Assembly (NCBI RefSeq): GCF_900142535.1
Contig: NZ_FRBE01000021.1
Location: 1 to 60,846 of the forward strand
Origin: Fibrobacter sp. UWEL
GTDB taxonomy: Bacteria > Fibrobacterota > Fibrobacteria > Fibrobacterales > Fibrobacteraceae
DNA: 60,846 nt
Reading direction: 5' to 3'
Of this stretch, positions 1-60,846 are shown one piece after another. The notes below the pieces were generated by a model. The model saw only the letters and a list, made by a program, of their open reading frames with translations. It made no database searches and was not told where the DNA came from. Every line of letters begins with the position of its first letter. Within the stretch, counting starts at the first letter, position 1. Position numbers and translations under genes: made by a program.

Positions 1-80
1 TGAACAATAGACCAAGAAAAAGGCTTGACTACCTAACACCAAATGAGTATCTTTTGAAAAAGTTCAACATTATGCGTTAG
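1..80 (+). CDS. IS30-family transposase, C-terminal end only (cut by window edge)
   Basis: The reading frame open from position 3 to the TAG at 78-80 encodes the last 25 residues of a protein. They include NNRPRKRLDYLTPNEYL, the usual C-terminus of IS30-family transposases (NxRPRKxLGYxTPxE). The DDE catalytic domain would lie to the left of the window. A hairpin follows at 105-140. No terminal inverted repeat could be confirmed, because the other end of the element is out of view. It marks the left edge of an accessory region. Confidence 0.6.
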   Translation, partial: NNRPRKRLDYLTPNEYLLKKFNIMR

Positions 81-104
81 CGATTAGAAATCGCCATGTA
101 AATC

Positions 105-140
105 CTTAAGTCTAATGGACTCAGTGTCCTTTAGATTAAG
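105..140 (+). terminator. imperfect hairpin after transposase
   Basis: cttaa(g)tctaa(t)gga at 105-118 pairs imperfectly with tcc-ttaga-ttaag at 128-140. It lies 25 nt after the transposase stop and could be a terminator or part of the insertion-sequence end. No clear T-run follows. Confidence 0.3.
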
Positions 141-171
141 AAATTTCTGGTAGCAATAGTTTTCTGCCATT

Positions 172-543
172 TTAGAACCAGAACCATACGGGCATATTTG
201 TTGAAGTTGCGAATTCTAACGCTTCCACAACCTTTTTTACGGCATCTTTCTGATATTCCTTTGTACAGTATTGCTCAAATTCTTTTGCCATGTTTAGTGC
301 TTCAGAGATGAATTCTTGCTTAAGAATTCTATCCTCACCGATATCAATGAAAATGTCAAACTTTTCGCAGAAGTCAAAGAATAGAGTGTTTGTTAACGCG
401 CAAGTTTGAGTTTCTGTTAGAGACCATTCTTTAAAATTTCCTGTGCAAGGGTCACCGTTTTGCTCCATATCAACCTCAAGAGCCTGTTTGTTGAGGGGGA
501 CAAGCATGTAGTGTAAAGGATTATTGTTTTTTTGCATAATCAC
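172..543 (-). CDS. hypothetical protein, possible immunity partner
   Basis: This 123-aa, clearly acidic protein has no signal peptide, no membrane segment and no domain I recognise. It is the last gene of a three-gene minus-strand operon. Its start overlaps the stop of the preceding gene by 4 nt (540-543), so the two are probably translationally coupled. The upstream product looks like the C-terminal tip of a polymorphic toxin. In such loci a small acidic protein encoded directly downstream is often the cognate immunity protein; that role is inferred from position and charge only. The protein ends in an aromatic cluster (VWFWF). The open frame and tight spacing make it a likely real gene. Confidence 0.6.
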   Translation of the reverse strand: MIMQKNNNPLHYMLVPLNKQALEVDMEQNGDPCTGNFKEWSLTETQTCALTNTLFFDFCEKFDIFIDIGEDRILKQEFISEALNMAKEFEQYCTKEYQKDAVKKVVEALEFATSTNMPVWFWF

Positions 544-971
544 ATCTCCTTCCTTTTTAGAATTCTAAAATGCGTTGCTTCATTGAATTGATCGCGAGAT
601 CGGCCTTGCGTTTTTCCTTTCTCGTTAATATAATTTCTTGCATCCTTCCCGTTGATGTCGAGAAAACGTTCTTTACCTGTTTTCGAAGTGTCCACTAATC
701 TACAGAATCCTCCGACAACATCAGTTATGACCCGTAAGCTATTTTCCTTGTTGTTGTAGTATATCTTACGGCCATCTTCGCTAATTTCACCTTTTGCTCC
801 AGGAGCGAATTTTTCTACAAATGAATTTAGGTTTACTGTTTGCCAATTTTCTTTGTATTGGGAGGCTTCTTTTCTTGCTCGTTCAAAGATTTTGTCTAAC
901 CCTCTAGAAAAGAACCCTTTGACTTTTTGCATAAATACCTTGACTCTGTAATCGTGTTTTGTATCAGACAT
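540..971 (-). CDS. small basic protein resembling a polymorphic-toxin C-terminal tip
   Basis: This 143-aa protein has a basic helical N-terminal third (residues 1-45, rich in K and R). The rest reads like the tip of secreted polymorphic toxins: an EDGRKIYYNN strand, a VVGGFCRLVDT strand, FLDINGK, and the ending GRSRDQFNEATHFRILKRK. A terminal GRS-x-(D/E)-(Y/F)-N-x-x-THF-x-I stretch is one I associate with contact-dependent or Rhs-type toxin ends, but the toxin class is not identified. No delivery domain or secretion signal is present, so it is either a stand-alone toxin cassette or an intracellular protein. It overlaps the upstream DUF4417 gene by 8 nt and the downstream acidic gene by 4 nt. 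Confidence 0.5.
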   Translation of the reverse strand: MSDTKHDYRVKVFMQKVKGFFSRGLDKIFERARKEASQYKENWQTVNLNSFVEKFAPGAKGEISEDGRKIYYNNKENSLRVITDVVGGFCRLVDTSKTGKERFLDINGKDARNYINEKGKTQGRSRDQFNEATHFRILKRKEM

Positions 972-1647
972 TTACGCCCTCCGGATTTTTTGCAAAGGAT
1001 TTTGTTCTGTAATCTTTAAACACCTCGTATTTTATGTTATTTTCCTTTAGGATACTGGTGATTTGTTTGTTTTCATTTCCGTATAGCCAGCATTCTTTGG
1101 GGCGACTTAGAAGGATTTTTTGTTCAAAGCAGAAAATATCGCTAGGATCTTTTTTCTTTATGCAACCAAGCGTACCTATGTAGAATGGCGTTCCGTTAGG
1201 ATAACTGCGCAGGGCGCTATAAGTAGAGTGATCTCCAGTACGAAAGTTTCCGATAAGCTTAACCCCGTTGATTGCCAAATAAATTGCAGCCATCTGGTTT
1301 AGACATATGTTAAAACGTTGCTGTTCGGTTTTCCATTCGACTCGGGGACTTAAGTCGAAAACGACCATGGCGTAATATTCTTTGTATATGGGTAAATCTT
1401 CCTTAAGTTTTTTTAGACGAGGGTAAATGAACTCATCGTCACAAAATGTGCATAATGCAGTCGTACTTTTATTTCTGCTTTGCAACCGATTTCGAAAGGG
1501 GAGTATTTCGGATGGTTTTTTGTGTACGAAAAACGACTTTTTGAAGCGAGGAAATCCGCTTTTAGAAAAGCTGATTTTGTGCTTTCGTAGTTCGTTGTAT
1601 AGCTCAGAGTAGAGCTGGAATAGATTTGTTTTATGTCTTAAAACCAT
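964..1647 (-). CDS. DUF4417 family protein
   Basis: This 227-aa protein matches the DUF4417 pattern as I know it. It has an F.DDE.....P. region (residues ~68-85), a VVFDLSPR strand, then IYLAINGVKLIGNFRTGD, a Y.S...GTPF.IGTLGCIK segment and a C-terminal PKECWLYG. Family members are common on phages, plasmids and integrative elements; their activity is unknown to me. It is the first gene of the minus-strand operon leading into the toxin-tip-like gene. It is transcribed divergently from the XRE/ImmA regulator gene, with a 360-bp gap between them. Confidence 0.65.
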   Translation of the reverse strand: MVLRHKTNLFQLYSELYNELRKHKISFSKSGFPRFKKSFFVHKKPSEILPFRNRLQSRNKSTTALCTFCDDEFIYPRLKKLKEDLPIYKEYYAMVVFDLSPRVEWKTEQQRFNICLNQMAAIYLAINGVKLIGNFRTGDHSTYSALRSYPNGTPFYIGTLGCIKKKDPSDIFCFEQKILLSRPKECWLYGNENKQITSILKENNIKYEVFKDYRTKSFAKNPEGVNV

Positions 1648-1662
1648 AATTTACCCTAGGCA

Positions 1663-1678
1663 AATTATCCTGATAATT
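1663..1678. promoter_or_regulatory. inverted repeat in promoter region of the DUF4417 operon
   Basis: aattat-cctg-ataatt is a perfect 6-bp inverted repeat 16 nt upstream of the DUF4417 start. It is a candidate operator for the divergently encoded XRE/ImmA regulator. The link is inferred from position only. Confidence 0.3.
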
Positions 1679-1706
1679 GAATGTTAGGGAAAATTATGCT
1701 ATATTA

Positions 1707-1809
1707 CGAGATGCTCGAGGTCGTCTATAGCGAAATCTCGACTGCGCCTCGGAGTTGGTTCAGAACTCTGGGGCGCTTCCCTTTTGGGTCAATGGGGACA
1801 ACATGTCCC
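1707..1809 (+). ncRNA. candidate structured RNA or leader in divergent intergenic region
   Basis: Three hairpins follow one another. The first pairs cgagat 1707-1712 with atctcg 1735-1740. The second is a 13-bp stem with two G-U pairs, 1744-1756 with 1764-1776, followed by ttccctttt. The third pairs gggaca 1795-1800 with tgtccc 1804-1809. The stretch is GC-richer than its AT-rich surroundings. An open frame here (1681-1869) has no ribosome site and looks fortuitous. It could be a small RNA, a 5' leader of the 2008 gene, or part of an attachment site. The rest of the 1648-2007 gap is AT-rich with no recognisable feature. Confidence 0.3.
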
Positions 1810-2007
1810 ACGATGGATAATATACAACTAGAAAACTCTTGTGTCAAGGGTGAAATGAAACTTTTTTAATTAAGATTTTCTGATTAGTGTGTTTTTGTGC
1901 TTTTGATTGTTTTGTTTTTTACAGTCTTTTGTAAAAATTTGTGAATTGCTTTGCTTTTTTATTGAAATTTATTAGCAAATAGTGTATTTTTGTGTTTGAG
2001 GTGAAAA

Positions 2008-3135
2008 ATGGAACAATCAGTGTTGAGCGAAAATATTCGTCGTTATATGAAGCTTGGTAATTGGACTATACCCTCGTTGGCTCAGGCTGCTGAAATCAGT
2101 GCGACGACTCTTTCCAATTGCCTCAATGACAAGTCTGATCCGCGTATTTCCATTATACAGAAAATCGCAGATAAGTTGAATGTCTCAATGTCTCAACTCT
2201 TTTCTGAAAAACCCTCTTTTGAAAATTTTCGTTTCCGATCTTTGTATGCTCTTACTGCTAAGGAGAGGGCTTTCCGAGAAGATTTGCTCTATTCGACATA
2301 TGACAAAATACAGGAATACTTAAAAATTGAGCGGTTTGCGGAAAAAGGAAATGTTTTTTTGTTTTCTAATGAAAAATTTGATAATCCCATTGAGGCTGCG
2401 CATGTTGTAAGGGAGAGACTAGGATTCTCTCAAAGTGCTCCTATTTTAGATATTTGTGAGTTGGTTTCGAAAATAGGTGTTAAGTTTTTTCATTTTGATT
2501 TCAAATACTCAAAAACCTATGGCGCCTCGGTTGCGGCAAACGATGGTGGGCCAGCGATAATTTTGAATAGTTCTATTGAATCTGTAGAACGAAAAATTTT
2601 TACTATAGCTCATGAGCTTGGACACATCCTTTTGCATAAGGATACTTTCAAAAGTTCTGAAACGATGGAAGAGAAAAACTCAACTGAAGAAGGTGAGGCG
2701 AATTTATTTGCGGGCGAGTTGCTGTGCCCTCAAGAAATTGTTTACGAAAAGGTAAAAGAAACACATGGATTCTCGTTTATAGATGCTGTGCTGAAAATTA
2801 AACAGATTTATAAAGTGAGCTATGGGACGGTTTTGCACCAGTATTGCAATAGGTATGGTATTTCGGAACAGTATTCTGCGGTGACAAAAAAATTTCAAGC
2901 GATGTATGCGAATAAAAATAATGTCTCGTTTAAAAATCACTTTGAACCATATGCCTTGAGTGAAACGCTGTATCGCTTTGAAGATCCTTTTTTCCGTGAT
3001 ATTGTTGTGACTTTGTGTAGAACCGAAAAGATTTCGTCGGCGAAAGCAGCTGAACTTTTAAATTGGAAGAGAGTATCTCTTGAAAAATGGTGTGAAAAAA
3101 TGGATGAGTCTTCAGAGAACTCGCTCCCTTTTTAG
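2008..3135 (+). CDS. XRE-family regulator fused to ImmA/IrrE metallopeptidase
   Basis: This is a 375-aa cytoplasmic protein. Residues ~7-62 form an XRE helix-turn-helix with the recognition segment SATTLSNCLNDKSDP. A Zn-peptidase domain follows, with HELGH at 202-206 and the second-helix glutamate in EGEANLFAGELL (E230). This is the COG2856 layout, in which the protease cleaves a repressor or the protein is itself a stress-responsive regulator, as on ICEBs1-type elements and in toxin-antitoxin loci. The start is supported by 'gaggtgaaaa' just before the ATG. It lies opposite the DUF4417 operon, which it may control. A strong hairpin terminator follows. Confidence 0.85.
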   Translation: MEQSVLSENIRRYMKLGNWTIPSLAQAAEISATTLSNCLNDKSDPRISIIQKIADKLNVSMSQLFSEKPSFENFRFRSLYALTAKERAFREDLLYSTYDKIQEYLKIERFAEKGNVFLFSNEKFDNPIEAAHVVRERLGFSQSAPILDICELVSKIGVKFFHFDFKYSKTYGASVAANDGGPAIILNSSIESVERKIFTIAHELGHILLHKDTFKSSETMEEKNSTEEGEANLFAGELLCPQEIVYEKVKETHGFSFIDAVLKIKQIYKVSYGTVLHQYCNRYGISEQYSAVTKKFQAMYANKNNVSFKNHFEPYALSETLYRFEDPFFRDIVVTLCRTEKISSAKAAELLNWKRVSLEKWCEKMDESSENSLPF

Positions 3136-3161
3136 AATGTCTATTTTGGACAAGAAAATTG

Positions 3162-3194
3162 AAAAGTCCTCGAAGAAAAACTTCGAGGACTTTT
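3162..3194. terminator. bidirectional intrinsic terminator
   Basis: A perfect 14-bp stem pairs 3162-3175 with 3181-3194 around an AAAAA loop. It is flanked by A and T runs, so it can act for the convergent regulator gene and thrS. A second, shorter hairpin (atcctcgc/gcgaggat, 3214-3233) lies between it and the thrS stop. Confidence 0.8.
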
Positions 3195-3213
3195 GTAATG
3201 CTAGTTCAGTGAA

Positions 3214-3233
3214 ATCCTCGCTTTCGCGAGGAT
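3214..3233. repeat. short palindromic element (REP-like)
   Basis: An 8-bp perfect stem, atcctcgc/gcgaggat with a TTTC loop, sits in the gap before the thrS stop. It has the look of a dispersed palindromic element but no second identical copy was found in this window. Confidence 0.3.
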
Positions 3234-3245
3234 GACGCCTGCCAA

Positions 3246-5183
3246 TTAACGAACAACCTTGCGATCGTCTTCGGTCATAGCCAGGAATTCAGCGACGGTC
3301 ATCTGACCCTTATCGCCTTCCTTACGCTTGTTGACGGAAACCTTGCCTTCTGCCATTTCCTTCTCGCCAACGATGATCTTGTACGGAACCTTCTGGAGTT
3401 CGCACTGACGGAACTTGTAGCCAAGCTTTTCGTTGGATTCGTCGATGTCGCAGCGGACGCCGGCGTTCACCAGTTCGCGTTCCACCTTGTGGGCGTATTC
3501 AGCGAACTTTTCGGAGATGGGGAGGACGCGTGCCTGGACCGGAGCGAGCCACAGCGGGAAATCGCCCATGAATTCTTCAATAAGAATACCGAGGAAGCGT
3601 TCGATGGAACCCACGGCTGCGCGGTGCAGCATAACGGGGATGTGCTTCTGGTTGTCCTTACCGACATATTCTGCACCGAGACGCTGGGGCAGGTTGAAGT
3701 CCACCTGGATGGTACCGCACTGCCAATCACGGCCGAGGGAATCCTTCAGGGTGAATTCAAGCTTCGGGCCGTAGAAGGCGCCTTCGCCCGGGTTCAAGAT
3801 GTAGTCGAGGCCAGCCAGCTTGGTTGCTTCTTCGAGAGCTGCTTCAGCCTTGTCCCAAAGTTCGTCAGAACCCACGCGGCGTTCCGGACGGGTGGAGAAC
3901 TTCACCACGATGGAATCGAAACCGAAGTCGTGGTAGATTTCCTTCACGAGAGCGCAGAAGTCTGCCACTTCGGAAGCGATCTGTTCTTCAGTACAGAAGA
4001 TATGAGCGTCATCCTGGACGAAGCCGCGGACACGCATCAAACCGTGCATGGTACCGGCAGGTTCGTAACGGTGGCACTTACCGAATTCAGCAAGACGCAT
4101 CGGGAGATCACGCCAGCTGCGGAGGCCAGTGTTGAAGATCTGGATATGGCAAGGGCAGTTCATTGGCTTCACAGCCATTTCAACGTCGCCAGCCATGGTC
4201 TTGAACATGTTTTCGTTGTACTTGTCGGCGTGGCCGGACTTGATCCACAAAGTCTTGTTCACGATTTCCGGAGTAATGACTTCGAGGTAACCGCGGCGGT
4301 CGATCTTACCACGGATGTAGTCCTTGAGGGCGTTGACCATCTTGGTACCGTTCGGGTGCCAGAAAACCATGCCAGGAGAATGGTCTTCAATGTGGTAGAG
4401 GTCCATTTCCTTACCGATGCGGCGATGGTCGCGCTTTTCGGCTTCTTCAAGGAACTTCAAATAGGTTTCCAGACCTTCCTTGTCGGCAAAGCAGGTGCCG
4501 TACACGCGGGTCAGCTGGTCGCTGTTCTGGTCGCCGTGCCAGTATGCACCTGCGAGGGAGAGCAGCTTGAAGGACTTCAGCTTGCCAGTGCTCGGAACGT
4601 GAGGACCTGCACAGAGGTCTTCCCAGTTCTTGCCCGGTTCGCCGTTTGCATAGAAACTCAGGGTGCCGTCAGCGCCTTCGCGAGCCAGAGCGCGTTCAGC
4701 GTTGTCGGTCTTGTACTTGTCGCCAGCGGTGCGCTTCAGGCCTTCTTCACCGGAAACAACCACGCGAGTGAACGGGCGGTCTTCCTTGATGATTTCCTTC
4801 ATGCGCTTTTCGATCTTTTCGAAATCAGACTGCTGAAGCGGGGTCGGTGTCATCAAATCGTAGTAGAAACCCTTTTCAACTGCGGGACCGTAAGCCAGCT
4901 TGGTGCCCGGGAAGAGGTCGCAGATAGCTTCTGCCATCACGTGGCTGCAGGAGTGGCGCAACAGCATCAAGCAATCCGGATCGTCATTGTTGGTCGTGAT
5001 GATCTTGAAAGCGCCGTCTTCGGTCAGGGGGCGGGAGAGGTCCAGGACCTTGTCGCCCAGCTTCACGCCGAGAGCCTTGCGTGCGAGGCCTTCAGAAATG
5101 CTCTTTGCTACTTCGAGGCCGGTGGTGCCAGATTCAACGGTACGTACGCTGCCATCGGGCATGGTGAGGTTGATTTGAGACAT
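3246..5183 (-). CDS. thrS: threonine--tRNA ligase
   Basis: ThrRS, 645 aa, charges tRNA-Thr with threonine in the cytoplasm. An N-terminal TGS domain (residues ~1-60) is followed by the editing domain (HSCSHVMAEA and CAGPHVPSTG). The class II catalytic core has NCPCH (zinc Cys343), a motif-2 region RLAEFGKCHRYEPAG, HGLMRVRGF and the motif-3 region GSIERFLGILIEEF. A C-terminal anticodon-binding domain ends the protein. The open frame extends 53 codons further upstream, but the ATG at 5183 has a good ribosome site (aaaggaaa) and begins the TGS domain directly. No T-box is visible upstream. The long open frames on the opposite strand are codon-bias shadows. Confidence 0.97.
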   Translation of the reverse strand: MSQINLTMPDGSVRTVESGTTGLEVAKSISEGLARKALGVKLGDKVLDLSRPLTEDGAFKIITTNNDDPDCLMLLRHSCSHVMAEAICDLFPGTKLAYGPAVEKGFYYDLMTPTPLQQSDFEKIEKRMKEIIKEDRPFTRVVVSGEEGLKRTAGDKYKTDNAERALAREGADGTLSFYANGEPGKNWEDLCAGPHVPSTGKLKSFKLLSLAGAYWHGDQNSDQLTRVYGTCFADKEGLETYLKFLEEAEKRDHRRIGKEMDLYHIEDHSPGMVFWHPNGTKMVNALKDYIRGKIDRRGYLEVITPEIVNKTLWIKSGHADKYNENMFKTMAGDVEMAVKPMNCPCHIQIFNTGLRSWRDLPMRLAEFGKCHRYEPAGTMHGLMRVRGFVQDDAHIFCTEEQIASEVADFCALVKEIYHDFGFDSIVVKFSTRPERRVGSDELWDKAEAALEEATKLAGLDYILNPGEGAFYGPKLEFTLKDSLGRDWQCGTIQVDFNLPQRLGAEYVGKDNQKHIPVMLHRAAVGSIERFLGILIEEFMGDFPLWLAPVQARVLPISEKFAEYAHKVERELVNAGVRCDIDESNEKLGYKFRQCELQKVPYKIIVGEKEMAEGKVSVNKRKEGDKGQMTVAEFLAMTEDDRKVVR

Positions 5184-5260
5184 AATAATTTCCTTTTTTG
5201 GGCAGTTCTTGCCCGGTTCCGCAGAAATACGACATCTGACGGTGCGGGCAAAGATAGGAA

Positions 5261-5295
5261 TTAGACGAGAGACGAGAGGCGAGAGACGAGAGAAA
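5261..5295. repeat. degenerate 7-bp tandem repeat, locus A
   Basis: The stretch reads ttagacg-agagacg-agaggcg-agagacg-agagaaa: five units in strict 7-bp register, upstream of thrS. The units resemble those of the longer array at 36392-36482. Confidence 0.6.
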
Positions 5296-5570
5296 ATAGG
5301 GCTGGGGACAGTTTTTTTCGATTTTAGGCGTTGCCGCGGCATACGCCCGCAGCCGGGCTGTCGCGTTATCGACTCATGAAATTCGCCGTCCGTTCAGCCT
5401 CGCTTCGCGAGTCCGAATGGCTTTGCCACTTCCATCTCCCCTAAAGGGGACCATGGCCCACTAAGAACTAAAGTTCTAAATGGTTGCAGGCCTAACGCAA
5501 TGAGCCAAAAAGGAGGATGTTAAAAAAATGTTACAATTCGGTTTCAGGGGGGCTTTAATATAATGTATAA
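5296..5570. other. intergenic region, no gene seen
   Basis: The part 5310-5510 is GC-rich and contains several short palindromes (for example 'cctcgcttcgcgag' and 'ctcccctaaaggggac'). It has the look of a decayed dispersed repeat. Neither strand carries a supported gene. The part after 5510 is AT-rich and leads into two inverted repeats in front of the next gene. Confidence 0.4.
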
Positions 5571-5594
5571 CTATATATACTAAAGTATATATAG
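5571..5594. promoter_or_regulatory. perfect AT-rich palindrome, candidate operator
   Basis: ctatatatact-aa-agtatatatag is an 11-bp perfect inverted repeat with a 2-nt centre. It lies just after a TATAAT-like hexamer (about 5558-5564) and about 130 bp before the gene at 5723. It could be a repressor site or a cruciform. Confidence 0.4.
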
Positions 5595-5670
5595 TATATA
5601 CCTTATAATTAAAGAATTTGTATGTAAATTACACATAAATTAATTCTTTCTTTGAAAGACAACAAATGTC

Positions 5671-5710
5671 ATGAAATGTTTAGTAGAATTGAAGTCGTTA
5701 AACATTTCAT
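5671..5710 (+). promoter_or_regulatory. 12-bp inverted repeat abutting a ribosome site
   Basis: atgaaatgttta (5671-5682) pairs perfectly with taaacatttcat (5699-5710). The second arm ends directly before the Shine-Dalgarno sequence aaggag (5711-5716) of the gene at 5723. As RNA it would form a stem next to the ribosome site; as DNA it is a plausible operator. Confidence 0.45.
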
Positions 5711-5722
5711 AAGGAGCATCAA

Positions 5723-6820
5723 ATGCCTTTCGAAGATTTCCAATCCCCTTATACGCTAATTCCTTCCACGAAATGGGCATCTCGTTATGTTGCGTTTCAT
5801 GATGATCGGTTACGACCATTTACCGTCTTTCCTGTGGAAGAATCTATAGCTTTGGATAAAGAACTCCCTTTGCCTCCGAATCTTCTTGAAACTCTTTCTG
5901 ATATCAATGATGAATTCGGTTATAGATTTGATTTGGCTCAAAAGTATGATCCAAAAATCTCAACTGATATGATGCTTGCGGGAATGACTTCCGATTATCT
6001 GTTCAATAAGAAAAATCCATTTGATATTAGTCCGTCGCTAAGGCTTCAATCTGTTTTTGATATGGCGAATAAATTGTCTAAAAGTTCTCATTATGCAGGG
6101 CCTAAAGCATCTCCAAGCAAAGTTTTTTCTTTGTATCAAGATTATCTTGCTGGCAAGGTTAACCCATTTGGTGTTTTTGGTAATAATATTTTGAACCAAC
6201 TTGCGAATTGGAAAGCTCGACAGAGATATTTTGAACTGCTGACTGAAACTGTCCAAGAAGTGAATCAATCTAATAAACCGATCAGTTCCAGAAGATTGAG
6301 CGATTTGGAAAAAGGGGTTGTTTTGCATGATATGTATGATGTTCTTCATCGCAATGGAGAAGATGCCTCTTGGATTTCTGACATTGCAGATTATCCGTTT
6401 GATATTAGAGTTTATAGAATTGCAGATGGATATGGACCGCAAAATAATGTGCGTGGTGGTGTAAATTTTGATTTGGAGCGTCCGATGATCAATATGAATT
6501 TGGGAAAGATTGTTGGCAACGGTCCTGAAATTTTGTCATATTCAAAGATGCTGAGGACTCTTTTCTTGCATGAATTAAGGCATATTTGGCAAAAAACACA
6601 GACTGCTTGGTCTTCGAAACTTGTAGAGAAGAATATATTGACTGAAGTAGATGCTCATCAGATGCAGTTTTTAATGGAACGATTGTTGAATCTTCCTGCA
6701 AGTGATTTAAGATCGTTTTTTGAAACTCAGAAAGAAAATGAATACTATCTAGAACGTGCACTGATGGATCAAGGGTATAAAAAGAAAGGTTATATTTATT
6801 CAAAGGATTATTATAAATGA
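5723..6820 (+). CDS. hypothetical protein with HExxH motif (putative metallopeptidase)
   Basis: This 365-aa protein has no signal peptide. Near its C-terminus it carries FLHELRHIWQK, an HExxH zinc-peptidase signature with His283 and His287. About 25 residues later comes TEVDAHQMQF, where the acidic residue could be the third ligand. The remainder is unrecognised: an N-terminal region to about residue 60, then a mostly helical middle. It starts from a strong aaggag site and overlaps the next gene by 4 nt, so the two form an operon. AT-rich codon use suggests transfer. The peptidase role is an inference from the motif alone; it may instead be a metal-binding effector. Confidence 0.6.
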   Translation: MPFEDFQSPYTLIPSTKWASRYVAFHDDRLRPFTVFPVEESIALDKELPLPPNLLETLSDINDEFGYRFDLAQKYDPKISTDMMLAGMTSDYLFNKKNPFDISPSLRLQSVFDMANKLSKSSHYAGPKASPSKVFSLYQDYLAGKVNPFGVFGNNILNQLANWKARQRYFELLTETVQEVNQSNKPISSRRLSDLEKGVVLHDMYDVLHRNGEDASWISDIADYPFDIRVYRIADGYGPQNNVRGGVNFDLERPMINMNLGKIVGNGPEILSYSKMLRTLFLHELRHIWQKTQTAWSSKLVEKNILTEVDAHQMQFLMERLLNLPASDLRSFFETQKENEYYLERALMDQGYKKKGYIYSKDYYK

Positions 6821-8052
6821 CTTTATTTGCAAGAATAAAATGTTTTTTGACTCTGTCTTTATTGGGACTCGCTACGTGTGCGTATTGTGCTATGCATGAT
6901 GATTGGGGATGTATATTGCATCCCGACTCCTCGGACTGTAATAAAAGTCATGAAATAGAAAACCCTAGGTATGATTTTGAAGCTTTGACTGTGGCCCGAC
7001 TTGAGAAACGTCCTGACGGTGATTTTGTTTGCTTCAAGATAATTTACCTCTTTAAAGATTCGATGAAGAAATTTAGGATTGGTGACGAACTTGAAATGAA
7101 ATGGTCTCGTAAATCTTTGTACGGGTTGTCTTATTTTTATGGTTTGTATGGCAAGGACAGTAGTTTTGTGCGCACTTTTTATGAAAATGCTAGAGAAACT
7201 ATTCTTTCTGAAAATGAATACGAGCCGTTGTTAAGACTCGGTCCTCATAATGAAAATTTCTGGCAGTACATGTATTTCTGCGACAACCGCCATGATATTC
7301 GCACTCGTCATCCGGATAGTCTGGATTTCTCAGAAACATCCTTCATGTTTATGCGGAATACACCCTATGAAAGCTGGATGAATAATGATTCCCTTATTGA
7401 CGTGTCTGTTGCGACATTCCGTGAATATCTTAAGGATCTTAAGAAATCTCCGAAGCAGATTGAACAATTTGAAAATGCGTTAAAAGCTAGAACAGCAATA
7501 AGGATTGATTCGCTAAAAAGGGATTACGTTGCTCTTGGAACCGTTTGGAAGTCTGTTCAGCATAATGGTTTTTGTGAAATAAACTTTGCACCAAGATATG
7601 TGTTTAAACGACGTGATAATTGCGATGACTTCATGTGTGCTAAAGAATCCAAGGCGGTAAATGATCCGTTCTGGATGTATGATCAAAAATTTGGGAAACC
7701 ATTCTATACGATAACTGCGAAAAAACAAGGGAAGTGTTTCTCTCCGGACAGAATGTTCAAGGAAGATTTTCTAGTGGGTCATGTTGAAGGCTCGAAGCTA
7801 GTCCTGGATACCACCTACTCCTCCTGGGATTACATTTATCATGACAACAGGTTGATTGATGTTTCCTTTGGTCTGCCCTATGAAAAATTCCTTTCGTACT
7901 TGATTCCGGACCACTTTACTCTTGATGATGTGATTACGAAAGCGACCTACCAAGTTTTTGAAGACATCTATAAGAATTCTTCAAAGGAAAACTCCAAGAA
8001 GGTGGAACGCGTTCTGAAGAAAATTGATAAGGTCTGCCGGGAATATGATTGA
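6817..8052 (+). CDS. hypothetical exported protein
   Basis: This 411-aa protein has a clear N-terminal signal sequence (basic start, then CFLTLSLLGLATCAYC; cleavage probably near residue 25). Several cysteines and aromatic residues follow. No known domain was recognised. It overlaps the HExxH gene by ATGA, so it is translationally coupled to it. One gene of the pair encodes a probable cytoplasmic metallopeptidase-like protein and the other an exported protein. The signal may also be read as a lipoprotein type because of the Cys residues near the cleavage region. Confidence 0.6.
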   Translation: MTLFARIKCFLTLSLLGLATCAYCAMHDDWGCILHPDSSDCNKSHEIENPRYDFEALTVARLEKRPDGDFVCFKIIYLFKDSMKKFRIGDELEMKWSRKSLYGLSYFYGLYGKDSSFVRTFYENARETILSENEYEPLLRLGPHNENFWQYMYFCDNRHDIRTRHPDSLDFSETSFMFMRNTPYESWMNNDSLIDVSVATFREYLKDLKKSPKQIEQFENALKARTAIRIDSLKRDYVALGTVWKSVQHNGFCEINFAPRYVFKRRDNCDDFMCAKESKAVNDPFWMYDQKFGKPFYTITAKKQGKCFSPDRMFKEDFLVGHVEGSKLVLDTTYSSWDYIYHDNRLIDVSFGLPYEKFLSYLIPDHFTLDDVITKATYQVFEDIYKNSSKENSKKVERVLKKIDKVCREYD

Positions 8053-8168
8053 CGACATAGTTTATTGAGTTGCTCCGAAAGAGATTCCCTGATTACAAGG
8101 GGAGTGTAAACCTTGCTTTGTGTAATGGTTTGTATTATATTTGTGTTGTAAAATAAGTGAGGTGTACT

Positions 8169-8462
8169 ATGGCGACGACAGTATTGCAAATTCGAATGGA
8201 TGAAGACCTCAAGAACGAGGCTGCCGATCTTTTTGACAAGATGGGAATGGATCTTCCCACTGCCATTCGCGTTTTCCTAAAGCGTGCCGTGGCGGAAAAA
8301 GCAATCCCCTTTGAGGTTCGTGAACCTCGCGCGACATATTGTGCGAATAGGGGGTGGGACGCTTTTATGGAATTACGCAATCAAGCTCAGCAGGGACCTG
8401 CTGCAGGTATGAGCGAAGAAGAAATCGAAGCGGAAATCGCAGCATATCGTGCTGGAAAGTAG
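8169..8462 (+). CDS. RelB/DinJ-family antitoxin
   Basis: This 97-aa protein opens with the ribbon-helix-helix pattern of the RelB/DinJ family (VLQIRMDEDLKNEAADLF, then MGMDLPTAIRVFLKRAV). The family represses its own operon and neutralises the toxin. An upstream in-frame GTG exists, but the ATG at 8169 follows a gagg ribosome site and begins the conserved domain. It is followed 17 nt later by a PIN-domain toxin gene. That pairing is less usual than RelB with a RelE/YafQ toxin. Confidence 0.85.
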   Translation: MATTVLQIRMDEDLKNEAADLFDKMGMDLPTAIRVFLKRAVAEKAIPFEVREPRATYCANRGWDAFMELRNQAQQGPAAGMSEEEIEAEIAAYRAGK

Positions 8463-8479
8463 TTGTTTAGGGGTTAGTT

Positions 8480-8896
8480 GTGGTTTATGCCGTTGTAGAT
8501 ACCAATGTGATTGTGTCGTCTTTGTTGACGAAAAATCCTTTGTCTCCTGTGATGTTGGTAATGCACGAACTTTTTGCTGGGAAAGTGCAATTGCTTGTTA
8601 ATGATGCTATTCTTGCGGAATATAAAGAAGTCCTTTCTAGACCAAAGTTCCATCTTGATGAGATTGCGATTAATCGGACTTTGGATAGCATTCAAAGATT
8701 GAGCATCAATGTAGATGCTCCTGAAAGCGGCGTAGAACTTCCTGATCCGAAGGATGTTGTATTCTATGATGTGGCACTAGCCTGTAGAGATAAAGATGCG
8801 TCACTAGTGACCGGTAATACCAAGCATTTTCCAGGAGTCCCGTTCGTTGTAACGCCTAGAGAATTCCTAGAAATTTTGGCGAAGGAGGGATTATGA
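8480..8896 (+). CDS. PIN-domain toxin (ribonuclease)
   Basis: This 138-aa PIN-domain protein of the putative toxin-antitoxin PIN family (TIGR00305 type) has a GTG start after an aggggtt site. Conserved acids are visible: VVDTNVIVSS at the N-terminus (first Asp), the central AEYKEVLSRP, then DPKDVVFYDVALA and a late LVTGNTKHF. These four acidic positions form the Mg-dependent nuclease centre in the family. It should cleave RNA and be held inactive by the adjacent RelB-type protein. It overlaps the following small gene by 4 nt. Confidence 0.85.
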   Translation: MVYAVVDTNVIVSSLLTKNPLSPVMLVMHELFAGKVQLLVNDAILAEYKEVLSRPKFHLDEIAINRTLDSIQRLSINVDAPESGVELPDPKDVVFYDVALACRDKDASLVTGNTKHFPGVPFVVTPREFLEILAKEGL

Positions 8897-9045
8897 AAAA
8901 GACCGATAAACAGAAACCATTTCTTGAAGCGCTTGAGGAATGGCGTCGGGATAACGATGTGACTGATGTTAGTATTGCCGACGTTTTAAATACAAAATCA
9001 AAAGAACTGCCTGACGCAGAAAAAATATCCAAAATCTGGCAGTGA
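8893..9045 (+). CDS. small hypothetical protein, third gene of the TA operon
   Basis: A 50-aa frame starts at an ATG preceded by a very strong gaaggaggga site and overlaps the PIN stop as ATGA. The product is highly charged (MKKTDKQKPFLEALEEWRR...) with no recognised domain. Position and overlap argue it is translated with the toxin. It could be an accessory antitoxin or a target-recognition peptide; neither is shown. Confidence 0.55.
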   Translation: MKKTDKQKPFLEALEEWRRDNDVTDVSIADVLNTKSKELPDAEKISKIWQ

Positions 9046-9049
9046 TTTT

Positions 9050-9688
9050 TTACTGCGGGTAGATGTAGTTTAAAATATCTTCCCAAGTAAGAAGATCGTT
9101 GATTTTTGTCGAATCATTAACCAGTCCAATGTAGCCGTAATCAAAGCCGTGAGAATAGCTCCAATATCCTATGGAGTGGGCTCGTGCATGGGGTATTAGC
9201 TGCATTTTAAAGTACACCTTGTCACTTTTTTGTTGAAGGTTGTAAAAGTGTTGAATTGATAATTTGCTTTTGGGCTTTAGCTCGTTACGAGTTCGATTGG
9301 GTCTAAATGCAGGATGGTTCTTTCTGGTTACCACGGTTTCTGCAAGATAATTCATAAATTTTTCGTCAACTTGAACTTCAATTTGGACGCAGATTTCGCC
9401 AGTAGTTGCCTTGAATCCGCTCCAAATAGCTCTATGCTTAAAAGCAAGTCTAACGGCTTTTCCGAGTTTCATGGTCTCGTGTGACGAACTTGTTGTTTGC
9501 GTTGCGTTTGAAACGTCGTTCCAAATGTTTATTGCGCATGAGCACTTGTATATTAGCCATCCTATGAAGATTCCGATAATAGTTACGGGTATTGGATAAT
9601 CCGTGATGGAGACACAATAGAGAAAAAGGGGAATGTAAAAGAGGTAGGCGGAAATCGCAAAAAATATTGCAGATGCGTGTAAATACAT
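9050..9688 (-). CDS. hypothetical membrane protein
   Basis: This 212-aa protein has two predicted membrane segments close to the N-terminus (residues ~4-27 and ~33-48). A soluble domain without recognised family follows. The open frame runs further upstream into the FISUMP gene, but the ATG at 9688 has an excellent ribosome site (taggagg) and starts the first membrane segment. It lies 8 nt after the stop of the FISUMP gene fragment on the same strand, so it was probably the last gene of that operon. MITE insertion in the gene before it may have altered its transcription. Confidence 0.6.
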   Translation of the reverse strand: MYLHASAIFFAISAYLFYIPLFLYCVSITDYPIPVTIIGIFIGWLIYKCSCAINIWNDVSNATQTTSSSHETMKLGKAVRLAFKHRAIWSGFKATTGEICVQIEVQVDEKFMNYLAETVVTRKNHPAFRPNRTRNELKPKSKLSIQHFYNLQQKSDKVYFKMQLIPHARAHSIGYWSYSHGFDYGYIGLVNDSTKINDLLTWEDILNYIYPQ

Positions 9689-9696
9689 AATTCCTC

Positions 9697-10632
9697 CTAA
9701 TCTTTTACGCAGCGTACCGAACGATTGCGGTCTGTGTCGCAACGATCTAATGAAATGTGGTCGTATTCCCGATAAGGCGAACTTCCCAAGTACATGCATT
9801 GAACATCATGGCCGTTGCGGGCTTTGTCTTTGCTCCAGAAGAATGTCGATTCCCCGAGATCTCGGAAGTCGAAATCATATTTGTCTTTTTTCAATAAAGC
9901 ATCAAGTCCGGTCCTTTTCGTTTTTGAGCCACTTCCTGCGGGTTTTGCGCTAAATCCGTATTCGTTGCTTCCCTTTGTATATTTCCATGACTTGTCGTCA
10001 ATGATTCCTTTTTTGGTATCTTTCCCATGAACGGTTTCGTAAAGGTCGTTGAATTCGTCCATAGAGGGTAAGTGTGTCCCTGCTGGGCATACTGTTAAGG
10101 CTTCTTCATGGTCGTAAAGCCTGCCGTATTTCTTGCAATTTGCTTCGCTATTGTCGTAACATAGGCTGTTTGCTGTGGGGTAATTTAAATTTTGGGCCAT
10201 CCAAGTGTGCTTGCCGATTTTTACGGCTTTGTAGGCTTGATTGTCGCGACTGTCGATAATGTCTGGCATTTGCTGTAAAACTTTTTTCTTGTCGTTTTTT
10301 GAAATCTGAAATTCATTTATAGGGCTGGTTAGCTCCTTGGTGATATTTATGGACTTGATTTTCTTTGCATGAAGATTCTTTCTGCATGTGAATTTGTTGT
10401 CAAAGGTGTACTTGCCGCAGAGATCTTTTTGTTGGGAATTCTCAAAACCATATTGGTAGTAGAAACACGCGGGGGAGTCATCGGAAATATTTAGAAAATA
10501 CTGACCCTTTTTTATGGATGGTGCCGAAATCTCCATCTTCAGTTCTCCGTTACGTACATAGACTGATTCTGCTTTGAAGGTGATTATTCCGGAGCGGCGG
10601 AGCCGCCAGTCCGGAAAAATGGGAGCCATCAT
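9697..10632 (-). CDS. FISUMP-domain protein, 3' fragment of a gene split by a MITE
   Basis: The C-terminal ~185 residues form a FISUMP domain (TIGR02145). Landmarks are the conserved start KIGKHTWMAQNLNY, the cysteines in CYDNSEANCKKYGRLYDHEEA, CPAGTHLPSMDEF, YGFSAKPAGS, and the final RSVRCVKD. As it stands the frame has no signal peptide. Its first 18 codons (10632-10579) are encoded by the MITE at 10581-10891 or straddle its edge. From codon 19 (10578) it continues in register with the upstream 171-aa frame once the element and one GAAGG copy are removed. The original product would have been a 463-aa exported protein. Whether this half is still translated is doubtful. Confidence 0.75.
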   Translation of the reverse strand: MMAPIFPDWRLRRSGIITFKAESVYVRNGELKMEISAPSIKKGQYFLNISDDSPACFYYQYGFENSQQKDLCGKYTFDNKFTCRKNLHAKKIKSINITKELTSPINEFQISKNDKKKVLQQMPDIIDSRDNQAYKAVKIGKHTWMAQNLNYPTANSLCYDNSEANCKKYGRLYDHEEALTVCPAGTHLPSMDEFNDLYETVHGKDTKKGIIDDKSWKYTKGSNEYGFSAKPAGSGSKTKRTGLDALLKKDKYDFDFRDLGESTFFWSKDKARNGHDVQCMYLGSSPYREYDHISLDRCDTDRNRSVRCVKD

Positions 10633-10891
10633 TCCGGACCTGTGGAGCCACCTGTTTATAGCTCATTTGTTTGGTCAAATACAGTATGTTGGGACCGCGC
10701 GGGATTTTATAAGCCTATTCGCGCGAGCCGCCTGCCTACAATCAGTTTAAAGGCACACGCAATGCTTTGAATGACCAACATCTAGTTTTATCCTGCCATA
10801 AGCTTTCCTTGCTAATAGCTATGGCTCTCTTTCTCCGGAACACTGGCTCTCTGACACCGGACTGATGGCTCAAAGTATTCCGGAATAATCA
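10581..10891. mobile_element. MITE, 311 bp, with 13-bp TIRs and 5-bp target duplication
   Basis: Perfect 13-bp terminal inverted repeats, TGATTATTCCGGA at 10581-10593 and TCCGGAATAATCA at 10879-10891, are flanked by GAAGG on both sides (10576-10580 and 10892-10896). Inside each end are three tandem subterminal motifs of 17-18 bp. On the left they run tccgga-N5/6-ggagcc at 10588, 10610 and 10633. On the right they are inverted, ggctct-like ... (t/a)ccgga, at 10823, 10845 and 10867. No transposase is encoded. This is the build of a non-autonomous element moved in trans, with repeated transposase-binding sites. It interrupts a FISUMP gene. The transposase family is not identified. Confidence 0.85.
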
Positions 10892-11404
10892 GAAGGAAAT
10901 ATTTTCCTTTTCGTTCAAAAGTTCCAGATGAAGGTACATCTCTTCCGGCATGTTGGTCCTGATGGAAATTGCGATGGAATTGTCCTTTGTGACTTTTATG
11001 GAAGGCTCAAAGAAGATATCAAATGGGTCGTTTTTGATTGTCTTTCCGTTGATTATTTTTTGCGCTTTTGCTTTGATTTCTGTTGGGGTCAGTCGGTTTT
11101 CTTGACACCGGTCATGGTAATAAGCGGTGTAAGCCTGTATGGGAGAAATCTTTGCTTGTTGCGCAATTTCCTTTAACGCCATACTCCAGGCTTTGTCGGT
11201 ACCAAAACGTTCTTCGTAGTATCTAACGCGTTCTTCTAGCTGGTCGCCAATTTTTTCACCAAAGCTTTTTTCGTTGACATTTACTGTACCGGAAACTTCG
11301 GCGTCGATAGCTCCGTAATTTACGTGCACTGCGGCAGAATTATCTCCTCTTCCAAAGGAAAGGGAAATTAGTGTGCATAGCAATATGATGAATGCTTGAA
11401 ACAT
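10889..11404 (-). CDS. exported protein, 5' fragment of the MITE-split FISUMP gene
   Basis: This 171-aa frame begins with a signal sequence (FQAFIILLCTLISLSFG). A beta-rich stretch follows, then a helical region and the start of a beta-sandwich-like domain (PSIKVTKDNSIAISIR ... YLHLELLNEKENISF). The last sense codon is TTC in the target duplication. The TGA stop is supplied by the first bases of the MITE. In the restored frame the chain continues KAESVYVRNGELKMEIS, which completes the interrupted domain naturally. As it stands the product would be truncated in mid-domain and lack FISUMP. RelB/YafQ genes lie upstream on the same strand. Confidence 0.7.
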   Translation of the reverse strand: MFQAFIILLCTLISLSFGRGDNSAAVHVNYGAIDAEVSGTVNVNEKSFGEKIGDQLEERVRYYEERFGTDKAWSMALKEIAQQAKISPIQAYTAYYHDRCQENRLTPTEIKAKAQKIINGKTIKNDPFDIFFEPSIKVTKDNSIAISIRTNMPEEMYLHLELLNEKENISF

Positions 11405-11473
11405 GTTGCAACCTCGTCCTGATTAAATATAATTTCAGAACTAGGACATAAAATGACAAAAACGTGGCTACAC

Positions 11474-11599
11474 CTACTTCTTGAATAAGTCCGAATGGGA
11501 ACCTGTTCTGACCTGGTTTAGCAGGTTAATATCCATGTGGCGTTTGATGGCGAGCTTTAAGTCTTTTTTGAACTGGTTCGTAGCGACGATGTTACGCAT
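11474..11599 (-). pseudogene. YafQ-type mRNA interferase with internal in-frame deletion
   Basis: The 41-codon frame starts ATGCGTAA, overlapping the antitoxin stop by 8 nt. It encodes the N-terminal helix of YafQ toxins (ATNQFKKDLKLAIKRHMDINLL) in two parts: ATNQFKKDLKLA and IKRHMDINLL. It then jumps straight to the family's C-terminal strand VRTGSHSDLF. Compared with the ~90-aa family (E. coli YafQ as I remember it), about 45-50 central residues carrying most of the RNase core and active-site histidines are missing. The frame is otherwise clean, so one in-frame deletion explains it. The toxin should be inactive; the short peptide might still bind the antitoxin. Confidence 0.7.
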
Positions 11600-11870
11600 C
11601 TGATTGCACCTCGCTGAGCAGTTCCTGGAAATTGGAGTAGACTTTTTTGTTTGGGTCTTGCTCCAACTGCTTTGCTTCGGCGAGTGCTTGCGGTGTTGCT
11701 GTGTTGGGGCGCTGGCGCTTGATTTCCATGGGCAAACCTTCGTGGATCAGGCACTGGCGCAGGAACATGTTTACCGCATCGGAAATGGTAATGCCCAAGT
11801 CCTTGAACAGTTCGTCGCACTTCGCCTTGACATCGGCGTCAGTACGGATCTGTAGAACTGCATTTGCCAA
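11592..11870 (-). CDS. RelB/DinJ-family antitoxin, orphaned
   Basis: This 92-aa protein has the ribbon-helix-helix start NAVLQIRTDADVKAKCDELF and then LGITISDAVNMFLRQ. An upstream ATG (11924) gives 18 unconvincing extra residues. The TTG at 11870 lies 6 nt after an aagagg site and matches the usual family start, so I prefer it. It precedes and overlaps the gutted yafQ remnant. The antitoxin frame itself looks intact and could still autoregulate or neutralise related toxins (anti-addiction). It is a distant paralogue of the RelB at 8169. Confidence 0.75.
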   Translation of the reverse strand: MANAVLQIRTDADVKAKCDELFKDLGITISDAVNMFLRQCLIHEGLPMEIKRQRPNTATPQALAEAKQLEQDPNKKVYSNFQELLSEVQSDA

Positions 11871-11990
11871 AATAAACCTCTTATGCGGTACGTTGTGATT
11901 ACAATGTAATTTAAAATTGTTCAAAAGTCAACTCCTTTAGACATGATAGGACTGTTTTCCGTCATTTTTGATGAAAATGTTATGGTTTGT

Positions 11991-12018
11991 GTCATGGGAA
12001 TGGTGTGTATCCCATGAC
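11991..12018. promoter_or_regulatory. inverted repeat upstream of the histidine kinase gene
   Basis: gtcatggga (11991-11999) and tcccatgac (12010-12018) form a 9-bp perfect inverted repeat in the 342-bp gap before the kinase gene. It could be a regulator site or RNA hairpin. The rest of 11871-12212 shows no gene; a weak hairpin with a T-rich tail lies near 12075-12110. Confidence 0.35.
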
Positions 12019-12212
12019 CCAAATTATTTATTTTATCACCATGTACTTAATTCCTCTTGTCCGCTTTATCTGATTAGCCTTGAAGGCTGATTTTTGGACT
12101 CTTTTTTCTCCTCTCGTAACGTTCACCGCGTGCTGGGTGTAATTATTACTTTGTTACATTTGGTCTGTTTGGTGGAACAGGATGCCTTGGAAGGGCTGGA
12201 GAACTTAGTTTT

Positions 12213-14783
12213 ATGAAGCAGGATTTTAGTGCTAAGAATGCAAGAACGAGAATGTTCTTGGTTTATGTAGTCACCTTGATTCTAACATTTCTGGCGTTGG
12301 TCTTTATCTTGACCATTACTTTCCAGTCTTTTAGCAATATGGCGAAGGAAGACTTGCTTAAGATTGGAAATAAATCTGTTGCGGAAACGGCAGAGCGATT
12401 GAATAATTATGTGGTAAATGCAAGGCGCACTCTGGAGACTACCACCCAGAACGTAGAATACCTCATGGATCGCAAGTCTTCGGTCAAGGAACTGGAATCC
12501 TTGATCAGGTATCAATCGGAAAAGTACAAGGCGAATATCGATACGTCCTTTACCGGCCTGTATGGCTATATCAATGAAACCTACATTGATGGCGTGGGCT
12601 GGGTTCCTGATTCGGACTACGAACCTACGAAACGTCCTTGGTTCCAGGACGCATTTAGGGCTCGAGGCGAAGTTGCCGTGGGTGCTCCTTATCTGGATTC
12701 TCAGACGGGACGCTTGGTTCTTTCCTTGAGCCAGCGACTTTCGGATAAGCATAGCGTCATTGCCATTGACATGTTCATGGATGAGTTGGAGACCTACGTG
12801 TCTTCAAAAACTACGGATGGTCTTGACTTTGTTCTGGTTGTGGATCCGGACGGCTCCGTTGTGGCTCACTCGGATTCAACGCAGCTGATGAAGAACTATC
12901 TGTCTCCTGAATACAGCGGAACGGATAATGAAAATTTGGTTCGCCAATTGTTGCTTGCCCATGAACAGGTTTTTGAGTTTGTCTCATCTACAGGCGAAAA
13001 GAGAATTGTATTCAGCTCTATTTCCAACGAAAATTGGTATGTGGCCATGGTGGTGGACGAGGAAAAATTCTACGAAGCTGTCCATGCTACCATGAAACGG
13101 AATATCTTTATTTCGTTAATCATCTTCGTTATTCTATTTGTATTCAGTACCTCCAGCTATCGTAATCGCGTGAGGGCTCTGAATTCCAGCCGCGCCAAGA
13201 GCACTTTCCTTGCCAACATGAGCCACGAAATCAGAACTCCGATCAATGGCATTATCGGCATGAACACTATTTTGATGCGTGAATGCGGTGATCCCAATAT
13301 TCGTGAGTATTCCCAAAATATTCAAAGTGCAAGCCATGCCTTGCTGGCCTTGGTAAACGACATCCTGGATATTTCCAAGATTGAATCTGGAAAGATGCAG
13401 TTGGTGAATGCGCGCTATGAATTGTTCTCGGTGCTGAATGATTGCTACAGCATTGCAAGCCCCAGAGCGAAAGCCAAGAGCTTGGATTTTGAAATAAAGG
13501 TGGATCCGAACATTCCTTCTGTACTGTTTGGGGATGAAGTTCGTTTGCGCCAGATCATGAATAATCTGCTCTCTAATGCCATTAAGTATACGGAAAAGGG
13601 AAAGATAACCTTTGAGGTCGGCTACAAGGAACTTTCAGTATCCAAAAAATCTCCGTCGGCCTCTGTTGAAATTTGTGTGAAGGTTACTGATACGGGCATT
13701 GGCATCAAGGAAGAAGATTTCAAGAAACTGTTTAACACCTTCCAGCGTCTAGACGAAAACCGCAATAGAAACATTGAGGGCTCTGGCCTTGGCCTCAATC
13801 TGGTGAAAACCCTTGTGGATATGATGGGCGGCGAACTTAAGGTCGATAGCGTTTATGGCGAAGGCTCTACGTTTGAATTTACGGTTCTACAGACGGTGTT
13901 GTTGCATGAGCCGATTGGAAAGTTTGAAGATCGCTATAAGTCCTATGTGGCTCTTGGCGAAGAAGTTGACCTGAAGTTCCTCGCTCCCGATGCAAAAATT
14001 CTTGTGGTAGACGATGTGGATATGAACTTGAAGGTGGCCAGAGGGTTGCTGAAGGTGACGAAGGCGCAGGTTGATTCTGCCATGTCTGGCCGTGTTGCGC
14101 TAGATTTAGCTCGGGATAGAACTTATGATTTAATCCTGCTGGACCACATGATGCCCGAAATGGATGGTGTGGAAACGTTCCATAAGTTGCGGGAAATGCC
14201 TCAGTATGCTGATGGGAAGATTCCTGTCATCATGCTTACCGCCAACGCCGTGATGGGCGCGAAGGAAATGTACCTGAAGGAAGGCTTTAGCGATTACGTG
14301 ACGAAGCCTATTCGCGAAGGCCAGCTGTTGAGCGTGCTGAAGAAGTATTTGCCCGCTGATCTCGTTCTTCCGTATAGCGAAGAAAAGGTTGCCGCTCTGG
14401 ATGCCCCGAAGCCACTTCTTGCCGAAAATCCCAACGTACCCTTGATGGAAAAGTTGAAGTTCCTGGATGCGGCTGTGGGCATGGGCTATTGCATGAATGA
14501 CGAAGCCTTCTATCGCGAAATGCTTGAGGAATATTCCGGCTGTAATCACCTGGATGAAATAGAAAAACTCTTTGAGGCAAAGGATTACGCAAACTATCGC
14601 GTTGCGGTACATGCCCTCAAGAGTACTTCATTGACCATTGGCGCTAAAATTCTGTCGGAAATGGCCAAGGCCCTTGAATTTGCCTGCAAGGATAATGACT
14701 TTGACTTTGTGGAAAAGAATCATCGTCAGTGCATGGACTTGTACAAGGAAACCGTGGACCATATTAAGATTGCGATTTCTTAG
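12213..14783 (+). CDS. hybrid sensor histidine kinase (Cache-HisKA-HATPase-REC-HPt)
   Basis: This 856-aa inner-membrane protein has a first membrane segment at residues ~14-40. A periplasmic dCache-type domain follows, with the typical YEPTKRPWFQDAF ... GAPYLDSQTGRLVLSLSQ signature. A second membrane segment (~295-312) leads to a HisKA domain with MSHEIRTPINGI (His338), then an HATPase with N-box NNLLSNAIKYTEKG and G-boxes DTGIGI and GSGLGL. A receiver domain has its phospho-acceptor in LLDHMMPEMDG (Asp644). A C-terminal HPt domain has HALKSTS (His800). All phosphorelay residues are present, so it should be active. It senses an unknown small ligand and must pass phosphate to an unlinked regulator, since no response regulator gene is adjacent. 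Confidence 0.95.
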   Translation: MKQDFSAKNARTRMFLVYVVTLILTFLALVFILTITFQSFSNMAKEDLLKIGNKSVAETAERLNNYVVNARRTLETTTQNVEYLMDRKSSVKELESLIRYQSEKYKANIDTSFTGLYGYINETYIDGVGWVPDSDYEPTKRPWFQDAFRARGEVAVGAPYLDSQTGRLVLSLSQRLSDKHSVIAIDMFMDELETYVSSKTTDGLDFVLVVDPDGSVVAHSDSTQLMKNYLSPEYSGTDNENLVRQLLLAHEQVFEFVSSTGEKRIVFSSISNENWYVAMVVDEEKFYEAVHATMKRNIFISLIIFVILFVFSTSSYRNRVRALNSSRAKSTFLANMSHEIRTPINGIIGMNTILMRECGDPNIREYSQNIQSASHALLALVNDILDISKIESGKMQLVNARYELFSVLNDCYSIASPRAKAKSLDFEIKVDPNIPSVLFGDEVRLRQIMNNLLSNAIKYTEKGKITFEVGYKELSVSKKSPSASVEICVKVTDTGIGIKEEDFKKLFNTFQRLDENRNRNIEGSGLGLNLVKTLVDMMGGELKVDSVYGEGSTFEFTVLQTVLLHEPIGKFEDRYKSYVALGEEVDLKFLAPDAKILVVDDVDMNLKVARGLLKVTKAQVDSAMSGRVALDLARDRTYDLILLDHMMPEMDGVETFHKLREMPQYADGKIPVIMLTANAVMGAKEMYLKEGFSDYVTKPIREGQLLSVLKKYLPADLVLPYSEEKVAALDAPKPLLAENPNVPLMEKLKFLDAAVGMGYCMNDEAFYREMLEEYSGCNHLDEIEKLFEAKDYANYRVAVHALKSTSLTIGAKILSEMAKALEFACKDNDFDFVEKNHRQCMDLYKETVDHIKIAIS

Positions 14784-14811
14784 AACAGTTGGCGAATAAA
14801 TCGCCTAGAAG

Positions 14812-16251
14812 CTAATTCGTGAAGGTGATGCGGTAACGTTCTGCTCCCTTCACTTTTTTACCTAGAGCATTGAAATGCTGCTTCCCGCGGAGGTTGATAC
14901 GAGCGGTTTCCGGACGATTGATCCGGAGGGTCGCTTCACAGCTGGAAGATGACTCCACGACTTCGCTGCTAGAAGAAATTTCCGTCACTTGACTGCTGGA
15001 TGAGGCGACGCTACTCGACGAACTTGACTTCGCGCTGCTGCTAGAGGACTGCGCGGTTGCGGCGTATTCGTAAGGTCCCAAATCAGGGGCCTTGCCGGAG
15101 TATTCGTATCCGATGTTTGTTCCCTTATCGATAAGCTTACTGCTGCTAGCTAGCTTAAAGAGATTGCCTGTGCTGAGGTTGCCCTGGGCGTCGCGGCCGC
15201 GGGCAAGGCTGGTATCTAGACTCAAAAAGTCGGAGTTGGCCACAGAAATGGAAAGGTCCCAAGCGTTGGTCGTCTGTTCGCTCCCGCTGGTAAAGGAGTC
15301 TGCCGATTTTCCCTTGTAGGAAACGTTGTTACGTAAATGGTGCTGCTGGCCTGCGTTTAGCTTGCCGCCCATGCCGTAGTTGATTCCGTTGCGGTATCCG
15401 ATGCTCTGTTCCACGGTGATGCCGCCGGAATTATTATTCTGGTCAAAGCCTTTCGCAAGATTGTCGAAGGCAATGCAGCGGGTGCAACGATGGTTTGCCT
15501 GCTTGCTGTTTCCGCCCATCTTGAAGCCGTTGCCGTTTACGTCCCAAAGGGAATCGGGATATCCGAATACATTAATTCCATTGCGGAAGGTCCAGGAATC
15601 GTAAACCATGACGCTATCCGGAGAGTCGAAAAAGTCAAAACCGTCGTCAGAATTTTCCCAGGCGCGACATCCGCGGAAAACGTTTCCGGCGCCTTGAGTC
15701 TGCTTGCTGGCGAATCCGTCTGCCATGCCGCCCTTTTTCTTGGGGTCGTAATTGCGGTAAGAGTCAACGTTCTCGACCAGAGTGTGGTTGCCACCCTTGT
15801 TGATTTCGAGACCGGAGTTGCGGTTTTCAAAAAAAGCGCAGTTGATGAAGGAATTATAGGATCCGGTGACATAGGCCCCCTGGTAACCAGCGCGAGTGAT
15901 TCCGATTCCGTGGAGTTCGTAGTAGCTGCCGGTCATGCTCAATCCGTAAGAGTCCTGAACGTAAGTCAGTTCGGGGAACTGAAAGTCGATGATGGCCTTG
16001 GCGTGGCCTTGGGCGTAAAACACGATGGGCTTGTCGGCGGTGCCTGACTTTTTCAGGACGATTGTATTCTTGGCGCCTTGGGTGTAGGGAACCTTGTAAG
16101 TTCCTGCTTCAAAGAACAGTGTGTCGCCTGCCGTTGCGTTTGTCATGGCGGTGACGAAATCGTCTTTCGGAGTGAGATTCTTGTTTGCTGCAAATGCGGA
16201 AACGCAAATTGCAGATGCGAAAATAGTCAGTTTGATAGCCAAATTATCCAT
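14812..16251 (-). CDS. secreted pectate lyase, PL9-type parallel beta-helix
   Basis: This 479-aa exported protein has a signal peptide followed by a right-handed beta-helix resembling PL9 (Pel9A) lyases. Landmarks are GMADGFASKQTQGAGNVFRG, CRAWENSDDGFDFFDS and NGNGFKMGG. In PL9 the aspartates of these loops bind calcium and a lysine such as that in GFKMGG is the catalytic base, cleaving polygalacturonate. The catalytic part ends near residue 390. Polyserine linkers and a short basic C-terminal segment typical of this genus follow. The ATG at 16251 is preferred over the upstream GTG because it lies 5 nt after an aagagg site. Confidence 0.85.
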   Translation of the reverse strand: MDNLAIKLTIFASAICVSAFAANKNLTPKDDFVTAMTNATAGDTLFFEAGTYKVPYTQGAKNTIVLKKSGTADKPIVFYAQGHAKAIIDFQFPELTYVQDSYGLSMTGSYYELHGIGITRAGYQGAYVTGSYNSFINCAFFENRNSGLEINKGGNHTLVENVDSYRNYDPKKKGGMADGFASKQTQGAGNVFRGCRAWENSDDGFDFFDSPDSVMVYDSWTFRNGINVFGYPDSLWDVNGNGFKMGGNSKQANHRCTRCIAFDNLAKGFDQNNNSGGITVEQSIGYRNGINYGMGGKLNAGQQHHLRNNVSYKGKSADSFTSGSEQTTNAWDLSISVANSDFLSLDTSLARGRDAQGNLSTGNLFKLASSSKLIDKGTNIGYEYSGKAPDLGPYEYAATAQSSSSSAKSSSSSSVASSSSQVTEISSSSEVVESSSSCEATLRINRPETARINLRGKQHFNALGKKVKGAERYRITFTN

Positions 16252-16278
16252 AAACACCTCTTGAGAATTAAATTTTGA

Positions 16279-16370
16279 ATGTTCTCAAAATGTTTCTCAA
16301 AATGAATATAGATAAAAAATCTCTTTCCCTCAATAAATAAAGCAAAATAATGTGTAAAATGTTCTCAAAA
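16279..16370. promoter_or_regulatory. three repeats of ATGTT(T)CTCAAAA upstream of the pectate lyase gene
   Basis: The copies are atgttctcaaaa at 16279-16290, tgtttctcaaaatg at 16291-16304 and atgttctcaaaa at 16359-16370. Two lie back to back 28 nt before the lyase start, and a related ttgagaatt lies at 16261. Spaced direct repeats upstream of a polysaccharide-degrading enzyme suggest a regulator site. Confidence 0.35.
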
Positions 16371-16403
16371 AAATACCACAAACTAGGCCCGTTTGTGGTA
16401 TTT
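16371..16403 (-). terminator. intrinsic terminator after the GLUG protein gene
   Basis: A 13-bp stem pairs aaataccacaaac (16371-16383) with gtttgtggtattt (16391-16403) around a 7-nt loop. On the minus strand it is followed by a T-run, placing it 39-71 nt after the 16442 stop. Confidence 0.75.
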
Positions 16404-16441
16404 TTACGATTTTAGCGTTTTTCGCTTAAATGACTGCGTAT

Positions 16442-18856
16442 TTACTTGCCGAATTTGGTGAAGTAACGGCCTACATTTGCGGCCTTGTTTACACGACGTC
16501 CTTTCAAATCTAGCACATGAATCCTGCTGGGATTTATAGAGGGAAGGATCTTCTTGGTGATGGCCAGAGGTGCTTCCATAATTTCGCCGATGAATACAGG
16601 GGAGGGGTCCTTCTTGAGGGCTTGTCCCCAGATGGATCCGTCAACGCTGTTTTCTTCGTCCTTGAAGTCGTGAAGGAGCTGGGCGACGGTGCCGTCCTCA
16701 AATTCTTTCCAGGAAGTTTTTAAGTCTTCACATTCGGATTCTGAGCCAGTCAGGCAGAGGGAGGCCTGGAAAACATTCTTGGTTTCGCTATATCGAGAAT
16801 AGCCGAAGTATGCGCCTGTTTTTTCCGAGGATTTGATGTCGGCAATGACGTAGGCGTTGATGATCTTTGTATCAAGGCCAACACCAACGATTCCGCCCGT
16901 ATAGGAATCGCCCTTGATATTTCCCTTGGCGTAAACATTAGCGATGGTGATGCCTTCGTCTTCGGGATCGAACTTTCCTGCGGTGCCTACGATGCCACCG
17001 GCGTGGTAGCCCACGTCAATTTCACCAATGAAGGATGAGTTGGAAATGCGGGAGGTTCCTTCGGCGCGGGAGGCGATGCCGCCGCCATATTCAAAGGCGC
17101 GCAGGTAGGAGTCGCGAACGTTTACGGAATCGATGGATCCGTTACGAACCCAGCCGAAGAGGCCTGCGTCTTCAAGAGCGGTTCTGTTAACGTAAATACC
17201 GCTAACGGTGTGGCCGTGACCATTGAAGGTTCCGCTGTACATGACGGAGTCCACGCCGCTAATGAGGCGTGCGTCGCCGATGGGGTTCCAGGCTACCAGA
17301 TTGGAGCCGTCGCCAATGAGCTGGTTGGCGCTATCCAGAATGTTCTTGTTGATCACGATGTCGTCGGTCAGTTCACCGCAGGCGGACATGTTTCTTTCAA
17401 TGTCGCCCAGGCCTTCGTTTACGATGGTGGCGAATGCATAAAGTTCAGGAACGGTACCAATCTGGTAGCAATCGTTCTTCACTGCGGGAGCCTTCTGTTC
17501 CATCCAGTTGGCGTAAAGAATCTTGGCGCCAGTAGCCTTGTGATCAAGGGTAGTGAACTTTGCTGCAGAAGCATCTTCGCTTTCGCTCCAGCCCGTAAAG
17601 ATGTAACCTTTACGTGTGGCGGAGGGAAGGGGAGATGTGATTCCCGGAACGTAGTAGTTCAAGATATAGCCCAGCTCGCCGCCCTTGGTGTCCAGGGTGA
17701 GGCTTGCGGCAGTTCCCTTGCTCAGTGTGGGGTGCGTGTCGGATTCGCCCTGCTTCCAGACGGAAGCGTCTACGCCTTCGTAATTGGAACTGATAAACTT
17801 CTTGTAGATGGTGCCGTCGGCGATTTCTTCCGGAGTGGCGTTAGGCTTGTCGCAATCGATTTCGCTTGCGGGGCAGACATGGGCGCTGAATGCGTTTACG
17901 ATTTCGACAGAGACATTGAAACCGTTAAAAAAGCTTTTGGCGGCGCCGTGTTGATTGGGTGCAGAAAGGTTTCCGCTGCTGTAGACGTTAATCAGATGGG
18001 CAAATTTCTTGATGTAACCGACAATGCAGGCTGCGTCACCCTTCTGGGAGGTGATATCGCCTGTGTTGTAGGAATTGGCGATGTATGCGTTGTCATAGAC
18101 ATAGCTTGCGATACCGCCTACATAACCTGTGGTAACGTATACATTTCCGGTGTTATAGCTGTTGGTAACGCGGAGGTTTCCCTGGGTGTGTCCTACAAGG
18201 CCGCCAGCTGAAGTTGAAATGATGTTTCCGGAATTGTGGGATCCGTTCATGTTGATGTTGGTATATTCGTAAGCTTCTCCCACGAGACCGGCTGCAGCTG
18301 CTTTACTATTGATGCTTGCTTCGTTGTAACATTCGTTCATGGACAGGGAAGAGTGTTCTTCCATAAGGCCTACAAAACTTCCTGTAGTGCCACCTACGTT
18401 GGTGTTGTTGAAGTAGGAGTCGACGATGCCCAGGGAGTCAATGACCACGTTGCCGTAAATATTGGCGAAAAGGCCTGCTTTTTGATACTCGTTCCCGTTC
18501 AGGTAAAGGCCGCTGATGGTGTGGCCTGCACCGTGGAAGGATCCTTTGAAATTATGGATGGGAATCCAGGAGATGAAGTCGTTTTCTTCGTTGACGTCGC
18601 CGGATGCGGTGAGGAGGTTTTTATTGACTACGATGTCCTTGGTCAATACACCGCAGGCGGTGGGGTCTTTTTCGGCTCCATCGATGCCTTCTTCGACTAG
18701 GGCGGCAAAACCGTAGAGTTCACCTATGTTGCTAATCTGGTAGCACTTGGTGGTAGGATCTTGCTGGGGAAGCCTAGTGGAGATCTTGGGAGGGTCTGCT
18801 AAAGCGATGGTGGGTAATAGCAATGCGGCTGCACCGCAAATGATTTTATTTTTCAT
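16442..18856 (-). CDS. large exported GLUG-repeat protein (adhesin-like)
   Basis: This 804-aa protein has a signal peptide (CGAAALLLPTIALA). Two similar beta-helical halves follow, each opening with CYQI-x(3)-(E)LY-(G/A)-FA and a cysteine pair, and containing GLUG-type repeats (GGLVGHTQG, GGIVG, SYNTG). Between them (residues ~395-455) lies a Listeria-Bacteroides-type beta-grasp repeat ending GYIFTGWSES ... LYANW. The C-terminus (LDLKGRRVNKAANVGRY) is like a type IX C-terminal signal. Such proteins are usually surface-exposed, and binding to plant polysaccharide is plausible. The N-terminal half matches the start of the two proteins at 54195 and 56299. Confidence 0.75.
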   Translation of the reverse strand: MKNKIICGAAALLLPTIALADPPKISTRLPQQDPTTKCYQISNIGELYGFAALVEEGIDGAEKDPTACGVLTKDIVVNKNLLTASGDVNEENDFISWIPIHNFKGSFHGAGHTISGLYLNGNEYQKAGLFANIYGNVVIDSLGIVDSYFNNTNVGGTTGSFVGLMEEHSSLSMNECYNEASINSKAAAAGLVGEAYEYTNINMNGSHNSGNIISTSAGGLVGHTQGNLRVTNSYNTGNVYVTTGYVGGIASYVYDNAYIANSYNTGDITSQKGDAACIVGYIKKFAHLINVYSSGNLSAPNQHGAAKSFFNGFNVSVEIVNAFSAHVCPASEIDCDKPNATPEEIADGTIYKKFISSNYEGVDASVWKQGESDTHPTLSKGTAASLTLDTKGGELGYILNYYVPGITSPLPSATRKGYIFTGWSESEDASAAKFTTLDHKATGAKILYANWMEQKAPAVKNDCYQIGTVPELYAFATIVNEGLGDIERNMSACGELTDDIVINKNILDSANQLIGDGSNLVAWNPIGDARLISGVDSVMYSGTFNGHGHTVSGIYVNRTALEDAGLFGWVRNGSIDSVNVRDSYLRAFEYGGGIASRAEGTSRISNSSFIGEIDVGYHAGGIVGTAGKFDPEDEGITIANVYAKGNIKGDSYTGGIVGVGLDTKIINAYVIADIKSSEKTGAYFGYSRYSETKNVFQASLCLTGSESECEDLKTSWKEFEDGTVAQLLHDFKDEENSVDGSIWGQALKKDPSPVFIGEIMEAPLAITKKILPSINPSRIHVLDLKGRRVNKAANVGRYFTKFGK

Positions 18857-18920
18857 TTGTTCTTCTCCAAAACTAAATCCAGAGAAGAATATAGTAACAG
18901 CAAGCTTATTTGTAATTATG

Positions 18921-19904
18921 TTACTTGTAAACTCTGATGTAATCTACTAACATTTCGGCGGGGAACTGGGCGTCGTCAATATCAAATCCTGGCCAGGTTC
19001 CGCCTACAGCTACGTTCAGTATGAAGAAAAAGGGCTTATGGAACGTCCCCATGTCACCGCTTGCGTCCTTGATGTCAATTTCTTGGTATTTAAAGTCGTC
19101 CACGTACATGGCGATGACATTCTTGTCCCAGACCATCTTGTAGTTATGGAATTCGGTAATGTCTAGCTGCTTGCTGGTGCCGTAGTAATCCTTAGTGCTG
19201 TTACCGTAATCCGCATGCTGGCCCTCGTGTGCCCAGTGGTGGGTGCCGTAAACTACATGTTCATCGTTCACCGCTTCAATGATGTCGATTTCGCCGCAGG
19301 TGGGCCAGTTGACTTCATCAATGTTTTCGCCCAGCATCCAGAAGGCGGGCCAGATTCCCTTGCCTGCGGGGAGGGCGATGCGTGCTTCTACGGTGCCGTA
19401 GGTAAAACTATACTTGCCCTTGGTAATGAGGCGGGCGGAAGTGTAGGGGGCTCGTTCGAAAAGTTCGTTCTTTGCGCGAATGTGAAGGTAGCCGTCGGCT
19501 ACGTAGGCGTTGTCCGTGCGGTCGGTGTAATATTGAAGTTCGTTATTGCCCCAGCCCGTGGCGCCCGTTTCGTAAGTCCAGTATTCCGTATTTAAGGCGG
19601 TGCCATCAAATTCGTCGGACCAGAGGATGTTAGGGTCTGCGGATGAACTGCTTGAAATTCCCGTCACGGAACTGCTAGAAGGAATCTCGGTGATGGAGCT
19701 GCTAGATGGAACTGCGACAGAACTGCTAGATCCCCGATCGGAGTCGGGGATGACGTCGGAAGAGGAGGATGCCGGGATGGCTGCGATGGAGGAAGAACTG
19801 ATTTCAGGTTCTGCACATGTGCTGTTGTTGTCGGAGGAACATGCAAAAAAACTTGCGCTTACAATCGCAATGAAAAAGCATAGCGTAACTTTATTTAGGC
19901 TCAT
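18921..19904 (-). CDS. GH16 endo-beta-glucanase lipoprotein
   Basis: This 327-aa lipoprotein has a signal ending SASFFACSS (lipobox Cys). Polyserine linkers run to about residue 95, then a GH16 jelly-roll. The catalytic motif is GEIDIIEAVN, with nucleophile Glu205, assisting Asp207 and acid/base Glu210. The C-terminal MLVDYIRVYK is a GH16 hallmark. The six-residue EIDIIE form suits laminarinase-like beta-1,3 (or mixed-linkage) activity. Domain order is not circularly permuted, unlike the well-known F. succinogenes lichenase. The ATG at 19904 follows an aaggat site and begins the signal peptide, so I reject the longer start. Confidence 0.9.
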   Translation of the reverse strand: MSLNKVTLCFFIAIVSASFFACSSDNNSTCAEPEISSSSIAAIPASSSSDVIPDSDRGSSSSVAVPSSSSITEIPSSSSVTGISSSSSADPNILWSDEFDGTALNTEYWTYETGATGWGNNELQYYTDRTDNAYVADGYLHIRAKNELFERAPYTSARLITKGKYSFTYGTVEARIALPAGKGIWPAFWMLGENIDEVNWPTCGEIDIIEAVNDEHVVYGTHHWAHEGQHADYGNSTKDYYGTSKQLDITEFHNYKMVWDKNVIAMYVDDFKYQEIDIKDASGDMGTFHKPFFFILNVAVGGTWPGFDIDDAQFPAEMLVDYIRVYK

Positions 19905-20019
19905 AAGAATCCTTGATGCAACTATTGGTTGCATAATTCAAAATTTAAACTCATGCTGAATGTTTTCATGGTAAAGTTTTGTATATTTCCTGCGCATCAA
20001 GAGTGCAACATAGTTTATT

Positions 20020-20062
20020 AGATCACTTCGCCCGTGAATAGCGGGAGGGTGGTCTTTTTTTT
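20020..20062 (+). terminator. terminator-like hairpin in the leader of the 20082 gene (possible attenuator)
   Basis: agatcac..cccg (20020-20034) pairs with cggg..gtggtct (20042-20055), followed by eight Ts. It lies only about 20 nt upstream of the next start codon, and the previous gene on this strand is far away. It therefore either ends a short leader or small RNA starting near 19980, or attenuates the 20082 gene. Confidence 0.5.
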
Positions 20063-20081
20063 ATGCAAAAAAAGGATGAAT

Positions 20082-20573
20082 ATGAAAAAGATAAAACTGA
20101 TTGGCGTAAAGCAGGAAGGAAATTCGAAACTTTGGGATTCTAAAAGTGTGCGAATAGGGGTGTTTGCATCGAAGTCGAGGAATATGCCTCAGGATGATGT
20201 ACTTGAGGCGTGGGCGAAAGAGCATGGTGAGAAGGGGCACTGTGTAATTGGTGCGTTTGAAAATGGTGACGCTTGTAAAATTATGTATTGGGTTCTTGCC
20301 TATGGAGGTTCTGCAATCTGGATTAGGGGGTGCAGATTCCCGATGCAATATCAAGATGTTTGCTATAGGGCTTTTGTAGATGGTCGTCTTTTGGTGATTT
20401 CTCGAAACGACTGTAAGAAATGGACTGTTCCTGGAATGGCTTGGGCGAATCACGTCGTGGCGAAAATTACGGATTGGCATGCTTATTGGCTTGGTCAGGC
20501 CGATGAAATTCTTGGGCCTATTTGCGCGAAGGCAATTGAATTAGAGAAAAAAGTTGAAATCTACGAGGACTAG
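20082..20573 (+). CDS. hypothetical protein
   Basis: This 163-aa soluble protein has no recognised domain. It is rich in aromatic residues and cysteines, with stretches such as CKIMYWVLAYGGSAIWIRG and WANHVVAKITDWHAYWLGQ. The ATG at 20082 lies 6 nt after aaagga. Upstream in-frame starts would place coding sequence over a terminator-like hairpin, so they are unlikely. It may be controlled by that hairpin. The toxin-antitoxin pair that follows starts 66 nt downstream with its own likely promoter. Confidence 0.6.
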   Translation: MKKIKLIGVKQEGNSKLWDSKSVRIGVFASKSRNMPQDDVLEAWAKEHGEKGHCVIGAFENGDACKIMYWVLAYGGSAIWIRGCRFPMQYQDVCYRAFVDGRLLVISRNDCKKWTVPGMAWANHVVAKITDWHAYWLGQADEILGPICAKAIELEKKVEIYED

Positions 20574-20589
20574 GTTGTGATGATTGTAT

Positions 20590-20602
20590 TTACAAAGTGT
20601 AA
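20590..20602. promoter_or_regulatory. palindrome in the promoter of the DUF4258/RHH operon
   Basis: TTACA-aag-TGTAA lies 37 nt before the toxin start, overlapping an AT-rich promoter-like stretch (taatataattt). Palindromes of this size are typical autoregulatory sites for ribbon-helix-helix antitoxins. The assignment is inferred. Confidence 0.35.
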
Positions 20603-20638
20603 TATAATTTGTATATTAATTTCAGTGCAGAGGTTCGT

Positions 20639-20872
20639 GTGAATATTACGGACCATGCTGCTGATCAAATGAAGAAAAGGGGCTTTACCGCAGAAATGCT
20701 GGGAAAGCTGGTGAAAGGACGATACTGGTTGAAACTATCGCCTCAACGAAAAGACCGTTATTTGATAACGGGTTTTGTTGATGGCAAATGGTGGACGGTG
20801 GTTACTGAAAAAGACTTGTATACTATGGTGACAGTAAGGAGAGCGCATGCGTCGGAAATTGAAGGTGATTAG
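20639..20872 (+). CDS. DUF4258-family protein, probable RNase toxin
   Basis: This 77-aa protein opens ITDHAADQMKKRGFTAE and has alternating strands ending YLITGFVDGKWWTVVTEKDL and MVTVRRAH. This is the DUF4258 fold, related to RelE/BrnT-type small toxins. The GTG at 20639 is 5 nt after an agagg site; upstream in-frame starts have no ribosome site. It overlaps the following ribbon-helix-helix gene by 26 nt. The toxin-first order is like brnTA and higBA. Toxicity is inferred from fold and context. Confidence 0.65.
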   Translation: MNITDHAADQMKKRGFTAEMLGKLVKGRYWLKLSPQRKDRYLITGFVDGKWWTVVTEKDLYTMVTVRRAHASEIEGD

Positions 20873-21176
20873 AAAAATCAATGACGATTTTACCTTGGTA
20901 GAGGATTGGCATACTAAGGAAGAGTTGGAAGAAATAGAAAATGAGGTTGGTGTAGGCGAAGGTATCATGGTCCCTGCTGGCGAACCTGGCGAGTCCGTAG
21001 ACCAGGCTTTGGAACGCGCCCGCAAGGCAATCAAGGAATACGAAAAGCAGCAGAAGAAAGTTTATTCCTTCCGCTTGAAAATCAAGACTGTAGAAGCCAT
21101 CAAGAAAAAAGCTGCGGAACTTGGTATTCCTTACCAGACTTATGTGGGGACAATTCTGGATCAGGTTGCTCTTTAG
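20847..21176 (+). CDS. CopG/BrnA-like ribbon-helix-helix antitoxin
   Basis: In this 109-aa protein the N-terminal half is acidic and probably toxin-wrapping. The C-terminus (YSFRLKIKTVEAIKKKA ... GIPYQTYVGTILDQV) matches the RHH of BrnA-type antitoxins, where YQTxI marks the second helix. It overlaps the DUF4258 gene by 26 nt, indicating coupled expression. It should bind the operon promoter and the toxin. Confidence 0.7.
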   Translation: MRRKLKVIRKINDDFTLVEDWHTKEELEEIENEVGVGEGIMVPAGEPGESVDQALERARKAIKEYEKQQKKVYSFRLKIKTVEAIKKKAAELGIPYQTYVGTILDQVAL

Positions 21177-21206
21177 TCGTTCGCGCTTTAGCGATTGGTA
21201 TTTTTG

Positions 21207-22538
21207 ATGCAAATTCAACTTTCGGATCATTTCGATTATTCTAGGATTTTGCGGTTTACGCTGCCCTCCATCGCCATGATGGTGTTTACCTCCGTCTATA
21301 GCGTGGTGGACGGTTACTTTGTATCTAATTATGCGGGTAAGCTTGCTCTGGCTGCGGTAAATATGGCCTGGCCCGTAATAATGATGCTTGCATCGCTGGG
21401 TATGATGTTCGGTGCTGGTGGAAGCGCCTTGATTGCTGCGGCGCAAGGTCGCGGTCGCCTCAACCGCGCCAACGAATATTTCTCCATGATTGTGTATGTG
21501 GTCATCGCCTTGGGCTTTGTGCTTTTGGGAGCGACCTGGTATCTGTTGGAGCCCCTCATGAAATTGTTGGGCGCCCAGGGCGACCTTCTTGCAAATAGCG
21601 TTTTCTATGGCAAGGTATGCCTGGTGGGTCTCCCTATGTTCATGATGCAGATGCTGTTCCAGTCCTTGTTTATTACGGCGGGTAAGCCCCAGCTGGGCTT
21701 TTACGTGACGGTGGGCGCAGGCGTTACCAACATGATTCTGGACTGGCTCTTTATCGGAATGCTGAAGATGGATTTGTTCGGTGCGGCCCTTGCTACAGAC
21801 ATTGGCTTTGTTATCGGAGGCGTCATCCCGCTGGTTTATTTCCTGCGGCCAAATGCTAGTACCTTGCGCCTGGGCAGGGCCTGCTGGAAACCTTACGCAC
21901 TTGTGAAGGCCTGCTTCAACGGTTCCTCGGAACTGCTTTCCTGTATTTCGTCGTCCATCGTGTCTATGCTGTACAACTTCCAGCTCCTGCGTTTCGCTGG
22001 GGAAAACGGGGTGGCTGCTTACAGCGTCATCATGTACGTGACCTTCATTTTCTTTGCCATGTTCTTCGGCTTTTGCAACGGCATGGCACCAGTGATTTCT
22101 TACCACTATGGCGCCCATAACATTGATGAATTGAAGAACTTGTTCAAGCGTTGCCTCGTTATTCTCGGAAGTTCCGGAGTTTTGATTCTTGCAGTTGCCC
22201 AGTTGACTGCGGTTCCATTGACGAAACTGTTCCTGGGTTACGATGCAGAATTGTGTGAAATGACTGTCTATGCATTCAGGGTTATCGCCTGTACATTCTT
22301 GCTGGTTGGCTTTAATGTTTTTGGATCGTCTCTGTTTACGGCTCTGAACAACGGCATTCTCTCTGCGATTATTTCCACCAGTCGCGCCATTGTTTTCGAG
22401 GCGGGCTTTGTTCTGTTATTCCCGCTGTTATTTGGACTTACTGGCATTTGGTTCGCCTGCTGGGGCACAGAAATCGCGGCCCTTGCATTGACCGTTTTCT
22501 TTGTGATTCGCAAACGGAAAGTTTATGGATACCTGTAA
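21207..22538 (+). CDS. MATE-family multidrug/Na+ efflux transporter
   Basis: This 443-aa inner-membrane protein has about twelve membrane segments in two homologous halves, as in the MATE family. Landmarks are LPSIAMMVFTSVYSVVDGYF at the start, the GAGGSALIAAAQGRG loop, GAALATDIG, and the second-half GFCNGMAPVISYHYGA. It probably exports a small organic compound in exchange for Na+ or H+. The ATG at 21207 is preferred to a TTG four codons earlier, although neither has a good ribosome site. A hairpin terminator follows. Confidence 0.9.
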   Translation: MQIQLSDHFDYSRILRFTLPSIAMMVFTSVYSVVDGYFVSNYAGKLALAAVNMAWPVIMMLASLGMMFGAGGSALIAAAQGRGRLNRANEYFSMIVYVVIALGFVLLGATWYLLEPLMKLLGAQGDLLANSVFYGKVCLVGLPMFMMQMLFQSLFITAGKPQLGFYVTVGAGVTNMILDWLFIGMLKMDLFGAALATDIGFVIGGVIPLVYFLRPNASTLRLGRACWKPYALVKACFNGSSELLSCISSSIVSMLYNFQLLRFAGENGVAAYSVIMYVTFIFFAMFFGFCNGMAPVISYHYGAHNIDELKNLFKRCLVILGSSGVLILAVAQLTAVPLTKLFLGYDAELCEMTVYAFRVIACTFLLVGFNVFGSSLFTALNNGILSAIISTSRAIVFEAGFVLLFPLLFGLTGIWFACWGTEIAALALTVFFVIRKRKVYGYL

Positions 22539-22544
22539 TGTTTG

Positions 22545-22568
22545 AAAATGGTTGCTTTTGACCATTTT
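22545..22568 (+). terminator. intrinsic terminator after the MATE gene
   Basis: aaaatggt (22545-22552) pairs with accatttt (22561-22568), followed by more Ts. Confidence 0.6.
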
Positions 22569-22673
22569 TTGAATTTTCTTGGCGCTCTTTTCAATGGTTG
22601 TTATTATTTTTGATTGTCGGTGTTGAAGAGAATTTGGTTTGTACTACAAATCCAAAAAAAGGAAAGTGTGTTT

Positions 22674-23753
22674 ATGAAGTCTATTCTCAAAGTTGGCGTG
22701 ACCGCCATGTTTGTTCTGAGTGCAAGTGCTTTTGCTCAGGATTTCTGCTCTACCACCACTCATAGTGGAACCGCTAAGGAAGTGTCTACAAATACTGTGG
22801 GTTCTTTCTCCAACGGTATTGGCTATGAACTCTGGAACGAAGGTGGTAACGGTGGTTCCGCTACGTTCTATGACGATGGTTCTTTCAAGTGCAATATGAC
22901 TGGTGCTAAGGACTACCTGTGCCGTTCCGGCCTTTCTTTCAACAGCGATAAGAGCCATACTGAACTTGGTCACATGAAGGCTGACTTCAAGCTGGTCAAG
23001 AGCGGCCTTACTGGCATTGACTATTCCTACATCGGCATTTACGGCTGGACCCGCGAACCCCTGGTTGAATGGTACATCGTGGACAACACTGGTAGCCAGT
23101 ACATGCCCGGCAGCTGGGTTGCTCAGGGTTCTTCTGCAAAGAATCACGGTGATTTCCAGATTGACGGTGCAACTTATACCGTTTACGAAGGCGACCGTAC
23201 CTCCTACTCCATCGACGGCGACAATACCTACTTCAAGCAATACTTCAGCGTTCGTAAGAGCGCTCGTGACTGCGGTACTATCGACATTACCGCTCACTTT
23301 AAGAAGTGGGAAGAACTTGGTATGAAGATGGGTAAGATGCACGAAGCCAAGATCCTTGGCGAAGCTGGTAGCAATAGCGGTGCAAATGCAAAGGGCGAAT
23401 ACGATTTCCCCTATGCTAAGGTCTATATCGAAGGCGCTGCAGCAGCATCTAGTTCTTCTGTAGCACCTGTCGCTGCATCTAGCTCCTCTGTTGCTCCTGT
23501 TGTAGCATCCAGTTCTTCTGTAGCTCCCGTTGCAGTATCTAGCTCCTCTGCAATTATCGATGCTATTCACGGCGTTCGTGGCATGGCAATGAACAACAAG
23601 ACCATGTTGGTATTTGATGCTCAGGGCAAGTTCCTCAGCTCTTTCGAAGCTCAGAACGGCCAGTCCCTGAACGATGCCATCAAGGCTAAGTTCAATGCCG
23701 GTGTTTACCTGGTAAAGCAGGGTGGTGCTGTTCGTAGCATCATCGTGAAGTAA
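22674..23753 (+). CDS. secreted GH11 endo-1,4-beta-xylanase
   Basis: This 359-aa exported enzyme has a signal peptide (LSASAFA) and a GH11 jelly-roll at residues ~20-250. The nucleophile is in REPLVEWYIVDN (Glu132) and the acid/base in ILGEAGSNSG (Glu230). It hydrolyses xylan backbones outside the cell. Polyserine linkers in an alternating SSSSVAPVA pattern lead to a ~60-residue C-terminal domain that ends AGVYLVKQGGAVRSIIVK, resembling a type IX secretion tail. An upstream in-frame start adds 20 residues with no signal logic; the ATG at 22674 starts the signal peptide. A terminator follows at 23781. Confidence 0.9.
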   Translation: MKSILKVGVTAMFVLSASAFAQDFCSTTTHSGTAKEVSTNTVGSFSNGIGYELWNEGGNGGSATFYDDGSFKCNMTGAKDYLCRSGLSFNSDKSHTELGHMKADFKLVKSGLTGIDYSYIGIYGWTREPLVEWYIVDNTGSQYMPGSWVAQGSSAKNHGDFQIDGATYTVYEGDRTSYSIDGDNTYFKQYFSVRKSARDCGTIDITAHFKKWEELGMKMGKMHEAKILGEAGSNSGANAKGEYDFPYAKVYIEGAAAASSSSVAPVAASSSSVAPVVASSSSVAPVAVSSSSAIIDAIHGVRGMAMNNKTMLVFDAQGKFLSSFEAQNGQSLNDAIKAKFNAGVYLVKQGGAVRSIIVK

Positions 23754-23780
23754 TCTCGCCAGTTCACTGTAAAAGATTAA

Positions 23781-23817
23781 GCCTCTCCCTTTTGATCTAG
23801 GGGAGAGGCCTTTTTTA
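23781..23817 (+). terminator. intrinsic terminator after the xylanase gene
   Basis: gcctctccc (23781-23789) pairs with gggagaggc (23801-23809), followed by ctttttt. Confidence 0.85.
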
Positions 23818-23847
23818 TGCTTTGCTGCGGTTTTGTGCGCTATGAAA

Positions 23848-24348
23848 TTAGTCCTGCGGGGCTGTGGGCGTCACGCGGGCGATGCAACCAACAGTAGCGC
23901 GACATGCCTTGATCAAATCTGCGGGAGCAATCTTCAACTGCAGACCTCGTTCTCCTGCGCTTACGTAAATGTAGGGGAAGTCGTTGCAGGTTTCGTGCAT
24001 GAAGATGGGGAAGTTCTTCTTGAGGCCTAGGGGGCTGCAGCCACCGCGGATATATCCTGTCAGGGGAGTCAAATCCTTCAGGGGGACGGTTTCAATTTTC
24101 TTGTTGCCGCTGACCTTTGCTGCTCCCTTCAGGTCTACTTCCAGATTGCCGGGAACGACGCACATGAGGTAGCCAATCTTGTCTCCATGTACCAGGATGG
24201 TCTTGAAAACCTGATTGATGTCTTCACCCAGGGAATCAGCCACATGCTGGGCGCCCAGATCGTTTTCATCCACCACATAGGGGATGAGTTCATAGGAAAT
24301 CTTCTGCTTGTCGAGAATTCGAGCGACGTTGGTCTTTTTAATATCCAT
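23848..24348 (-). CDS. ybaK: Cys-tRNA(Pro)/Cys-tRNA(Cys) deacylase
   Basis: This 166-aa YbaK/EbsC-family protein is a free-standing editing enzyme that removes cysteine mis-attached to tRNA-Pro. It has the family's opening TNVARILDKQKISYELIPY, the VFKTILVHGDK strand, the catalytic-lysine region of KIETVPLKDL and the GYIRGGCSPLGLKK loop. Length is usual for the family. The next minus-strand gene upstream is a GGDEF membrane protein ending 29 nt away; a functional link is not evident. Confidence 0.9.
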   Translation of the reverse strand: MDIKKTNVARILDKQKISYELIPYVVDENDLGAQHVADSLGEDINQVFKTILVHGDKIGYLMCVVPGNLEVDLKGAAKVSGNKKIETVPLKDLTPLTGYIRGGCSPLGLKKNFPIFMHETCNDFPYIYVSAGERGLQLKIAPADLIKACRATVGCIARVTPTAPQD

Positions 24349-24377
24349 GCCGCAAAATATAGCTATCTGGGGAATAA

Positions 24378-25490
24378 CTATCTGGGAATAGCTTTCATGC
24401 GGGCCGTATCCTTCAGGTTGGCCATCATGCGGTAGGCATCCTTCACCAGGAAGTCGATGTCCCTGCCGCTGCCTTGGGAATAACCCACCATGGCGGAAAG
24501 CTTAGTAATGGAGGATCTGTTCAGTTCATCCAGCTTGCTGTTCCACTTGAGGAGTGCCTTGTTGATGGCTCCATCGGAGGGATTCTCGATAATCAGGACG
24601 AATTCATCACCGGCAACGCGATAAAGCTTTTGATTCGGGGCTTCTAGAGGCTTGATGGAATCGGCGGCCATGGCGATGAGGGTGTCACCAACCTCGTGAC
24701 CTTGCTGCTCGTTGATCAGGCGCATATTGTTAATGTCCCAGATGATAATTGCCAAATTCTTGATGACAGGGTAGTAGTCCTTGAGCATTTGCTGGTAATG
24801 TGCGCTGTTGCCAAGACCTGTCATAAAGTCTGTTTCGGACTGGCGCTTCCCCATGATTTCGTTCTGAGTTCTGATTTCAACTTGTTTGCTGATATGGAAA
24901 AGTACTGGCAGGAACGCCATGAGGATAAACCATTGGGGAACGACAAAGAAAACCAATAGGGCTAAAGGAATGGGCATGCCGGGATCGTTGGGGGCAAGGA
25001 TTCCTTCTGTAATCTGCTTTGCGTAGAATTCCGTGGGGTGTGCCGTGAACAGGAGCATGTTGGCGTTGCAGAGGCCGAGATAGTAGCCGCCGTAAACGTT
25101 GACGATATGACCGATGGCGGTAATGAGATAGGCGTAGCGGATGATCTTGTTGTTGCGGTACTGCACTGAAAGCAGGAGTGGCAGCGCCGTGATCAATAGG
25201 GCGTGGTAGGTGAGCATCACGCCGATAAAGTCGTAGTTGATGGCGGAGAACAGCAGGACCACGTATTTGGTCTTGGGGTTGCTCAGACCGATGGACTTGA
25301 CTACGGCAAAGGTAATGGCGCAAATGAGGATGCTGCCAAAGAAGCCGACGTTCATGATGGTGTCGTCGACAATGAAGATCCCCAGGATATTAAGAATCCA
25401 GATAATACCGAAGAGGATGCAGGAGAAACGAATGGCCTTTAAGGTAAACTTATTGGCTTCGTAATCTGAATCTTTCTGATATGCTTGCAT
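24378..25490 (-). CDS. membrane GGDEF protein (probable diguanylate cyclase)
   Basis: This 370-aa protein has about six membrane segments in residues 20-220, then a GGDEF domain. The signature is AGDEF (residues 293-297); the Gly-to-Ala change at the first position is tolerated in many active cyclases and the metal-binding acids remain. The substrate-binding part DINNMRLINEQQGHEVGD is also good. No inhibitory RxxD site is visible ahead of the motif. It should make c-di-GMP in response to a membrane signal. It is a full-length paralogue of the protein at 29118, whose active site is destroyed. Confidence 0.85.
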   Translation of the reverse strand: MQAYQKDSDYEANKFTLKAIRFSCILFGIIWILNILGIFIVDDTIMNVGFFGSILICAITFAVVKSIGLSNPKTKYVVLLFSAINYDFIGVMLTYHALLITALPLLLSVQYRNNKIIRYAYLITAIGHIVNVYGGYYLGLCNANMLLFTAHPTEFYAKQITEGILAPNDPGMPIPLALLVFFVVPQWFILMAFLPVLFHISKQVEIRTQNEIMGKRQSETDFMTGLGNSAHYQQMLKDYYPVIKNLAIIIWDINNMRLINEQQGHEVGDTLIAMAADSIKPLEAPNQKLYRVAGDEFVLIIENPSDGAINKALLKWNSKLDELNRSSITKLSAMVGYSQGSGRDIDFLVKDAYRMMANLKDTARMKAIPR

Positions 25491-25584
25491 GCGAATAAAA
25501 TAGCTTAAAAATTGTACATCGTATGAAAAAAGTGAGAAAAATGAATAATTTCTATATTACAAGCTAGGATATTTTTGGTGTTGC

Positions 25585-26586
25585 ATGACGAAGGCTAAAA
25601 AGGCAATTCTTATAGGTAACGGAACGATGGGCAAACGCCATAGGGCTCGCTTTGAGTCTTGTGGAGTCCGCTTTGTGGAAGTTCTGGATCTAGATGCCGA
25701 AAAGTGGCTGGAATTATCCGATTTGTCGCCTGAAAAGGTTGATTTTGCGGTTGTCGCCTCTCCTGCAGTTTCTCACTACAAGTATGCCAAGTTCCTGCTG
25801 GAACGGAAGATTCCTGTCCTGGTGGAAAAGCCTCTGGCTATTACCGCTGAGCAGGCTATGGAACTGGTGGATTTATCAGTAAGGAACGACACCTTGCTGT
25901 TTGTCGCCCAGTCGGAATGTTACAACCCCCTGTTCCTGAACTTCCGGAAGCATCTTCTGGTGGATTTAAGAAATGCGGTGGCTGCTAGCCGAAGCGCTGC
26001 GGGTGAAAATGCTGCGGGTGAAAATGCGGGACACGCACCCTTGAACGTGAAGCTAGAGTTCCGTCGGGAACACGGCTATAGCGAGCGGTGCCGCGATGTG
26101 GACGTTTCCCTGGACCTGCTGGTCCACGATGTCAGTCTATTCCTGAACCTCTTTGACGCCAAGGATGTAATGTGGCTGGAGGAGGACGGTTGTGGCTGCG
26201 GCTCTCACGAGGAACATTCTTGCGGCTGCCATCAAGGAGATGGTAGCTGTGGCGATCGAATCTACAGGACGGCAAAGCTTGTGTCTGGAGAATTTGCTGG
26301 TGTGGTGGCGGAATTTTACGCCGATCGCAATAGCGAAAATGACATCCGCCAGATATCCGTGGAATTTGGCCGTAATGGAAATATGTCCGGTTTTGACTAT
26401 TCCGTCAGTCTCGTTCGCTATACGCCTATGGGAACTGTAGATCACATTCCAGACTCTCTGGACAATGAACATCGGTTCTTTTTGAAACTTTTAGCATCGG
26501 CATGCAAGGATTGGGCCCGCAGAGCCTTAATGAATGCTGCACAATCGATTGTTTTGATAGGAGGACGAAACCAATGCTCACAATGA
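25585..26586 (+). CDS. Gfo/Idh/MocA-family oxidoreductase with Cys/His-rich insert
   Basis: This 333-aa protein has an N-terminal Rossmann fold (AILIGNGTMGKRHRARF) with the family motif LVEKPLAIT near residue 85, then the alpha/beta substrate domain containing the HDVSLFLNLF region. It probably oxidises or reduces a sugar or small alcohol with NAD(P). Unusually, residues 203-222 carry five cysteines (203, 205, 213, 215, 222) and three histidines (208, 211, 216) between two strands of the C-terminal domain. That is a likely metal-binding loop not normal for the family. An Ala-Gly-Glu-Asn duplication lies near residues 138-150. The gene stands alone, with 98 nt before it and 56 nt after it. Confidence 0.8.
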   Translation: MTKAKKAILIGNGTMGKRHRARFESCGVRFVEVLDLDAEKWLELSDLSPEKVDFAVVASPAVSHYKYAKFLLERKIPVLVEKPLAITAEQAMELVDLSVRNDTLLFVAQSECYNPLFLNFRKHLLVDLRNAVAASRSAAGENAAGENAGHAPLNVKLEFRREHGYSERCRDVDVSLDLLVHDVSLFLNLFDAKDVMWLEEDGCGCGSHEEHSCGCHQGDGSCGDRIYRTAKLVSGEFAGVVAEFYADRNSENDIRQISVEFGRNGNMSGFDYSVSLVRYTPMGTVDHIPDSLDNEHRFFLKLLASACKDWARRALMNAAQSIVLIGGRNQCSQ

Positions 26587-26642
26587 GATAATTCATTTGG
26601 ATTATATTTAGGAACATTGGTTTTGTTTGATGTGAAAAAGAT

Positions 26643-27491
26643 ATGAAGCCCATTGCTGAATACCAAAATTACAGAAGCGTTATTCAGGACTTTTATGATG
26701 AACATAAAAGCCGTGGAATGCTAACGTGGCGTGGTTTTTCGGAATTGGCAGGATTTGCTTCTTCGGGGTATCTGAAGCTTGTTTGCCAGGGCAAGGCAAA
26801 CTTAAGCGATGCGGGCATCCAGCAGGTGGCAAAGGCGATGAAGCTTACACCATCCGAAACAGCCTATTTTAAGGAATTGGTTCTGCTGGACCAGGCTAAG
26901 ACTGTGACAGATAAGGACAAGTCCTTGAAGAACCTTGAAAAGCTTTCCAAGAGCTGCAAGGCCCGAGTATTGAGGGATGATTCCCTGGATTATTTCTCTA
27001 ACTGGCAGAATGCCGTGGTTAGGGAACTGGCTCCCAAGGCTCCCGCCAACGCCAAGACGTCTAACATAGCCCGTCAGGTTCTTCCCGAAATTACCGCTGC
27101 CGAAGTAGGCCGCGCCCTGAAGTTCCTTACCGCCACAGGAATGCTGGTAAAGAACGAAGACGGAAGTTTTACCCAGACGGACAAGGTTCTGACTTCTGGC
27201 AATAAAGATTTGTCTAGTGTAGCCCTCCGCAGCTTCCACAAGCAGTTGGGCAAGTTGGCTATTGATTCTCTTGATAACGTTCCCGTGAATGAACGTAATT
27301 CCTCTGACTTGGTCATTGGTATTACTGCTGCCCAGTACGAGAAGCTGGTGCAGAAGATTATCGACTTCCGTCGCGAAGTTCTGGACGTTGTTACCGAAAC
27401 TGATGATATGGAACGAGTCTACTGCTTGCAGATGAACTTGTTCCCCCTCAGTCATAAAATTTCCACCAAGGGAAACCCTGATGAAAAGTAG
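26643..27491 (+). CDS. TIGR02147-family regulator (Fibrobacter type)
   Basis: This 282-aa cytoplasmic protein of the TIGR02147/DUF4423 family is expanded in Fibrobacter. It has an N-terminal helix-turn-helix-like part (YQNYRSVIQDFYDEHK ... MLTWRGFSELAGFASSGYL), a central winged-helix-like segment (ITAAEVGRALKFLTATGML) and the C-terminal domain ending MERVYCLQMNLFPLS. It is presumed to be a DNA-binding regulator. It overlaps the following FISUMP lipoprotein gene by 11 nt, which suggests the two are functionally linked. Confidence 0.8.
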   Translation: MKPIAEYQNYRSVIQDFYDEHKSRGMLTWRGFSELAGFASSGYLKLVCQGKANLSDAGIQQVAKAMKLTPSETAYFKELVLLDQAKTVTDKDKSLKNLEKLSKSCKARVLRDDSLDYFSNWQNAVVRELAPKAPANAKTSNIARQVLPEITAAEVGRALKFLTATGMLVKNEDGSFTQTDKVLTSGNKDLSSVALRSFHKQLGKLAIDSLDNVPVNERNSSDLVIGITAAQYEKLVQKIIDFRREVLDVVTETDDMERVYCLQMNLFPLSHKISTKGNPDEK

Positions 27492-29022
27492 GATGTGTAA
27501 GAGCTTGATGCTGTCCGCTGTTGCGGCAGCATTTTTTATGGGTTGTTCTGACAAGGATAGTACTGCCGGAGGCGCTACCGAGGGCGGTAACGCTATTGCC
27601 AAGGCTTCGGTTACGGGAAATGCCCAGAAGGGCCCGTTTGTTGCTGGCTCCAGAGTAATTGTGCACGAACTGGAAGGCGAAGGCCTTGTGCAGACAGGTA
27701 AGGCATTTATTGGCAAGACCGACAAGAATGGTTCGTTCAAGTTGAATAATGTTTCCTTGGCGTCCCAGTATGCAATTTTGGAATGTACCGGTTATTTCAA
27801 TAACGAACTGACGGGTGAAAAATCTCAGGGTCAGATCACTTTGAACGCCATTGTGGACTTGTCCAAACGCGAACAGGTGAACATCAACTTGCTGACCCAG
27901 CTGGAATACGACCGCGTGGTTTACCTGGTGACCGAGAAGGACATGTCTGTGGCTGAGGCCAAGAAGCAGGCGCGTAACGAAATTGCCAAGTCCATGTTCG
28001 ATGTCGATTCTCCGCTGGATTTTGAAGATCTGGATATTTTCGGTTCCTCTGATGGAGATGCTCGATTGCTTGCCATGTCCACCTTGACCTTGGTGGGAAA
28101 CAGCGATGCGGATCTTTCTGAATTACTTGCAGAAATGGGCGCGGACGTTGAAAAGGATGGAACTGTTGGAAAGGGTGAAGCCTTCGCCCGTATGGCGGAT
28201 ATTTCGGCCATGTATCTGAACTTGAAGCAGATACGAAAGAATGTGGAAAAGTTCTCCGATGGAACTGTACCTGATTTCGAAAAATACGTGAAGGAATTCT
28301 GGGCCACCGCATTTGACTTGGGCGATTGTTCTAAGGAAAATGAAGGTGAATACAGGAAGAACGGAAATGAATACAGTGGCCGTCGCACTGCAGGTTTTGT
28401 TTGTGAGGATGGAACCTGGAAACTGAGTTTCTTCAATCCGGATTACAAGTACGGTTCCTTTACGGATGAACGTGATGGCTATACCTATCGCACTACCACC
28501 ATTGGTGACCAGACCTGGTTTGCTGAAAACCTGCGTTATGTAACCAAGGGGGATAGCTCGGTGACTGCAAAGTGCTTCAATGACGATGACCGGTACTGTG
28601 AAGTCTACGGTGGCTACTATATGTATCGTTCTGTGTCGTGCCCTGACGGATGGCATGTGCCTTCCCGCGAGGAATGGAAGACCTTGTTTGATGAAGTGGG
28701 CGGCCAGTCTACCGCTTCAGCAAAGCTTCGTGCCCGTGGTGGCTGGGACGTAAATACTCATCCCAACACTGAAAAGGACGAAGACCAGTTCGGTTTCTCC
28801 GCTATGCCTGCAGGTGTGTACTACTTTGGCGATGAAGGTGGATCCACCTACTTCCGTACATCCGATGTACTTACGGATTCTCTAGGGAAGGATCGTGGTG
28901 CAGTCTATGTGGTTGGCATGAACGATGGGGATTCTTCCTGGGTGGGCAATGCCATGCATTCGACTGCAGTCTCTGTTCGCTGTATTAAGGACGAAGACAC
29001 CAAGAAGGAAACCGAGGAGTAA
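27481..29022 (+). CDS. FISUMP-domain lipoprotein
   Basis: This 513-aa lipoprotein has a signal sequence ending AAAFFMGCSDKD (lipobox). A beta-rich domain at residues ~35-130 is similar to a carboxypeptidase-regulatory fold (ASVTGNAQKGPFVAGS ... GSFKLNNV). A helical middle follows, and the C-terminal FISUMP domain starts near TIGDQTWFAENLRY and ends SVRCIKD, with CPDGWHVPSREEW and FGFSAMPAG. It is probably attached to the outer membrane. The function of the family is not established. It starts inside the end of the TIGR02147 gene; a bidirectional terminator follows. Confidence 0.85.
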   Translation: MKSRMCKSLMLSAVAAAFFMGCSDKDSTAGGATEGGNAIAKASVTGNAQKGPFVAGSRVIVHELEGEGLVQTGKAFIGKTDKNGSFKLNNVSLASQYAILECTGYFNNELTGEKSQGQITLNAIVDLSKREQVNINLLTQLEYDRVVYLVTEKDMSVAEAKKQARNEIAKSMFDVDSPLDFEDLDIFGSSDGDARLLAMSTLTLVGNSDADLSELLAEMGADVEKDGTVGKGEAFARMADISAMYLNLKQIRKNVEKFSDGTVPDFEKYVKEFWATAFDLGDCSKENEGEYRKNGNEYSGRRTAGFVCEDGTWKLSFFNPDYKYGSFTDERDGYTYRTTTIGDQTWFAENLRYVTKGDSSVTAKCFNDDDRYCEVYGGYYMYRSVSCPDGWHVPSREEWKTLFDEVGGQSTASAKLRARGGWDVNTHPNTEKDEDQFGFSAMPAGVYYFGDEGGSTYFRTSDVLTDSLGKDRGAVYVVGMNDGDSSWVGNAMHSTAVSVRCIKDEDTKKETEE

Positions 29023-29068
29023 TCCTGTCTTTGAAAGCCAGCGAAAGCTGGCTTGGACGAAATAAAAA

Positions 29069-29097
29069 AGATGGCGGTTTGACCGCCATCTTTTTTT
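29069..29097. terminator. bidirectional intrinsic terminator
   Basis: agatggcgg (29069-29077) pairs with ccgccatct (29083-29091), with an A-run before and T-run after, between two convergent genes. Confidence 0.85.
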
Positions 29098-29117
29098 ACT
29101 TAATGTCTTATTTATCA

Positions 29118-30218
29118 CTAGTAGTCAGATACTGATTTGTAGTCCGTAAGCATTTTTTCGGCCTGGGCCACAGCCAAATCGCTGTCTGACCCGCTGCCCT
29201 GTGCGTAACCGATGGCGGCGCAAAGCTTCACGGGAGAATTGCTGTTCAGTTTCTCCACGTTCACTCGCCACTGGTCGATGATTCGTGTGCAGTTGTCCAG
29301 ATTGTAACCCTTCAGGAGCATGGCGAACTTGCTACCCGCAATGCGGAACGGGCGAACGTGTTCGCTGCGGAAGGGCTTGATGGAATCTGCCATCATAGAG
29401 ATGAGGCGGTCTCCCATTTCGGGACCCTGCTCGTCGGAAATCTTGCGGAGGTTACGGATATCCCACATGATGACGGCCATCTGCTTGACATTGGGATAGT
29501 AGTCCTTCAGCATGTTGTTGTAGAGGGTGCGGTTGCCGAGACCGGTCATGTAGTCCAGGCTTTCCTGACGGTGCTTGACCAGGTCACGCTGGGAGCGGGC
29601 TTCGATCTGTGCGGAAAGGAGCAGCAAGGTGGGGACGAAGCAACCGAGGATCATCCACTGGGGCAGAATGTAATAGAGGAACAATGCCAGCGTTCTGGAA
29701 ATGCCCGGCTCTGTAATGGTAACGTCGTTGTTCAGGAGCATCTGCATGAAGGAGTCTGTGGTATAGCAGGTATACAGCACCCAGTTTGCGTTGCAGAGCC
29801 CAAAATGGTAACCGCCATAGACGGTAGCGGCTTGGCCCAGCATGACCAGCCAGCAGGTGTACCACAGGATCTTTTTCTTGCGGTACTGCACGGAGAGAAT
29901 GAGCGGCAGGGTGGATGCCAGGATGGAATGGTAAGTCAGCATGATGTTGATGGACGTAATGAACGCTACGGAGAATGCAATCAGAACGTACTTGGTCTTG
30001 GGATTTTCCAGGCCCATGGCCTTCCCGGTGCAGAACATCAATGCGAAAAGGAAAGTGGAAATACCGATGCCCGTGTTCATGATGTTGGGATCGATGAAGA
30101 ACACATGGATGAGGTTCAAGATCCAGACGATGGCGTAGACAATGTTTGCTGCGGCTGCACCCTTCAGGACAATGAGGTTTGCCTGGTAGTCCGAATCTTT
30201 CAAGTATTTCAACTTCAT
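29118..30218 (-). CDS. membrane protein with degenerate GGDEF domain
   Basis: This 366-aa paralogue of the 24378 protein shares the DSDYxAN start, about six membrane segments, conserved LTYHSILASTLPLILSVQYR and CNAN motifs and the GGDEF fold. The active site reads AGSKF (residues 294-298) in place of AGDEF, so both acidic residues that hold metal and substrate are lost. The upstream half-site WDIRNLRKISDEQG also departs from the usual pattern. It should not synthesise c-di-GMP; it may bind GTP or c-di-GMP, or partner the active paralogue. Confidence 0.85.
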   Translation of the reverse strand: MKLKYLKDSDYQANLIVLKGAAAANIVYAIVWILNLIHVFFIDPNIMNTGIGISTFLFALMFCTGKAMGLENPKTKYVLIAFSVAFITSINIMLTYHSILASTLPLILSVQYRKKKILWYTCWLVMLGQAATVYGGYHFGLCNANWVLYTCYTTDSFMQMLLNNDVTITEPGISRTLALFLYYILPQWMILGCFVPTLLLLSAQIEARSQRDLVKHRQESLDYMTGLGNRTLYNNMLKDYYPNVKQMAVIMWDIRNLRKISDEQGPEMGDRLISMMADSIKPFRSEHVRPFRIAGSKFAMLLKGYNLDNCTRIIDQWRVNVEKLNSNSPVKLCAAIGYAQGSGSDSDLAVAQAEKMLTDYKSVSDY

Positions 30219-30313
30219 AAGTTAAAAATAGCAATTCCCTGAAACAGATTGCTCTTTTTTTAGTTGCGACGTTGTAAAAAATAATTTGTCCCTAACTTTT
30301 GTTTACAAACAAT

Positions 30314-30349
30314 GAAAAATCTCCGCGGATTGATCCGCGGAGATTTTTC
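30314..30349. terminator. bidirectional intrinsic terminator
   Basis: A 17-bp perfect stem pairs 30314-30330 with 30333-30349 around a 2-nt loop, with flanking A and T runs. It lies downstream of glgP on the minus strand. Confidence 0.8.
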
Positions 30350-30350
30350 A

Positions 30351-30385
30351 GTTATGAGTTATGAATTATGAGTTACGAACTCATC
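30351..30385. repeat. degenerate 7-bp tandem repeat, locus B
   Basis: The stretch reads gttatga-gttatga-attatga-gttacga-actcatc: five units in 7-bp register between the terminator and the glgP stop. The ATGAGTT-type unit matches loci D and E beside the four-helix-bundle gene. Confidence 0.6.
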
Positions 30386-30396
30386 GCTCACTGCTC

Positions 30397-32868
30397 TTAC
30401 AACTTAATAGAACAAGCCTTAGCGTTCCAGATTTCCTTAGCGTACTGGTCGATGGTACGGTCAGAGCTGAACTTGCCCATGCGAGCTACGTTCAGGATAG
30501 CCATTTCTGCCCAGTGCTTCTTGTCCTGGTAAGCTTCTGCAACCTTCTTCTGCATGTCGACGTAGCTACGGAAGTCTGCGCAGAGCATGTACGGGTCGTG
30601 AGTCAGGAGCTTGTCGGCGATGTGCTTGAACAGGTCCGGACGATCCGGGCTGAAGAAGCCAGAGCCGATCAGGTCGATCACGCGACGGAGATCGTCGTCG
30701 GATTCGTAGAAGTCGCGAGGACGGTAGCCCTTAGCCAAGAGGTCGGTAACTTCTTCAACGGTGAGACCGAAGATGAAGATGTTTTCGTCACCCACTTCTT
30801 CCTTCATTTCCACGTTAGCGCCATCGAGAGTACCGATGGTGAGAGCGCCGTTGAGGGCGAACTTCATGTTACCGGTACCAGAAGCTTCGGTACCTGCAGT
30901 GGAGATCTGTTCGGACAGGTCTGCTGCCGGGATGATCTTTTCTGCGAAGGAAACGCGGTAGTTTTCCAGGAAGACCATCTTCAGCTTGCCCTTGCATGCG
31001 GGATCAGCGTCGATGATTGCTGCCACTGCGTTAGCCAGGCGGATGATCTGCTTAGCCATCCAGTAACCAGGAGCGGACTTACCACCGATCATGATGGTAC
31101 GGGGCATGATTTCCTTGCCATCCTTGATCTGGATGTACAGGTGGATAGCGTGGAGGATGTTCAGGAGCTGGCGCTTGTATTCGTGAATACGCTTGACCTG
31201 CACGTCGAAGAACATGTTGGTGTCCAGTTCGACGCCCTGAGATTCCTTCAGGTACTTGGCCAGACGTTCCTTGTTCTGCTTCTTCACGTCCATGAATGCC
31301 TTCTGGAACTTAGCATCCTTGGCGAACTTTTCCAGCTGACGCAGATCGTCCAGATCCTTGACCCAGGATTCACCGATCTTGCTGGTAACCAGTTCGGACA
31401 TAGCCGGGTTAGCCTTGCGGACCCAGCGACGAGGTGTGACGCCGTTAGTCTTGTTGTTGAACTTTTCAGGCCACAGTTCGTAGAAGTCCTTGAACAGGGT
31501 GGTCTTGAGAAGGTCGGAGTGCAGAGCTGCCACACCGTTCACAGCGTAGGAACCTACGATGGAGAGGTATGCCATGCGGATCATCTTGCAGCCACCTTCT
31601 TCGATGAGGCTCATGCGACCGAGACGAGCGTTGTCGCCGGGCCACTTGAGGGAAACCATGCGCAGGAAGCGAGCATTGATTTCGAAGATGATCTGGAGAT
31701 GACGGGGGAGGAGCTTTTCGAAGAGGCTAACAGGCCACTTTTCGAGAGCTTCCGGCATCAAGGTGTGGTTGGTGTATGCAAAAGTCTTGGTAACGATTTC
31801 CCATGCATCGTCCCATTCCAGGTTTTCTTCGTCAAGAAGAATGCGCATCATTTCGGCGATAGAGATTGCCGGATGAGTGTCGTTCAGCTGGATGGCGACC
31901 TTTTCGGGGAAGACCTTCCAATCATTGTTGTGGGTCTTCTTGAAACGGTTGATGATGTCCTGCAGAGATGCAGAGCACAGGAAGTACTGCTGCTTCAGGC
32001 GCAGTTCCTTACCGTTCATGGAGGAGTCGTTGGGGTAGAGAACCTTGGAGATGGTTTCAGAAAGTTCCATGTCCTGCACAGCGGCGATGTAGTCACCGTT
32101 GTTGAAGTAGGAGAGGCCGAAGTCGTCGGTGGACTTGGCGCTCCAGAGGCGCAGGTTGTTCACGGTGTTGTTTTTGTAACCCGGAATCGGAGTATCGTAG
32201 GGGAGAGCCAGGACGTAGTCCTTGGTTTCCCAACGGTTGCGGAGCTTGCCCTTTTCGTCGGTCCAGCTTACAACGTAGCCGAAGAAGGGAACCTTGATTG
32301 CGTTTGCGGGGCGAGCGATTTCCCACGGGTTGGGGAGACGGAGCCAGTTATCCGGCTGTTCTTCCTGTTCGCCGTTCACGATCTTCTGGCTGAACATACC
32401 GTATTCGTAACGGATACCCATACCGGTTGCGGGAAGTTCCAGAGTTGCCATGGAATCCAGGAAGCAAGCTGCCAGACGGCCAAGACCGCCGTTGCCCAGA
32501 CCTGCGTCCACTTCCTGTTCGCGAAGTTCGTCCAGAGTCATGCCCACTTCGTCCAGAGCTTCGGTCACAGCACCTTCAACGTCCAGGTTCAGGACGGAGT
32601 TACCGAGGGTACGGCCGATGAGGAATTCCAGGGACAGGTAATAGACGCGCTTCACGTCCTTTTCGTAGTAAGTTTCCTGAGTCTTGATCCAGCGGTCAAC
32701 CAGACGGTCACGAACTGCGTAAGCAACGGCCAGGAACTTTTCGTGGTCGGTCACAGTGTCCATGCTGCGGGCGAGGGTGTGGTTGATGTGGTCGGTAAAT
32801 GCCTTGCGGAATGCTTCTGCATCGGTACCGAGCACGGGGGCTGCTGTTTTCTTGGTAGTCTTTGCCAT
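30397..32868 (-). CDS. glgP: glycogen/alpha-glucan phosphorylase
   Basis: This 823-aa GT35 enzyme releases glucose-1-phosphate from alpha-1,4-glucan with phosphate and pyridoxal phosphate. Family landmarks run the whole length: VYYLSLEFLIGRTLGNSV near residue 80, GLGNGGLGRLAACFLDS, NDTHPAISIAEMMR, KTFAYTNHTLMPEALEKWP, TNGVTPRRW, VKRIHEYKRQLLN, and the cofactor-lysine motif EASGTGNMKFALNGALTIG. Length is normal. It is a monocistronic gene with a terminator behind it. It mobilises stored glycogen, which this genus accumulates. Confidence 0.97.
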   Translation of the reverse strand: MAKTTKKTAAPVLGTDAEAFRKAFTDHINHTLARSMDTVTDHEKFLAVAYAVRDRLVDRWIKTQETYYEKDVKRVYYLSLEFLIGRTLGNSVLNLDVEGAVTEALDEVGMTLDELREQEVDAGLGNGGLGRLAACFLDSMATLELPATGMGIRYEYGMFSQKIVNGEQEEQPDNWLRLPNPWEIARPANAIKVPFFGYVVSWTDEKGKLRNRWETKDYVLALPYDTPIPGYKNNTVNNLRLWSAKSTDDFGLSYFNNGDYIAAVQDMELSETISKVLYPNDSSMNGKELRLKQQYFLCSASLQDIINRFKKTHNNDWKVFPEKVAIQLNDTHPAISIAEMMRILLDEENLEWDDAWEIVTKTFAYTNHTLMPEALEKWPVSLFEKLLPRHLQIIFEINARFLRMVSLKWPGDNARLGRMSLIEEGGCKMIRMAYLSIVGSYAVNGVAALHSDLLKTTLFKDFYELWPEKFNNKTNGVTPRRWVRKANPAMSELVTSKIGESWVKDLDDLRQLEKFAKDAKFQKAFMDVKKQNKERLAKYLKESQGVELDTNMFFDVQVKRIHEYKRQLLNILHAIHLYIQIKDGKEIMPRTIMIGGKSAPGYWMAKQIIRLANAVAAIIDADPACKGKLKMVFLENYRVSFAEKIIPAADLSEQISTAGTEASGTGNMKFALNGALTIGTLDGANVEMKEEVGDENIFIFGLTVEEVTDLLAKGYRPRDFYESDDDLRRVIDLIGSGFFSPDRPDLFKHIADKLLTHDPYMLCADFRSYVDMQKKVAEAYQDKKHWAEMAILNVARMGKFSSDRTIDQYAKEIWNAKACSIKL

Positions 32869-33064
32869 AAGATTTCCTATGGGTTAGGGTTTAAATTCTT
32901 TCGGAATAAAGTTTAGAAAACTTTACCGAAAATGTGGCAAAAAACTTATGCAAATGTGGTGCCAAAGGTGAAAAATGTTGAATTGGTCACAATGGAGCGT
33001 TTATCCCTTTACATGTTTGACAATTTTTACGGGTGAATTTGACAGAAAATGTTAGATTAGGGGC

Positions 33065-34150
33065 ATGAATATTATGAAAAAAGCTTTTGTCAGCGTTATT
33101 GCTTTGTCTGCAATGTCCTTTATGGTGGCTTGCGGTGATGATTCCGGCAGTCCCACTGCTCCAACCCCTGTTCCTGCGGCCAGTTCCGACTCCCAGGTGA
33201 TTCCGACTCCGGTATCTAGCGCAAGTGTTGATCCGGGCGTTCCCGCTTCCAGCGCCGCTGCTGTGGATCCTGTGAATACGGATCCTACCATACCGGCATC
33301 TTCTGCCAGCACGATTCCTGCTGTAGAAGGCTCTTATCCTGATGAACTGCTTTATACCATCGATCCCACTATCGCTGTAACCGCCGATGCAGATGGCTTC
33401 TATGATATTGCCGATATTTACAAGGCTGCGCCCCAGACTAGCAAGATTGCTTTCGTCATTCGCCATTCCGCTCGTGCGGATAGTACTGGCAAACTGTCGC
33501 CCTTGACTACTAAGGGCGCCGCACAGGCCCAGGAGCTGGGTAAACGCATTGGTGGGACGGAACCGTTCTACTATGCTTCCACGGACTTTGTGCGCACTCG
33601 TGAAACTGCTGCAAATATTGCAGTGGGCCGCGGTGAAACTCCTGTGGTTGAAACCCTGGACATTATCGACGGTAACTACTTCTATCGCAAGGATGCTACC
33701 ATCGATATTGAAGATCTCAAGAAGAAGTCCACCGACTTGAATACCTTGATTTCTCGCTATTGCTACAACTATACTTTCCCCAATGCAGAAACGAACGCTC
33801 TGGTGTACGCTTCCTTCTATCCGCTGTTCTCTCGCGGTAATCAGTTTGTGAAGGAAGTGGTCCTGGATAACATGGCCAACTGGAAGCGAGTCAGCATTCT
33901 GGTCACTCACGATGTTCTGGCAGAACCCATGGTTGTCTATGCCTCCAACAGGGCGGTTAACCTGAAGGCCTATTCCAAGGCTGATGGATATCGTTGGGTG
34001 AACTTCATGTCCGGCGTGGCAGTGGTTGTGAGCGAAGCTGGTGCCGTAAGTATCTACCCGGTTCGCGGTTACGACGTGGGCTGGCAGAATCCTAGCGAAG
34101 CAAAGGCTGAAGCCCAGGCTGATACCGCTGCTGAACCGATCATCAAGTAA
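33065..34150 (+). CDS. histidine-phosphatase-superfamily lipoprotein
   Basis: This 361-aa lipoprotein has a signal ending SFMVACGDD (lipobox) and a Ser/Pro/Ala-rich linker to about residue 95. A histidine phosphatase (phosphoglycerate mutase-like) domain follows: FVIRHSARAD gives Arg133-His134, LTTKGAAQAQELG the typical second motif, and LVTHDVLAEP the second His (282). It presumably hydrolyses a phosphoester at the cell surface or in the periplasm; the substrate is unknown. Start choice is between the ATGs at 33065 and 33074; both keep the signal peptide. The following gene begins 6 nt later, so the two are probably co-transcribed. Confidence 0.8.
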   Translation: MNIMKKAFVSVIALSAMSFMVACGDDSGSPTAPTPVPAASSDSQVIPTPVSSASVDPGVPASSAAAVDPVNTDPTIPASSASTIPAVEGSYPDELLYTIDPTIAVTADADGFYDIADIYKAAPQTSKIAFVIRHSARADSTGKLSPLTTKGAAQAQELGKRIGGTEPFYYASTDFVRTRETAANIAVGRGETPVVETLDIIDGNYFYRKDATIDIEDLKKKSTDLNTLISRYCYNYTFPNAETNALVYASFYPLFSRGNQFVKEVVLDNMANWKRVSILVTHDVLAEPMVVYASNRAVNLKAYSKADGYRWVNFMSGVAVVVSEAGAVSIYPVRGYDVGWQNPSEAKAEAQADTAAEPIIK

Positions 34151-34156
34151 TTTAAA

Positions 34157-34903
34157 ATGAAAGTTGCTGTCCTTGGCTCTTCCGGCCTCATAGGAAAGAA
34201 CGTGCTTAAACTCCTGGTCCGCCTGGACCAGGTTGTTCGTGTTTACTGTCCTGTACGTAAACTTCCCGGCCAGGGCTCTCCGGACCTTGCCTCCATGGGA
34301 ATTCTGGATGGCTCGTCCAAGCTGGACTTCGAGGTGGTGGACTTCTCTACGCTAGGTGCGGAAGGGGAGGGTCATCAAAAGGTTCTGGCGGGTTTCCTTG
34401 GGTGCGATGCGGTTGTCTGCTGTCTTGGTACCACGAAGAAGCAGGCTGGCTCGAAAGCGGAACAGGAACGGGTGGATACTCGACTTCCCCTGATGCTTGC
34501 TGCTATTGCCAAGAAGGCTGGCGTGAAGAACTTCCTTTGCGTAAGTGCCATGGGCGCTGACTCCCATTCTCCTTTCTTCTATAACCGATTGAAGGGAAAC
34601 CTGGAAGATGGCCTGACCATGATGAACTTCGAAACCTTGACTCTGGTCCGCCCGTCCTTGCTTTTGGGTCAGCATAATGACAAGCGCTTGGGTGAAGAGT
34701 TACTGCAGAAGTTCTTTGGCAGGAACGCCATGCTGGTCCCTAGCTTCTTTAGGCCTGTTCACGCGGAGACCGTTGCTGCACACTTAGTGACATCCATTCT
34801 TAAACCGCCCAAGGATCACATCAACGTGACTGACGGTGTGAAAGGCAAACGCATTATCTATAACAGAGTGCTGGCCAAGACGAAAGTGGACCAGTTGTTC
34901 TAA
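34157..34903 (+). CDS. NAD(P)-binding SDR-type protein (HTATIP2/TIP30-like)
   Basis: This 248-aa cytoplasmic protein has a Rossmann fold with a glycine-rich loop VLGSSGLIGKNVLK. Landmarks of atypical (a5) SDRs follow: DAVVCCLGTTKKQAGSK, VDTRLPLMLAAIAKKAGVKNF, CVSAMGADSHSPFFYNRLKG and a VRPSLLLG segment. The Tyr-x3-Lys pair is present as YNRLK. It resembles oxidoreductases related to human HTATIP2 and bacterial YwnB-like proteins; the substrate is unknown. It is downstream of the phosphatase lipoprotein gene and ends in a terminator. Confidence 0.8.
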   Translation: MKVAVLGSSGLIGKNVLKLLVRLDQVVRVYCPVRKLPGQGSPDLASMGILDGSSKLDFEVVDFSTLGAEGEGHQKVLAGFLGCDAVVCCLGTTKKQAGSKAEQERVDTRLPLMLAAIAKKAGVKNFLCVSAMGADSHSPFFYNRLKGNLEDGLTMMNFETLTLVRPSLLLGQHNDKRLGEELLQKFFGRNAMLVPSFFRPVHAETVAAHLVTSILKPPKDHINVTDGVKGKRIIYNRVLAKTKVDQLF

Positions 34904-34904
34904 A

Positions 34905-34940
34905 AACAGAAGCCTCCCATGTGGGAGGCTTTGCTGTTTA
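34905..34940 (+). terminator. intrinsic terminator
   Basis: agcctccca (34911-34919) pairs with tgggaggct (34922-34930), and outer aaacag pairs with ctgttt. It lies directly between the convergent SDR and reductase genes. Confidence 0.75.
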
Positions 34941-36170
34941 ACCCTTGAATTTCATGAACTTGTACAGGTACTTGGCGGACTGTACGGGGGTTTTCAGGAA
35001 AGAACGCTTCTTGCAGCCACTGAGAGCGAAACCCTGCAGGACCTTGTAGAGTCCAACCTGGGTAGGCTTGTCGATGTGGAGCAGGAACTTGCGGAACTTG
35101 TTCTCGAAGTCGTGCATTTTTCCGAAGTAGTCATAGCAACGCTTTTCGTAAAGCTTCATGAAGTTCTTGCTCAGGTTGGCTGCATCGCCAGAGGTGGCGG
35201 TCAGGCCCTCGTGGACGGTCTGTGCACAGAACCGTCCGGCGCGCATGGCGGCCGCGATGCCGCCTCCGGTGAGGGGGTTTGTATGATGGGCGGCATCGCC
35301 AACGAGGGCGAAGCGGTCCAGACTGTATTCCTTCAGGATACTGGAAACAGGAATGACGCCGCCAACCACCTTATTGATCTTTGCGCCCGGGAAGAGCTTG
35401 TCCAGCCATTCCATGGTGACTTCGTAAATGCTGGGGCCTGCCTTAGGCGGAATCAAAAAGCCTGCGCCGAACTTGGTGACGTTGCTCTTCTGCTTGGGGA
35501 AGCTCCAGATGTAACCATCGTTAATGAAGTCGTGACCCTGCCAGAAGGTCAGGTAGTCGGGGCGAGTCAGCATGCCATCCACCTGGATGTCGATGCCGGT
35601 GCATGTACCGCTGGGCTTCTGCAGGCAATCCAGGCCCACCATGCGGCCAATGCGGCTTTCGACGCCGTCTGCAGCCACAACCATCTTGGCGCGAATTTCC
35701 TGTGTGGATGTCTCGGTAACGGATCCGTCTCCGTTGCCCTTACCCAGCACGACGCGAACGGTTCTGAAACCATCCTTGCCAGAACCTTCCACTTCGCTGA
35801 CGAATTCTGCGCGAGCGGCAGTCACCACTTCGGCGCCGTCGTCGGCAGCAAGCTTTGCAAGCCAGGGGTCAAACTTTTCGCGGTCCAGCATGATGCCGGT
35901 ACCGGGCTGAGGGAGCTCGATGTTTACACCATCGGGGCCGTAAATATAAAGGCCGTTGATAATGCTTTCGATGCAGCTGTCGTCAATGGGACCGTAGGTC
36001 TGCAAGTCGGAAAGTTTGGTGCTAGCTTCACCGCAACGTACGGGATAGCCAATCTTTTCGCGCTTTTCCAATAACAGAACCTTGTGACCCTCACGGGCCA
36101 AATTACGGGCTGTAACGGAACCGCCGGGGCCTGCGCCAATGACAACTACGTCGTACTGGTTATCAAGCAT
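34938..36170 (-). CDS. geranylgeranyl-reductase-family FAD-dependent oxidoreductase
   Basis: This 410-aa flavoprotein has the FAD-binding start VVVIGAGPGGSVTARNLA, the family's YPVRCGEAS loop near residue 45, VVAADGVESRIGRM, and the second FAD motif FALVGDAAHHTNPLTGGGI. Enzymes of this family (TIGR02032) saturate double bonds of prenyl chains in lipids, quinones or carotenoid precursors. The start overlaps the upstream ferredoxin gene by 8 nt. A ferredoxin-coupled reductase of this family is known from Methanosarcina. The substrate here could be a menaquinone side chain or a polyprenyl lipid; that is inference. Confidence 0.85.
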   Translation of the reverse strand: MLDNQYDVVVIGAGPGGSVTARNLAREGHKVLLLEKREKIGYPVRCGEASTKLSDLQTYGPIDDSCIESIINGLYIYGPDGVNIELPQPGTGIMLDREKFDPWLAKLAADDGAEVVTAARAEFVSEVEGSGKDGFRTVRVVLGKGNGDGSVTETSTQEIRAKMVVAADGVESRIGRMVGLDCLQKPSGTCTGIDIQVDGMLTRPDYLTFWQGHDFINDGYIWSFPKQKSNVTKFGAGFLIPPKAGPSIYEVTMEWLDKLFPGAKINKVVGGVIPVSSILKEYSLDRFALVGDAAHHTNPLTGGGIAAAMRAGRFCAQTVHEGLTATSGDAANLSKNFMKLYEKRCYDYFGKMHDFENKFRKFLLHIDKPTQVGLYKVLQGFALSGCKKRSFLKTPVQSAKYLYKFMKFKG

Positions 36171-36354
36171 TGTTCACCTCCTGCATGCTGAGTGCACCTA
36201 CAGGGCAGGTGCGAGTGCAAAGTCCGCAGCGGATGCACTTCTCGTGATCGATCTGCAAATCCAGACCGTACATATCCAGGGCCATCTTGGGGCAAACGCC
36301 CACGCAGCCTGCACATTTCAGGCATTTATCTTTCTGGTGAACAAGCTTCTTCAT
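36163..36354 (-). CDS. 2[4Fe-4S] ferredoxin
   Basis: This 63-aa protein has two complete cluster motifs, CLKCAGCVGVCP and CIRCGLCTRTCP, as in bacterial 8-Fe ferredoxins. It is encoded directly upstream of, and overlapping, the geranylgeranyl-reductase-family gene, so it most likely feeds electrons to that flavoenzyme. Confidence 0.9.
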   Translation of the reverse strand: MKKLVHQKDKCLKCAGCVGVCPKMALDMYGLDLQIDHEKCIRCGLCTRTCPVGALSMQEVNNA

Positions 36355-36391
36355 TTTGCGAAATATATAAAATGCAGGAATGTTCGTCGTG

Positions 36392-36482
36392 GATTCTAGA
36401 GACTAGAGGCTGGAAATTAGAGATTAGAGACTAGAGGCTAGTGGCTAGTGGTTAGTGGCTAGAACCTAGTCCCTAAATCCTA
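36392..36482. repeat. degenerate 7-bp tandem repeat, locus C (13 units)
   Basis: Thirteen 7-bp units in perfect register: gattcta, gagacta, gaggctg, gaaatta, gagatta, gagacta, gaggcta, gtggcta, gtggtta, gtggcta, gaaccta, gtcccta, aatccta. The last unit runs into the stop codon of the GGDEF/EAL gene. The consensus is G(A/T)G(A/G)CTA. It fills the gap between two minus-strand genes. Confidence 0.8.
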
Positions 36483-38171
36483 ATACGGGTTTTCGCCGGT
36501 GAGACGCTTCTGGAAATCGTCGTGATTCAGGGGCTTGTCGAAAAGGAAGCCCTGAACGTTGTTGCAGTTCACTTCTTCCAGGAACTTGGCCTGGGCTTCG
36601 CTTTCCACGCCTTCGGCAATAACTTCCTTGTTCATTTCCTTGGCTAGGTTCACCACGTTCTTCACAACCACTTCGTCCATGGAGTTTTCCTTGCCGATGT
36701 TGTCCAGCAGGGACTTGTCCAGCTTGATGACGTTTACGTCAAAGTTCTTCAGGACGGTGAGGGTGGAATAACCGGTTCCAAAGTCATCGATGGAAACGGA
36801 AATGCCGTTCTGGCGCATGATGGTTACGAACCTCTGCATGGCCTTGTAATCGTCGTAGTCGGAAACTTCCGTCAGTTCCACTTCGATGAACTGGCTTTCC
36901 ACCTTGTGCTGCTTCATGACATTGAGGATGTCTTCGGCGAAGTTGGGATTCTTCAGGTGACGCTTGGAGAAATTGACGGAAATACGGACCGGAGGAATGC
37001 CTGCTTCCACCCACTGCTGGATGTCTCGGCAAACGGATTTGAATACGTAGAAGTCCAGCTGGCAGATGGAGCCTTCCTGTTCCAGGATAGGTACGAAATC
37101 CATAGGCGGGACGATAGTCTTATGACGGATCCAGCGGACCAGGGCTTCGGAACCGCACAACTGCTTGGTCCTGATGTTCACCTTGGGCTGGTAATGAACG
37201 ATAAATTCATGGTTCTGCAGGGCGTTGCGGAATTCGGTGGAGATTTCCCTACGGTGCATTGCCTGGATGTGCATTTCCGTGCTGAAATAAATCAGGTCGG
37301 AGGAACGCTGTTCCTTCGCTACGTTCAGGGCGATGGATGCGTTGTTCATCAATTCAGGAATGCCATCCTTGGGAGTGGCCGGATAGATTCCCATGCGGGC
37401 CTGGATCACGAATTCCACAGGCTTGGGACCCTGGGACAGTTTCACTTCGAACTTGGAGAAGCGATCGATGAATTTCTGCAGGTTGTCCTTCTTGACCAGC
37501 ACATAGAAGTTATCGCCACCCAGACGGCAGACGATTTCAAATTCTTCCAGGCTATTCTTGATGGCATTAGCGTAGAGCTTGATTGCTAGATCGCCAATGG
37601 GGCTAGAGAGGGACTTGTTAATATACTTGAAGTTTTTCAGGTTAATGAAAATGCCTGCGAAATCCTTCAGCATTCCACGGGCGGCAAGCATACCCATCTT
37701 GCGGGTGAGGGTAGGCTGGTTGTCCACCTTAGTCATGGGATCTGTGGACAAGGCCATTTCCATAAAGTCCATCAGACGGGCGCGACCACCCAGAACAAAG
37801 AAGTCGTTGGCCAGTAGACGGCAAATTTGCAGTTCCTGCTCGTTAAACTGGTGGTCTTTTTCGGGGTAGAACAGAATTGTAAAAGAGCCGTGTTCCTTAG
37901 TGGCGAATTGCTCCATGTGGGCTTCGTTATCATTAAGGACGGGGCATACGGACGGGTCCTGGAAGGGAACCTGGACGATTTCCTCGCCGTTGGGGGCATA
38001 TTCGGAGGTGGGTGCGTTCAAACTGGAGGCAAGACCTCCAATGTGTAATTCTTTTGCCAGGGGCGGGAATACTGCCTGCACTTTTGCAGGGAATGTCTTC
38101 ATGGAAGCATTGGGCTCAGAGAGTGCCTCCCTGAACTTGCAATACGCCTCGCCGATGTTTGAAAATAGCAT
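36480..38171 (-). CDS. GGDEF/EAL protein, probable c-di-GMP phosphodiesterase
   Basis: This 563-aa protein has an N-terminal GAF-like sensory part (residues ~1-150), a GGDEF domain with GGDNF in place of GGDEF, and an EAL domain. The EAL catalytic residues are intact: SEALVRW, the Asn in ISVNFS, ELTE, SIDDFGTGYS, IKLDKS and AEGVES. It should hydrolyse c-di-GMP, with the degenerate GGDEF possibly binding GTP as an effector. It counterbalances the cyclase at 24378. No membrane segments are seen. The ATG at 38171 lies 4 nt after aagagg; the longer open frame upstream has no ribosome site. The 303-nt gap to nuoB holds no gene. Confidence 0.85.
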   Translation of the reverse strand: MLFSNIGEAYCKFREALSEPNASMKTFPAKVQAVFPPLAKELHIGGLASSLNAPTSEYAPNGEEIVQVPFQDPSVCPVLNDNEAHMEQFATKEHGSFTILFYPEKDHQFNEQELQICRLLANDFFVLGGRARLMDFMEMALSTDPMTKVDNQPTLTRKMGMLAARGMLKDFAGIFINLKNFKYINKSLSSPIGDLAIKLYANAIKNSLEEFEIVCRLGGDNFYVLVKKDNLQKFIDRFSKFEVKLSQGPKPVEFVIQARMGIYPATPKDGIPELMNNASIALNVAKEQRSSDLIYFSTEMHIQAMHRREISTEFRNALQNHEFIVHYQPKVNIRTKQLCGSEALVRWIRHKTIVPPMDFVPILEQEGSICQLDFYVFKSVCRDIQQWVEAGIPPVRISVNFSKRHLKNPNFAEDILNVMKQHKVESQFIEVELTEVSDYDDYKAMQRFVTIMRQNGISVSIDDFGTGYSTLTVLKNFDVNVIKLDKSLLDNIGKENSMDEVVVKNVVNLAKEMNKEVIAEGVESEAQAKFLEEVNCNNVQGFLFDKPLNHDDFQKRLTGENPY

Positions 38172-38329
38172 ACTACCTCTTGCCCCACATGGGCCACACA
38201 ACCAAAAACCGCGCCAAAAGTAAAAATTCCGCAAGATACTTTCAACCAGGATTTTAAAAACCCTGCTTAAAATGTGATGAATCTAACACAACGTTGTTGA
38301 AAATACTTTCTTTAAAATAAAGCGGAAAA

Positions 38330-38335
38330 TATAAT
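38330..38335 (+). promoter_or_regulatory. candidate -10 box for the nuo operon
   Basis: TATAAT lies in an AT-rich stretch 140 nt before nuoB. No convincing -35 box is seen at the right spacing. If used, it gives a leader of about 130 nt without a recognisable riboswitch. No nuoA frame is present in 38235-38474 on either strand. Confidence 0.3.
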
Positions 38336-38474
38336 TCAAATTTTTTATTGGAGTTAGAGGTGTCTAATTTTTAGGAGGGCCCTGGGGGGAGTTTTCGTTC
38401 CGAGTTTGTAAATTGCCTCTGCCTGGATTTTCAGTTTTTCTATCTTTGGGCTGCATTTTATGAGGTAATCTCCT

Positions 38475-39110
38475 ATGAGTACAGAGGCAGAAAAGCCGAA
38501 TTTCATTACGTCCTCCCTTGACTTCCTGGTCAACTGGGGTCGTACCAATTCCCTGTGGCCGTTCCCTTATGGTACGGCTTGCTGTGCAATCGAATTCATG
38601 AGTACGGAAGTGGGCCGCTATGACCTTTCCCGTATCGGTTCTGAATACGTGCGCTTTACCCCGCGTCAGTCCGACGTCCTGCTGGTGTCCGGCACCATTA
38701 CTTATAAGCAGGCTCCGATTCTGAAGCGTATGTACGAGCAGATGGCTGAACCCAAGTGGGTTATCGCCATGGGTGCTTGTGCAAGCTCTGGCGGTTTCTA
38801 TGACTGCTACTGCACCGTTCCGGGTATTGACCACATTATCCCCGTAGACGTTTATATCGGTGGCTGCCCCAGCCGTCCGGAAGCATTCTTCGACGCCATG
38901 TTTGACCTGCAGAACAAGATCAAGGACGAGTCCTTCATGAAGCAGCGCGCCGAACGCGTCAAGGAACAGCTTGAACTCATCAAGGCCAAGACCGCCGAAG
39001 CCAAGGCTGAAGCTAAGGCTCTGGCCAGCGAAAAGATCGCCGATGCCAAGAATTTCCTGATTGAAAAGGAACAGAAGCTGGTGAAGAAAGCCCAGTTCTG
39101 GAAGGAGTAA
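38475..39110 (+). CDS. nuoB: NADH-quinone oxidoreductase subunit B, with C-terminal extension
   Basis: This 211-aa NuoB carries the terminal N2 [4Fe-4S] cluster next to the quinone site. The ligand cysteines are visible: the adjacent pair in YGTACCAIEF, MGACASSGG, and GGCPSRPEAF. The conserved core ends near residue 155. The last ~55 residues are an Ala/Lys/Glu-rich helix, probably coiled-coil (KAKTAEAKAEAKAL), not found on ordinary NuoB. It is the first gene of the operon; nuoA, normally just upstream, is absent. A 3-nt gap separates it from nuoC. Confidence 0.95.
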   Translation: MSTEAEKPNFITSSLDFLVNWGRTNSLWPFPYGTACCAIEFMSTEVGRYDLSRIGSEYVRFTPRQSDVLLVSGTITYKQAPILKRMYEQMAEPKWVIAMGACASSGGFYDCYCTVPGIDHIIPVDVYIGGCPSRPEAFFDAMFDLQNKIKDESFMKQRAERVKEQLELIKAKTAEAKAEAKALASEKIADAKNFLIEKEQKLVKKAQFWKE

Positions 39111-39113
39111 GGA

Positions 39114-39719
39114 ATGGAATCCGTAGACAAGATGATCGAAGTCCTGGGGGCCAAGTTCGGTGCAACACCGGACCAGGCTGCCAAGTGGGACGCTTGCGTA
39201 ATCGTCCCCAAGGAAAACTTCCATAGCGCAGTGGAATACATCAAGAATGAAGCTCCTGCCAAGATGGAAATGCTCCTGGATGCAGCTGGTATCGACTACC
39301 TGACTTATCCCAACCATGAAGGTCCCCGCTTTGCGGTCTCCTATTCTTTCAAGAGCATGTCTACCGTCGGGGCCCGCATCCGTCTTAAGGTGCTGGTCAG
39401 CGAGGCAGACCTCCAGGTCCAGTCCATTACCGACCTGTACAAGAGCGCAGACTGGCTTGAACGTGAAGTCTTTGACCAGTATGGAGTTAAGTTCACTGGC
39501 CACCCCGACCTCCGTCGTATTTTGAACCACATTGAATTTGTTGGTCACCCGCTTCGCAAGGATTATCCTGCCCACAAGCGTCAGTGGCTTTCTACCAGCG
39601 ACTTCCTGCTTCCCGTTCTGGAACAGCGCCTTGAATCCAAGGGTTACAAGGTCATCGAACGCTCCGAAGAAGTGGATCCCGTTGATGAAGATTTTCTTGA
39701 AGGGAGTATTAAGGCATGA
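39114..39719 (+). CDS. nuoC: NADH-quinone oxidoreductase subunit C
   Basis: This 201-aa NuoC (30-kDa subunit) is part of the peripheral arm. The signature near the C-terminus, DWLEREVFDQYGVKFTGHPDLRRIL (seen as REVFDQYGVKFTGHPDLR), and GHPLRKDYP are intact. It is separate from nuoD, unlike the fused nuoCD of enterobacteria. Its stop overlaps the nuoD start (ATGA). Confidence 0.95.
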   Translation: MESVDKMIEVLGAKFGATPDQAAKWDACVIVPKENFHSAVEYIKNEAPAKMEMLLDAAGIDYLTYPNHEGPRFAVSYSFKSMSTVGARIRLKVLVSEADLQVQSITDLYKSADWLEREVFDQYGVKFTGHPDLRRILNHIEFVGHPLRKDYPAHKRQWLSTSDFLLPVLEQRLESKGYKVIERSEEVDPVDEDFLEGSIKA

Positions 39720-40909
39720 TCGTATTAGATCCGAATGGCGAAAAGCAGAGCCTGATGGCTCTGAACGTGGGTCCGACCCATCCGGCCACCCATCACTGCG
39801 TGCGTTTGCTTACCGCTCTCGATGGCGAAACCATCGTTGCTGGCGTCAGCGAAATCGGCTTTATGCACCGTGGTTTCGAAAAGATGGTGGAACGCGGCAC
39901 CTGGCAGCAGGCTCTCCCGTACACTGACCGTCTGAACTACTGCTCTGCCATGATGAACAACATCGCTTTCTGCCGTAGCGTAGAAAAGATGTTCGGTATC
40001 GAAATTCCTGAACGTAACAAGGTTATTCGTGTTATTGTGAACGAATTATCCCGTATCAACGACCACTTCATCTGCGTGGCCGCTGCATTCCAGGACCTTG
40101 GCGGTACCACTCCGTTCATGTATGCATTTAATCCCCGCGAAGAAATCATGCTGATTTGGGAAAAGCTCACTGGCGCTCGTCTGACCAACAGCTATGCCCG
40201 TATCGGTGGTCTCTATCGCGACACTTACAATGGTTTCGAAGACGAAGTTCTCGCTGCCTGTAAGTCTGTGGAAAAGGCCCTCAAGGACCTCCACGCTTGC
40301 TTGGATCGTAACCGTATCTTCCTGGATCGTACCGTTGGCGTTGCCAAGATCTCCAAGGAAGACGCTATCAGCTACGGCTGGACCGGCCCTGTACTCCGTG
40401 CTACCGGCGTAGAAAGCGACCTGCGTAAGGATGAACCTTACTACGACTACGAAACCTACGACTGGGATGTTGTGGTGGGCACCAATGGTGACTCCAACGA
40501 CCGTCTCCAGGTTCGTCTGTACGAAATTGAAGAATCCGTGAAGATCGTTCGCCAGGCTCTCAAGCGCCTCGCTCCGGGTCCCATCGACATCGTCGACCCG
40601 CGTATCCGCGTGCCGTCCCACAAGATGGCTTACCAGGATATGGAAGGCCTCATTGGCCGTTTCAAGAGCGTTTACGAAGGCATCCGCGTACCGGAAGGCG
40701 AATTCTACTGCGGTACCGAATGTGCTAACGGCGAACTGGGCTTCACCATCGTTTCCGATGGTTCCGGTCATCCGTACCGTATCAAGGTTCGTTCCCCGAG
40801 CCTCGCTCACGTTTCTGCTTTCAACTACCTGGTTGAAGGCCTTACCCTTGCTGACTCCATGGCAACTCTGCCTGGCCTCAACATGATTGCAGGAGAACTC
40901 GACCGATGA
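39716..40909 (+). CDS. nuoD: NADH-quinone oxidoreductase subunit D
   Basis: This 397-aa NuoD (49-kDa subunit) forms the quinone-binding pocket with NuoB. It opens with MALNVGPTHPATHHCVRL, then EIGFMHRGFEKMVER, and ends LPGLNMIAGELDR, all family hallmarks. It is derived from the [NiFe]-hydrogenase large subunit but lacks the Ni cysteines. It overlaps both neighbours by 4 nt. Confidence 0.96.
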   Translation: MIVLDPNGEKQSLMALNVGPTHPATHHCVRLLTALDGETIVAGVSEIGFMHRGFEKMVERGTWQQALPYTDRLNYCSAMMNNIAFCRSVEKMFGIEIPERNKVIRVIVNELSRINDHFICVAAAFQDLGGTTPFMYAFNPREEIMLIWEKLTGARLTNSYARIGGLYRDTYNGFEDEVLAACKSVEKALKDLHACLDRNRIFLDRTVGVAKISKEDAISYGWTGPVLRATGVESDLRKDEPYYDYETYDWDVVVGTNGDSNDRLQVRLYEIEESVKIVRQALKRLAPGPIDIVDPRIRVPSHKMAYQDMEGLIGRFKSVYEGIRVPEGEFYCGTECANGELGFTIVSDGSGHPYRIKVRSPSLAHVSAFNYLVEGLTLADSMATLPGLNMIAGELDR

Positions 40910-41970
40910 GAGAACATATTGAAGGTGCCGTTCAGGTCGTTGCAAACAACAACCTGAAGTTCGATCGCCCGCAGCAGCCCATTGGTGCTCTGCCGGATCC
41001 GGCTGAAACTTTTGGCCACGTCCACAAGGCACAGCCCCAGCCTCCTACTAAGGAAGTGCTGGACAAGCTGAACGCTCCCGAAATCAAGGAACGTTGTGCA
41101 GATCTCCTGAGCCGCTATCCTGAAGGCCAGGGCGCTCTCCTGGAAGTCCTGTGGCTCGTGCAGGGTGTATTCGGCTGGGTTCCCACCGAAGGTATCCGCT
41201 GGGCTGCAAATGTCTGCGGTTGCGCTCCTGCTCACGCTCTTGGCGTTGCAACTTTCTATACCATGTACAATCACGCTCCCAAGGGCAAGTTCCTGTTGCA
41301 GTTCTGCCGCAACATCAGCTGCGCTATCAAGGGCGCTCAGCCTCTGATCAAGTACGTGGAAAACAAGCTGGGCATCAAGTCCGGCGAAACCACTCCCGAT
41401 GGCATGTTCACCATCCTCCAGGTAGAATGCCTGGGCTCCTGCGGCAATGGCCCCATGATGCTGGTGAACGATGATTTTGCCACTGACGTTGTGGATGGCG
41501 AACTGAAGATGAAGCGCGGTACTACTCTGACCGAAGCTTCCATCGACCGCATCGTTGACTGGTGCAAGGCTCACGCCAATAACGTTCCCAAGCACGACGT
41601 GCTGGGCGGTATCGTGAAGGGCCACTGCGGTCACCCGGGTGCTCCTGGTGCAACTGCAAAGCCTCAGGTCAACGACTATGCTCCTCCTAGCCCCGTTCTC
41701 TGCGTCAAGGCTGAAGCCGACGAAACCGGCGCTACCCTCACTTGGAAGGGCGCTCCGGAATTCACCAAGATCGTGGTGGAAAAGAAGAACGGTTCTGAAT
41801 GGGTCGCTGTTGGCGAACCCGGCGTCAAGGACAAGGCATTTGTGGATGCTGCTGGTAAGGTCGGCGATGAATATCGCATGATCGCTACCTCTGGCGAACG
41901 CGTTGCTAAGCCTTCCGCTGTTGCTGTCACCACTCAAAAGCCCGCCCCGGTGGAAGAGAAGAAGGTATAA
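40906..41970 (+). CDS. nuoE: NADH-quinone oxidoreductase subunit E with extra C-terminal domain
   Basis: This 354-aa NuoE is roughly twice the usual ~165 aa. The thioredoxin-like core (residues ~50-230) has the [2Fe-2S] ligands in QFCRNISC and ECLGSCGNGP. An unusual N-terminal extension of ~45 residues precedes it. From residue ~258 to 345 there is a fibronectin-III-like beta domain (SPVLCVKAEADETGATLTW, KIVVEKKNGSEWVAVGE, DEYRMIATSG), then a Pro/Lys-rich tail. The core should pass electrons from FMN as usual; the role of the extra domain is unknown. The gene overlaps nuoD by ATGA and sits 2 nt before nuoF. Confidence 0.93.
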   Translation: MREHIEGAVQVVANNNLKFDRPQQPIGALPDPAETFGHVHKAQPQPPTKEVLDKLNAPEIKERCADLLSRYPEGQGALLEVLWLVQGVFGWVPTEGIRWAANVCGCAPAHALGVATFYTMYNHAPKGKFLLQFCRNISCAIKGAQPLIKYVENKLGIKSGETTPDGMFTILQVECLGSCGNGPMMLVNDDFATDVVDGELKMKRGTTLTEASIDRIVDWCKAHANNVPKHDVLGGIVKGHCGHPGAPGATAKPQVNDYAPPSPVLCVKAEADETGATLTWKGAPEFTKIVVEKKNGSEWVAVGEPGVKDKAFVDAAGKVGDEYRMIATSGERVAKPSAVAVTTQKPAPVEEKKV

Positions 41971-41972
41971 TT

Positions 41973-43280
41973 ATGGCAGAATGCGTAAAAGTTTGTACTG
42001 AAAACTTCGGCAAGGGCGCCCAGGACATTGAAGTCTACAAGAAGCTGGGCGGCTACGAAAACATTTCCGAACGTCTGTTCAACATGAGCCAGTTCGAGCT
42101 CATCGACTACGTGCAGCGCACCAACCTGCGTGGCCGTGGTGGTGCAGGCTTCCCCACTGGTATGAAGTGGAGCTTCGTGCCCCGCGGTACCGGTAAGCCT
42201 GTGTACATCGTGGTGAACGCTGACGAAGGCGAAGGCGGTACCTTTAAGGACCACTTCCTCATGCTGGAAGATCCCCATCGCCTGATCGAAGGCTTGATTA
42301 TCGCTGCCTGGGCTCTGGGCTCTCGCGCTGCATACATCTACTGCCGTGGCGAATTCCTGCCCTGCATCGAAAGCCTGAACAAGGCTTTGAACCAGGCTTA
42401 TGCCGCTGGCTACCTTGGCGAAAACATCTGCGGAACTAAGTTCTGCTTCGATATCTTCGTCCATCGTGGTGCTGGCGCCTACATTTGCGGTGAAGAAACC
42501 GCACTCATTAACTCTCTCGAAGGCCAGAAGGGTCAGCCCCGCCTGAAGCCGCCTTTCCCGGCTGTGAGCGGTGCTTGGAAGTCTCCTACCTGCGTGAACA
42601 ACGTAGAAACCATTATGGCACTTCCCTGGATCCTGAAGCACGATCCTAGCGAATACGCCAAGATGGGTACTCCTCGTGCAGGTGGTACCAAGGTGTTCTG
42701 CATTTCCGGTGACGTGAAGAATCCGGGCGTGTACGAAGCTCCTCTGGGCACTCCCATGATGACCATGATCAACGAATACGCTGGTGGCGTCGTTGGTGGC
42801 AAGCTGAAGGCTGTGCTGCCCGGTGGTTCTTCTTGCGCTCCCCTGACCGCAGAAGAAGCTGAACAGGCTACCATGGATTACGAATGCCTGGCTTCCATGA
42901 AGACCATGTTCGGTTCCGGCGCCATGATCGTGATCAACGATACTCACAACATGGTGGACCTGCTGAACGTGCTGGGTAACTTCTACAGCCACGAATCCTG
43001 CGGCCAGTGCACTCCCTGCCGCGAAGGTACCGGTCTTCTGCACCGCATCCTGAACCTCATCGTCGAAGGCAAGGGCCACGATGGTGACGTGGAACTGATG
43101 CAGAGCCTCTGTGGTGGTTTCGGTGGTGTGACTATTTGCCCGCTGTCCATTTCCTTGGGCGGCCCGGTTGGCGCCTACAGTGCCAAGTTCCGTGCAGACT
43201 TTGACGAATACATCGCAAAGAATCCGGATCACGCAAAGCCCCGTGTACAAGAAACTTATCGTCCTGGAATCTTCTGGTAA
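41973..43280 (+). CDS. nuoF: NADH-quinone oxidoreductase subunit F
   Basis: This 435-aa NuoF (51-kDa subunit) binds NADH and FMN and the N3 [4Fe-4S] cluster. Seen are the glycine-rich RGRGGAGFPTGMKWSF, NADEGEGGTFKD, GAYICGEETALINSLEG, and the cluster ligands ESCGQCTPCREG with a later Cys in GVTICPLS. Length is normal. The gene lies 2 nt after nuoE and 5 nt before nuoG. Confidence 0.97.
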   Translation: MAECVKVCTENFGKGAQDIEVYKKLGGYENISERLFNMSQFELIDYVQRTNLRGRGGAGFPTGMKWSFVPRGTGKPVYIVVNADEGEGGTFKDHFLMLEDPHRLIEGLIIAAWALGSRAAYIYCRGEFLPCIESLNKALNQAYAAGYLGENICGTKFCFDIFVHRGAGAYICGEETALINSLEGQKGQPRLKPPFPAVSGAWKSPTCVNNVETIMALPWILKHDPSEYAKMGTPRAGGTKVFCISGDVKNPGVYEAPLGTPMMTMINEYAGGVVGGKLKAVLPGGSSCAPLTAEEAEQATMDYECLASMKTMFGSGAMIVINDTHNMVDLLNVLGNFYSHESCGQCTPCREGTGLLHRILNLIVEGKGHDGDVELMQSLCGGFGGVTICPLSISLGGPVGAYSAKFRADFDEYIAKNPDHAKPRVQETYRPGIFW

Positions 43281-43285
43281 TCATT

Positions 43286-44899
43286 ATGAGTAACTTCTAT
43301 AACATGCCGAAACTCCCGACCGAAAACAGCCCGAAGGTGGAAATCTTCGTGGATGACAAGGCCGTCATGGTTCCTGGCGATACAAACCTCCTCGAAGCCC
43401 TCAAGGCTATCGGGATCGAAACTCCCCACGTCTGTTACCATCCGTATCTGCCGGTTTCTGGTAACTGCCGTCAGTGCCTGGTCGAACAGGAAGGCCCCCG
43501 CGGTCGTATGCTGGTCATTGCCTGCTATACTCCTGTTGCTCCTGGTATGAAAATCTACACTCCTGCTTCCTCTGCCCGCGTGAAGAACGCCCGCAAGGCT
43601 ACTCAGGAATTCATGCTGGTGAACCATCCGCTGGATTGCCCCATTTGCGACAAGGCCGGTGAATGTACCCTGCAGGAAAACTACATGGAAGCTGGACAGA
43701 ACGAAGGCCGTATGCGTCCGGAATATGGCAAGAACTATCACGGCAATCCTGCCCACCAGTTCGTGGACAACAAGGGTCAGGTCCGTGGCGGTAAGCATGT
43801 GGACATCGGTCCCCGCATCCTTCTGGACGAAGAACGTTGCGTGCAGTGCGACCGTTGCGTGCGTTTCATGCGTACCATTGCCAAGGACGAACAGCTGCAG
43901 CTTGCTGGCCGTGCCGACCACACTTACATCTCTACTTTCCCCGGCGAAAAGCTGGACCACGAATATGACCTCTGCGTCACTGACGTGTGCCCCACCGGTG
44001 CAATGACCGCCAAGTACTTCCGCTTCCAGAAGCGTGTATGGCTCCTGAGCCACACTCCCACCATCTCTATGGATGACTCTCTGGGCGCAAACATCTGGCT
44101 GGATCATGCTGATGGTAAGATCTACCGTATGATGCCCCGTTGCAATCCGGAAGTGAACCGTAGCTGGCTCTCCAATACCAGCCGTCTCGCTTTCCAGACC
44201 TTCAATCAGAATCGTCTGCCCGCTATCGGTGGCATGCACATCATGAAGGAAGCTCTGGCTTCTGCTTCTGGCAAGATTGCTCTGGTGGCTGGTGGCGAAT
44301 GCACCATCGAAGACCTGGCAGCTCTCCGCATGCTGAATGATTCCCTGGGCGACCGCGCTGATATCTTCGCCGGTTCTCTCAAGCTGAAGTCCGAACCCGA
44401 TGGCATTGCCAAGAGCGGTGACCCCATGGCCAACCGCGCAGGCTTCAAGCTCCTGGGTCTCCCGGATGACAATCTGTGGGATCTGGCTCAGAATGTTTCC
44501 AACTACTCTGTATTGGTCTGCGTGAACAACAACATCGTTGGCGAAGGCAACAAGTCCATGGACGTAATCGAAAAGATTCCGACCCGTATCGTTCTTTCTG
44601 CTTTCAACGACGAAACCGCTGCCAAGGCAACTCTCGCTTTCGGTATCAAGCACTGGAGCGAAGTTCAGGGCACCATGGTCAACAGCCTCAACATTCTCCA
44701 GAAGTTGAACGCTGCTCCCACCTGCCCGGATGCAGAACTGAAGCCCGCATACGAAGTTCTTTCTGAACTTGCTGGTAACACCTTCACCTGTGCCTATGAC
44801 GCTTTCAAGAAGGCTGCCGAATACGCTCCGGCTCTGGCTGGCCTCGCTTACGACTGCATCAAGAGCACTGGCCTTCATCTCGAAGGAGGTAACGCATAA
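43286..44899 (+). CDS. nuoG: NADH-quinone oxidoreductase subunit G (short form)
   Basis: In this 537-aa NuoG the N-terminal iron-sulfur part is complete: [2Fe-2S] ligands in CHYPYLPVSGNCRQC, the His-Cys cluster region HPLDCPICDKAGECTLQ, and [4Fe-4S] ligands in CVQCDRCVRF and VCPTGAM. The C-terminal molybdopterin-like domain is much reduced compared with the ~900-aa enterobacterial protein. It overlaps nuoH by one base (TAATG). Confidence 0.94.
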   Translation: MSNFYNMPKLPTENSPKVEIFVDDKAVMVPGDTNLLEALKAIGIETPHVCYHPYLPVSGNCRQCLVEQEGPRGRMLVIACYTPVAPGMKIYTPASSARVKNARKATQEFMLVNHPLDCPICDKAGECTLQENYMEAGQNEGRMRPEYGKNYHGNPAHQFVDNKGQVRGGKHVDIGPRILLDEERCVQCDRCVRFMRTIAKDEQLQLAGRADHTYISTFPGEKLDHEYDLCVTDVCPTGAMTAKYFRFQKRVWLLSHTPTISMDDSLGANIWLDHADGKIYRMMPRCNPEVNRSWLSNTSRLAFQTFNQNRLPAIGGMHIMKEALASASGKIALVAGGECTIEDLAALRMLNDSLGDRADIFAGSLKLKSEPDGIAKSGDPMANRAGFKLLGLPDDNLWDLAQNVSNYSVLVCVNNNIVGEGNKSMDVIEKIPTRIVLSAFNDETAAKATLAFGIKHWSEVQGTMVNSLNILQKLNAAPTCPDAELKPAYEVLSELAGNTFTCAYDAFKKAAEYAPALAGLAYDCIKSTGLHLEGGNA

Positions 44900-46254
44900 T
44901 GGATATTATCGAATCCAAAACTTGGGTTGAATGGCTGATCACGATCGCAAAGTTCGCCTTCTGCTTCGTGCCGGTCCTCTACATCCTTCTCTTGATTCCT
45001 ATGGAACGCCGTGGCGCCGGCTTTATGCAGGACCGTCAGGGACCTAACCGTTCCTACATCAAGTTCCCCGTCTTCGGTAAGGTTCGTCTGTTCGGCTATG
45101 TGCAGAACATGTGCGACGGTACCAAGCTGTTCTTCAAGGAAATGTTTGCTCCTAAGGGCTCCAGCAAGTTCCTGTACTATCTGGGACCTGCAATTCCCTT
45201 TGCGATCGTCTTCCTTTCTCCCTGCGTCATTCCCTGGTTCGGCCCTCTGGCTTTCGAATGGGGTGGCAAGGCTGTGAACATCTCCGGTTCCATCCTGGAT
45301 TCCGATGTAGGTATCCTGCTTCTCTTCGGTCTGTCCTCCCTGTCTGCCTACGGTGCAGTTCTTTCTGGTTGGGCATCCAAGTCTAAGTACAGCTACCTGG
45401 GTTCTCTCCGTACTTCCGCAATGACCGTGAGCTACGAAGTCTGCCAGGGCCTCTCCATGATGGGCCTCCTGGTTCTCGCAGGTTCTTTCAACCTGACCGA
45501 CATCGTCAGCTGGCAGGAACACCACGTCTGGGGTATCGTTGCCCAGCCTGTGGCATTCTTCTGCTTCCTCATTGCAACTATCGCCGAAACCGGTCGTGCT
45601 CCCTTCGACGTTGCTGAAGGTGAACCTGAACTGGTTGCTGGTTACCATACTGAATATGGTGCTATGCAGTTCGGTATGTTCTACATGGGTGAATACGCTC
45701 ATATCTGTATCGCTTCCTTCCTGGTGGCAACCCTCTTCCTGGGTGGCTACTCTGTACCGTTCGTTACCACTGAAACCATGCAGGCTCACATGGGCGGCAC
45801 TCTCGCCGTTCTTTGCGGCGTGCTTGCTTTCCTGGCTCTTGCATTCCTCCACATGGTCCATCGCTACTCCAAGAAGCTCCGCGCTTCCAAGCAGTCCAAC
45901 AAGATGGTCATCCTTCAGGAATACAAGCTGTACAACCTGGTGGGCGGCATCGCTGCTGTAGTGTTCGTCGCTGCAGCAATCTGCGCTTGGATGTTCTACA
46001 CCCCGGAAATCGCTCACACTGCAAGTGGTGCAAACACCTTGGCTACCGCCCTTGGCACCGCAGTGATTCATCTGCTGGTACTCGTAGTCAAGAGCGTGAT
46101 GTTCTGCTGGGTCTGGATTTGGGTCCGCTGGACTCTGCCCCGCTTCCGTTATGACCACGTCATGCACTTGGGCTGGAAGATCATTCTTAACATCGCTATC
46201 CTGAACCTCATTGTGACTGCAGTTGTTGCAAAGCTTGTGGGAGGTAGTAACTAA
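44899..46254 (+). CDS. nuoH: NADH-quinone oxidoreductase subunit H (long form)
   Basis: This 451-aa NuoH is the membrane subunit that links the quinone site to the proton pumps. The diagnostic loops are ERRGAGFMQDRQGPNR and AETGRAPFDVAEGEPELVAGYHTEYG. It is about 120 residues longer than the E. coli protein. The extra length lies before the last membrane helices (around HMVHRYSKKLRASKQSNK and the following membrane segment). It overlaps nuoG and nuoI by one base each. Confidence 0.95.
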   Translation: MDIIESKTWVEWLITIAKFAFCFVPVLYILLLIPMERRGAGFMQDRQGPNRSYIKFPVFGKVRLFGYVQNMCDGTKLFFKEMFAPKGSSKFLYYLGPAIPFAIVFLSPCVIPWFGPLAFEWGGKAVNISGSILDSDVGILLLFGLSSLSAYGAVLSGWASKSKYSYLGSLRTSAMTVSYEVCQGLSMMGLLVLAGSFNLTDIVSWQEHHVWGIVAQPVAFFCFLIATIAETGRAPFDVAEGEPELVAGYHTEYGAMQFGMFYMGEYAHICIASFLVATLFLGGYSVPFVTTETMQAHMGGTLAVLCGVLAFLALAFLHMVHRYSKKLRASKQSNKMVILQEYKLYNLVGGIAAVVFVAAAICAWMFYTPEIAHTASGANTLATALGTAVIHLLVLVVKSVMFCWVWIWVRWTLPRFRYDHVMHLGWKIILNIAILNLIVTAVVAKLVGGSN

Positions 46255-46826
46255 TGGCTCGTATTATTAAACAGAAGCCCATGAACTGGGTGGAACGCCT
46301 CTACATTTTCGAGGCTATGCGTGGTCTTTGGACCACCCTCAAGCACGCTGCCCGCGGTTTCTTCCGCTATGAACAGCTGCCCACCATTTCCTATCCTGAA
46401 GGTCAGCCGGAAATTCTCCCGACTTACCGTGCAAAGCATCGCTTGATGCTGCGCCCCGATGGCACTCCTCGTTGCGTTGCCTGCGGTATGTGCGCTGCTG
46501 CTTGCCCTGCTCACTGTATCTTCATCGAAGCAACTCAGTCCGATGATCCCCGTATCGAAAAGCGCGTCATGCGTTTCGACATCGACCATCTGGTCTGCGT
46601 GTTCTGCGGTCTTTGCGCAGAAGCTTGCCCGGTAGATGCCCTCCGCATGGATACCAAGGAAATCGTATTTGAACACCGCACCCGTGAAGAATTCGTGGCT
46701 CACATGGCTGATCTCATTAACTGGGATCCCAAGGATTACCCCGATGACGCACAGAGCCAGATGGCTCCGGGCGGTACCAAGAACGCCGAGGCCCGCAAGG
46801 TCTGGGGAATGGAGGTTAAAAACTAA
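46254..46826 (+). CDS. nuoI: NADH-quinone oxidoreductase subunit I
   Basis: This 190-aa NuoI is the ferredoxin-like subunit with clusters N6a and N6b. Both motifs are complete: CVACGMCAAACPAHC and CVFCGLCAEACPVDA. It connects NuoG to NuoB. It overlaps nuoH and nuoJ by one base each (TAATG). Confidence 0.96.
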   Translation: MARIIKQKPMNWVERLYIFEAMRGLWTTLKHAARGFFRYEQLPTISYPEGQPEILPTYRAKHRLMLRPDGTPRCVACGMCAAACPAHCIFIEATQSDDPRIEKRVMRFDIDHLVCVFCGLCAEACPVDALRMDTKEIVFEHRTREEFVAHMADLINWDPKDYPDDAQSQMAPGGTKNAEARKVWGMEVKN

Positions 46827-47362
46827 TGCTCGCCCTGATTTATTTCATCGTACTTGGAGTTATCGCAATTGGTTCTGCCATCTGCGTGCTCCTGGCCAAG
46901 CACCCTCTGTATGGTGCTCTTTCCCTCATCCTTTCCATGCTTTCCCTCGCTGGCATTTACGGCCTGCTGGGTAGCCCTTTCATCGGTGTGGTCCAGATCA
47001 TGGTTTATGCCGGTGCAATCGTCATGCTCCTGACCTTCGTGATCATGGTGCTGAACGCTGGCAAGGATAACAACACTCCCCGTTTCGACAAGGTTTCCCT
47101 GTTCGTCGTTCCCGCAGTTGTTGTTCTTTGCGGTCTGGTTGGCTTCGTCCTGGTTCGTGCTCCTCTCGCATTCGACGCTACGACTATCCGTGGCAGCGTG
47201 AAGTTCACTTCCGAGACCTTGTTCAACATGGCTCAGAACGGCCCCGGTTACTTCATCTTGTTTGAAGTTCTCGGTCTGTTGCTTCTGTCTTCTATGGCTG
47301 CTGCAGTTCTCATGGCTAAGAAGCGCCTGGGTTCTGAAGTGTCTGAAAAGGAGGAAAAATAA
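46826..47362 (+). CDS. nuoJ: NADH-quinone oxidoreductase subunit J
   Basis: This 178-aa membrane protein has five hydrophobic segments. The family motif GVVQIMVYAGAIVMLLTFVIM (seen as VVQIMVYAGAIVMLLTF) is clear, with ALSLILSMLSLAG before it. It is part of the membrane arm with NuoA and NuoK. It overlaps neighbours by one base. Confidence 0.93.
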   Translation: MLALIYFIVLGVIAIGSAICVLLAKHPLYGALSLILSMLSLAGIYGLLGSPFIGVVQIMVYAGAIVMLLTFVIMVLNAGKDNNTPRFDKVSLFVVPAVVVLCGLVGFVLVRAPLAFDATTIRGSVKFTSETLFNMAQNGPGYFILFEVLGLLLLSSMAAAVLMAKKRLGSEVSEKEEK

Positions 47363-47676
47363 TGGAACTCCAAGCTATGTACATTCAGATTCTCGCCCTG
47401 GTGATTTTCACCATCGGCCTGACTGTCGCAATTTCCCGCCGCAATATCTTCTTCGTGCTGATGGGTGTTGAACTCGCCCTGAACGCAGTGAACCTGAGCA
47501 TGGTTGGTTTTGCAAAGACTCTGCCCGCAGCCCTGAGTACTGCTGGTCAGATCGTCCCGCTGTTCACTATTGCAGTTGCCGCCGCAGAAGCTTGCGTTGG
47601 CCTCGCTCTGGTGATCCTGATTTTCCGTAACCGTGAAAGCGTTGACTCTGACTCTTTCACTAACATGAAGGGGTAA
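47362..47676 (+). CDS. nuoK: NADH-quinone oxidoreductase subunit K
   Basis: This 104-aa protein has three membrane helices. The conserved acidic residues lie in VLMGVELALNAVNLSMV and the third helix contains AAAEACVGLALVI. It is an MrpC-like subunit of the proton channel. A 3-nt gap precedes nuoL. Confidence 0.95.
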   Translation: MELQAMYIQILALVIFTIGLTVAISRRNIFFVLMGVELALNAVNLSMVGFAKTLPAALSTAGQIVPLFTIAVAAAEACVGLALVILIFRNRESVDSDSFTNMKG

Positions 47677-47679
47677 GCC

Positions 47680-49632
47680 ATGACAAATTTACCGCTTTGG
47701 TTCATTCCGCTTTTCCCGCTGATCGGTACGATCCTGCTGGGCATCATTGCCGTAGCATCTTCCGGTAGCAAGAAGGGCCCTTCTGAAGGTCTGGTGGGTG
47801 CTCTCGCAGTACTGTTCCCCGCTCTTGCCTTCGCAAGCGTTGTGGTTCTCTCCCTGAACATGCCTGAAGAAGGCATCCGCAGCGTTGTTTGCAACTGGAT
47901 CGACCTTGCATTCCTCAATGTGAATGTGGGCTTCCTGTTCGATAACCTGTCCCGCATTATGTTGCTGTTCGTAACTGGCATCGGCTCTCTGATTGCCCTT
48001 TACTCCATCGGCTACATGCACGGTGACCGCGGTTTCGCTCGCTTCTTCTCCTACATCAACTTGTTCCTCTTCAGCATGATCGTGCTGGTGTTGAGCGATA
48101 ACCTGATGCTTACCTTCTTCGGTTGGGAAGGCGTGGGTCTCTGCTCCTACCTGCTGATTGGCTTCTGGAACCATGATAAGGATAACTGCAAGGCTGCTAA
48201 CAAGGCTTTCATCGTCAACCGCGTTGGTGACATCGGCTTCCTCGTGGGTATGCTGATCCTCATCTTCCTGGGCCTGAACTTTGCGCAGTCCTCTTCCATT
48301 CTGAACTATGATACCCTGATTGCCTTCCTCAAGAACGCAATCGCTGGCGGCCAGGTCGTGATTATCATGCCGGCTCTCACCGCTGCTGGTATCTGCTTCT
48401 TCATTGGTTGCACTGGTAAGTCCGCTCAGATTCCTCTTCTCACTTGGTTGCCCGATGCAATGGCTGGTCCTACTCCGGTGTCTGCATTGATCCATGCTGC
48501 AACCATGGTGACCTCCGGCGTTTACCTGCTGGCTCGTCTTTCTACCATGTTCGCAGTTCTGCCCAGCGTTCTGACCATCATCACTGTTGTTGGTGCTCTG
48601 ACTGCTTTCTGGGCTGCTGTTTCTGGTCTCTTCCAGAACGACATCAAGAAGGTGCTGGCTTACTCCACTATCTCTCAGCTGGGCTATATGTTCATGGCTG
48701 CAGGTGTGGCTGCCTTTGACGCTTCCATCTTCCACGTCTTTACCCATGCCTTCTTCAAGGCAGCTCTCTTCCTCGGTGCCGGTGCAGTGATTCATGCTCT
48801 GTCTGGCGAACAGGATATGCGCAAGATGGGTGGCCTGGCCAAGAAGGTTCCCGTTACCGCAGGCGTGATGCTTCTCGCTTTCGCTGCCATTATCGGTATC
48901 CCGGGCTTCGCAGGCTTCTGGTCCAAGGACCTGATTCTTGAAAAGCTGTACATGAGTGGTCCTATGGGTCCTGCATTCTATGCAATCGGCCTTCTCACCG
49001 CAGTGATTACCGCCGTTTATATGACTCGCCTGATTATCATGACCTTCTTCGGTGAATATCGCGGTTCCAAGGAAAGCGAAGCTCACATTCACGAAGCTCC
49101 GGCTTGCATGCTGATCCCCATGGTGATCCTGGCTGCTGGTGCCGTTGGTACTGGTTACCTCTGGGCTGAATCTCTGGGTCTCACCACCTTCGAACACTCT
49201 CTCGCTCCGGTTGTGGGCGAAGCTCAGATGGCTGTGGCTCACTCCGCCGCTCATGTGAACCCCATGATGTTTGCCGCTCTCGGTACTCTCGCCGCTCTGG
49301 TGGGTATCGCCATTGCTTACGTGGCATTCAAGAAGGTTCCCGCTGCTACTGCTAGCACCCGCCCGGAAGGCTGCAAGGCTACTTGGACCTTCCTCTTCGA
49401 CATCATTCACGGCTGGTTCATTGGTCTTACCAATATCATCGCCTGGATCGTCGACAACTGTGTGGATAAACTGGTGCAGTTTGCTCAGTGGCTGGTTGCA
49501 AGCATCGCCCTGATTCTGGGTGATGGCGCAGCCGCCTTCCAGGTACGCAAGGTTCGCCTGCAGCTTGCTCTTAGCATCGCTGGTGTGGCAGTCCTTGTAC
49601 TTGTTGTTCTTCTGACTGGAGGTATGATCTAA
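47680..49632 (+). CDS. nuoL: NADH-quinone oxidoreductase subunit L
   Basis: This 650-aa antiporter-like proton-pumping subunit has about 16 membrane helices and the long lateral helix at the C-terminus. Landmarks are FFGWEGVGLCSYLLIGFW, the lysine-bearing KSAQIPLLTWLPDAMAGPTPVSALIHAATMV region (seen as LPDAMAGPTPVSALIHAATM), and THAFFKAALFLGAG. It overlaps nuoM by one base. Confidence 0.96.
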   Translation: MTNLPLWFIPLFPLIGTILLGIIAVASSGSKKGPSEGLVGALAVLFPALAFASVVVLSLNMPEEGIRSVVCNWIDLAFLNVNVGFLFDNLSRIMLLFVTGIGSLIALYSIGYMHGDRGFARFFSYINLFLFSMIVLVLSDNLMLTFFGWEGVGLCSYLLIGFWNHDKDNCKAANKAFIVNRVGDIGFLVGMLILIFLGLNFAQSSSILNYDTLIAFLKNAIAGGQVVIIMPALTAAGICFFIGCTGKSAQIPLLTWLPDAMAGPTPVSALIHAATMVTSGVYLLARLSTMFAVLPSVLTIITVVGALTAFWAAVSGLFQNDIKKVLAYSTISQLGYMFMAAGVAAFDASIFHVFTHAFFKAALFLGAGAVIHALSGEQDMRKMGGLAKKVPVTAGVMLLAFAAIIGIPGFAGFWSKDLILEKLYMSGPMGPAFYAIGLLTAVITAVYMTRLIIMTFFGEYRGSKESEAHIHEAPACMLIPMVILAAGAVGTGYLWAESLGLTTFEHSLAPVVGEAQMAVAHSAAHVNPMMFAALGTLAALVGIAIAYVAFKKVPAATASTRPEGCKATWTFLFDIIHGWFIGLTNIIAWIVDNCVDKLVQFAQWLVASIALILGDGAAAFQVRKVRLQLALSIAGVAVLVLVVLLTGGMI

Positions 49633-51314
49633 TGCTTCTGAATCTCCTCGTCTTGGCCCCGTTCGTTGCAGCTATCCTCATGGTTGCAACTTCCAAGGAA
49701 GATCCTAAGTCTTCCTCTCGCATGGCCTTCCTCTTTGGCATCGCTTTCGTAGTGATGTCTGTCGCTCTTCTCGTCACTGGCAACCAGGCCACCGATCCTG
49801 TGGAATGGTTCAAGCTCCCTGGCGCAAAGGGCCCTGTCTACTACTTCCTCTATAACGGCAGCTTTGGCGGCTGGATGGTGCTCCTCTCCACGGTGCTCTC
49901 TCTGGTTGCTCTGATTTCTGCTCGCAACACTACTTGCAAGAACTACCGCAACTTCGCCATCGGCATCTTCGCCTTGATGGGCACAATGAACGGTACCTTC
50001 CTTGCTGGTGACGCTGTTCTCTTCTTCTTCTTCTTCGAAGCAATGGTGATTCCCGCTGCAATGCTTATCGCTGCATTCGGCGGCAAGGAAAAGGCCAAGG
50101 CTGCTATGACATTTGCCATCTACACTCTCGTGGGTTCCGCTCCCATGATGGTTGCTCTGTGGTACATGCTCACTATCGCTGATAACGCCCTGCCCATTTC
50201 CCTGGCTAGCGCTTTCCACACCATGGATCCTTCTCTCCAGATGACCATCGTGGTAAGCTTCCTCCTCGCTTTCCTGGTGAAGACTCCGATTTTCCCGTTC
50301 CACGGCTGGCAGGCAATCTCCTATGCTGAAGCTCCCGCTCCTCTCTCTGCAATCCTTACCGGTGCAATGAGTAAGGCTGGCGTGTTCGGCATGCTTTACT
50401 GGGTGATCCTGGTCTTCCCGGAACGCACTATGGACATCGCAACCCCCATGATGATTCTCGGTCTCGTGACTGCCGTCTATGGCGCTCTCATGGCTCTCCG
50501 CGCTAAGGATGCCAAGAAGCTCCTGGCCTTCAGCTCCATGGGTCACCTTGGTCTTGCTGTTGCAGGTCTTTTCACCATTACCGATACCATGTTCCCCGCA
50601 GTGCTGATCCTCCTGGTTGCTCACGGTCTTTCCGCTGGCGCCCAGTTCTTCCTGATGGGTATTGCAGAACGTTACACCGGTACTCGCGAACTGGACAAGC
50701 TGGGCGGCCTGGCCGCTAAGACTCCTGTGTTTGGCACCCTGTTCGGCTTTGTGGCTGTCATGGCCCTGGCTGTTCCCGGTACCGCAGGCTTCATCGGTGA
50801 ATTCAACGTTCTCGTTTCCCTGTGGCTCATCGGTCCCGTACCTGCTCTCGTTGCAGGTCTCTGCATCATCCTTTCCGCAGCTTACATGCTCCGCTTTGTC
50901 CAGAAGGTCATCTTCGGCAAGGCTCAGAGCGAATACGTTGAAGGTCCTCGCATGACTGCCCTGGAAGGTTCTTCCATCGGTATCATGGCAATCCTTCTCC
51001 TGGTCTTTGGTATGCATCCCGCATTCGTGACCTCCAACTCCTACAACCTCCTCTCTGAAGAGACCATCGAAAAGATGAAGGCTCCCACTGAAGTGGTGAA
51101 GGAAGAAGCTCCCGCTGAAGTGGAGAAGGTAGAGGCTCCCGCAGCAGAACCCGCTCCGGAAGAAGGTATCGAAGACGTGGCTCAGCCCATGACTGAAGAT
51201 GACTTCAAGCAGCTGGATGAAAACCTGAAGGCAAACGGCTTTAGCGATGAAGAACGCGCTTCCCTGATCGCTCAGCTGAAAGAAATGAATGCTGCTGAAG
51301 GAGGTAACAACTAA
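49632..51314 (+). CDS. nuoM: NADH-quinone oxidoreductase subunit M with acidic C-terminal tail
   Basis: In this 560-aa antiporter-like subunit the core (about 14 membrane helices) has FFEAMVIPAAML, LVKTPIFPFHGWQAISYAEAPAPLSAIL (seen as PIFPFHGWQAISYAEAP) and FSSMGHLGLAVAG. After residue ~475 an unusual soluble tail of ~85 residues follows. It is Pro/Glu/Ala-rich at first (APAEVEKVEAPAAEPAPEEG), then helical (MTEDDFKQLDENLKANGFSD). Nothing similar is present on the usual ~500-aa NuoM. It overlaps nuoN by one base. Confidence 0.94.
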   Translation: MLLNLLVLAPFVAAILMVATSKEDPKSSSRMAFLFGIAFVVMSVALLVTGNQATDPVEWFKLPGAKGPVYYFLYNGSFGGWMVLLSTVLSLVALISARNTTCKNYRNFAIGIFALMGTMNGTFLAGDAVLFFFFFEAMVIPAAMLIAAFGGKEKAKAAMTFAIYTLVGSAPMMVALWYMLTIADNALPISLASAFHTMDPSLQMTIVVSFLLAFLVKTPIFPFHGWQAISYAEAPAPLSAILTGAMSKAGVFGMLYWVILVFPERTMDIATPMMILGLVTAVYGALMALRAKDAKKLLAFSSMGHLGLAVAGLFTITDTMFPAVLILLVAHGLSAGAQFFLMGIAERYTGTRELDKLGGLAAKTPVFGTLFGFVAVMALAVPGTAGFIGEFNVLVSLWLIGPVPALVAGLCIILSAAYMLRFVQKVIFGKAQSEYVEGPRMTALEGSSIGIMAILLLVFGMHPAFVTSNSYNLLSEETIEKMKAPTEVVKEEAPAEVEKVEAPAAEPAPEEGIEDVAQPMTEDDFKQLDENLKANGFSDEERASLIAQLKEMNAAEGGNN

Positions 51315-52777
51315 TGAATACCATCATGATTCTTCTGCCGGTAATCCTGGTCGCCTTTGGCGCCCTCATCACTCTGGCAACAGAACCGTTCCTCAAGGAT
51401 GAAAACAAGCACACGGTTCTTCCCTGGATTGCTTCCGCTTTCTTCCTGGTAGCTATCGGTTCTTACTACCTGGTTTCTACCGATACCGCATTTGGCCTGT
51501 ACGCTATGGATCCGGTTCGCCGCCTCCTGGGCATTGCAGTCCTGTTCTGCGGTTTCCTGGGCATCGCTGGTGTCCAGTGGACCCTCGGTCATGAAAAGTT
51601 CAAGGGTGGCGAAGCTTACGCACTCTTGATGCTCGCTACCTGCGGCGCCGCTCTCATGACTCAGGCTGTGGATTACCTGGCCCTGTTCCTGGGTATGGAA
51701 CTGGCAAGTTTCCCCATTTACGCTCTGGTTGCTCTCCGTCGTAAGGACGTGAACGCTGGCGAAGGTGCTTTCAAGTACTTCGTTTCCGGCTCCATCTTCA
51801 GCGCCATCTTCCTCTACGGTGTGGCTCTGGTCTACGGTGCAACTGGTTCTACCCATTTCGGCGCCAAGATCCTGGAAGGTCGCGAATCTCTGTTCGCCAT
51901 CGGTTCCTTCCTCACCGTGATTGGCCTGCTCTTCAAGGCTGGTGCAGCTCCCGTCCACTTCTGGGTGGCCGACGTTTACACCGGCGCTTCCGTTGCAGTG
52001 ACCGGCTTCATGGCTGCCGTTGTTAAGGTGGGCGCTCTTGCCGCTCTCGCTTCTGTATGGCTTGGCACTTTGGCCGCAAAGACCGGCGTTGTTGCCTGGA
52101 ACCTTGCTGAACCCGCAACCTTCGGCGCACAGCCCAAGGCTCTGTACTACGTGGTCATCATCGTCTCCCTGCTTTCCATGGTCTACGGTGCTTTCGGTGG
52201 CTTGGCTCAGAAGTCCATCCGCCGTATCCTGGCATACTCCGCAGTGATGAACGCTGGCTTCATCGTTATCGGCCTCCTGCTCCCCGCATTCGTGGAAAAG
52301 GGCTCCGTCCAGATGAGCTCCATGTTCTACTTCCTGCTGACCTACGCAATCGGTTCCGCTGGCGCCCTCACTGGTGTTGCCTACCTGGCAGGCCGTGACG
52401 ACCGCAACGAAACTCTGGACGATCTCCGCGGCCGTGGTCGCAAGCGCCCCTTCGTTGCCCTGGGTACCGCAGTTTGCTTGGCAAGCCTCGCTGGCCTTCC
52501 GCCTGCAGCTGGCTTCCTGGCCAAGTTCTCCCTGTTCTCCGAAGCAATGGCTGGTGGTCTCGGCTGGCTCGCCGCTGTAGCATTCGCCCTGTCCCTGGTG
52601 GCAGCCGTCTACTACCTCCGCGTGGCCTTCGTCCTCTTTGCCCCCGCTAAGTGCGAATGTGAAATCAAGTGCTGCTGCGCCAAGAGCGCACCCTTCAGCT
52701 ATCTGCTGAAGTTCGGCGTGGCTGTTGCTGCTCTGGTGCTCCTGGCCCTGGGCGTCATGCCCAGCGTAGCACTGTAA
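51314..52777 (+). CDS. nuoN: NADH-quinone oxidoreductase subunit N with Cys-rich loop
   Basis: This 487-aa antiporter-like subunit has about 14 membrane helices with the family's LFLGMELASFPIYALVALR, FKAGAAPVHFWVADVYTGA and GLPPAAGFLAKF. Just before the last helix is a loop with five cysteines in nine residues (447, 449, 453, 454, 455; KCECEIKCCCAK), which is not a feature of ordinary NuoN. It is the last gene of the operon; a terminator within a 152-bp repeat follows at 52904-52939. Confidence 0.94.
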   Translation: MNTIMILLPVILVAFGALITLATEPFLKDENKHTVLPWIASAFFLVAIGSYYLVSTDTAFGLYAMDPVRRLLGIAVLFCGFLGIAGVQWTLGHEKFKGGEAYALLMLATCGAALMTQAVDYLALFLGMELASFPIYALVALRRKDVNAGEGAFKYFVSGSIFSAIFLYGVALVYGATGSTHFGAKILEGRESLFAIGSFLTVIGLLFKAGAAPVHFWVADVYTGASVAVTGFMAAVVKVGALAALASVWLGTLAAKTGVVAWNLAEPATFGAQPKALYYVVIIVSLLSMVYGAFGGLAQKSIRRILAYSAVMNAGFIVIGLLLPAFVEKGSVQMSSMFYFLLTYAIGSAGALTGVAYLAGRDDRNETLDDLRGRGRKRPFVALGTAVCLASLAGLPPAAGFLAKFSLFSEAMAGGLGWLAAVAFALSLVAAVYYLRVAFVLFAPAKCECEIKCCCAKSAPFSYLLKFGVAVAALVLLALGVMPSVAL

Positions 52778-52787
52778 TTCCCCGAGA

Positions 52788-52939
52788 GTCATCCTGAGCG
52801 GAGCACCGAAGGTTCCCCGAGTGTCATCCTGAGCGGAGCACCTAAGGTGCGAAGTCGAAGGATCTAGGATCCCGTCAGGATCGATAAGCTCGTAATTAAG
52901 AAGAACACCCTGTAGGTTTAAGCCTGCGGGGTGTTTTTT
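52788..52939 (+). repeat. 152-bp direct repeat, copy 1
   Basis: It is nearly identical to 53903-54054; I count three mismatches in 152 positions. Each copy holds two internal copies of gtcatcctgagcggagcacc, then gaagtcgaaggatct and an intrinsic terminator. The pair brackets the four-helix-bundle gene and its neighbour. The gtcatcctgagc...gaaggatct string is, to my knowledge, a widespread intergenic repeat. Confidence 0.85.
52904..52939 (+). terminator. terminator of the nuo operon (inside repeat copy 1)
   Basis: aacaccc-t-gtagg pairs with cctgc-g-gggtgtt around tttaag, followed by a T-run. Confidence 0.8.
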
Positions 52940-53074
52940 GTTTAGACATTTTTTAGACAAAATCTTTTTTACAAAGAAATTTCGTTCAAACGGCCTCATT
53001 ACAACGTGTATAGTAAAGAATAGGGGAGTTTGCCTATTCCGCAGGGCAATTTAGCCCAGAATAAACGATTATTA

Positions 53075-53095
53075 GTTACGAGATATGAGTTATGA
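53075..53095. repeat. degenerate 7-bp tandem repeat, locus D
   Basis: gttacga-gatatga-gttatga, three units in 7-bp register. The third unit contains the start codon of the four-helix-bundle gene. The unit is the same as locus B and the reverse complement of locus E. Confidence 0.6.
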
Positions 53096-53475
53096 GGAAT
53101 AGCGTATTGAGGGATAAAGGTTTTGCTTTCGCTATCAGGGTCGTTAGACTCTATGGTTTTCTTACCAAAGAGAAATGTGAATTCATTTTATCTAAACAAA
53201 TACTCAGAAGCGGAACAAGCATAGGTGCGAATGTTACGGAAGCGTCGTACGCGCAAAGTCGTCCAGATTTCTTTGCGAAAATAGGAATAGCCAAAAAAGA
53301 AGCTGCAGAAACCTTGTATTGGCTTGAATTGCTAAAAGAAACAGATTACATAAACGCTAGGCAATACGAATCAATGTATGAGGATTGCAATGAACTACTG
53401 AAAATGTTGGTTTCCATTTCCAAGAGAAACAACGCTAAAAATGACAACTCGTCATTCATAACTCATCATTCGTAA
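53092..53475 (+). CDS. four-helix-bundle protein (23S rRNA intervening-sequence type)
   Basis: This 127-aa protein of the TIGR02436 family shows the family's RVVRLYGFL, QILRSGTSIGANVTEA, DFFAKIGIAKKEAAETLYWLELL and CNELLKMLVSISK. Such proteins are encoded in intervening sequences of some 23S rRNA genes and, more often, as isolated genes; they are related to the accessory protein of diversity-generating retroelements. Here the gene is not in rRNA. Its first and last codons lie within heptamer repeat arrays of opposite orientation, so the last eight residues (SSFITHHS) are repeat-encoded. The whole block lies between 152-bp direct repeats, which suggests it arrived as a unit. Confidence 0.85.
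   Translation: MRNSVLRDKGFAFAIRVVRLYGFLTKEKCEFILSKQILRSGTSIGANVTEASYAQSRPDFFAKIGIAKKEAAETLYWLELLKETDYINARQYESMYEDCNELLKMLVSISKRNNAKNDNSSFITHHS
53446..53473. repeat. degenerate 7-bp tandem repeat, locus E
   Basis: aactcgt-cattcat-aactcat-cattcgt, four units in 7-bp register covering the end of the four-helix-bundle gene. Reverse-complemented, the units read ATGAGTT/ACGAATG, so they are inverted relative to locus D. Confidence 0.6.
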
Positions 53476-53528
53476 TTGATATCAGCCTTGCGGATGAAAA
53501 TGTTGAGGCAGCCGTTGGCATTATTACC

Positions 53529-53873
53529 ATGAAATACGCCTTCAAGGCTGGGAAGTATGGTAGGATGCTCCCGATGATTGAGGAAAGGCTGAAGACCATC
53601 AGCATGAGTGATTGCGCAACCCTTATCAGTAAAATTGAGTTATATTTAGGTGAGTACGTAACTCGCACATCATTAAAGAGGTTGAAGATGGCATTCCAGA
53701 GTATTGGTCAAAGGCTTGGCTTCGTCAGCGCAGGCGATGTGCGTCGCGCCGAGGAAAAGGAAGTTCGTAGCCTCAGGGCGAAAAATGCAAGGAAGGATGC
53801 GAAAATAGCCTCACTGACTGCAGAAAATGCTGCTCTTAAGGCGCAACTTAAAGCCGCCCTTGCCACTAAGTAA
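53529..53873 (+). CDS. hypothetical protein, probably 5'-truncated
   Basis: A 114-aa frame from the first ATG. The frame is open further upstream to 53445, and the part from 53478 reads like protein (DISLADENVEAAVGIIT) with no start codon and no ribosome site before the ATG. The original N-terminus therefore seems to be missing, with the break at the edge of heptamer array E. The C-terminal third is an Ala/Lys/Glu coiled coil (LRAKNARKDAKIASLTAEN). No family is recognised. It is probably a remnant of a gene disrupted when the four-helix-bundle block arrived. Confidence 0.4.
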   Translation: MKYAFKAGKYGRMLPMIEERLKTISMSDCATLISKIELYLGEYVTRTSLKRLKMAFQSIGQRLGFVSAGDVRRAEEKEVRSLRAKNARKDAKIASLTAENAALKAQLKAALATK

Positions 53874-53902
53874 CCGCTAGCCTTTCGTCATCTAACGTCA
53901 TC

Positions 53903-54054
53903 GTCATCCTGAGCGGAGCACCTAAGGTTCCCCGAGTGTCATCCTGAGCGGAGCACCGAAGGTGCGAAGTCGAAGGATCTAGGATCCCGTCAGGATCGAT
54001 AAGCTCGTAATTAAGACGAACACCCTGTAGGTTTAAGCCTGCGGGGTGTTTTTT
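53903..54054 (+). repeat. 152-bp direct repeat, copy 2
   Basis: Second copy of the element at 52788-52939, in the same orientation. The g/t variants in 'cc(g/t)aagg' are swapped between the two internal sub-repeats, and one further a/c difference lies in aaga(a/c)gaac. Confidence 0.85.
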
Positions 54055-54055
54055 T
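54019..54055 (+). terminator. intrinsic terminator (inside repeat copy 2)
   Basis: Same hairpin as at 52904-52939, followed by seven Ts. The 139-nt gap to the next gene is AT-rich. Confidence 0.75.
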
Positions 54056-54150
54056 GTGCATGAGATTTGTGTTTTTTTTGCATTTTAGCATATTTGCTAC
54101 AAAAAAACTTACGAATTGAATAGAAAAACCCTTTAATATGGGGTAGGACG

Positions 54151-54174
54151 TTTCTAAATTTTAACCCGTATTTT
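54151..54174 (+). promoter_or_regulatory. leader block shared by the two duplicated secreted-protein genes
   Basis: TTTCTAAATT-N3-A-N-CCGTATTTT occurs 44 nt before the 54195 gene and, with identical internal spacing, at 56248-56271 before the 56299 gene. It is probably part of a promoter or 5' UTR retained after duplication. Confidence 0.35.
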
Positions 54175-54194
54175 TTTGAGAAGGAACTTTTCTA

Positions 54195-55994
54195 ATGAAA
54201 AAGACTTTTTTTGCAGTTGCACTGGCAGGGATATGCGCTGTTGGGGCGAATGCTGCTTTGAATAAGGCTGATAATGGCTGTTACCAGATAGGTGATTATA
54301 CCGCATTGAAGGAATTCGCTACCAAGGTGAACGGCGGCGAAACTGACGCTTGCGGTCAGGTGACTGGAAATATTGATGCTACTGCATCTAAGACAGCAGC
54401 TACCGCCTGGACTCCTATTATGGGCTTTACGGGTTATTTTGAAGGCAATGGAAAAACTATTTCCAATTTGTCTTTCACTGGAAATAGTTCCGATAACGTT
54501 GGCCTTTTTGGTTCCGTTGCAGGTGGTGCTGTTATAAGAAACGTTATACTTGGTAGTGCAAGTATCGTTGCTCAAAGTAGTGTGGGTGGTATTGTTGGTG
54601 ATGTCACTGGAACCGGAGTTGTTATTGATGGTTGCGGAGTGGACGATAAAAGCTCCATTAAGGGTTATAAAAATACCGGAGGGCTTGTTGGTAGCATTGC
54701 TACTGGTGCTCAGCTGATTGTTGCTAATAGTTATAATGCTGGTACGATTGGTGCGAGTAAGTCCGGAGGATCTGATAAAAACGGCTTGATTGGATTTGCA
54801 AATTCAGGTTCTTCTGTAGCGCTCATTAACTGTTACATCTCTGCAGAGAGCATTAAGGACAATCCTGTTGGAAATAAAGAAAATGGAGCGACGTTCTCTG
54901 TGACTGATGTGGGATGTGTCAAATGGCTGTCTTGGGGTGTTGTATCTATGGAAACAAGGTGTACGGCTAAAATTTCAGGTGTTACCGAATATAATGGTAC
55001 GAATGCAGCAACTGCATATAACACGAATGTTGCCAATTCCGATTACCAGGCTTCTCTCCTTGCCAAGGAACTTGCGGTTAATTCCAGTGCAATTCCGAAT
55101 GTTTCTGGCGTAACCATCTCTAACGAAGAAAGTAAGCTTGTCGCAACTCTCAATGATGCGGCTACCACACTTTCCATCCCCCAGGATATTAAGGTGAATG
55201 AAGTTCGTCTTGATCGTTCCTTTACTAAAGACGTCTATTCCACTATCATGCTTCCTTTTAGCGTTGCTGTTACTAGTGTTACGGGTGCAACCGAATTTGC
55301 AACATTTACTGGCGTAACCAAAAATGCAGAGGAAAATGCTTATACAGCCGTTGAAGGTACTAGGGTAAATGGTGATCTTGCTGCATATACTCCGTATCTG
55401 CTGAAAACTTCTGGTACCACTTTGACTGTTTCTGGTGCAGTAACCTTGAAGGCTAATCCCGCCAACACCACAACCACAGTCAATAACTGGTCTTTCATCG
55501 GAACCACCGCCAAGAAACGCTGGCAGAATCAATGTGAAGCAGATGCTAGCAAGTGTGAAAATGCTGATGAAATCGGTAATGTTTACGGTTTTTCTGGTTC
55601 TGAAGTGGGTGACATTCATGTTGGTAATTTTGTAAAGGTGGGCAATAAGGTTGCTATTCGTCCTATGCGCGCTTACCTTATGTATACAGGTTCCGAAAAC
55701 CTTCCTGTCGCAAAGGGCAAGCCTGCTGCACCGGGAATGGCTATGGCTGCTGCTGTAGAATCTGTACCCACTGTTATTCTTCCGGATACCATGAAGGTTA
55801 TCATTGTGGATCCTGTGGTTGAAGATCCTGAAGAAGACGTTCCCACCGAAGGTCCTTTGGCTCTGGATCCCATCAAGGCTCCTGCTGCAGCTTTCAAGGC
55901 TGACCGCTGGTACGATATTACTGGTCGTAATCTGAATAAGCCTAAGGCTCAGGGTGCTTACATCAACAACCGTACGACCGTCATCGTCAAGTAA
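54195..55994 (+). CDS. exported GLUG-type protein with shared module and C-terminal tail (copy 1)
   Basis: This 599-aa protein has a signal peptide (VALAGICAVGANA). The N-terminal beta-helical part (residues ~27-220) starts NGCYQIGDYTALKEFATKV and has GLUG-type repeats (VGLFGSVAGG, GGIVGDV, GGLVGSI). A module at ~335-500 has RSFTKDVYSTIMLPFSV, YTPYLLKTSG, WSFIGTTAKKRWQ, VYGFSGS and FVKVGNKVAIRPMRAYLMY. An acidic Pro/Glu hinge follows, then a C-terminal tail WYDITGRNLNKPKAQGAY...VIVK, similar to type IX secretion signals. It is followed 11 nt later by a 51-aa peptide gene. A surface location is likely; function is unknown. Confidence 0.75.
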   Translation: MKKTFFAVALAGICAVGANAALNKADNGCYQIGDYTALKEFATKVNGGETDACGQVTGNIDATASKTAATAWTPIMGFTGYFEGNGKTISNLSFTGNSSDNVGLFGSVAGGAVIRNVILGSASIVAQSSVGGIVGDVTGTGVVIDGCGVDDKSSIKGYKNTGGLVGSIATGAQLIVANSYNAGTIGASKSGGSDKNGLIGFANSGSSVALINCYISAESIKDNPVGNKENGATFSVTDVGCVKWLSWGVVSMETRCTAKISGVTEYNGTNAATAYNTNVANSDYQASLLAKELAVNSSAIPNVSGVTISNEESKLVATLNDAATTLSIPQDIKVNEVRLDRSFTKDVYSTIMLPFSVAVTSVTGATEFATFTGVTKNAEENAYTAVEGTRVNGDLAAYTPYLLKTSGTTLTVSGAVTLKANPANTTTTVNNWSFIGTTAKKRWQNQCEADASKCENADEIGNVYGFSGSEVGDIHVGNFVKVGNKVAIRPMRAYLMYTGSENLPVAKGKPAAPGMAMAAAVESVPTVILPDTMKVIIVDPVVEDPEEDVPTEGPLALDPIKAPAAAFKADRWYDITGRNLNKPKAQGAYINNRTTVIVK

Positions 55995-56161
55995 GGGGGC
56001 TGAAAATGAATATGGAAAAAGAAATCGAAAAGAAAGTGTATTCTGCTCCCCAAATGAAAGTTGTAGAATTACAGGCTTCCATCAACCTCCTTCAGGATTC
56101 TGGCTTTGGCATCATGTTGCAGAACGATTCTGAAGATGGTGAAGATTACGAACTCAACTAA
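55714..56161 (+). repeat. tandem duplicated block, copy 1 (3' end of secreted gene plus peptide gene)
   Basis: This stretch is nearly identical to 57704-58150 at a distance of about 1990 bp, covering the last ~93 codons of the large gene and the whole peptide gene. One single-base length difference lies in the gap between stop and start. Upstream of the block the two large genes have diverged strongly, so this block was duplicated recently or is kept similar by gene conversion. Confidence 0.8.
56006..56161 (+). CDS. 51-aa peptide of the secreted-protein/peptide module (copy 1)
   Basis: This is a 51-aa acidic peptide with no signal peptide. It opens MNMEKEIEKKVYSAPQMK, followed by VVELQASINLLQDSGFG, and ends in a strongly acidic tail (NDSEDGEDYELN). 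The start is 11 nt after the stop of the large gene, with a ggggg ribosome site. It differs from copy 2 at two residues only (Val11, Val19), and shares with the diverged copy 3 the pattern EKK-x-Y-[ST]-AP-x-M-x-[IV]-V-[EQ]-L-x-A then LLQ-x-SG. It resembles short ORFs I have seen in Bacteroidales genomes, of unknown function. A terminator follows at 56194. Confidence 0.7.
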   Translation: MNMEKEIEKKVYSAPQMKVVELQASINLLQDSGFGIMLQNDSEDGEDYELN

Positions 56162-56193
56162 GTTTTGAGTTTATCATACTGTCAATCACAAAA

Positions 56194-56227
56194 CCCTGTG
56201 CCATATCGCACAGGGCTTTCCTTTTTT
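56194..56227 (+). terminator. intrinsic terminator after peptide gene 1
   Basis: ccctgtgc (56194-56201) pairs with gcacaggg (56208-56215), followed by ctttcctttttt. It separates the two tandem modules into independent transcription units. Confidence 0.8.
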
Positions 56228-56247
56228 AGTGACAGGTGAGAACCTGT

Positions 56248-56271
56248 TTTCTAAATTACGAGCCGTATTTT
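56248..56271 (+). promoter_or_regulatory. shared leader block, second copy
   Basis: Same arrangement as 54151-54174, here 27 nt before the start of the second large gene. Confidence 0.35.
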
Positions 56272-56298
56272 CCATTTTGACTCAAGAAGGAGAGTGAA

Positions 56299-57984
56299 AT
56301 GAAACGCATTATTCTTAGTGCTATGACTGTGGGCGTGCTTGCCGTTGGGGCAAATGCTCTTGATCAGGATGAAAACGGATGCTATAAAATAGGTACTTCC
56401 GATGATCTTTTTGCATTTGCAGCCAAAGTGAATGCGAATGAAAATCCTGAAAAGGATGCTTGCGGTATTTTGACTACAGATATTACCGTCAATGAAAATG
56501 TCTTGACTGATTATGCATTGAATGGTACTCCCGCTAAAGTTTGGACTCCGATTGCATATTATCACGGCGTGTTTGATGGACAGAACCACTCCATTTCTGG
56601 GTTGTATGCCACCGGCGAACAGGAAGTGGGCTTTTTTGGTGCTTTAGCAAATGGGGATGCTGAAGTCCGCAATTTGAATATCAAGGATTCTTACTTTGCC
56701 GTTGATAAATATATGGCTGGTGGTATTGCCGGTAATATTTGGGCCTCTAAGTCGGTAATTGACAATTGCTCTTTTGATGGTGTTGTCACTATGACCGGTA
56801 ATGGTGTTTTTACTAATGATGGCAAAAGCGAGCAGGTTACCTATGGAAATGTGATTGCGGGCCTTGTGGGAAATGTTAGCACCAATGCTAAATTGGTTGT
56901 GTCTAATTCCTCGAATAAAGGTAAAATAGGTTATGAAAGTGATGGCTATAAGGTAGGGGCTGCTGTTGGGTTGGCTGTTGGGGCTGGCTCTGTGGATGGA
57001 AAATCTACTCCGGGAGCTAAAGTTGCTCTTATCAATTTTTCAAATACAGGTTCTTTTGTTGGCGTGGAGGGCTCTTTCATTGGTGGTGCTGATGAGGGGA
57101 GTAAAACCTTTGAATATTCTGGGACTCTCTCTGGTACGTCCTTGTCTTTCCAGAATGACAAACTGGTTGCTGTTTTGGATGATTCCAAAGATTTGTCAAT
57201 TTCTGCGGATTTCGAGGTTGATTCGGTTTATCTGAACCGTACCTTTACGACTGATGCTTATTCCACCATTATGTTGCCTTTTGATATTGCTGCAAGTAAA
57301 ATTGCAGGTACCGTTGCTGAGTTCACTAGTGTCAACGCTGAATATACCGTGGTGACTGGAACTACTGTAAGTAGCATTACGGCGTACAAACCCTATTTGC
57401 TGACTGCAAATTCGGCTGCAATCGAAATAGTTGGACCTGTGACTATTAAGGCTTCTACTTCTGTAAATACAGAAAGTACGTATGAAAACTGGAAGTTCGT
57501 TGGAACACTCGCCAAGAAACGTTGGCAGAATGTTTGCACCGCAGCCGGTAGTGTTTGCGAAAATGCTGCTGAAATCGGTAAGGTATACGGTTTCTCAGGC
57601 ACTGCAGTTAGTGGTATTGATGTCGGTAATTTCGTAAAGGTGGGTAACAAGGTCTCCATTCGCCCCATGCGCGCTTATCTCATGTATGAAGCTCCCGCTG
57701 CTCAGGGCAAGCCTGCTGCACCGGGAATGGCTATGGCTGCTGCTGTAGAATCTGTGCCCACAGTTATTCTTCCGGATACCATGAAGGTTATCATTGTGGA
57801 CCCCGTGACTGAAGATCCTGAAGAAGACGTTCCCACCGAAGGTCCTCTGGCTTTGGATCCCATCAAGGCTCCTGCTGCTGCTTTCAAGGCTGACCGCTGG
57901 TATGATATTACTGGTCGTAACCTGAATAAGCCTAAGGCTCAGGGTGCTTACATCAACAACCGTACGACCGTCATTGCAAAGTAA
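56299..57984 (+). CDS. exported GLUG-type protein with shared module and C-terminal tail (copy 2)
   Basis: This 561-aa protein has a signal peptide (MTVGVLAVGANA). The GLUG-like N-terminal part begins NGCYKIGTSDDLFAFAAKV and includes VGFFGALANG, GGIAGNI and AGLVGNV. The shared module (~305-470) has YSTIMLPFDI, YKPYLLTAN, WKFVGTLAKKRWQ, VYGFSGT and FVKVGNKVSIRPMRAYLMY. Its last ~93 residues are almost the same as in copy 1, including the WYDITGR...VIAK tail. The start follows a strong aaggaga site. A peptide gene follows after 10 nt. Confidence 0.75.
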   Translation: MKRIILSAMTVGVLAVGANALDQDENGCYKIGTSDDLFAFAAKVNANENPEKDACGILTTDITVNENVLTDYALNGTPAKVWTPIAYYHGVFDGQNHSISGLYATGEQEVGFFGALANGDAEVRNLNIKDSYFAVDKYMAGGIAGNIWASKSVIDNCSFDGVVTMTGNGVFTNDGKSEQVTYGNVIAGLVGNVSTNAKLVVSNSSNKGKIGYESDGYKVGAAVGLAVGAGSVDGKSTPGAKVALINFSNTGSFVGVEGSFIGGADEGSKTFEYSGTLSGTSLSFQNDKLVAVLDDSKDLSISADFEVDSVYLNRTFTTDAYSTIMLPFDIAASKIAGTVAEFTSVNAEYTVVTGTTVSSITAYKPYLLTANSAAIEIVGPVTIKASTSVNTESTYENWKFVGTLAKKRWQNVCTAAGSVCENAAEIGKVYGFSGTAVSGIDVGNFVKVGNKVSIRPMRAYLMYEAPAAQGKPAAPGMAMAAAVESVPTVILPDTMKVIIVDPVTEDPEEDVPTEGPLALDPIKAPAAAFKADRWYDITGRNLNKPKAQGAYINNRTTVIAK

Positions 57985-58150
57985 GGGGGCTGAGATGAAC
58001 ATGGAAAAAGAAATCGAAAAGAAAGCATATTCTGCTCCCCAGATGAAGATTGTAGAACTGCAGGCTTCCATCAACCTCCTTCAGGATTCCGGCTTTGGCA
58101 TCATGTTGCAGAATGATTCTGAAGACGGTGAAGATTACGAACTCAACTAA
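57704..58150 (+). repeat. tandem duplicated block, copy 2
   Basis: Partner of 55714-56161; see that entry for extent and differences. Confidence 0.8.
57995..58150 (+). CDS. 51-aa peptide of the secreted-protein/peptide module (copy 2)
   Basis: Near-identical to the peptide at 56006 (Ala11 and Ile19 instead of Val). The ATG at 57995 has the ggggg site 10 nt after the large-gene stop. A longer in-frame reading starting inside the large gene is not needed and has no ribosome site. No terminator is obvious before ispF, which starts 39 nt later, so read-through into ispF is possible. Confidence 0.7.
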   Translation: MNMEKEIEKKAYSAPQMKIVELQASINLLQDSGFGIMLQNDSEDGEDYELN

Positions 58151-58189
58151 AACTTTTTTATTTTTGATTCGTAATTAAAGAGGTTCCCT

Positions 58190-58675
58190 ATGGACAAGAT
58201 CTATCGTTCTGGTATTGGTTTTGATGTGCACAAGCTGGTGGAAGGCCGCAAGTGCATTATCGGTGGTGTGGATATTCCTTACGAAAAGGGCCTGCTGGGT
58301 CATAGCGATGCGGACGTGTTGCTTCATGCCATTAGTGATGCTCTGCTGGGCGCTGCTGGCTTGGGCGACATCGGCACCTACTTCCCGGATACGGATCCCG
58401 CATTTAAGGGTGCTGACAGTTTGGAACTCCTGCGCAAGGTGGGGGAGGAAATTGCAAAGGCTGGTTATGACATCATTAACATTGATGCTATTGTCATGTG
58501 CGAACGCCCCAAGGTGAACCCCCACAAGGACCAGATGAAGGCTAACATCGCCCGCGTGCTGAGACTTGACGTAAAGCAAATCGGCATTAAGGGTACAACC
58601 ACCGAAAAGCTTGGCTTCACTGGCCGCGGCGAAGGCATAGCCTCCCAGGCAGTGGCCATGGTTCGCAGCAAATAA
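58190..58675 (+). CDS. ispF: 2-C-methyl-D-erythritol 2,4-cyclodiphosphate synthase
   Basis: IspF, 161 aa, makes the cyclic diphosphate in the non-mevalonate isoprenoid pathway. Zinc ligands are Asp12 and His14 in GIGFDVHKL and His46 in [15 protein letters not shown]. Also seen are [12 protein letters not shown], the [11 protein letters not shown] strand and the C-terminal [17 protein letters not shown]. Length is normal. The ribosome site is aaagagg. A bidirectional terminator separates it from the convergent peptide gene. Confidence 0.97.
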
Positions 58676-58700
58676 ATCCATTTCCTATCATTGATAAAAC

Positions 58701-58729
58701 AAAAGCCCAGGTGAAGAACCTGGGCTTTT
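58701..58729. terminator. bidirectional intrinsic terminator
   Basis: aaaagcccaggt (58701-58712) pairs with acctgggctttt (58718-58729) around gaaga. It can end both ispF and the minus-strand peptide gene. Confidence 0.85.
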
Positions 58730-58746
58730 GCTGTTAAAGAGTGTAA

Positions 58747-58902
58747 TTAGGCGTTTTTCTTGTTGTTGGCTTCAAAGTTAATTCCAAATTCGCCTTCATA
58801 TTCATCTACTTCGGGACCATCTCCAGATCCCTGGAGCAGGCAGCTCATGGCTGTTAGCTGTACGATGGTCATAGTCGGAGCGGTGTATTCTTTCTTTTCC
58901 AT
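58747..58902 (-). CDS. 51-aa peptide of the secreted-protein/peptide module (diverged copy 3)
   Basis: This 51-aa frame was found on the minus strand 12 nt after the stop of the large secreted gene. It opens MEKKEYTAPTMTIVQLTAM, continues SCLLQGSGDG, and has an acidic middle (PEVDEYEGEFG) and a basic end (NNKKNA). The order EKK, Y[ST]AP, M, [IV]V[EQ]L, LLQ, SG matches the two peptides at 56006 and 57995. The C-terminal halves differ, except for the acidic character. It has one cysteine, unlike the others. Conservation of core and gene position after this much divergence argues that it is a real gene with a selected role. Confidence 0.7.
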   Translation of the reverse strand: MEKKEYTAPTMTIVQLTAMSCLLQGSGDGPEVDEYEGEFGINFEANNKKNA

Positions 58903-58914
58903 TTTCAAATTCCC

Positions 58915-60687
58915 TTACTTAATTATGACCTTCTGGCCCTTGTGATAATATGTTCCCTTGGCAGTGGGCTTTTTGTACAGAACACGACCCTTCATGTCAA
59001 ACCATTTGTTTTCGTCCATGGTTATTTCACCTGTGGCGGCGTTCATCTGGCCGATTGCCAGAGTTTCGCCGTCACTACCGATAAGCTTCACCTCAATTCT
59101 TTCAGGAAGCTCAGTCTCGTCAAGTGTTGTACCTGCGATAGCCTTTGCAAGTCGTCCTGCACTATTGTATTTGAGGTAGGCTCGCATGGGCGGAACTGTT
59201 GCTCCGATGCCGGCTTTTACAAACTCACCTGCGTGGAATTCCTTTTCGCCTACGGTGTTTGTGTTGGCTACAAAACCATAAACGTTTTTCTTTGTAGTTT
59301 CGTCAAAGACTGTTTTTTCGTAGGTACCTACTAATTCCCATGTGCCTGGGTAACCTTGAGTGGTTCCCTGTTCTTCATAGGTTGCGCTAAAGACTGGATT
59401 ATTAATTTTTTCTGTCTTTAATGTCGGCTTAAGTGCATTCCATTGATTTATGTTCCTATTAAATTTGATGGTGGAACTTGTTGCTCCTACAATAAAGGGC
59501 GTGTTTGCTTCAAAACCGTTGGTCCATTGCCCTATAATTTGCACAACGTTTTTTGTACCATCGTAATAGGTTTTGATATTGGCAATTTTATAGAAAGTTG
59601 CGCCCTCTATTTGACCATGTTGATTGGCGTTAAATGGCATTACAATTGTTGAATACACGGTTTGCTGATTGTCACCTGCTGTATAGACTCTGTTGTACGC
59701 GACGGAGTCCACGGTAACGCCTTCAGGAATGCTAAGAGTCTGCATGCGAGCGTTGCTTTGGCCGTCGATACAGGCTGTCTTTACGACAGAACCATTTCCA
59801 TCAAGAACATTCTTTACTTCAAAGATGCCATCGCCATCTTGGAAACATTCATCAACGACGATAGCATCCATGGATGCAGGAAGTTCGTTAGAATTTTCAG
59901 TAGTTGCTACCGCCCTTACCTTTCCAAGGGTCCCCTTACTATTGTATACTAGGTAGGCGCGCATAGGCGGCACAGAGGCGGTGGTTCCGGCTTTTACAAA
60001 TTGACCTACGCTAATAGTCTTGTCTTCAGTGGCTGAACTTGCGAAGCCATAGGATACGTTTCGTTCTGTATCGTTTGCATCCCAAGTCTTTTTTTCGTAT
60101 ACGCCCTTAAGGGTCCAGGTTCCTGTAAGATTTACGTCCCCATCCGGATTAGCGGAAACGGTGGATGTTTTAGCTCCGTCGGCCGTGTTAATGTCAAATG
60201 TACAGCTTTGCGTGTTTTTGCTTCCAAGCCTGAAGTATAGATTGTTGCCTCCTTGCTTGATAAATCTCATAATGTATGGCTTGTTTGCCTCCAATCCGTT
60301 TGATTTTACATAAATGGTATTCAGTAATGCTCGCCACTTATGGGAAGTATTATCTTGAGATATTTTTTTTATTGTGTAGAATGATGCACCATTGTCAAAA
60401 AAACAACCGTTCGGCACACTGAATGGAAGTACAATTGTTTGGTTACTTGATGAGGTTGCGTTGCTTCTAAAATAGTAGACGGAGTCTACAGTGATTGTAT
60501 TAGGTATATCAATTGCTTCGTTGTGATGATCACCATCGGCGTCAATCACTGCTAGACACTTGTTGGTTCCATAGTCTACAAGACTGATTTGACCATACGT
60601 TTTGACGTCGGGGCATTTAGCTGCCTGGACCATGGTTACGGCACCAGCCAAGGCTATTGCCATAGAAATTAGATGTTTTTTTTTCAT
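58915..60687 (-). CDS. exported protein with two shared modules and C-terminal tail (copy 3)
   Basis: This 590-aa protein has a signal peptide (MAIALAGAVTMVQA). It contains two tandem copies (about residues 68-265 and 325-525) of the module seen once in the 54195 and 56299 proteins. Recurring landmarks are VDSV-x-Y, IVLPFSV or IVMPFN, ANKPYIM or ANTPFIV, WTLKGVYEKKTW or WELVGTYEKTVF, YGF, and FVKAG...PPMRAYL-x-YN. It lacks the GLUG part. The C-terminus (WFDMKGRVLYKKPTAKGTYY...VIIK) matches the same tail. The ATG at 60687 is preferred to a TTG two codons earlier. The 51-aa peptide gene follows directly. Confidence 0.75.
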   Translation of the reverse strand: MKKKHLISMAIALAGAVTMVQAAKCPDVKTYGQISLVDYGTNKCLAVIDADGDHHNEAIDIPNTITVDSVYYFRSNATSSSNQTIVLPFSVPNGCFFDNGASFYTIKKISQDNTSHKWRALLNTIYVKSNGLEANKPYIMRFIKQGGNNLYFRLGSKNTQSCTFDINTADGAKTSTVSANPDGDVNLTGTWTLKGVYEKKTWDANDTERNVSYGFASSATEDKTISVGQFVKAGTTASVPPMRAYLVYNSKGTLGKVRAVATTENSNELPASMDAIVVDECFQDGDGIFEVKNVLDGNGSVVKTACIDGQSNARMQTLSIPEGVTVDSVAYNRVYTAGDNQQTVYSTIVMPFNANQHGQIEGATFYKIANIKTYYDGTKNVVQIIGQWTNGFEANTPFIVGATSSTIKFNRNINQWNALKPTLKTEKINNPVFSATYEEQGTTQGYPGTWELVGTYEKTVFDETTKKNVYGFVANTNTVGEKEFHAGEFVKAGIGATVPPMRAYLKYNSAGRLAKAIAGTTLDETELPERIEVKLIGSDGETLAIGQMNAATGEITMDENKWFDMKGRVLYKKPTAKGTYYHKGQKVIIK

Positions 60688-60777
60688 AAACAAAAACCTT
60701 GTATTATTACAGGTTGTGTATATCTATTGGAAAGTTAGAAATGTGAATTAAGATTAGGCAAGTCCTTTTCTGTAAAT

Positions 60778-60846
60778 TCATGCGCAAAAAGCGGATTTTC
60801 CCATCTCCTTCTCGGTTAAGTAAGCTTTATCTTCCATCCATTCATC
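60778..60846 (-). CDS. C-terminal end of an unknown protein (cut by window edge)
   Basis: On the minus strand the frame from the window edge encodes 22 residues (DEWMEDKAYLTEKEMGKSAF, then CA) before a TGA. The mix of residues looks protein-like, but it is too short to identify. The gap 60688-60777 holds the promoter region of the large exported gene. Confidence 0.3.
   Translation of the reverse strand, partial: DEWMEDKAYLTEKEMGKSAFCA

Follow-up and report, generated by a model that had tools for sequence, protein, structure and literature searches.

Intervening sequences (IVSs) of 23S rRNA that carry an S23 gene have already been called selfish elements. The related four-helix-bundle protein bAvd (PF22296), which belongs to diversity-generating retroelements, is pentameric. 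In REPIN/RAYT systems, the RAYT protein is a Y1 (HUH) transposase and the REP sequences are fixed palindromes. The Coxiella 23S IVS contains an S23 open reading frame, a 28-bp terminal stem and three to four tandem GACAGAT heptamers just 5′ of the ATG; it is cut out by RNase III, and its S23p protein is reported to be probably not expressed in vivo (PMC4990558). Dispersed intergenic (GGGANTN)n heptamers form 70–75 convergent inverted pairs per Xanthomonas genome, mostly of four units, and Nostoc carries GGGGA(T/C)T repeats; the portion of that report dealing with these heptamers finds no general association with mobile elements (PMC4692102). Beggiatoaceae have intergenic TAACTGA repeats (PMC4679880). 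The relevant portions of these two papers do not connect the dispersed heptamers with S23 genes. The cited account of TRAP (trp RNA-binding attenuation protein) describes a ring of 11 subunits for 11 evenly spaced (G/U)AG triplets in RNA (PMC4027176).

We analyzed a stretch of 60,846 nucleotides from Fibrobacter sp. UWEL, here called the window, and the small gene within it that belongs to the 23S rRNA IVP/S23 family (Table 1). In profile searches, its protein matches PF05635 with an E-value of 2.8e-28 (98.7 bits; curated cut-off 33.8) and TIGR02436 with 107 bits (curated cut-off 24). A solved structure with five chains, 2RLD, is a relative (E 4e-37), while an AlphaFold model made from the single sequence was poor (mean pLDDT 60) and was discarded. 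The gene is located in a Transposase_31 gene beside nuoN, not in a 23S rRNA gene, and no Rfam family matches above its gathering score within positions 52500–54200 of the window.

Table 1. Coordinates of the S23/IVP cassette, its surroundings and the gene-less arrays in the window
Feature	Position	Strand	Remark
Whole S23/IVP cassette, ~417 bp	53060..53476	+	Ends set against the intact paralog of the interrupted gene
Four-helix-bundle gene, 127 aa	53092..53475	+	PF05635 / TIGR02436 (23S rRNA IVP / S23 family)
Left heptamer array, TAGTTAC GAGATAT GAGTTAT GAGGAAT	53070..53099	+	Overlaps start codon
Right heptamer array, reverse complement of left type	53445..53480	-	Overlaps last codons and stop
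Promoter/5′ untranslated region of interrupted host gene	52966..53059	+	95% identity to that of the paralog
Surviving 3′ part of Transposase_31 (PF04754) host gene, ~codons 171–308	53477..53873	+	83% DNA identity to the paralog
Inverted heptamer arrays without gene, AGTTATG.. then directly ACTCATCGCTCACTGCTC	30350..30400		Same type as window arms
Gene-less array CTAGAGA/CTAGTGG, then inverted CCTAGTCCCTAAATCCTAA	36396..36486		
Gene-less GACGAGA heptamer array	5263..5293		Word of lysS-lolC IVP cassettes in other Fibrobacter genomes

The ATG at 53092 lies inside the degenerate left array, and the right array (about 53445–53480; AACTCGT CATTCAT AACTCAT CATTCGT AATTGAT) coincides with the last ~10 codons (..NSSFITHHS). 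The preliminary description had reported this arrangement together with the repeat word ATGAGTT; the positions of the arrays hold, but the word is not fixed, each element having its own 7- or 8-mer. The arms of the window copy are degenerate, as the 14-mer ATGAGTTATGAGTT, searched with at most one mismatch, matches only positions 30354–30374 and not the cassette. Even so, the two flanks match each other in inverted orientation better than expected by chance: only 1 of 5000 shuffles that preserve dinucleotides, and 1 of the 1633 segment pairs with the same spacing in the window, reach their score. Periodicity at lag 7 in the left arm was reached by 7 of 3000 shuffles and periodicity at lag 14 in the right arm by none of 3000, while lag 7 alone is weak in the right arm (299 of 3000 shuffles as high). 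When folded as RNA, the arms close a stem of ~25 bp around the gene (z = -2.6; 0 of 100 shuffles). Inverted heptamer arrays do frame the window gene, and the certainty of this comes from the wider pattern.

The IVP family is present in 40 of 61 Fibrobacter genomes. The window genome has two such genes, the second of which lies between dTDP-rhamnose genes and is flanked by inverted heptamers of another word (GGGTATA type). We collected 71 Fibrobacter loci, 45 of them with non-redundant flanks, and found that the best self-match falls at lag 7 or 14 in 43 of 45 left and 44 of 45 right flanks (lag-7 scores average 14.3 and 16.1, compared to 3.3–3.4 in shuffles). With right arms reverse-complemented, the left arm scores 31.2 against its own partner and 16.3 against the right arms of other elements (0 of 10,000 permutations), while comparison in direct orientation scores 14.8. 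These loci use at least a dozen repeat words.

The same anatomy extends across bacteria. Among 80 loci from Clostridia, Acidobacteria, Bacteroidota, candidate phyla, Planctomycetes, Proteobacteria and others, the inverted match is 35.8 within elements and 16.8 between them (0 of 5000 permutations); one gene in this set (L087) has no recognisable array. Since the 80 loci had been picked for similarity, we took a second set of 70 strong and weak IVP copies from 17 genomes (1–9 copies per genome), in which both arms carry an array in 47 cases, one arm in 17 and neither in 6 (null rate, 5–6% per side). The preliminary description had suggested examining the family in many genomes, where genes lacking flanking repeats would have spoken against its reading; in many phyla, IVP genes instead stand between heptamer arrays that point in opposite directions, and at least one detectable array accompanies 64 of the 70 genes in the 17 genomes.

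Arrays also flank both sides of all 12 window-type genes found on named plasmids (eight cyanobacterial plasmids and those of Chlorohelix, Monoglobus, Bernardetia and Treponema), and the plasmid copy of Nostoc sp. C052 (L324) shows the arrangement in perfect form. Carriage by phages looks rare, since no canonical IVP was found in 50,697 phage records and viral contigs gave only four window-type loci. Four plasmid records (L321, L328, L330 and L327) hold window-type cassettes in gaps of defence gene clusters, these gaps being hsdS-hsdR (type I restriction), drmD-mmeI, DUF1156-Swt1 and cas2-cas1. In Xanthomonas codiaei, cassettes stand inside core metabolic operons, between accB and accC (L380) and between carA and carB (L151/L356).

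Most arms have repeat units with a period of 7 and a minority with a period of 8, and this period is shared between both arms of an element: among 69 arm pairs, the periods are (7,7) in 61, (8,8) in 5 and (9,9) in 1, with 2 discordant pairs. The period tracks the protein tree, requiring 15 changes compared to 23.9 when shuffled (0 of 500, every shuffle needing at least 18). Elements of the main clade have in common only an AG dinucleotide (~0.9/0.9) and differ from one another at the remaining five positions of the repeat. The core of the window clade, taken together, is instead A-T-[TG]-N-N-N-A, although the window copy itself, unlike its clade, has TAG/GAG. On the gene strand, left arms are G-rich and right arms C-rich. 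The number of units per arm peaks at five (81 of 216 arms), with five or six units in 127 of the 216, and the solved relatives of the main clade (2GSC) and of the window protein (2RLD) each contain five chains, a count per crystal entry that is consistent with pentamers and goes only that far.

Similarity between repeat words climbs from 0.47 to 0.80 with protein similarity among elements at different sites (Mantel, 0 of 1000). The arms are therefore a property of the element rather than of the site where it lies. Both arms can also change in concert, as from GACGAGA to GACGAAA. The outer length of the cassette has a median of 451 bp (interquartile range 436–488), and the median dN/dS of 0.076 (56 pairs, which are non-independent) indicates that the protein is needed.

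The window copy interrupts its host gene. An intact 308-aa paralog of that gene, elsewhere in the same genome (L336), is a Transposase_31 protein (PF04754, E 2.7e-17). With blastn, similarity to this locus ends at 53059 on the left and restarts at 53477 on the right, so that a cassette of ~417 bp stands in place of ~530 bp of the Transposase_31 gene. A relative at nuoN without the insert (G053) was dropped as an example of an empty site, because its contig ends nearby. Direct repeats of ~150 bp (52778–52930 and 53905–54055) bracket the interrupted gene and the cassette; they contain a nuoN-type terminator plus GTCATCCTGAGCGGAGC..AAGTCGAAGGATC, and several further copies of AAGTCGAAGGATC lie near the C7 paralog. 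In other Fibrobacter genomes, four cassettes (L056, L058, L064 and L068) are seemingly inside PD-(D/E)XK/Transposase_31-like genes, which are perhaps favoured and perhaps merely tolerant targets.

A second polymorphic site is the gap between lysS and lolC. These genes are 0–7 nt apart in 14 Fibrobacter genomes without a cassette, a decayed array without gene remains in three (G014, G044 and G046), and in further genomes cassettes of at least four IVP clades occupy the gap, each clade using a word of its own. No target-site duplication was identified, with none seen at this site, and no transposition event was seen directly. Small palindromes with centres GCGAAGC/GCTTCGC or GCGGAGC lie beside or inside the left array of six lysS-lolC cassettes (L012, L016, L018, L025, L026 and L032) and resemble a second class of tiny insertions.

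IVP cassettes are scattered over many unrelated sites and, with few exceptions, are read in the same direction as the host genes. With neighbouring ORFs scored by composition, Fibrobacter neighbours are co-oriented with the IVP gene in a ratio of 45:0 downstream and 39:2 upstream (one of the two exceptions is a miscall), and the global ratios are 66:4 upstream and 59:8 downstream.

Heptamer arrays also occur without a gene. In stretches of 400–460 kb sampled per Fibrobacter genome, from which array densities were taken, we found 1–14 heptamer arrays, compared to 0–2 per sampled genome at lags of 4, 5, 8, 10, 11 or 13. Several gene-less units consist of an array, 9 to 40 nt and an inverted array. 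The pair at 30350–30400 of the window has a unit similarity of 0.86 to the genome's own IVP arms, and the gene-less arrays of this genome resemble its own IVP arms (17 of 2000), while the corresponding comparison in G033 is not significant (229 of 2000). The CTAG-rich array at 36396–36486 has about ten units, followed by an inverted arm of three units. A Fibrobacter genome lacking IVP genes (G005) has 14 gene-less arrays per 400 kb, as rich as the window genome with 14 per 461 kb; thus, the gene is not required for gene-less arrays to persist.

As judged from these comparisons of sequences, the gene is under selection, the arms are matched to the element, orthologous sites differ in whether they contain the cassette, and the cassette can replace host DNA. 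The preliminary description had seen in the gene and its repeats a symmetrical cassette that would fit a mobile unit using the repeats as ends, and had proposed comparing occupied and empty sites; that comparison, at lysS-lolC and between the window site and the intact paralog, bears the proposal out, the transposition step itself being what we infer. We consider it probable that the cassette is a mobile element of ~450 bp with one gene and two inverted arms, in which a pentameric S23 ring recognizes about five repeats per arm. Each subunit would bind a single repeat core, which in the main clade is NAG, and the arms would consequently be recognition sites as well as element ends. Because consecutive sites spaced 7 bp apart would not face the same side of a double helix, binding is best pictured with the repeats as single-stranded RNA or DNA that would be wrapped around the ring, by analogy with TRAP.

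Several consequences would follow from such a mobile element. Binding to the left arm, which overlaps or just precedes the start codon, may also limit synthesis of the protein. The paired arms would form in RNA a stem like those at which RNase III cleaves 23S rRNA IVSs, and the IVSs would then be rRNA-resident copies of the same element. Gene-less array hairpins may be derivatives mobilized in trans or decayed remnants. The cassette contains no transposase, recombinase or other known catalytic domain, its sole gene being PF05635, and, as far as RVT_1 matches show, the element has no need for a resident reverse transcriptase; therefore, strand transfer would probably be carried out by host replication or repair, which is the weakest link in the proposal.

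Other mechanisms could produce parts of this pattern. The cassette could move via RNA with a reverse transcriptase acting in trans, S23 then serving as bAvd does in diversity-generating retroelements. The two families are akin (a canonical IVP matches PF22296 at E 2e-8, which is below that family's cut-off), the arms fold as RNA, and the strong co-orientation with host transcripts suggests an RNA stage. However, reverse transcriptase (RVT_1) occurs in only 16 of the 61 Fibrobacter genomes, compared to 40 with IVP, and has no match in many near-complete genomes that bear IVP genes (G004, G009, G010, G025, G030, G033, G056 and G059). No reverse transcriptase is found among the ORFs around the window copy, and the RVT_1 matches of this genome are on other contigs. 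Further, bAvd genes come without inverted arrays; there were none at four true bAvd loci, three of which have a reverse-transcriptase motif in the same locus. We regard this retroelement route as unlikely.

Alternatively, the gene could be immobile and regulate itself by binding the arrays in the manner of TRAP, having spread by horizontal transfer and homologous recombination, with the gene-less arrays as its other targets. The position of the left array over the start codon in the window, and directly upstream of it elsewhere, fits such a regulator, as do the operon gaps, the co-orientation and the strong purifying selection. A regulator would nevertheless not need a matching inverted array 3′ of its gene, and we find it rather improbable given that the lysS-lolC gap has no cassette in some genomes and, in others, a cassette from one of at least four clades, that these clades also occur at unrelated sites, and that the window copy interrupts a gene. 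The arrays could even be passive, slippage-prone heptamers near these genes, with template switching at the inverted repeat homogenizing the two arms. Concerted change of units in both arms would agree with homogenization, and slippage is seen in the differing heptamer number of Coxiella strains (PMC4990558), but the special status of period 7 over other lags, the peak at five units, the tracking of protein phylogeny by word and period, and the AG core that stays fixed while the remaining positions vary make passive arrays very improbable.

The proposed mobile element can be generalized, tentatively, to a pan-bacterial class of single-gene elements whose ends, in place of fixed terminal repeats, are arrays of about five regularly spaced repeats, with one repeat for each subunit of a pentameric S23 ring. 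At constant spacing, the word would drift and the two arms would come to match again; the 23S rRNA IVSs and the orphan heptamers of Xanthomonas and cyanobacteria would belong to this class. The X. codiaei cassette between accB and accC has (GGGANTN)n arms that match the published Xanthomonas repeats, and its protein matches 2GSC/XCC0516. If this generalization is true, a family annotated with no more than the name "23S rRNA intervening sequence" or "four helix bundle" protein would lie at the heart of a widespread, minimal kind of mobile element, and rRNA intervening sequences and the dispersed heptamer arrays of several phyla, both long familiar, would have one cause. It would also offer a simple test case of recognition by a ring protein, with repeat number equal to subunit number, and a mobile element without its own enzyme would raise the question of how so little moves.

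Compared to known systems, the cassette combines familiar parts. It shares inverted repeats at its ends with classical transposons and insertion sequences, but not their transposase or recombinase. REPIN/RAYT and MITE systems likewise have a gene-bearing element and gene-less inverted-repeat hairpins in one genome; unlike REPIN/RAYT, the IVP cassette has a protein without a catalytic domain (no Y1 (HUH) transposase is found in the cassette, whose single gene is PF05635) and a repeat word of its own for each element. The related bAvd is tied to reverse transcriptase, and IVP cassettes are not. TRAP may be the closest functional parallel of the S23 ring, although its fold is unrelated, it is an 11-mer and not a 5-mer, its spacers are 2–3 nt as opposed to 4–5 nt, the binding by S23 is what we infer, and TRAP is not a mobile element.

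The open-access literature searched describes the pieces, with no paper that joins the S23 gene, matched arrays and mobility, and what looks like a very small mobile element seems not to have been recognized as one before. Among the nearest relatives are the 23S rRNA IVSs of Coxiella and Leptospira, which like the cassettes have a protein of the same family, one ORF in a unit of ~430–450 nt and complementary ends that form a long stem. The IVSs, however, lie inside 23S rRNA helices, whereas the free-standing cassettes occupy operon gaps or genes and use many repeat words; none of the 359 IVP loci that we scanned contained 23S rRNA motifs. The Coxiella IVS would then read as one rRNA-resident member of the cassette class, and the free-standing form, with arrays matched to the ring, may deserve a class of its own.
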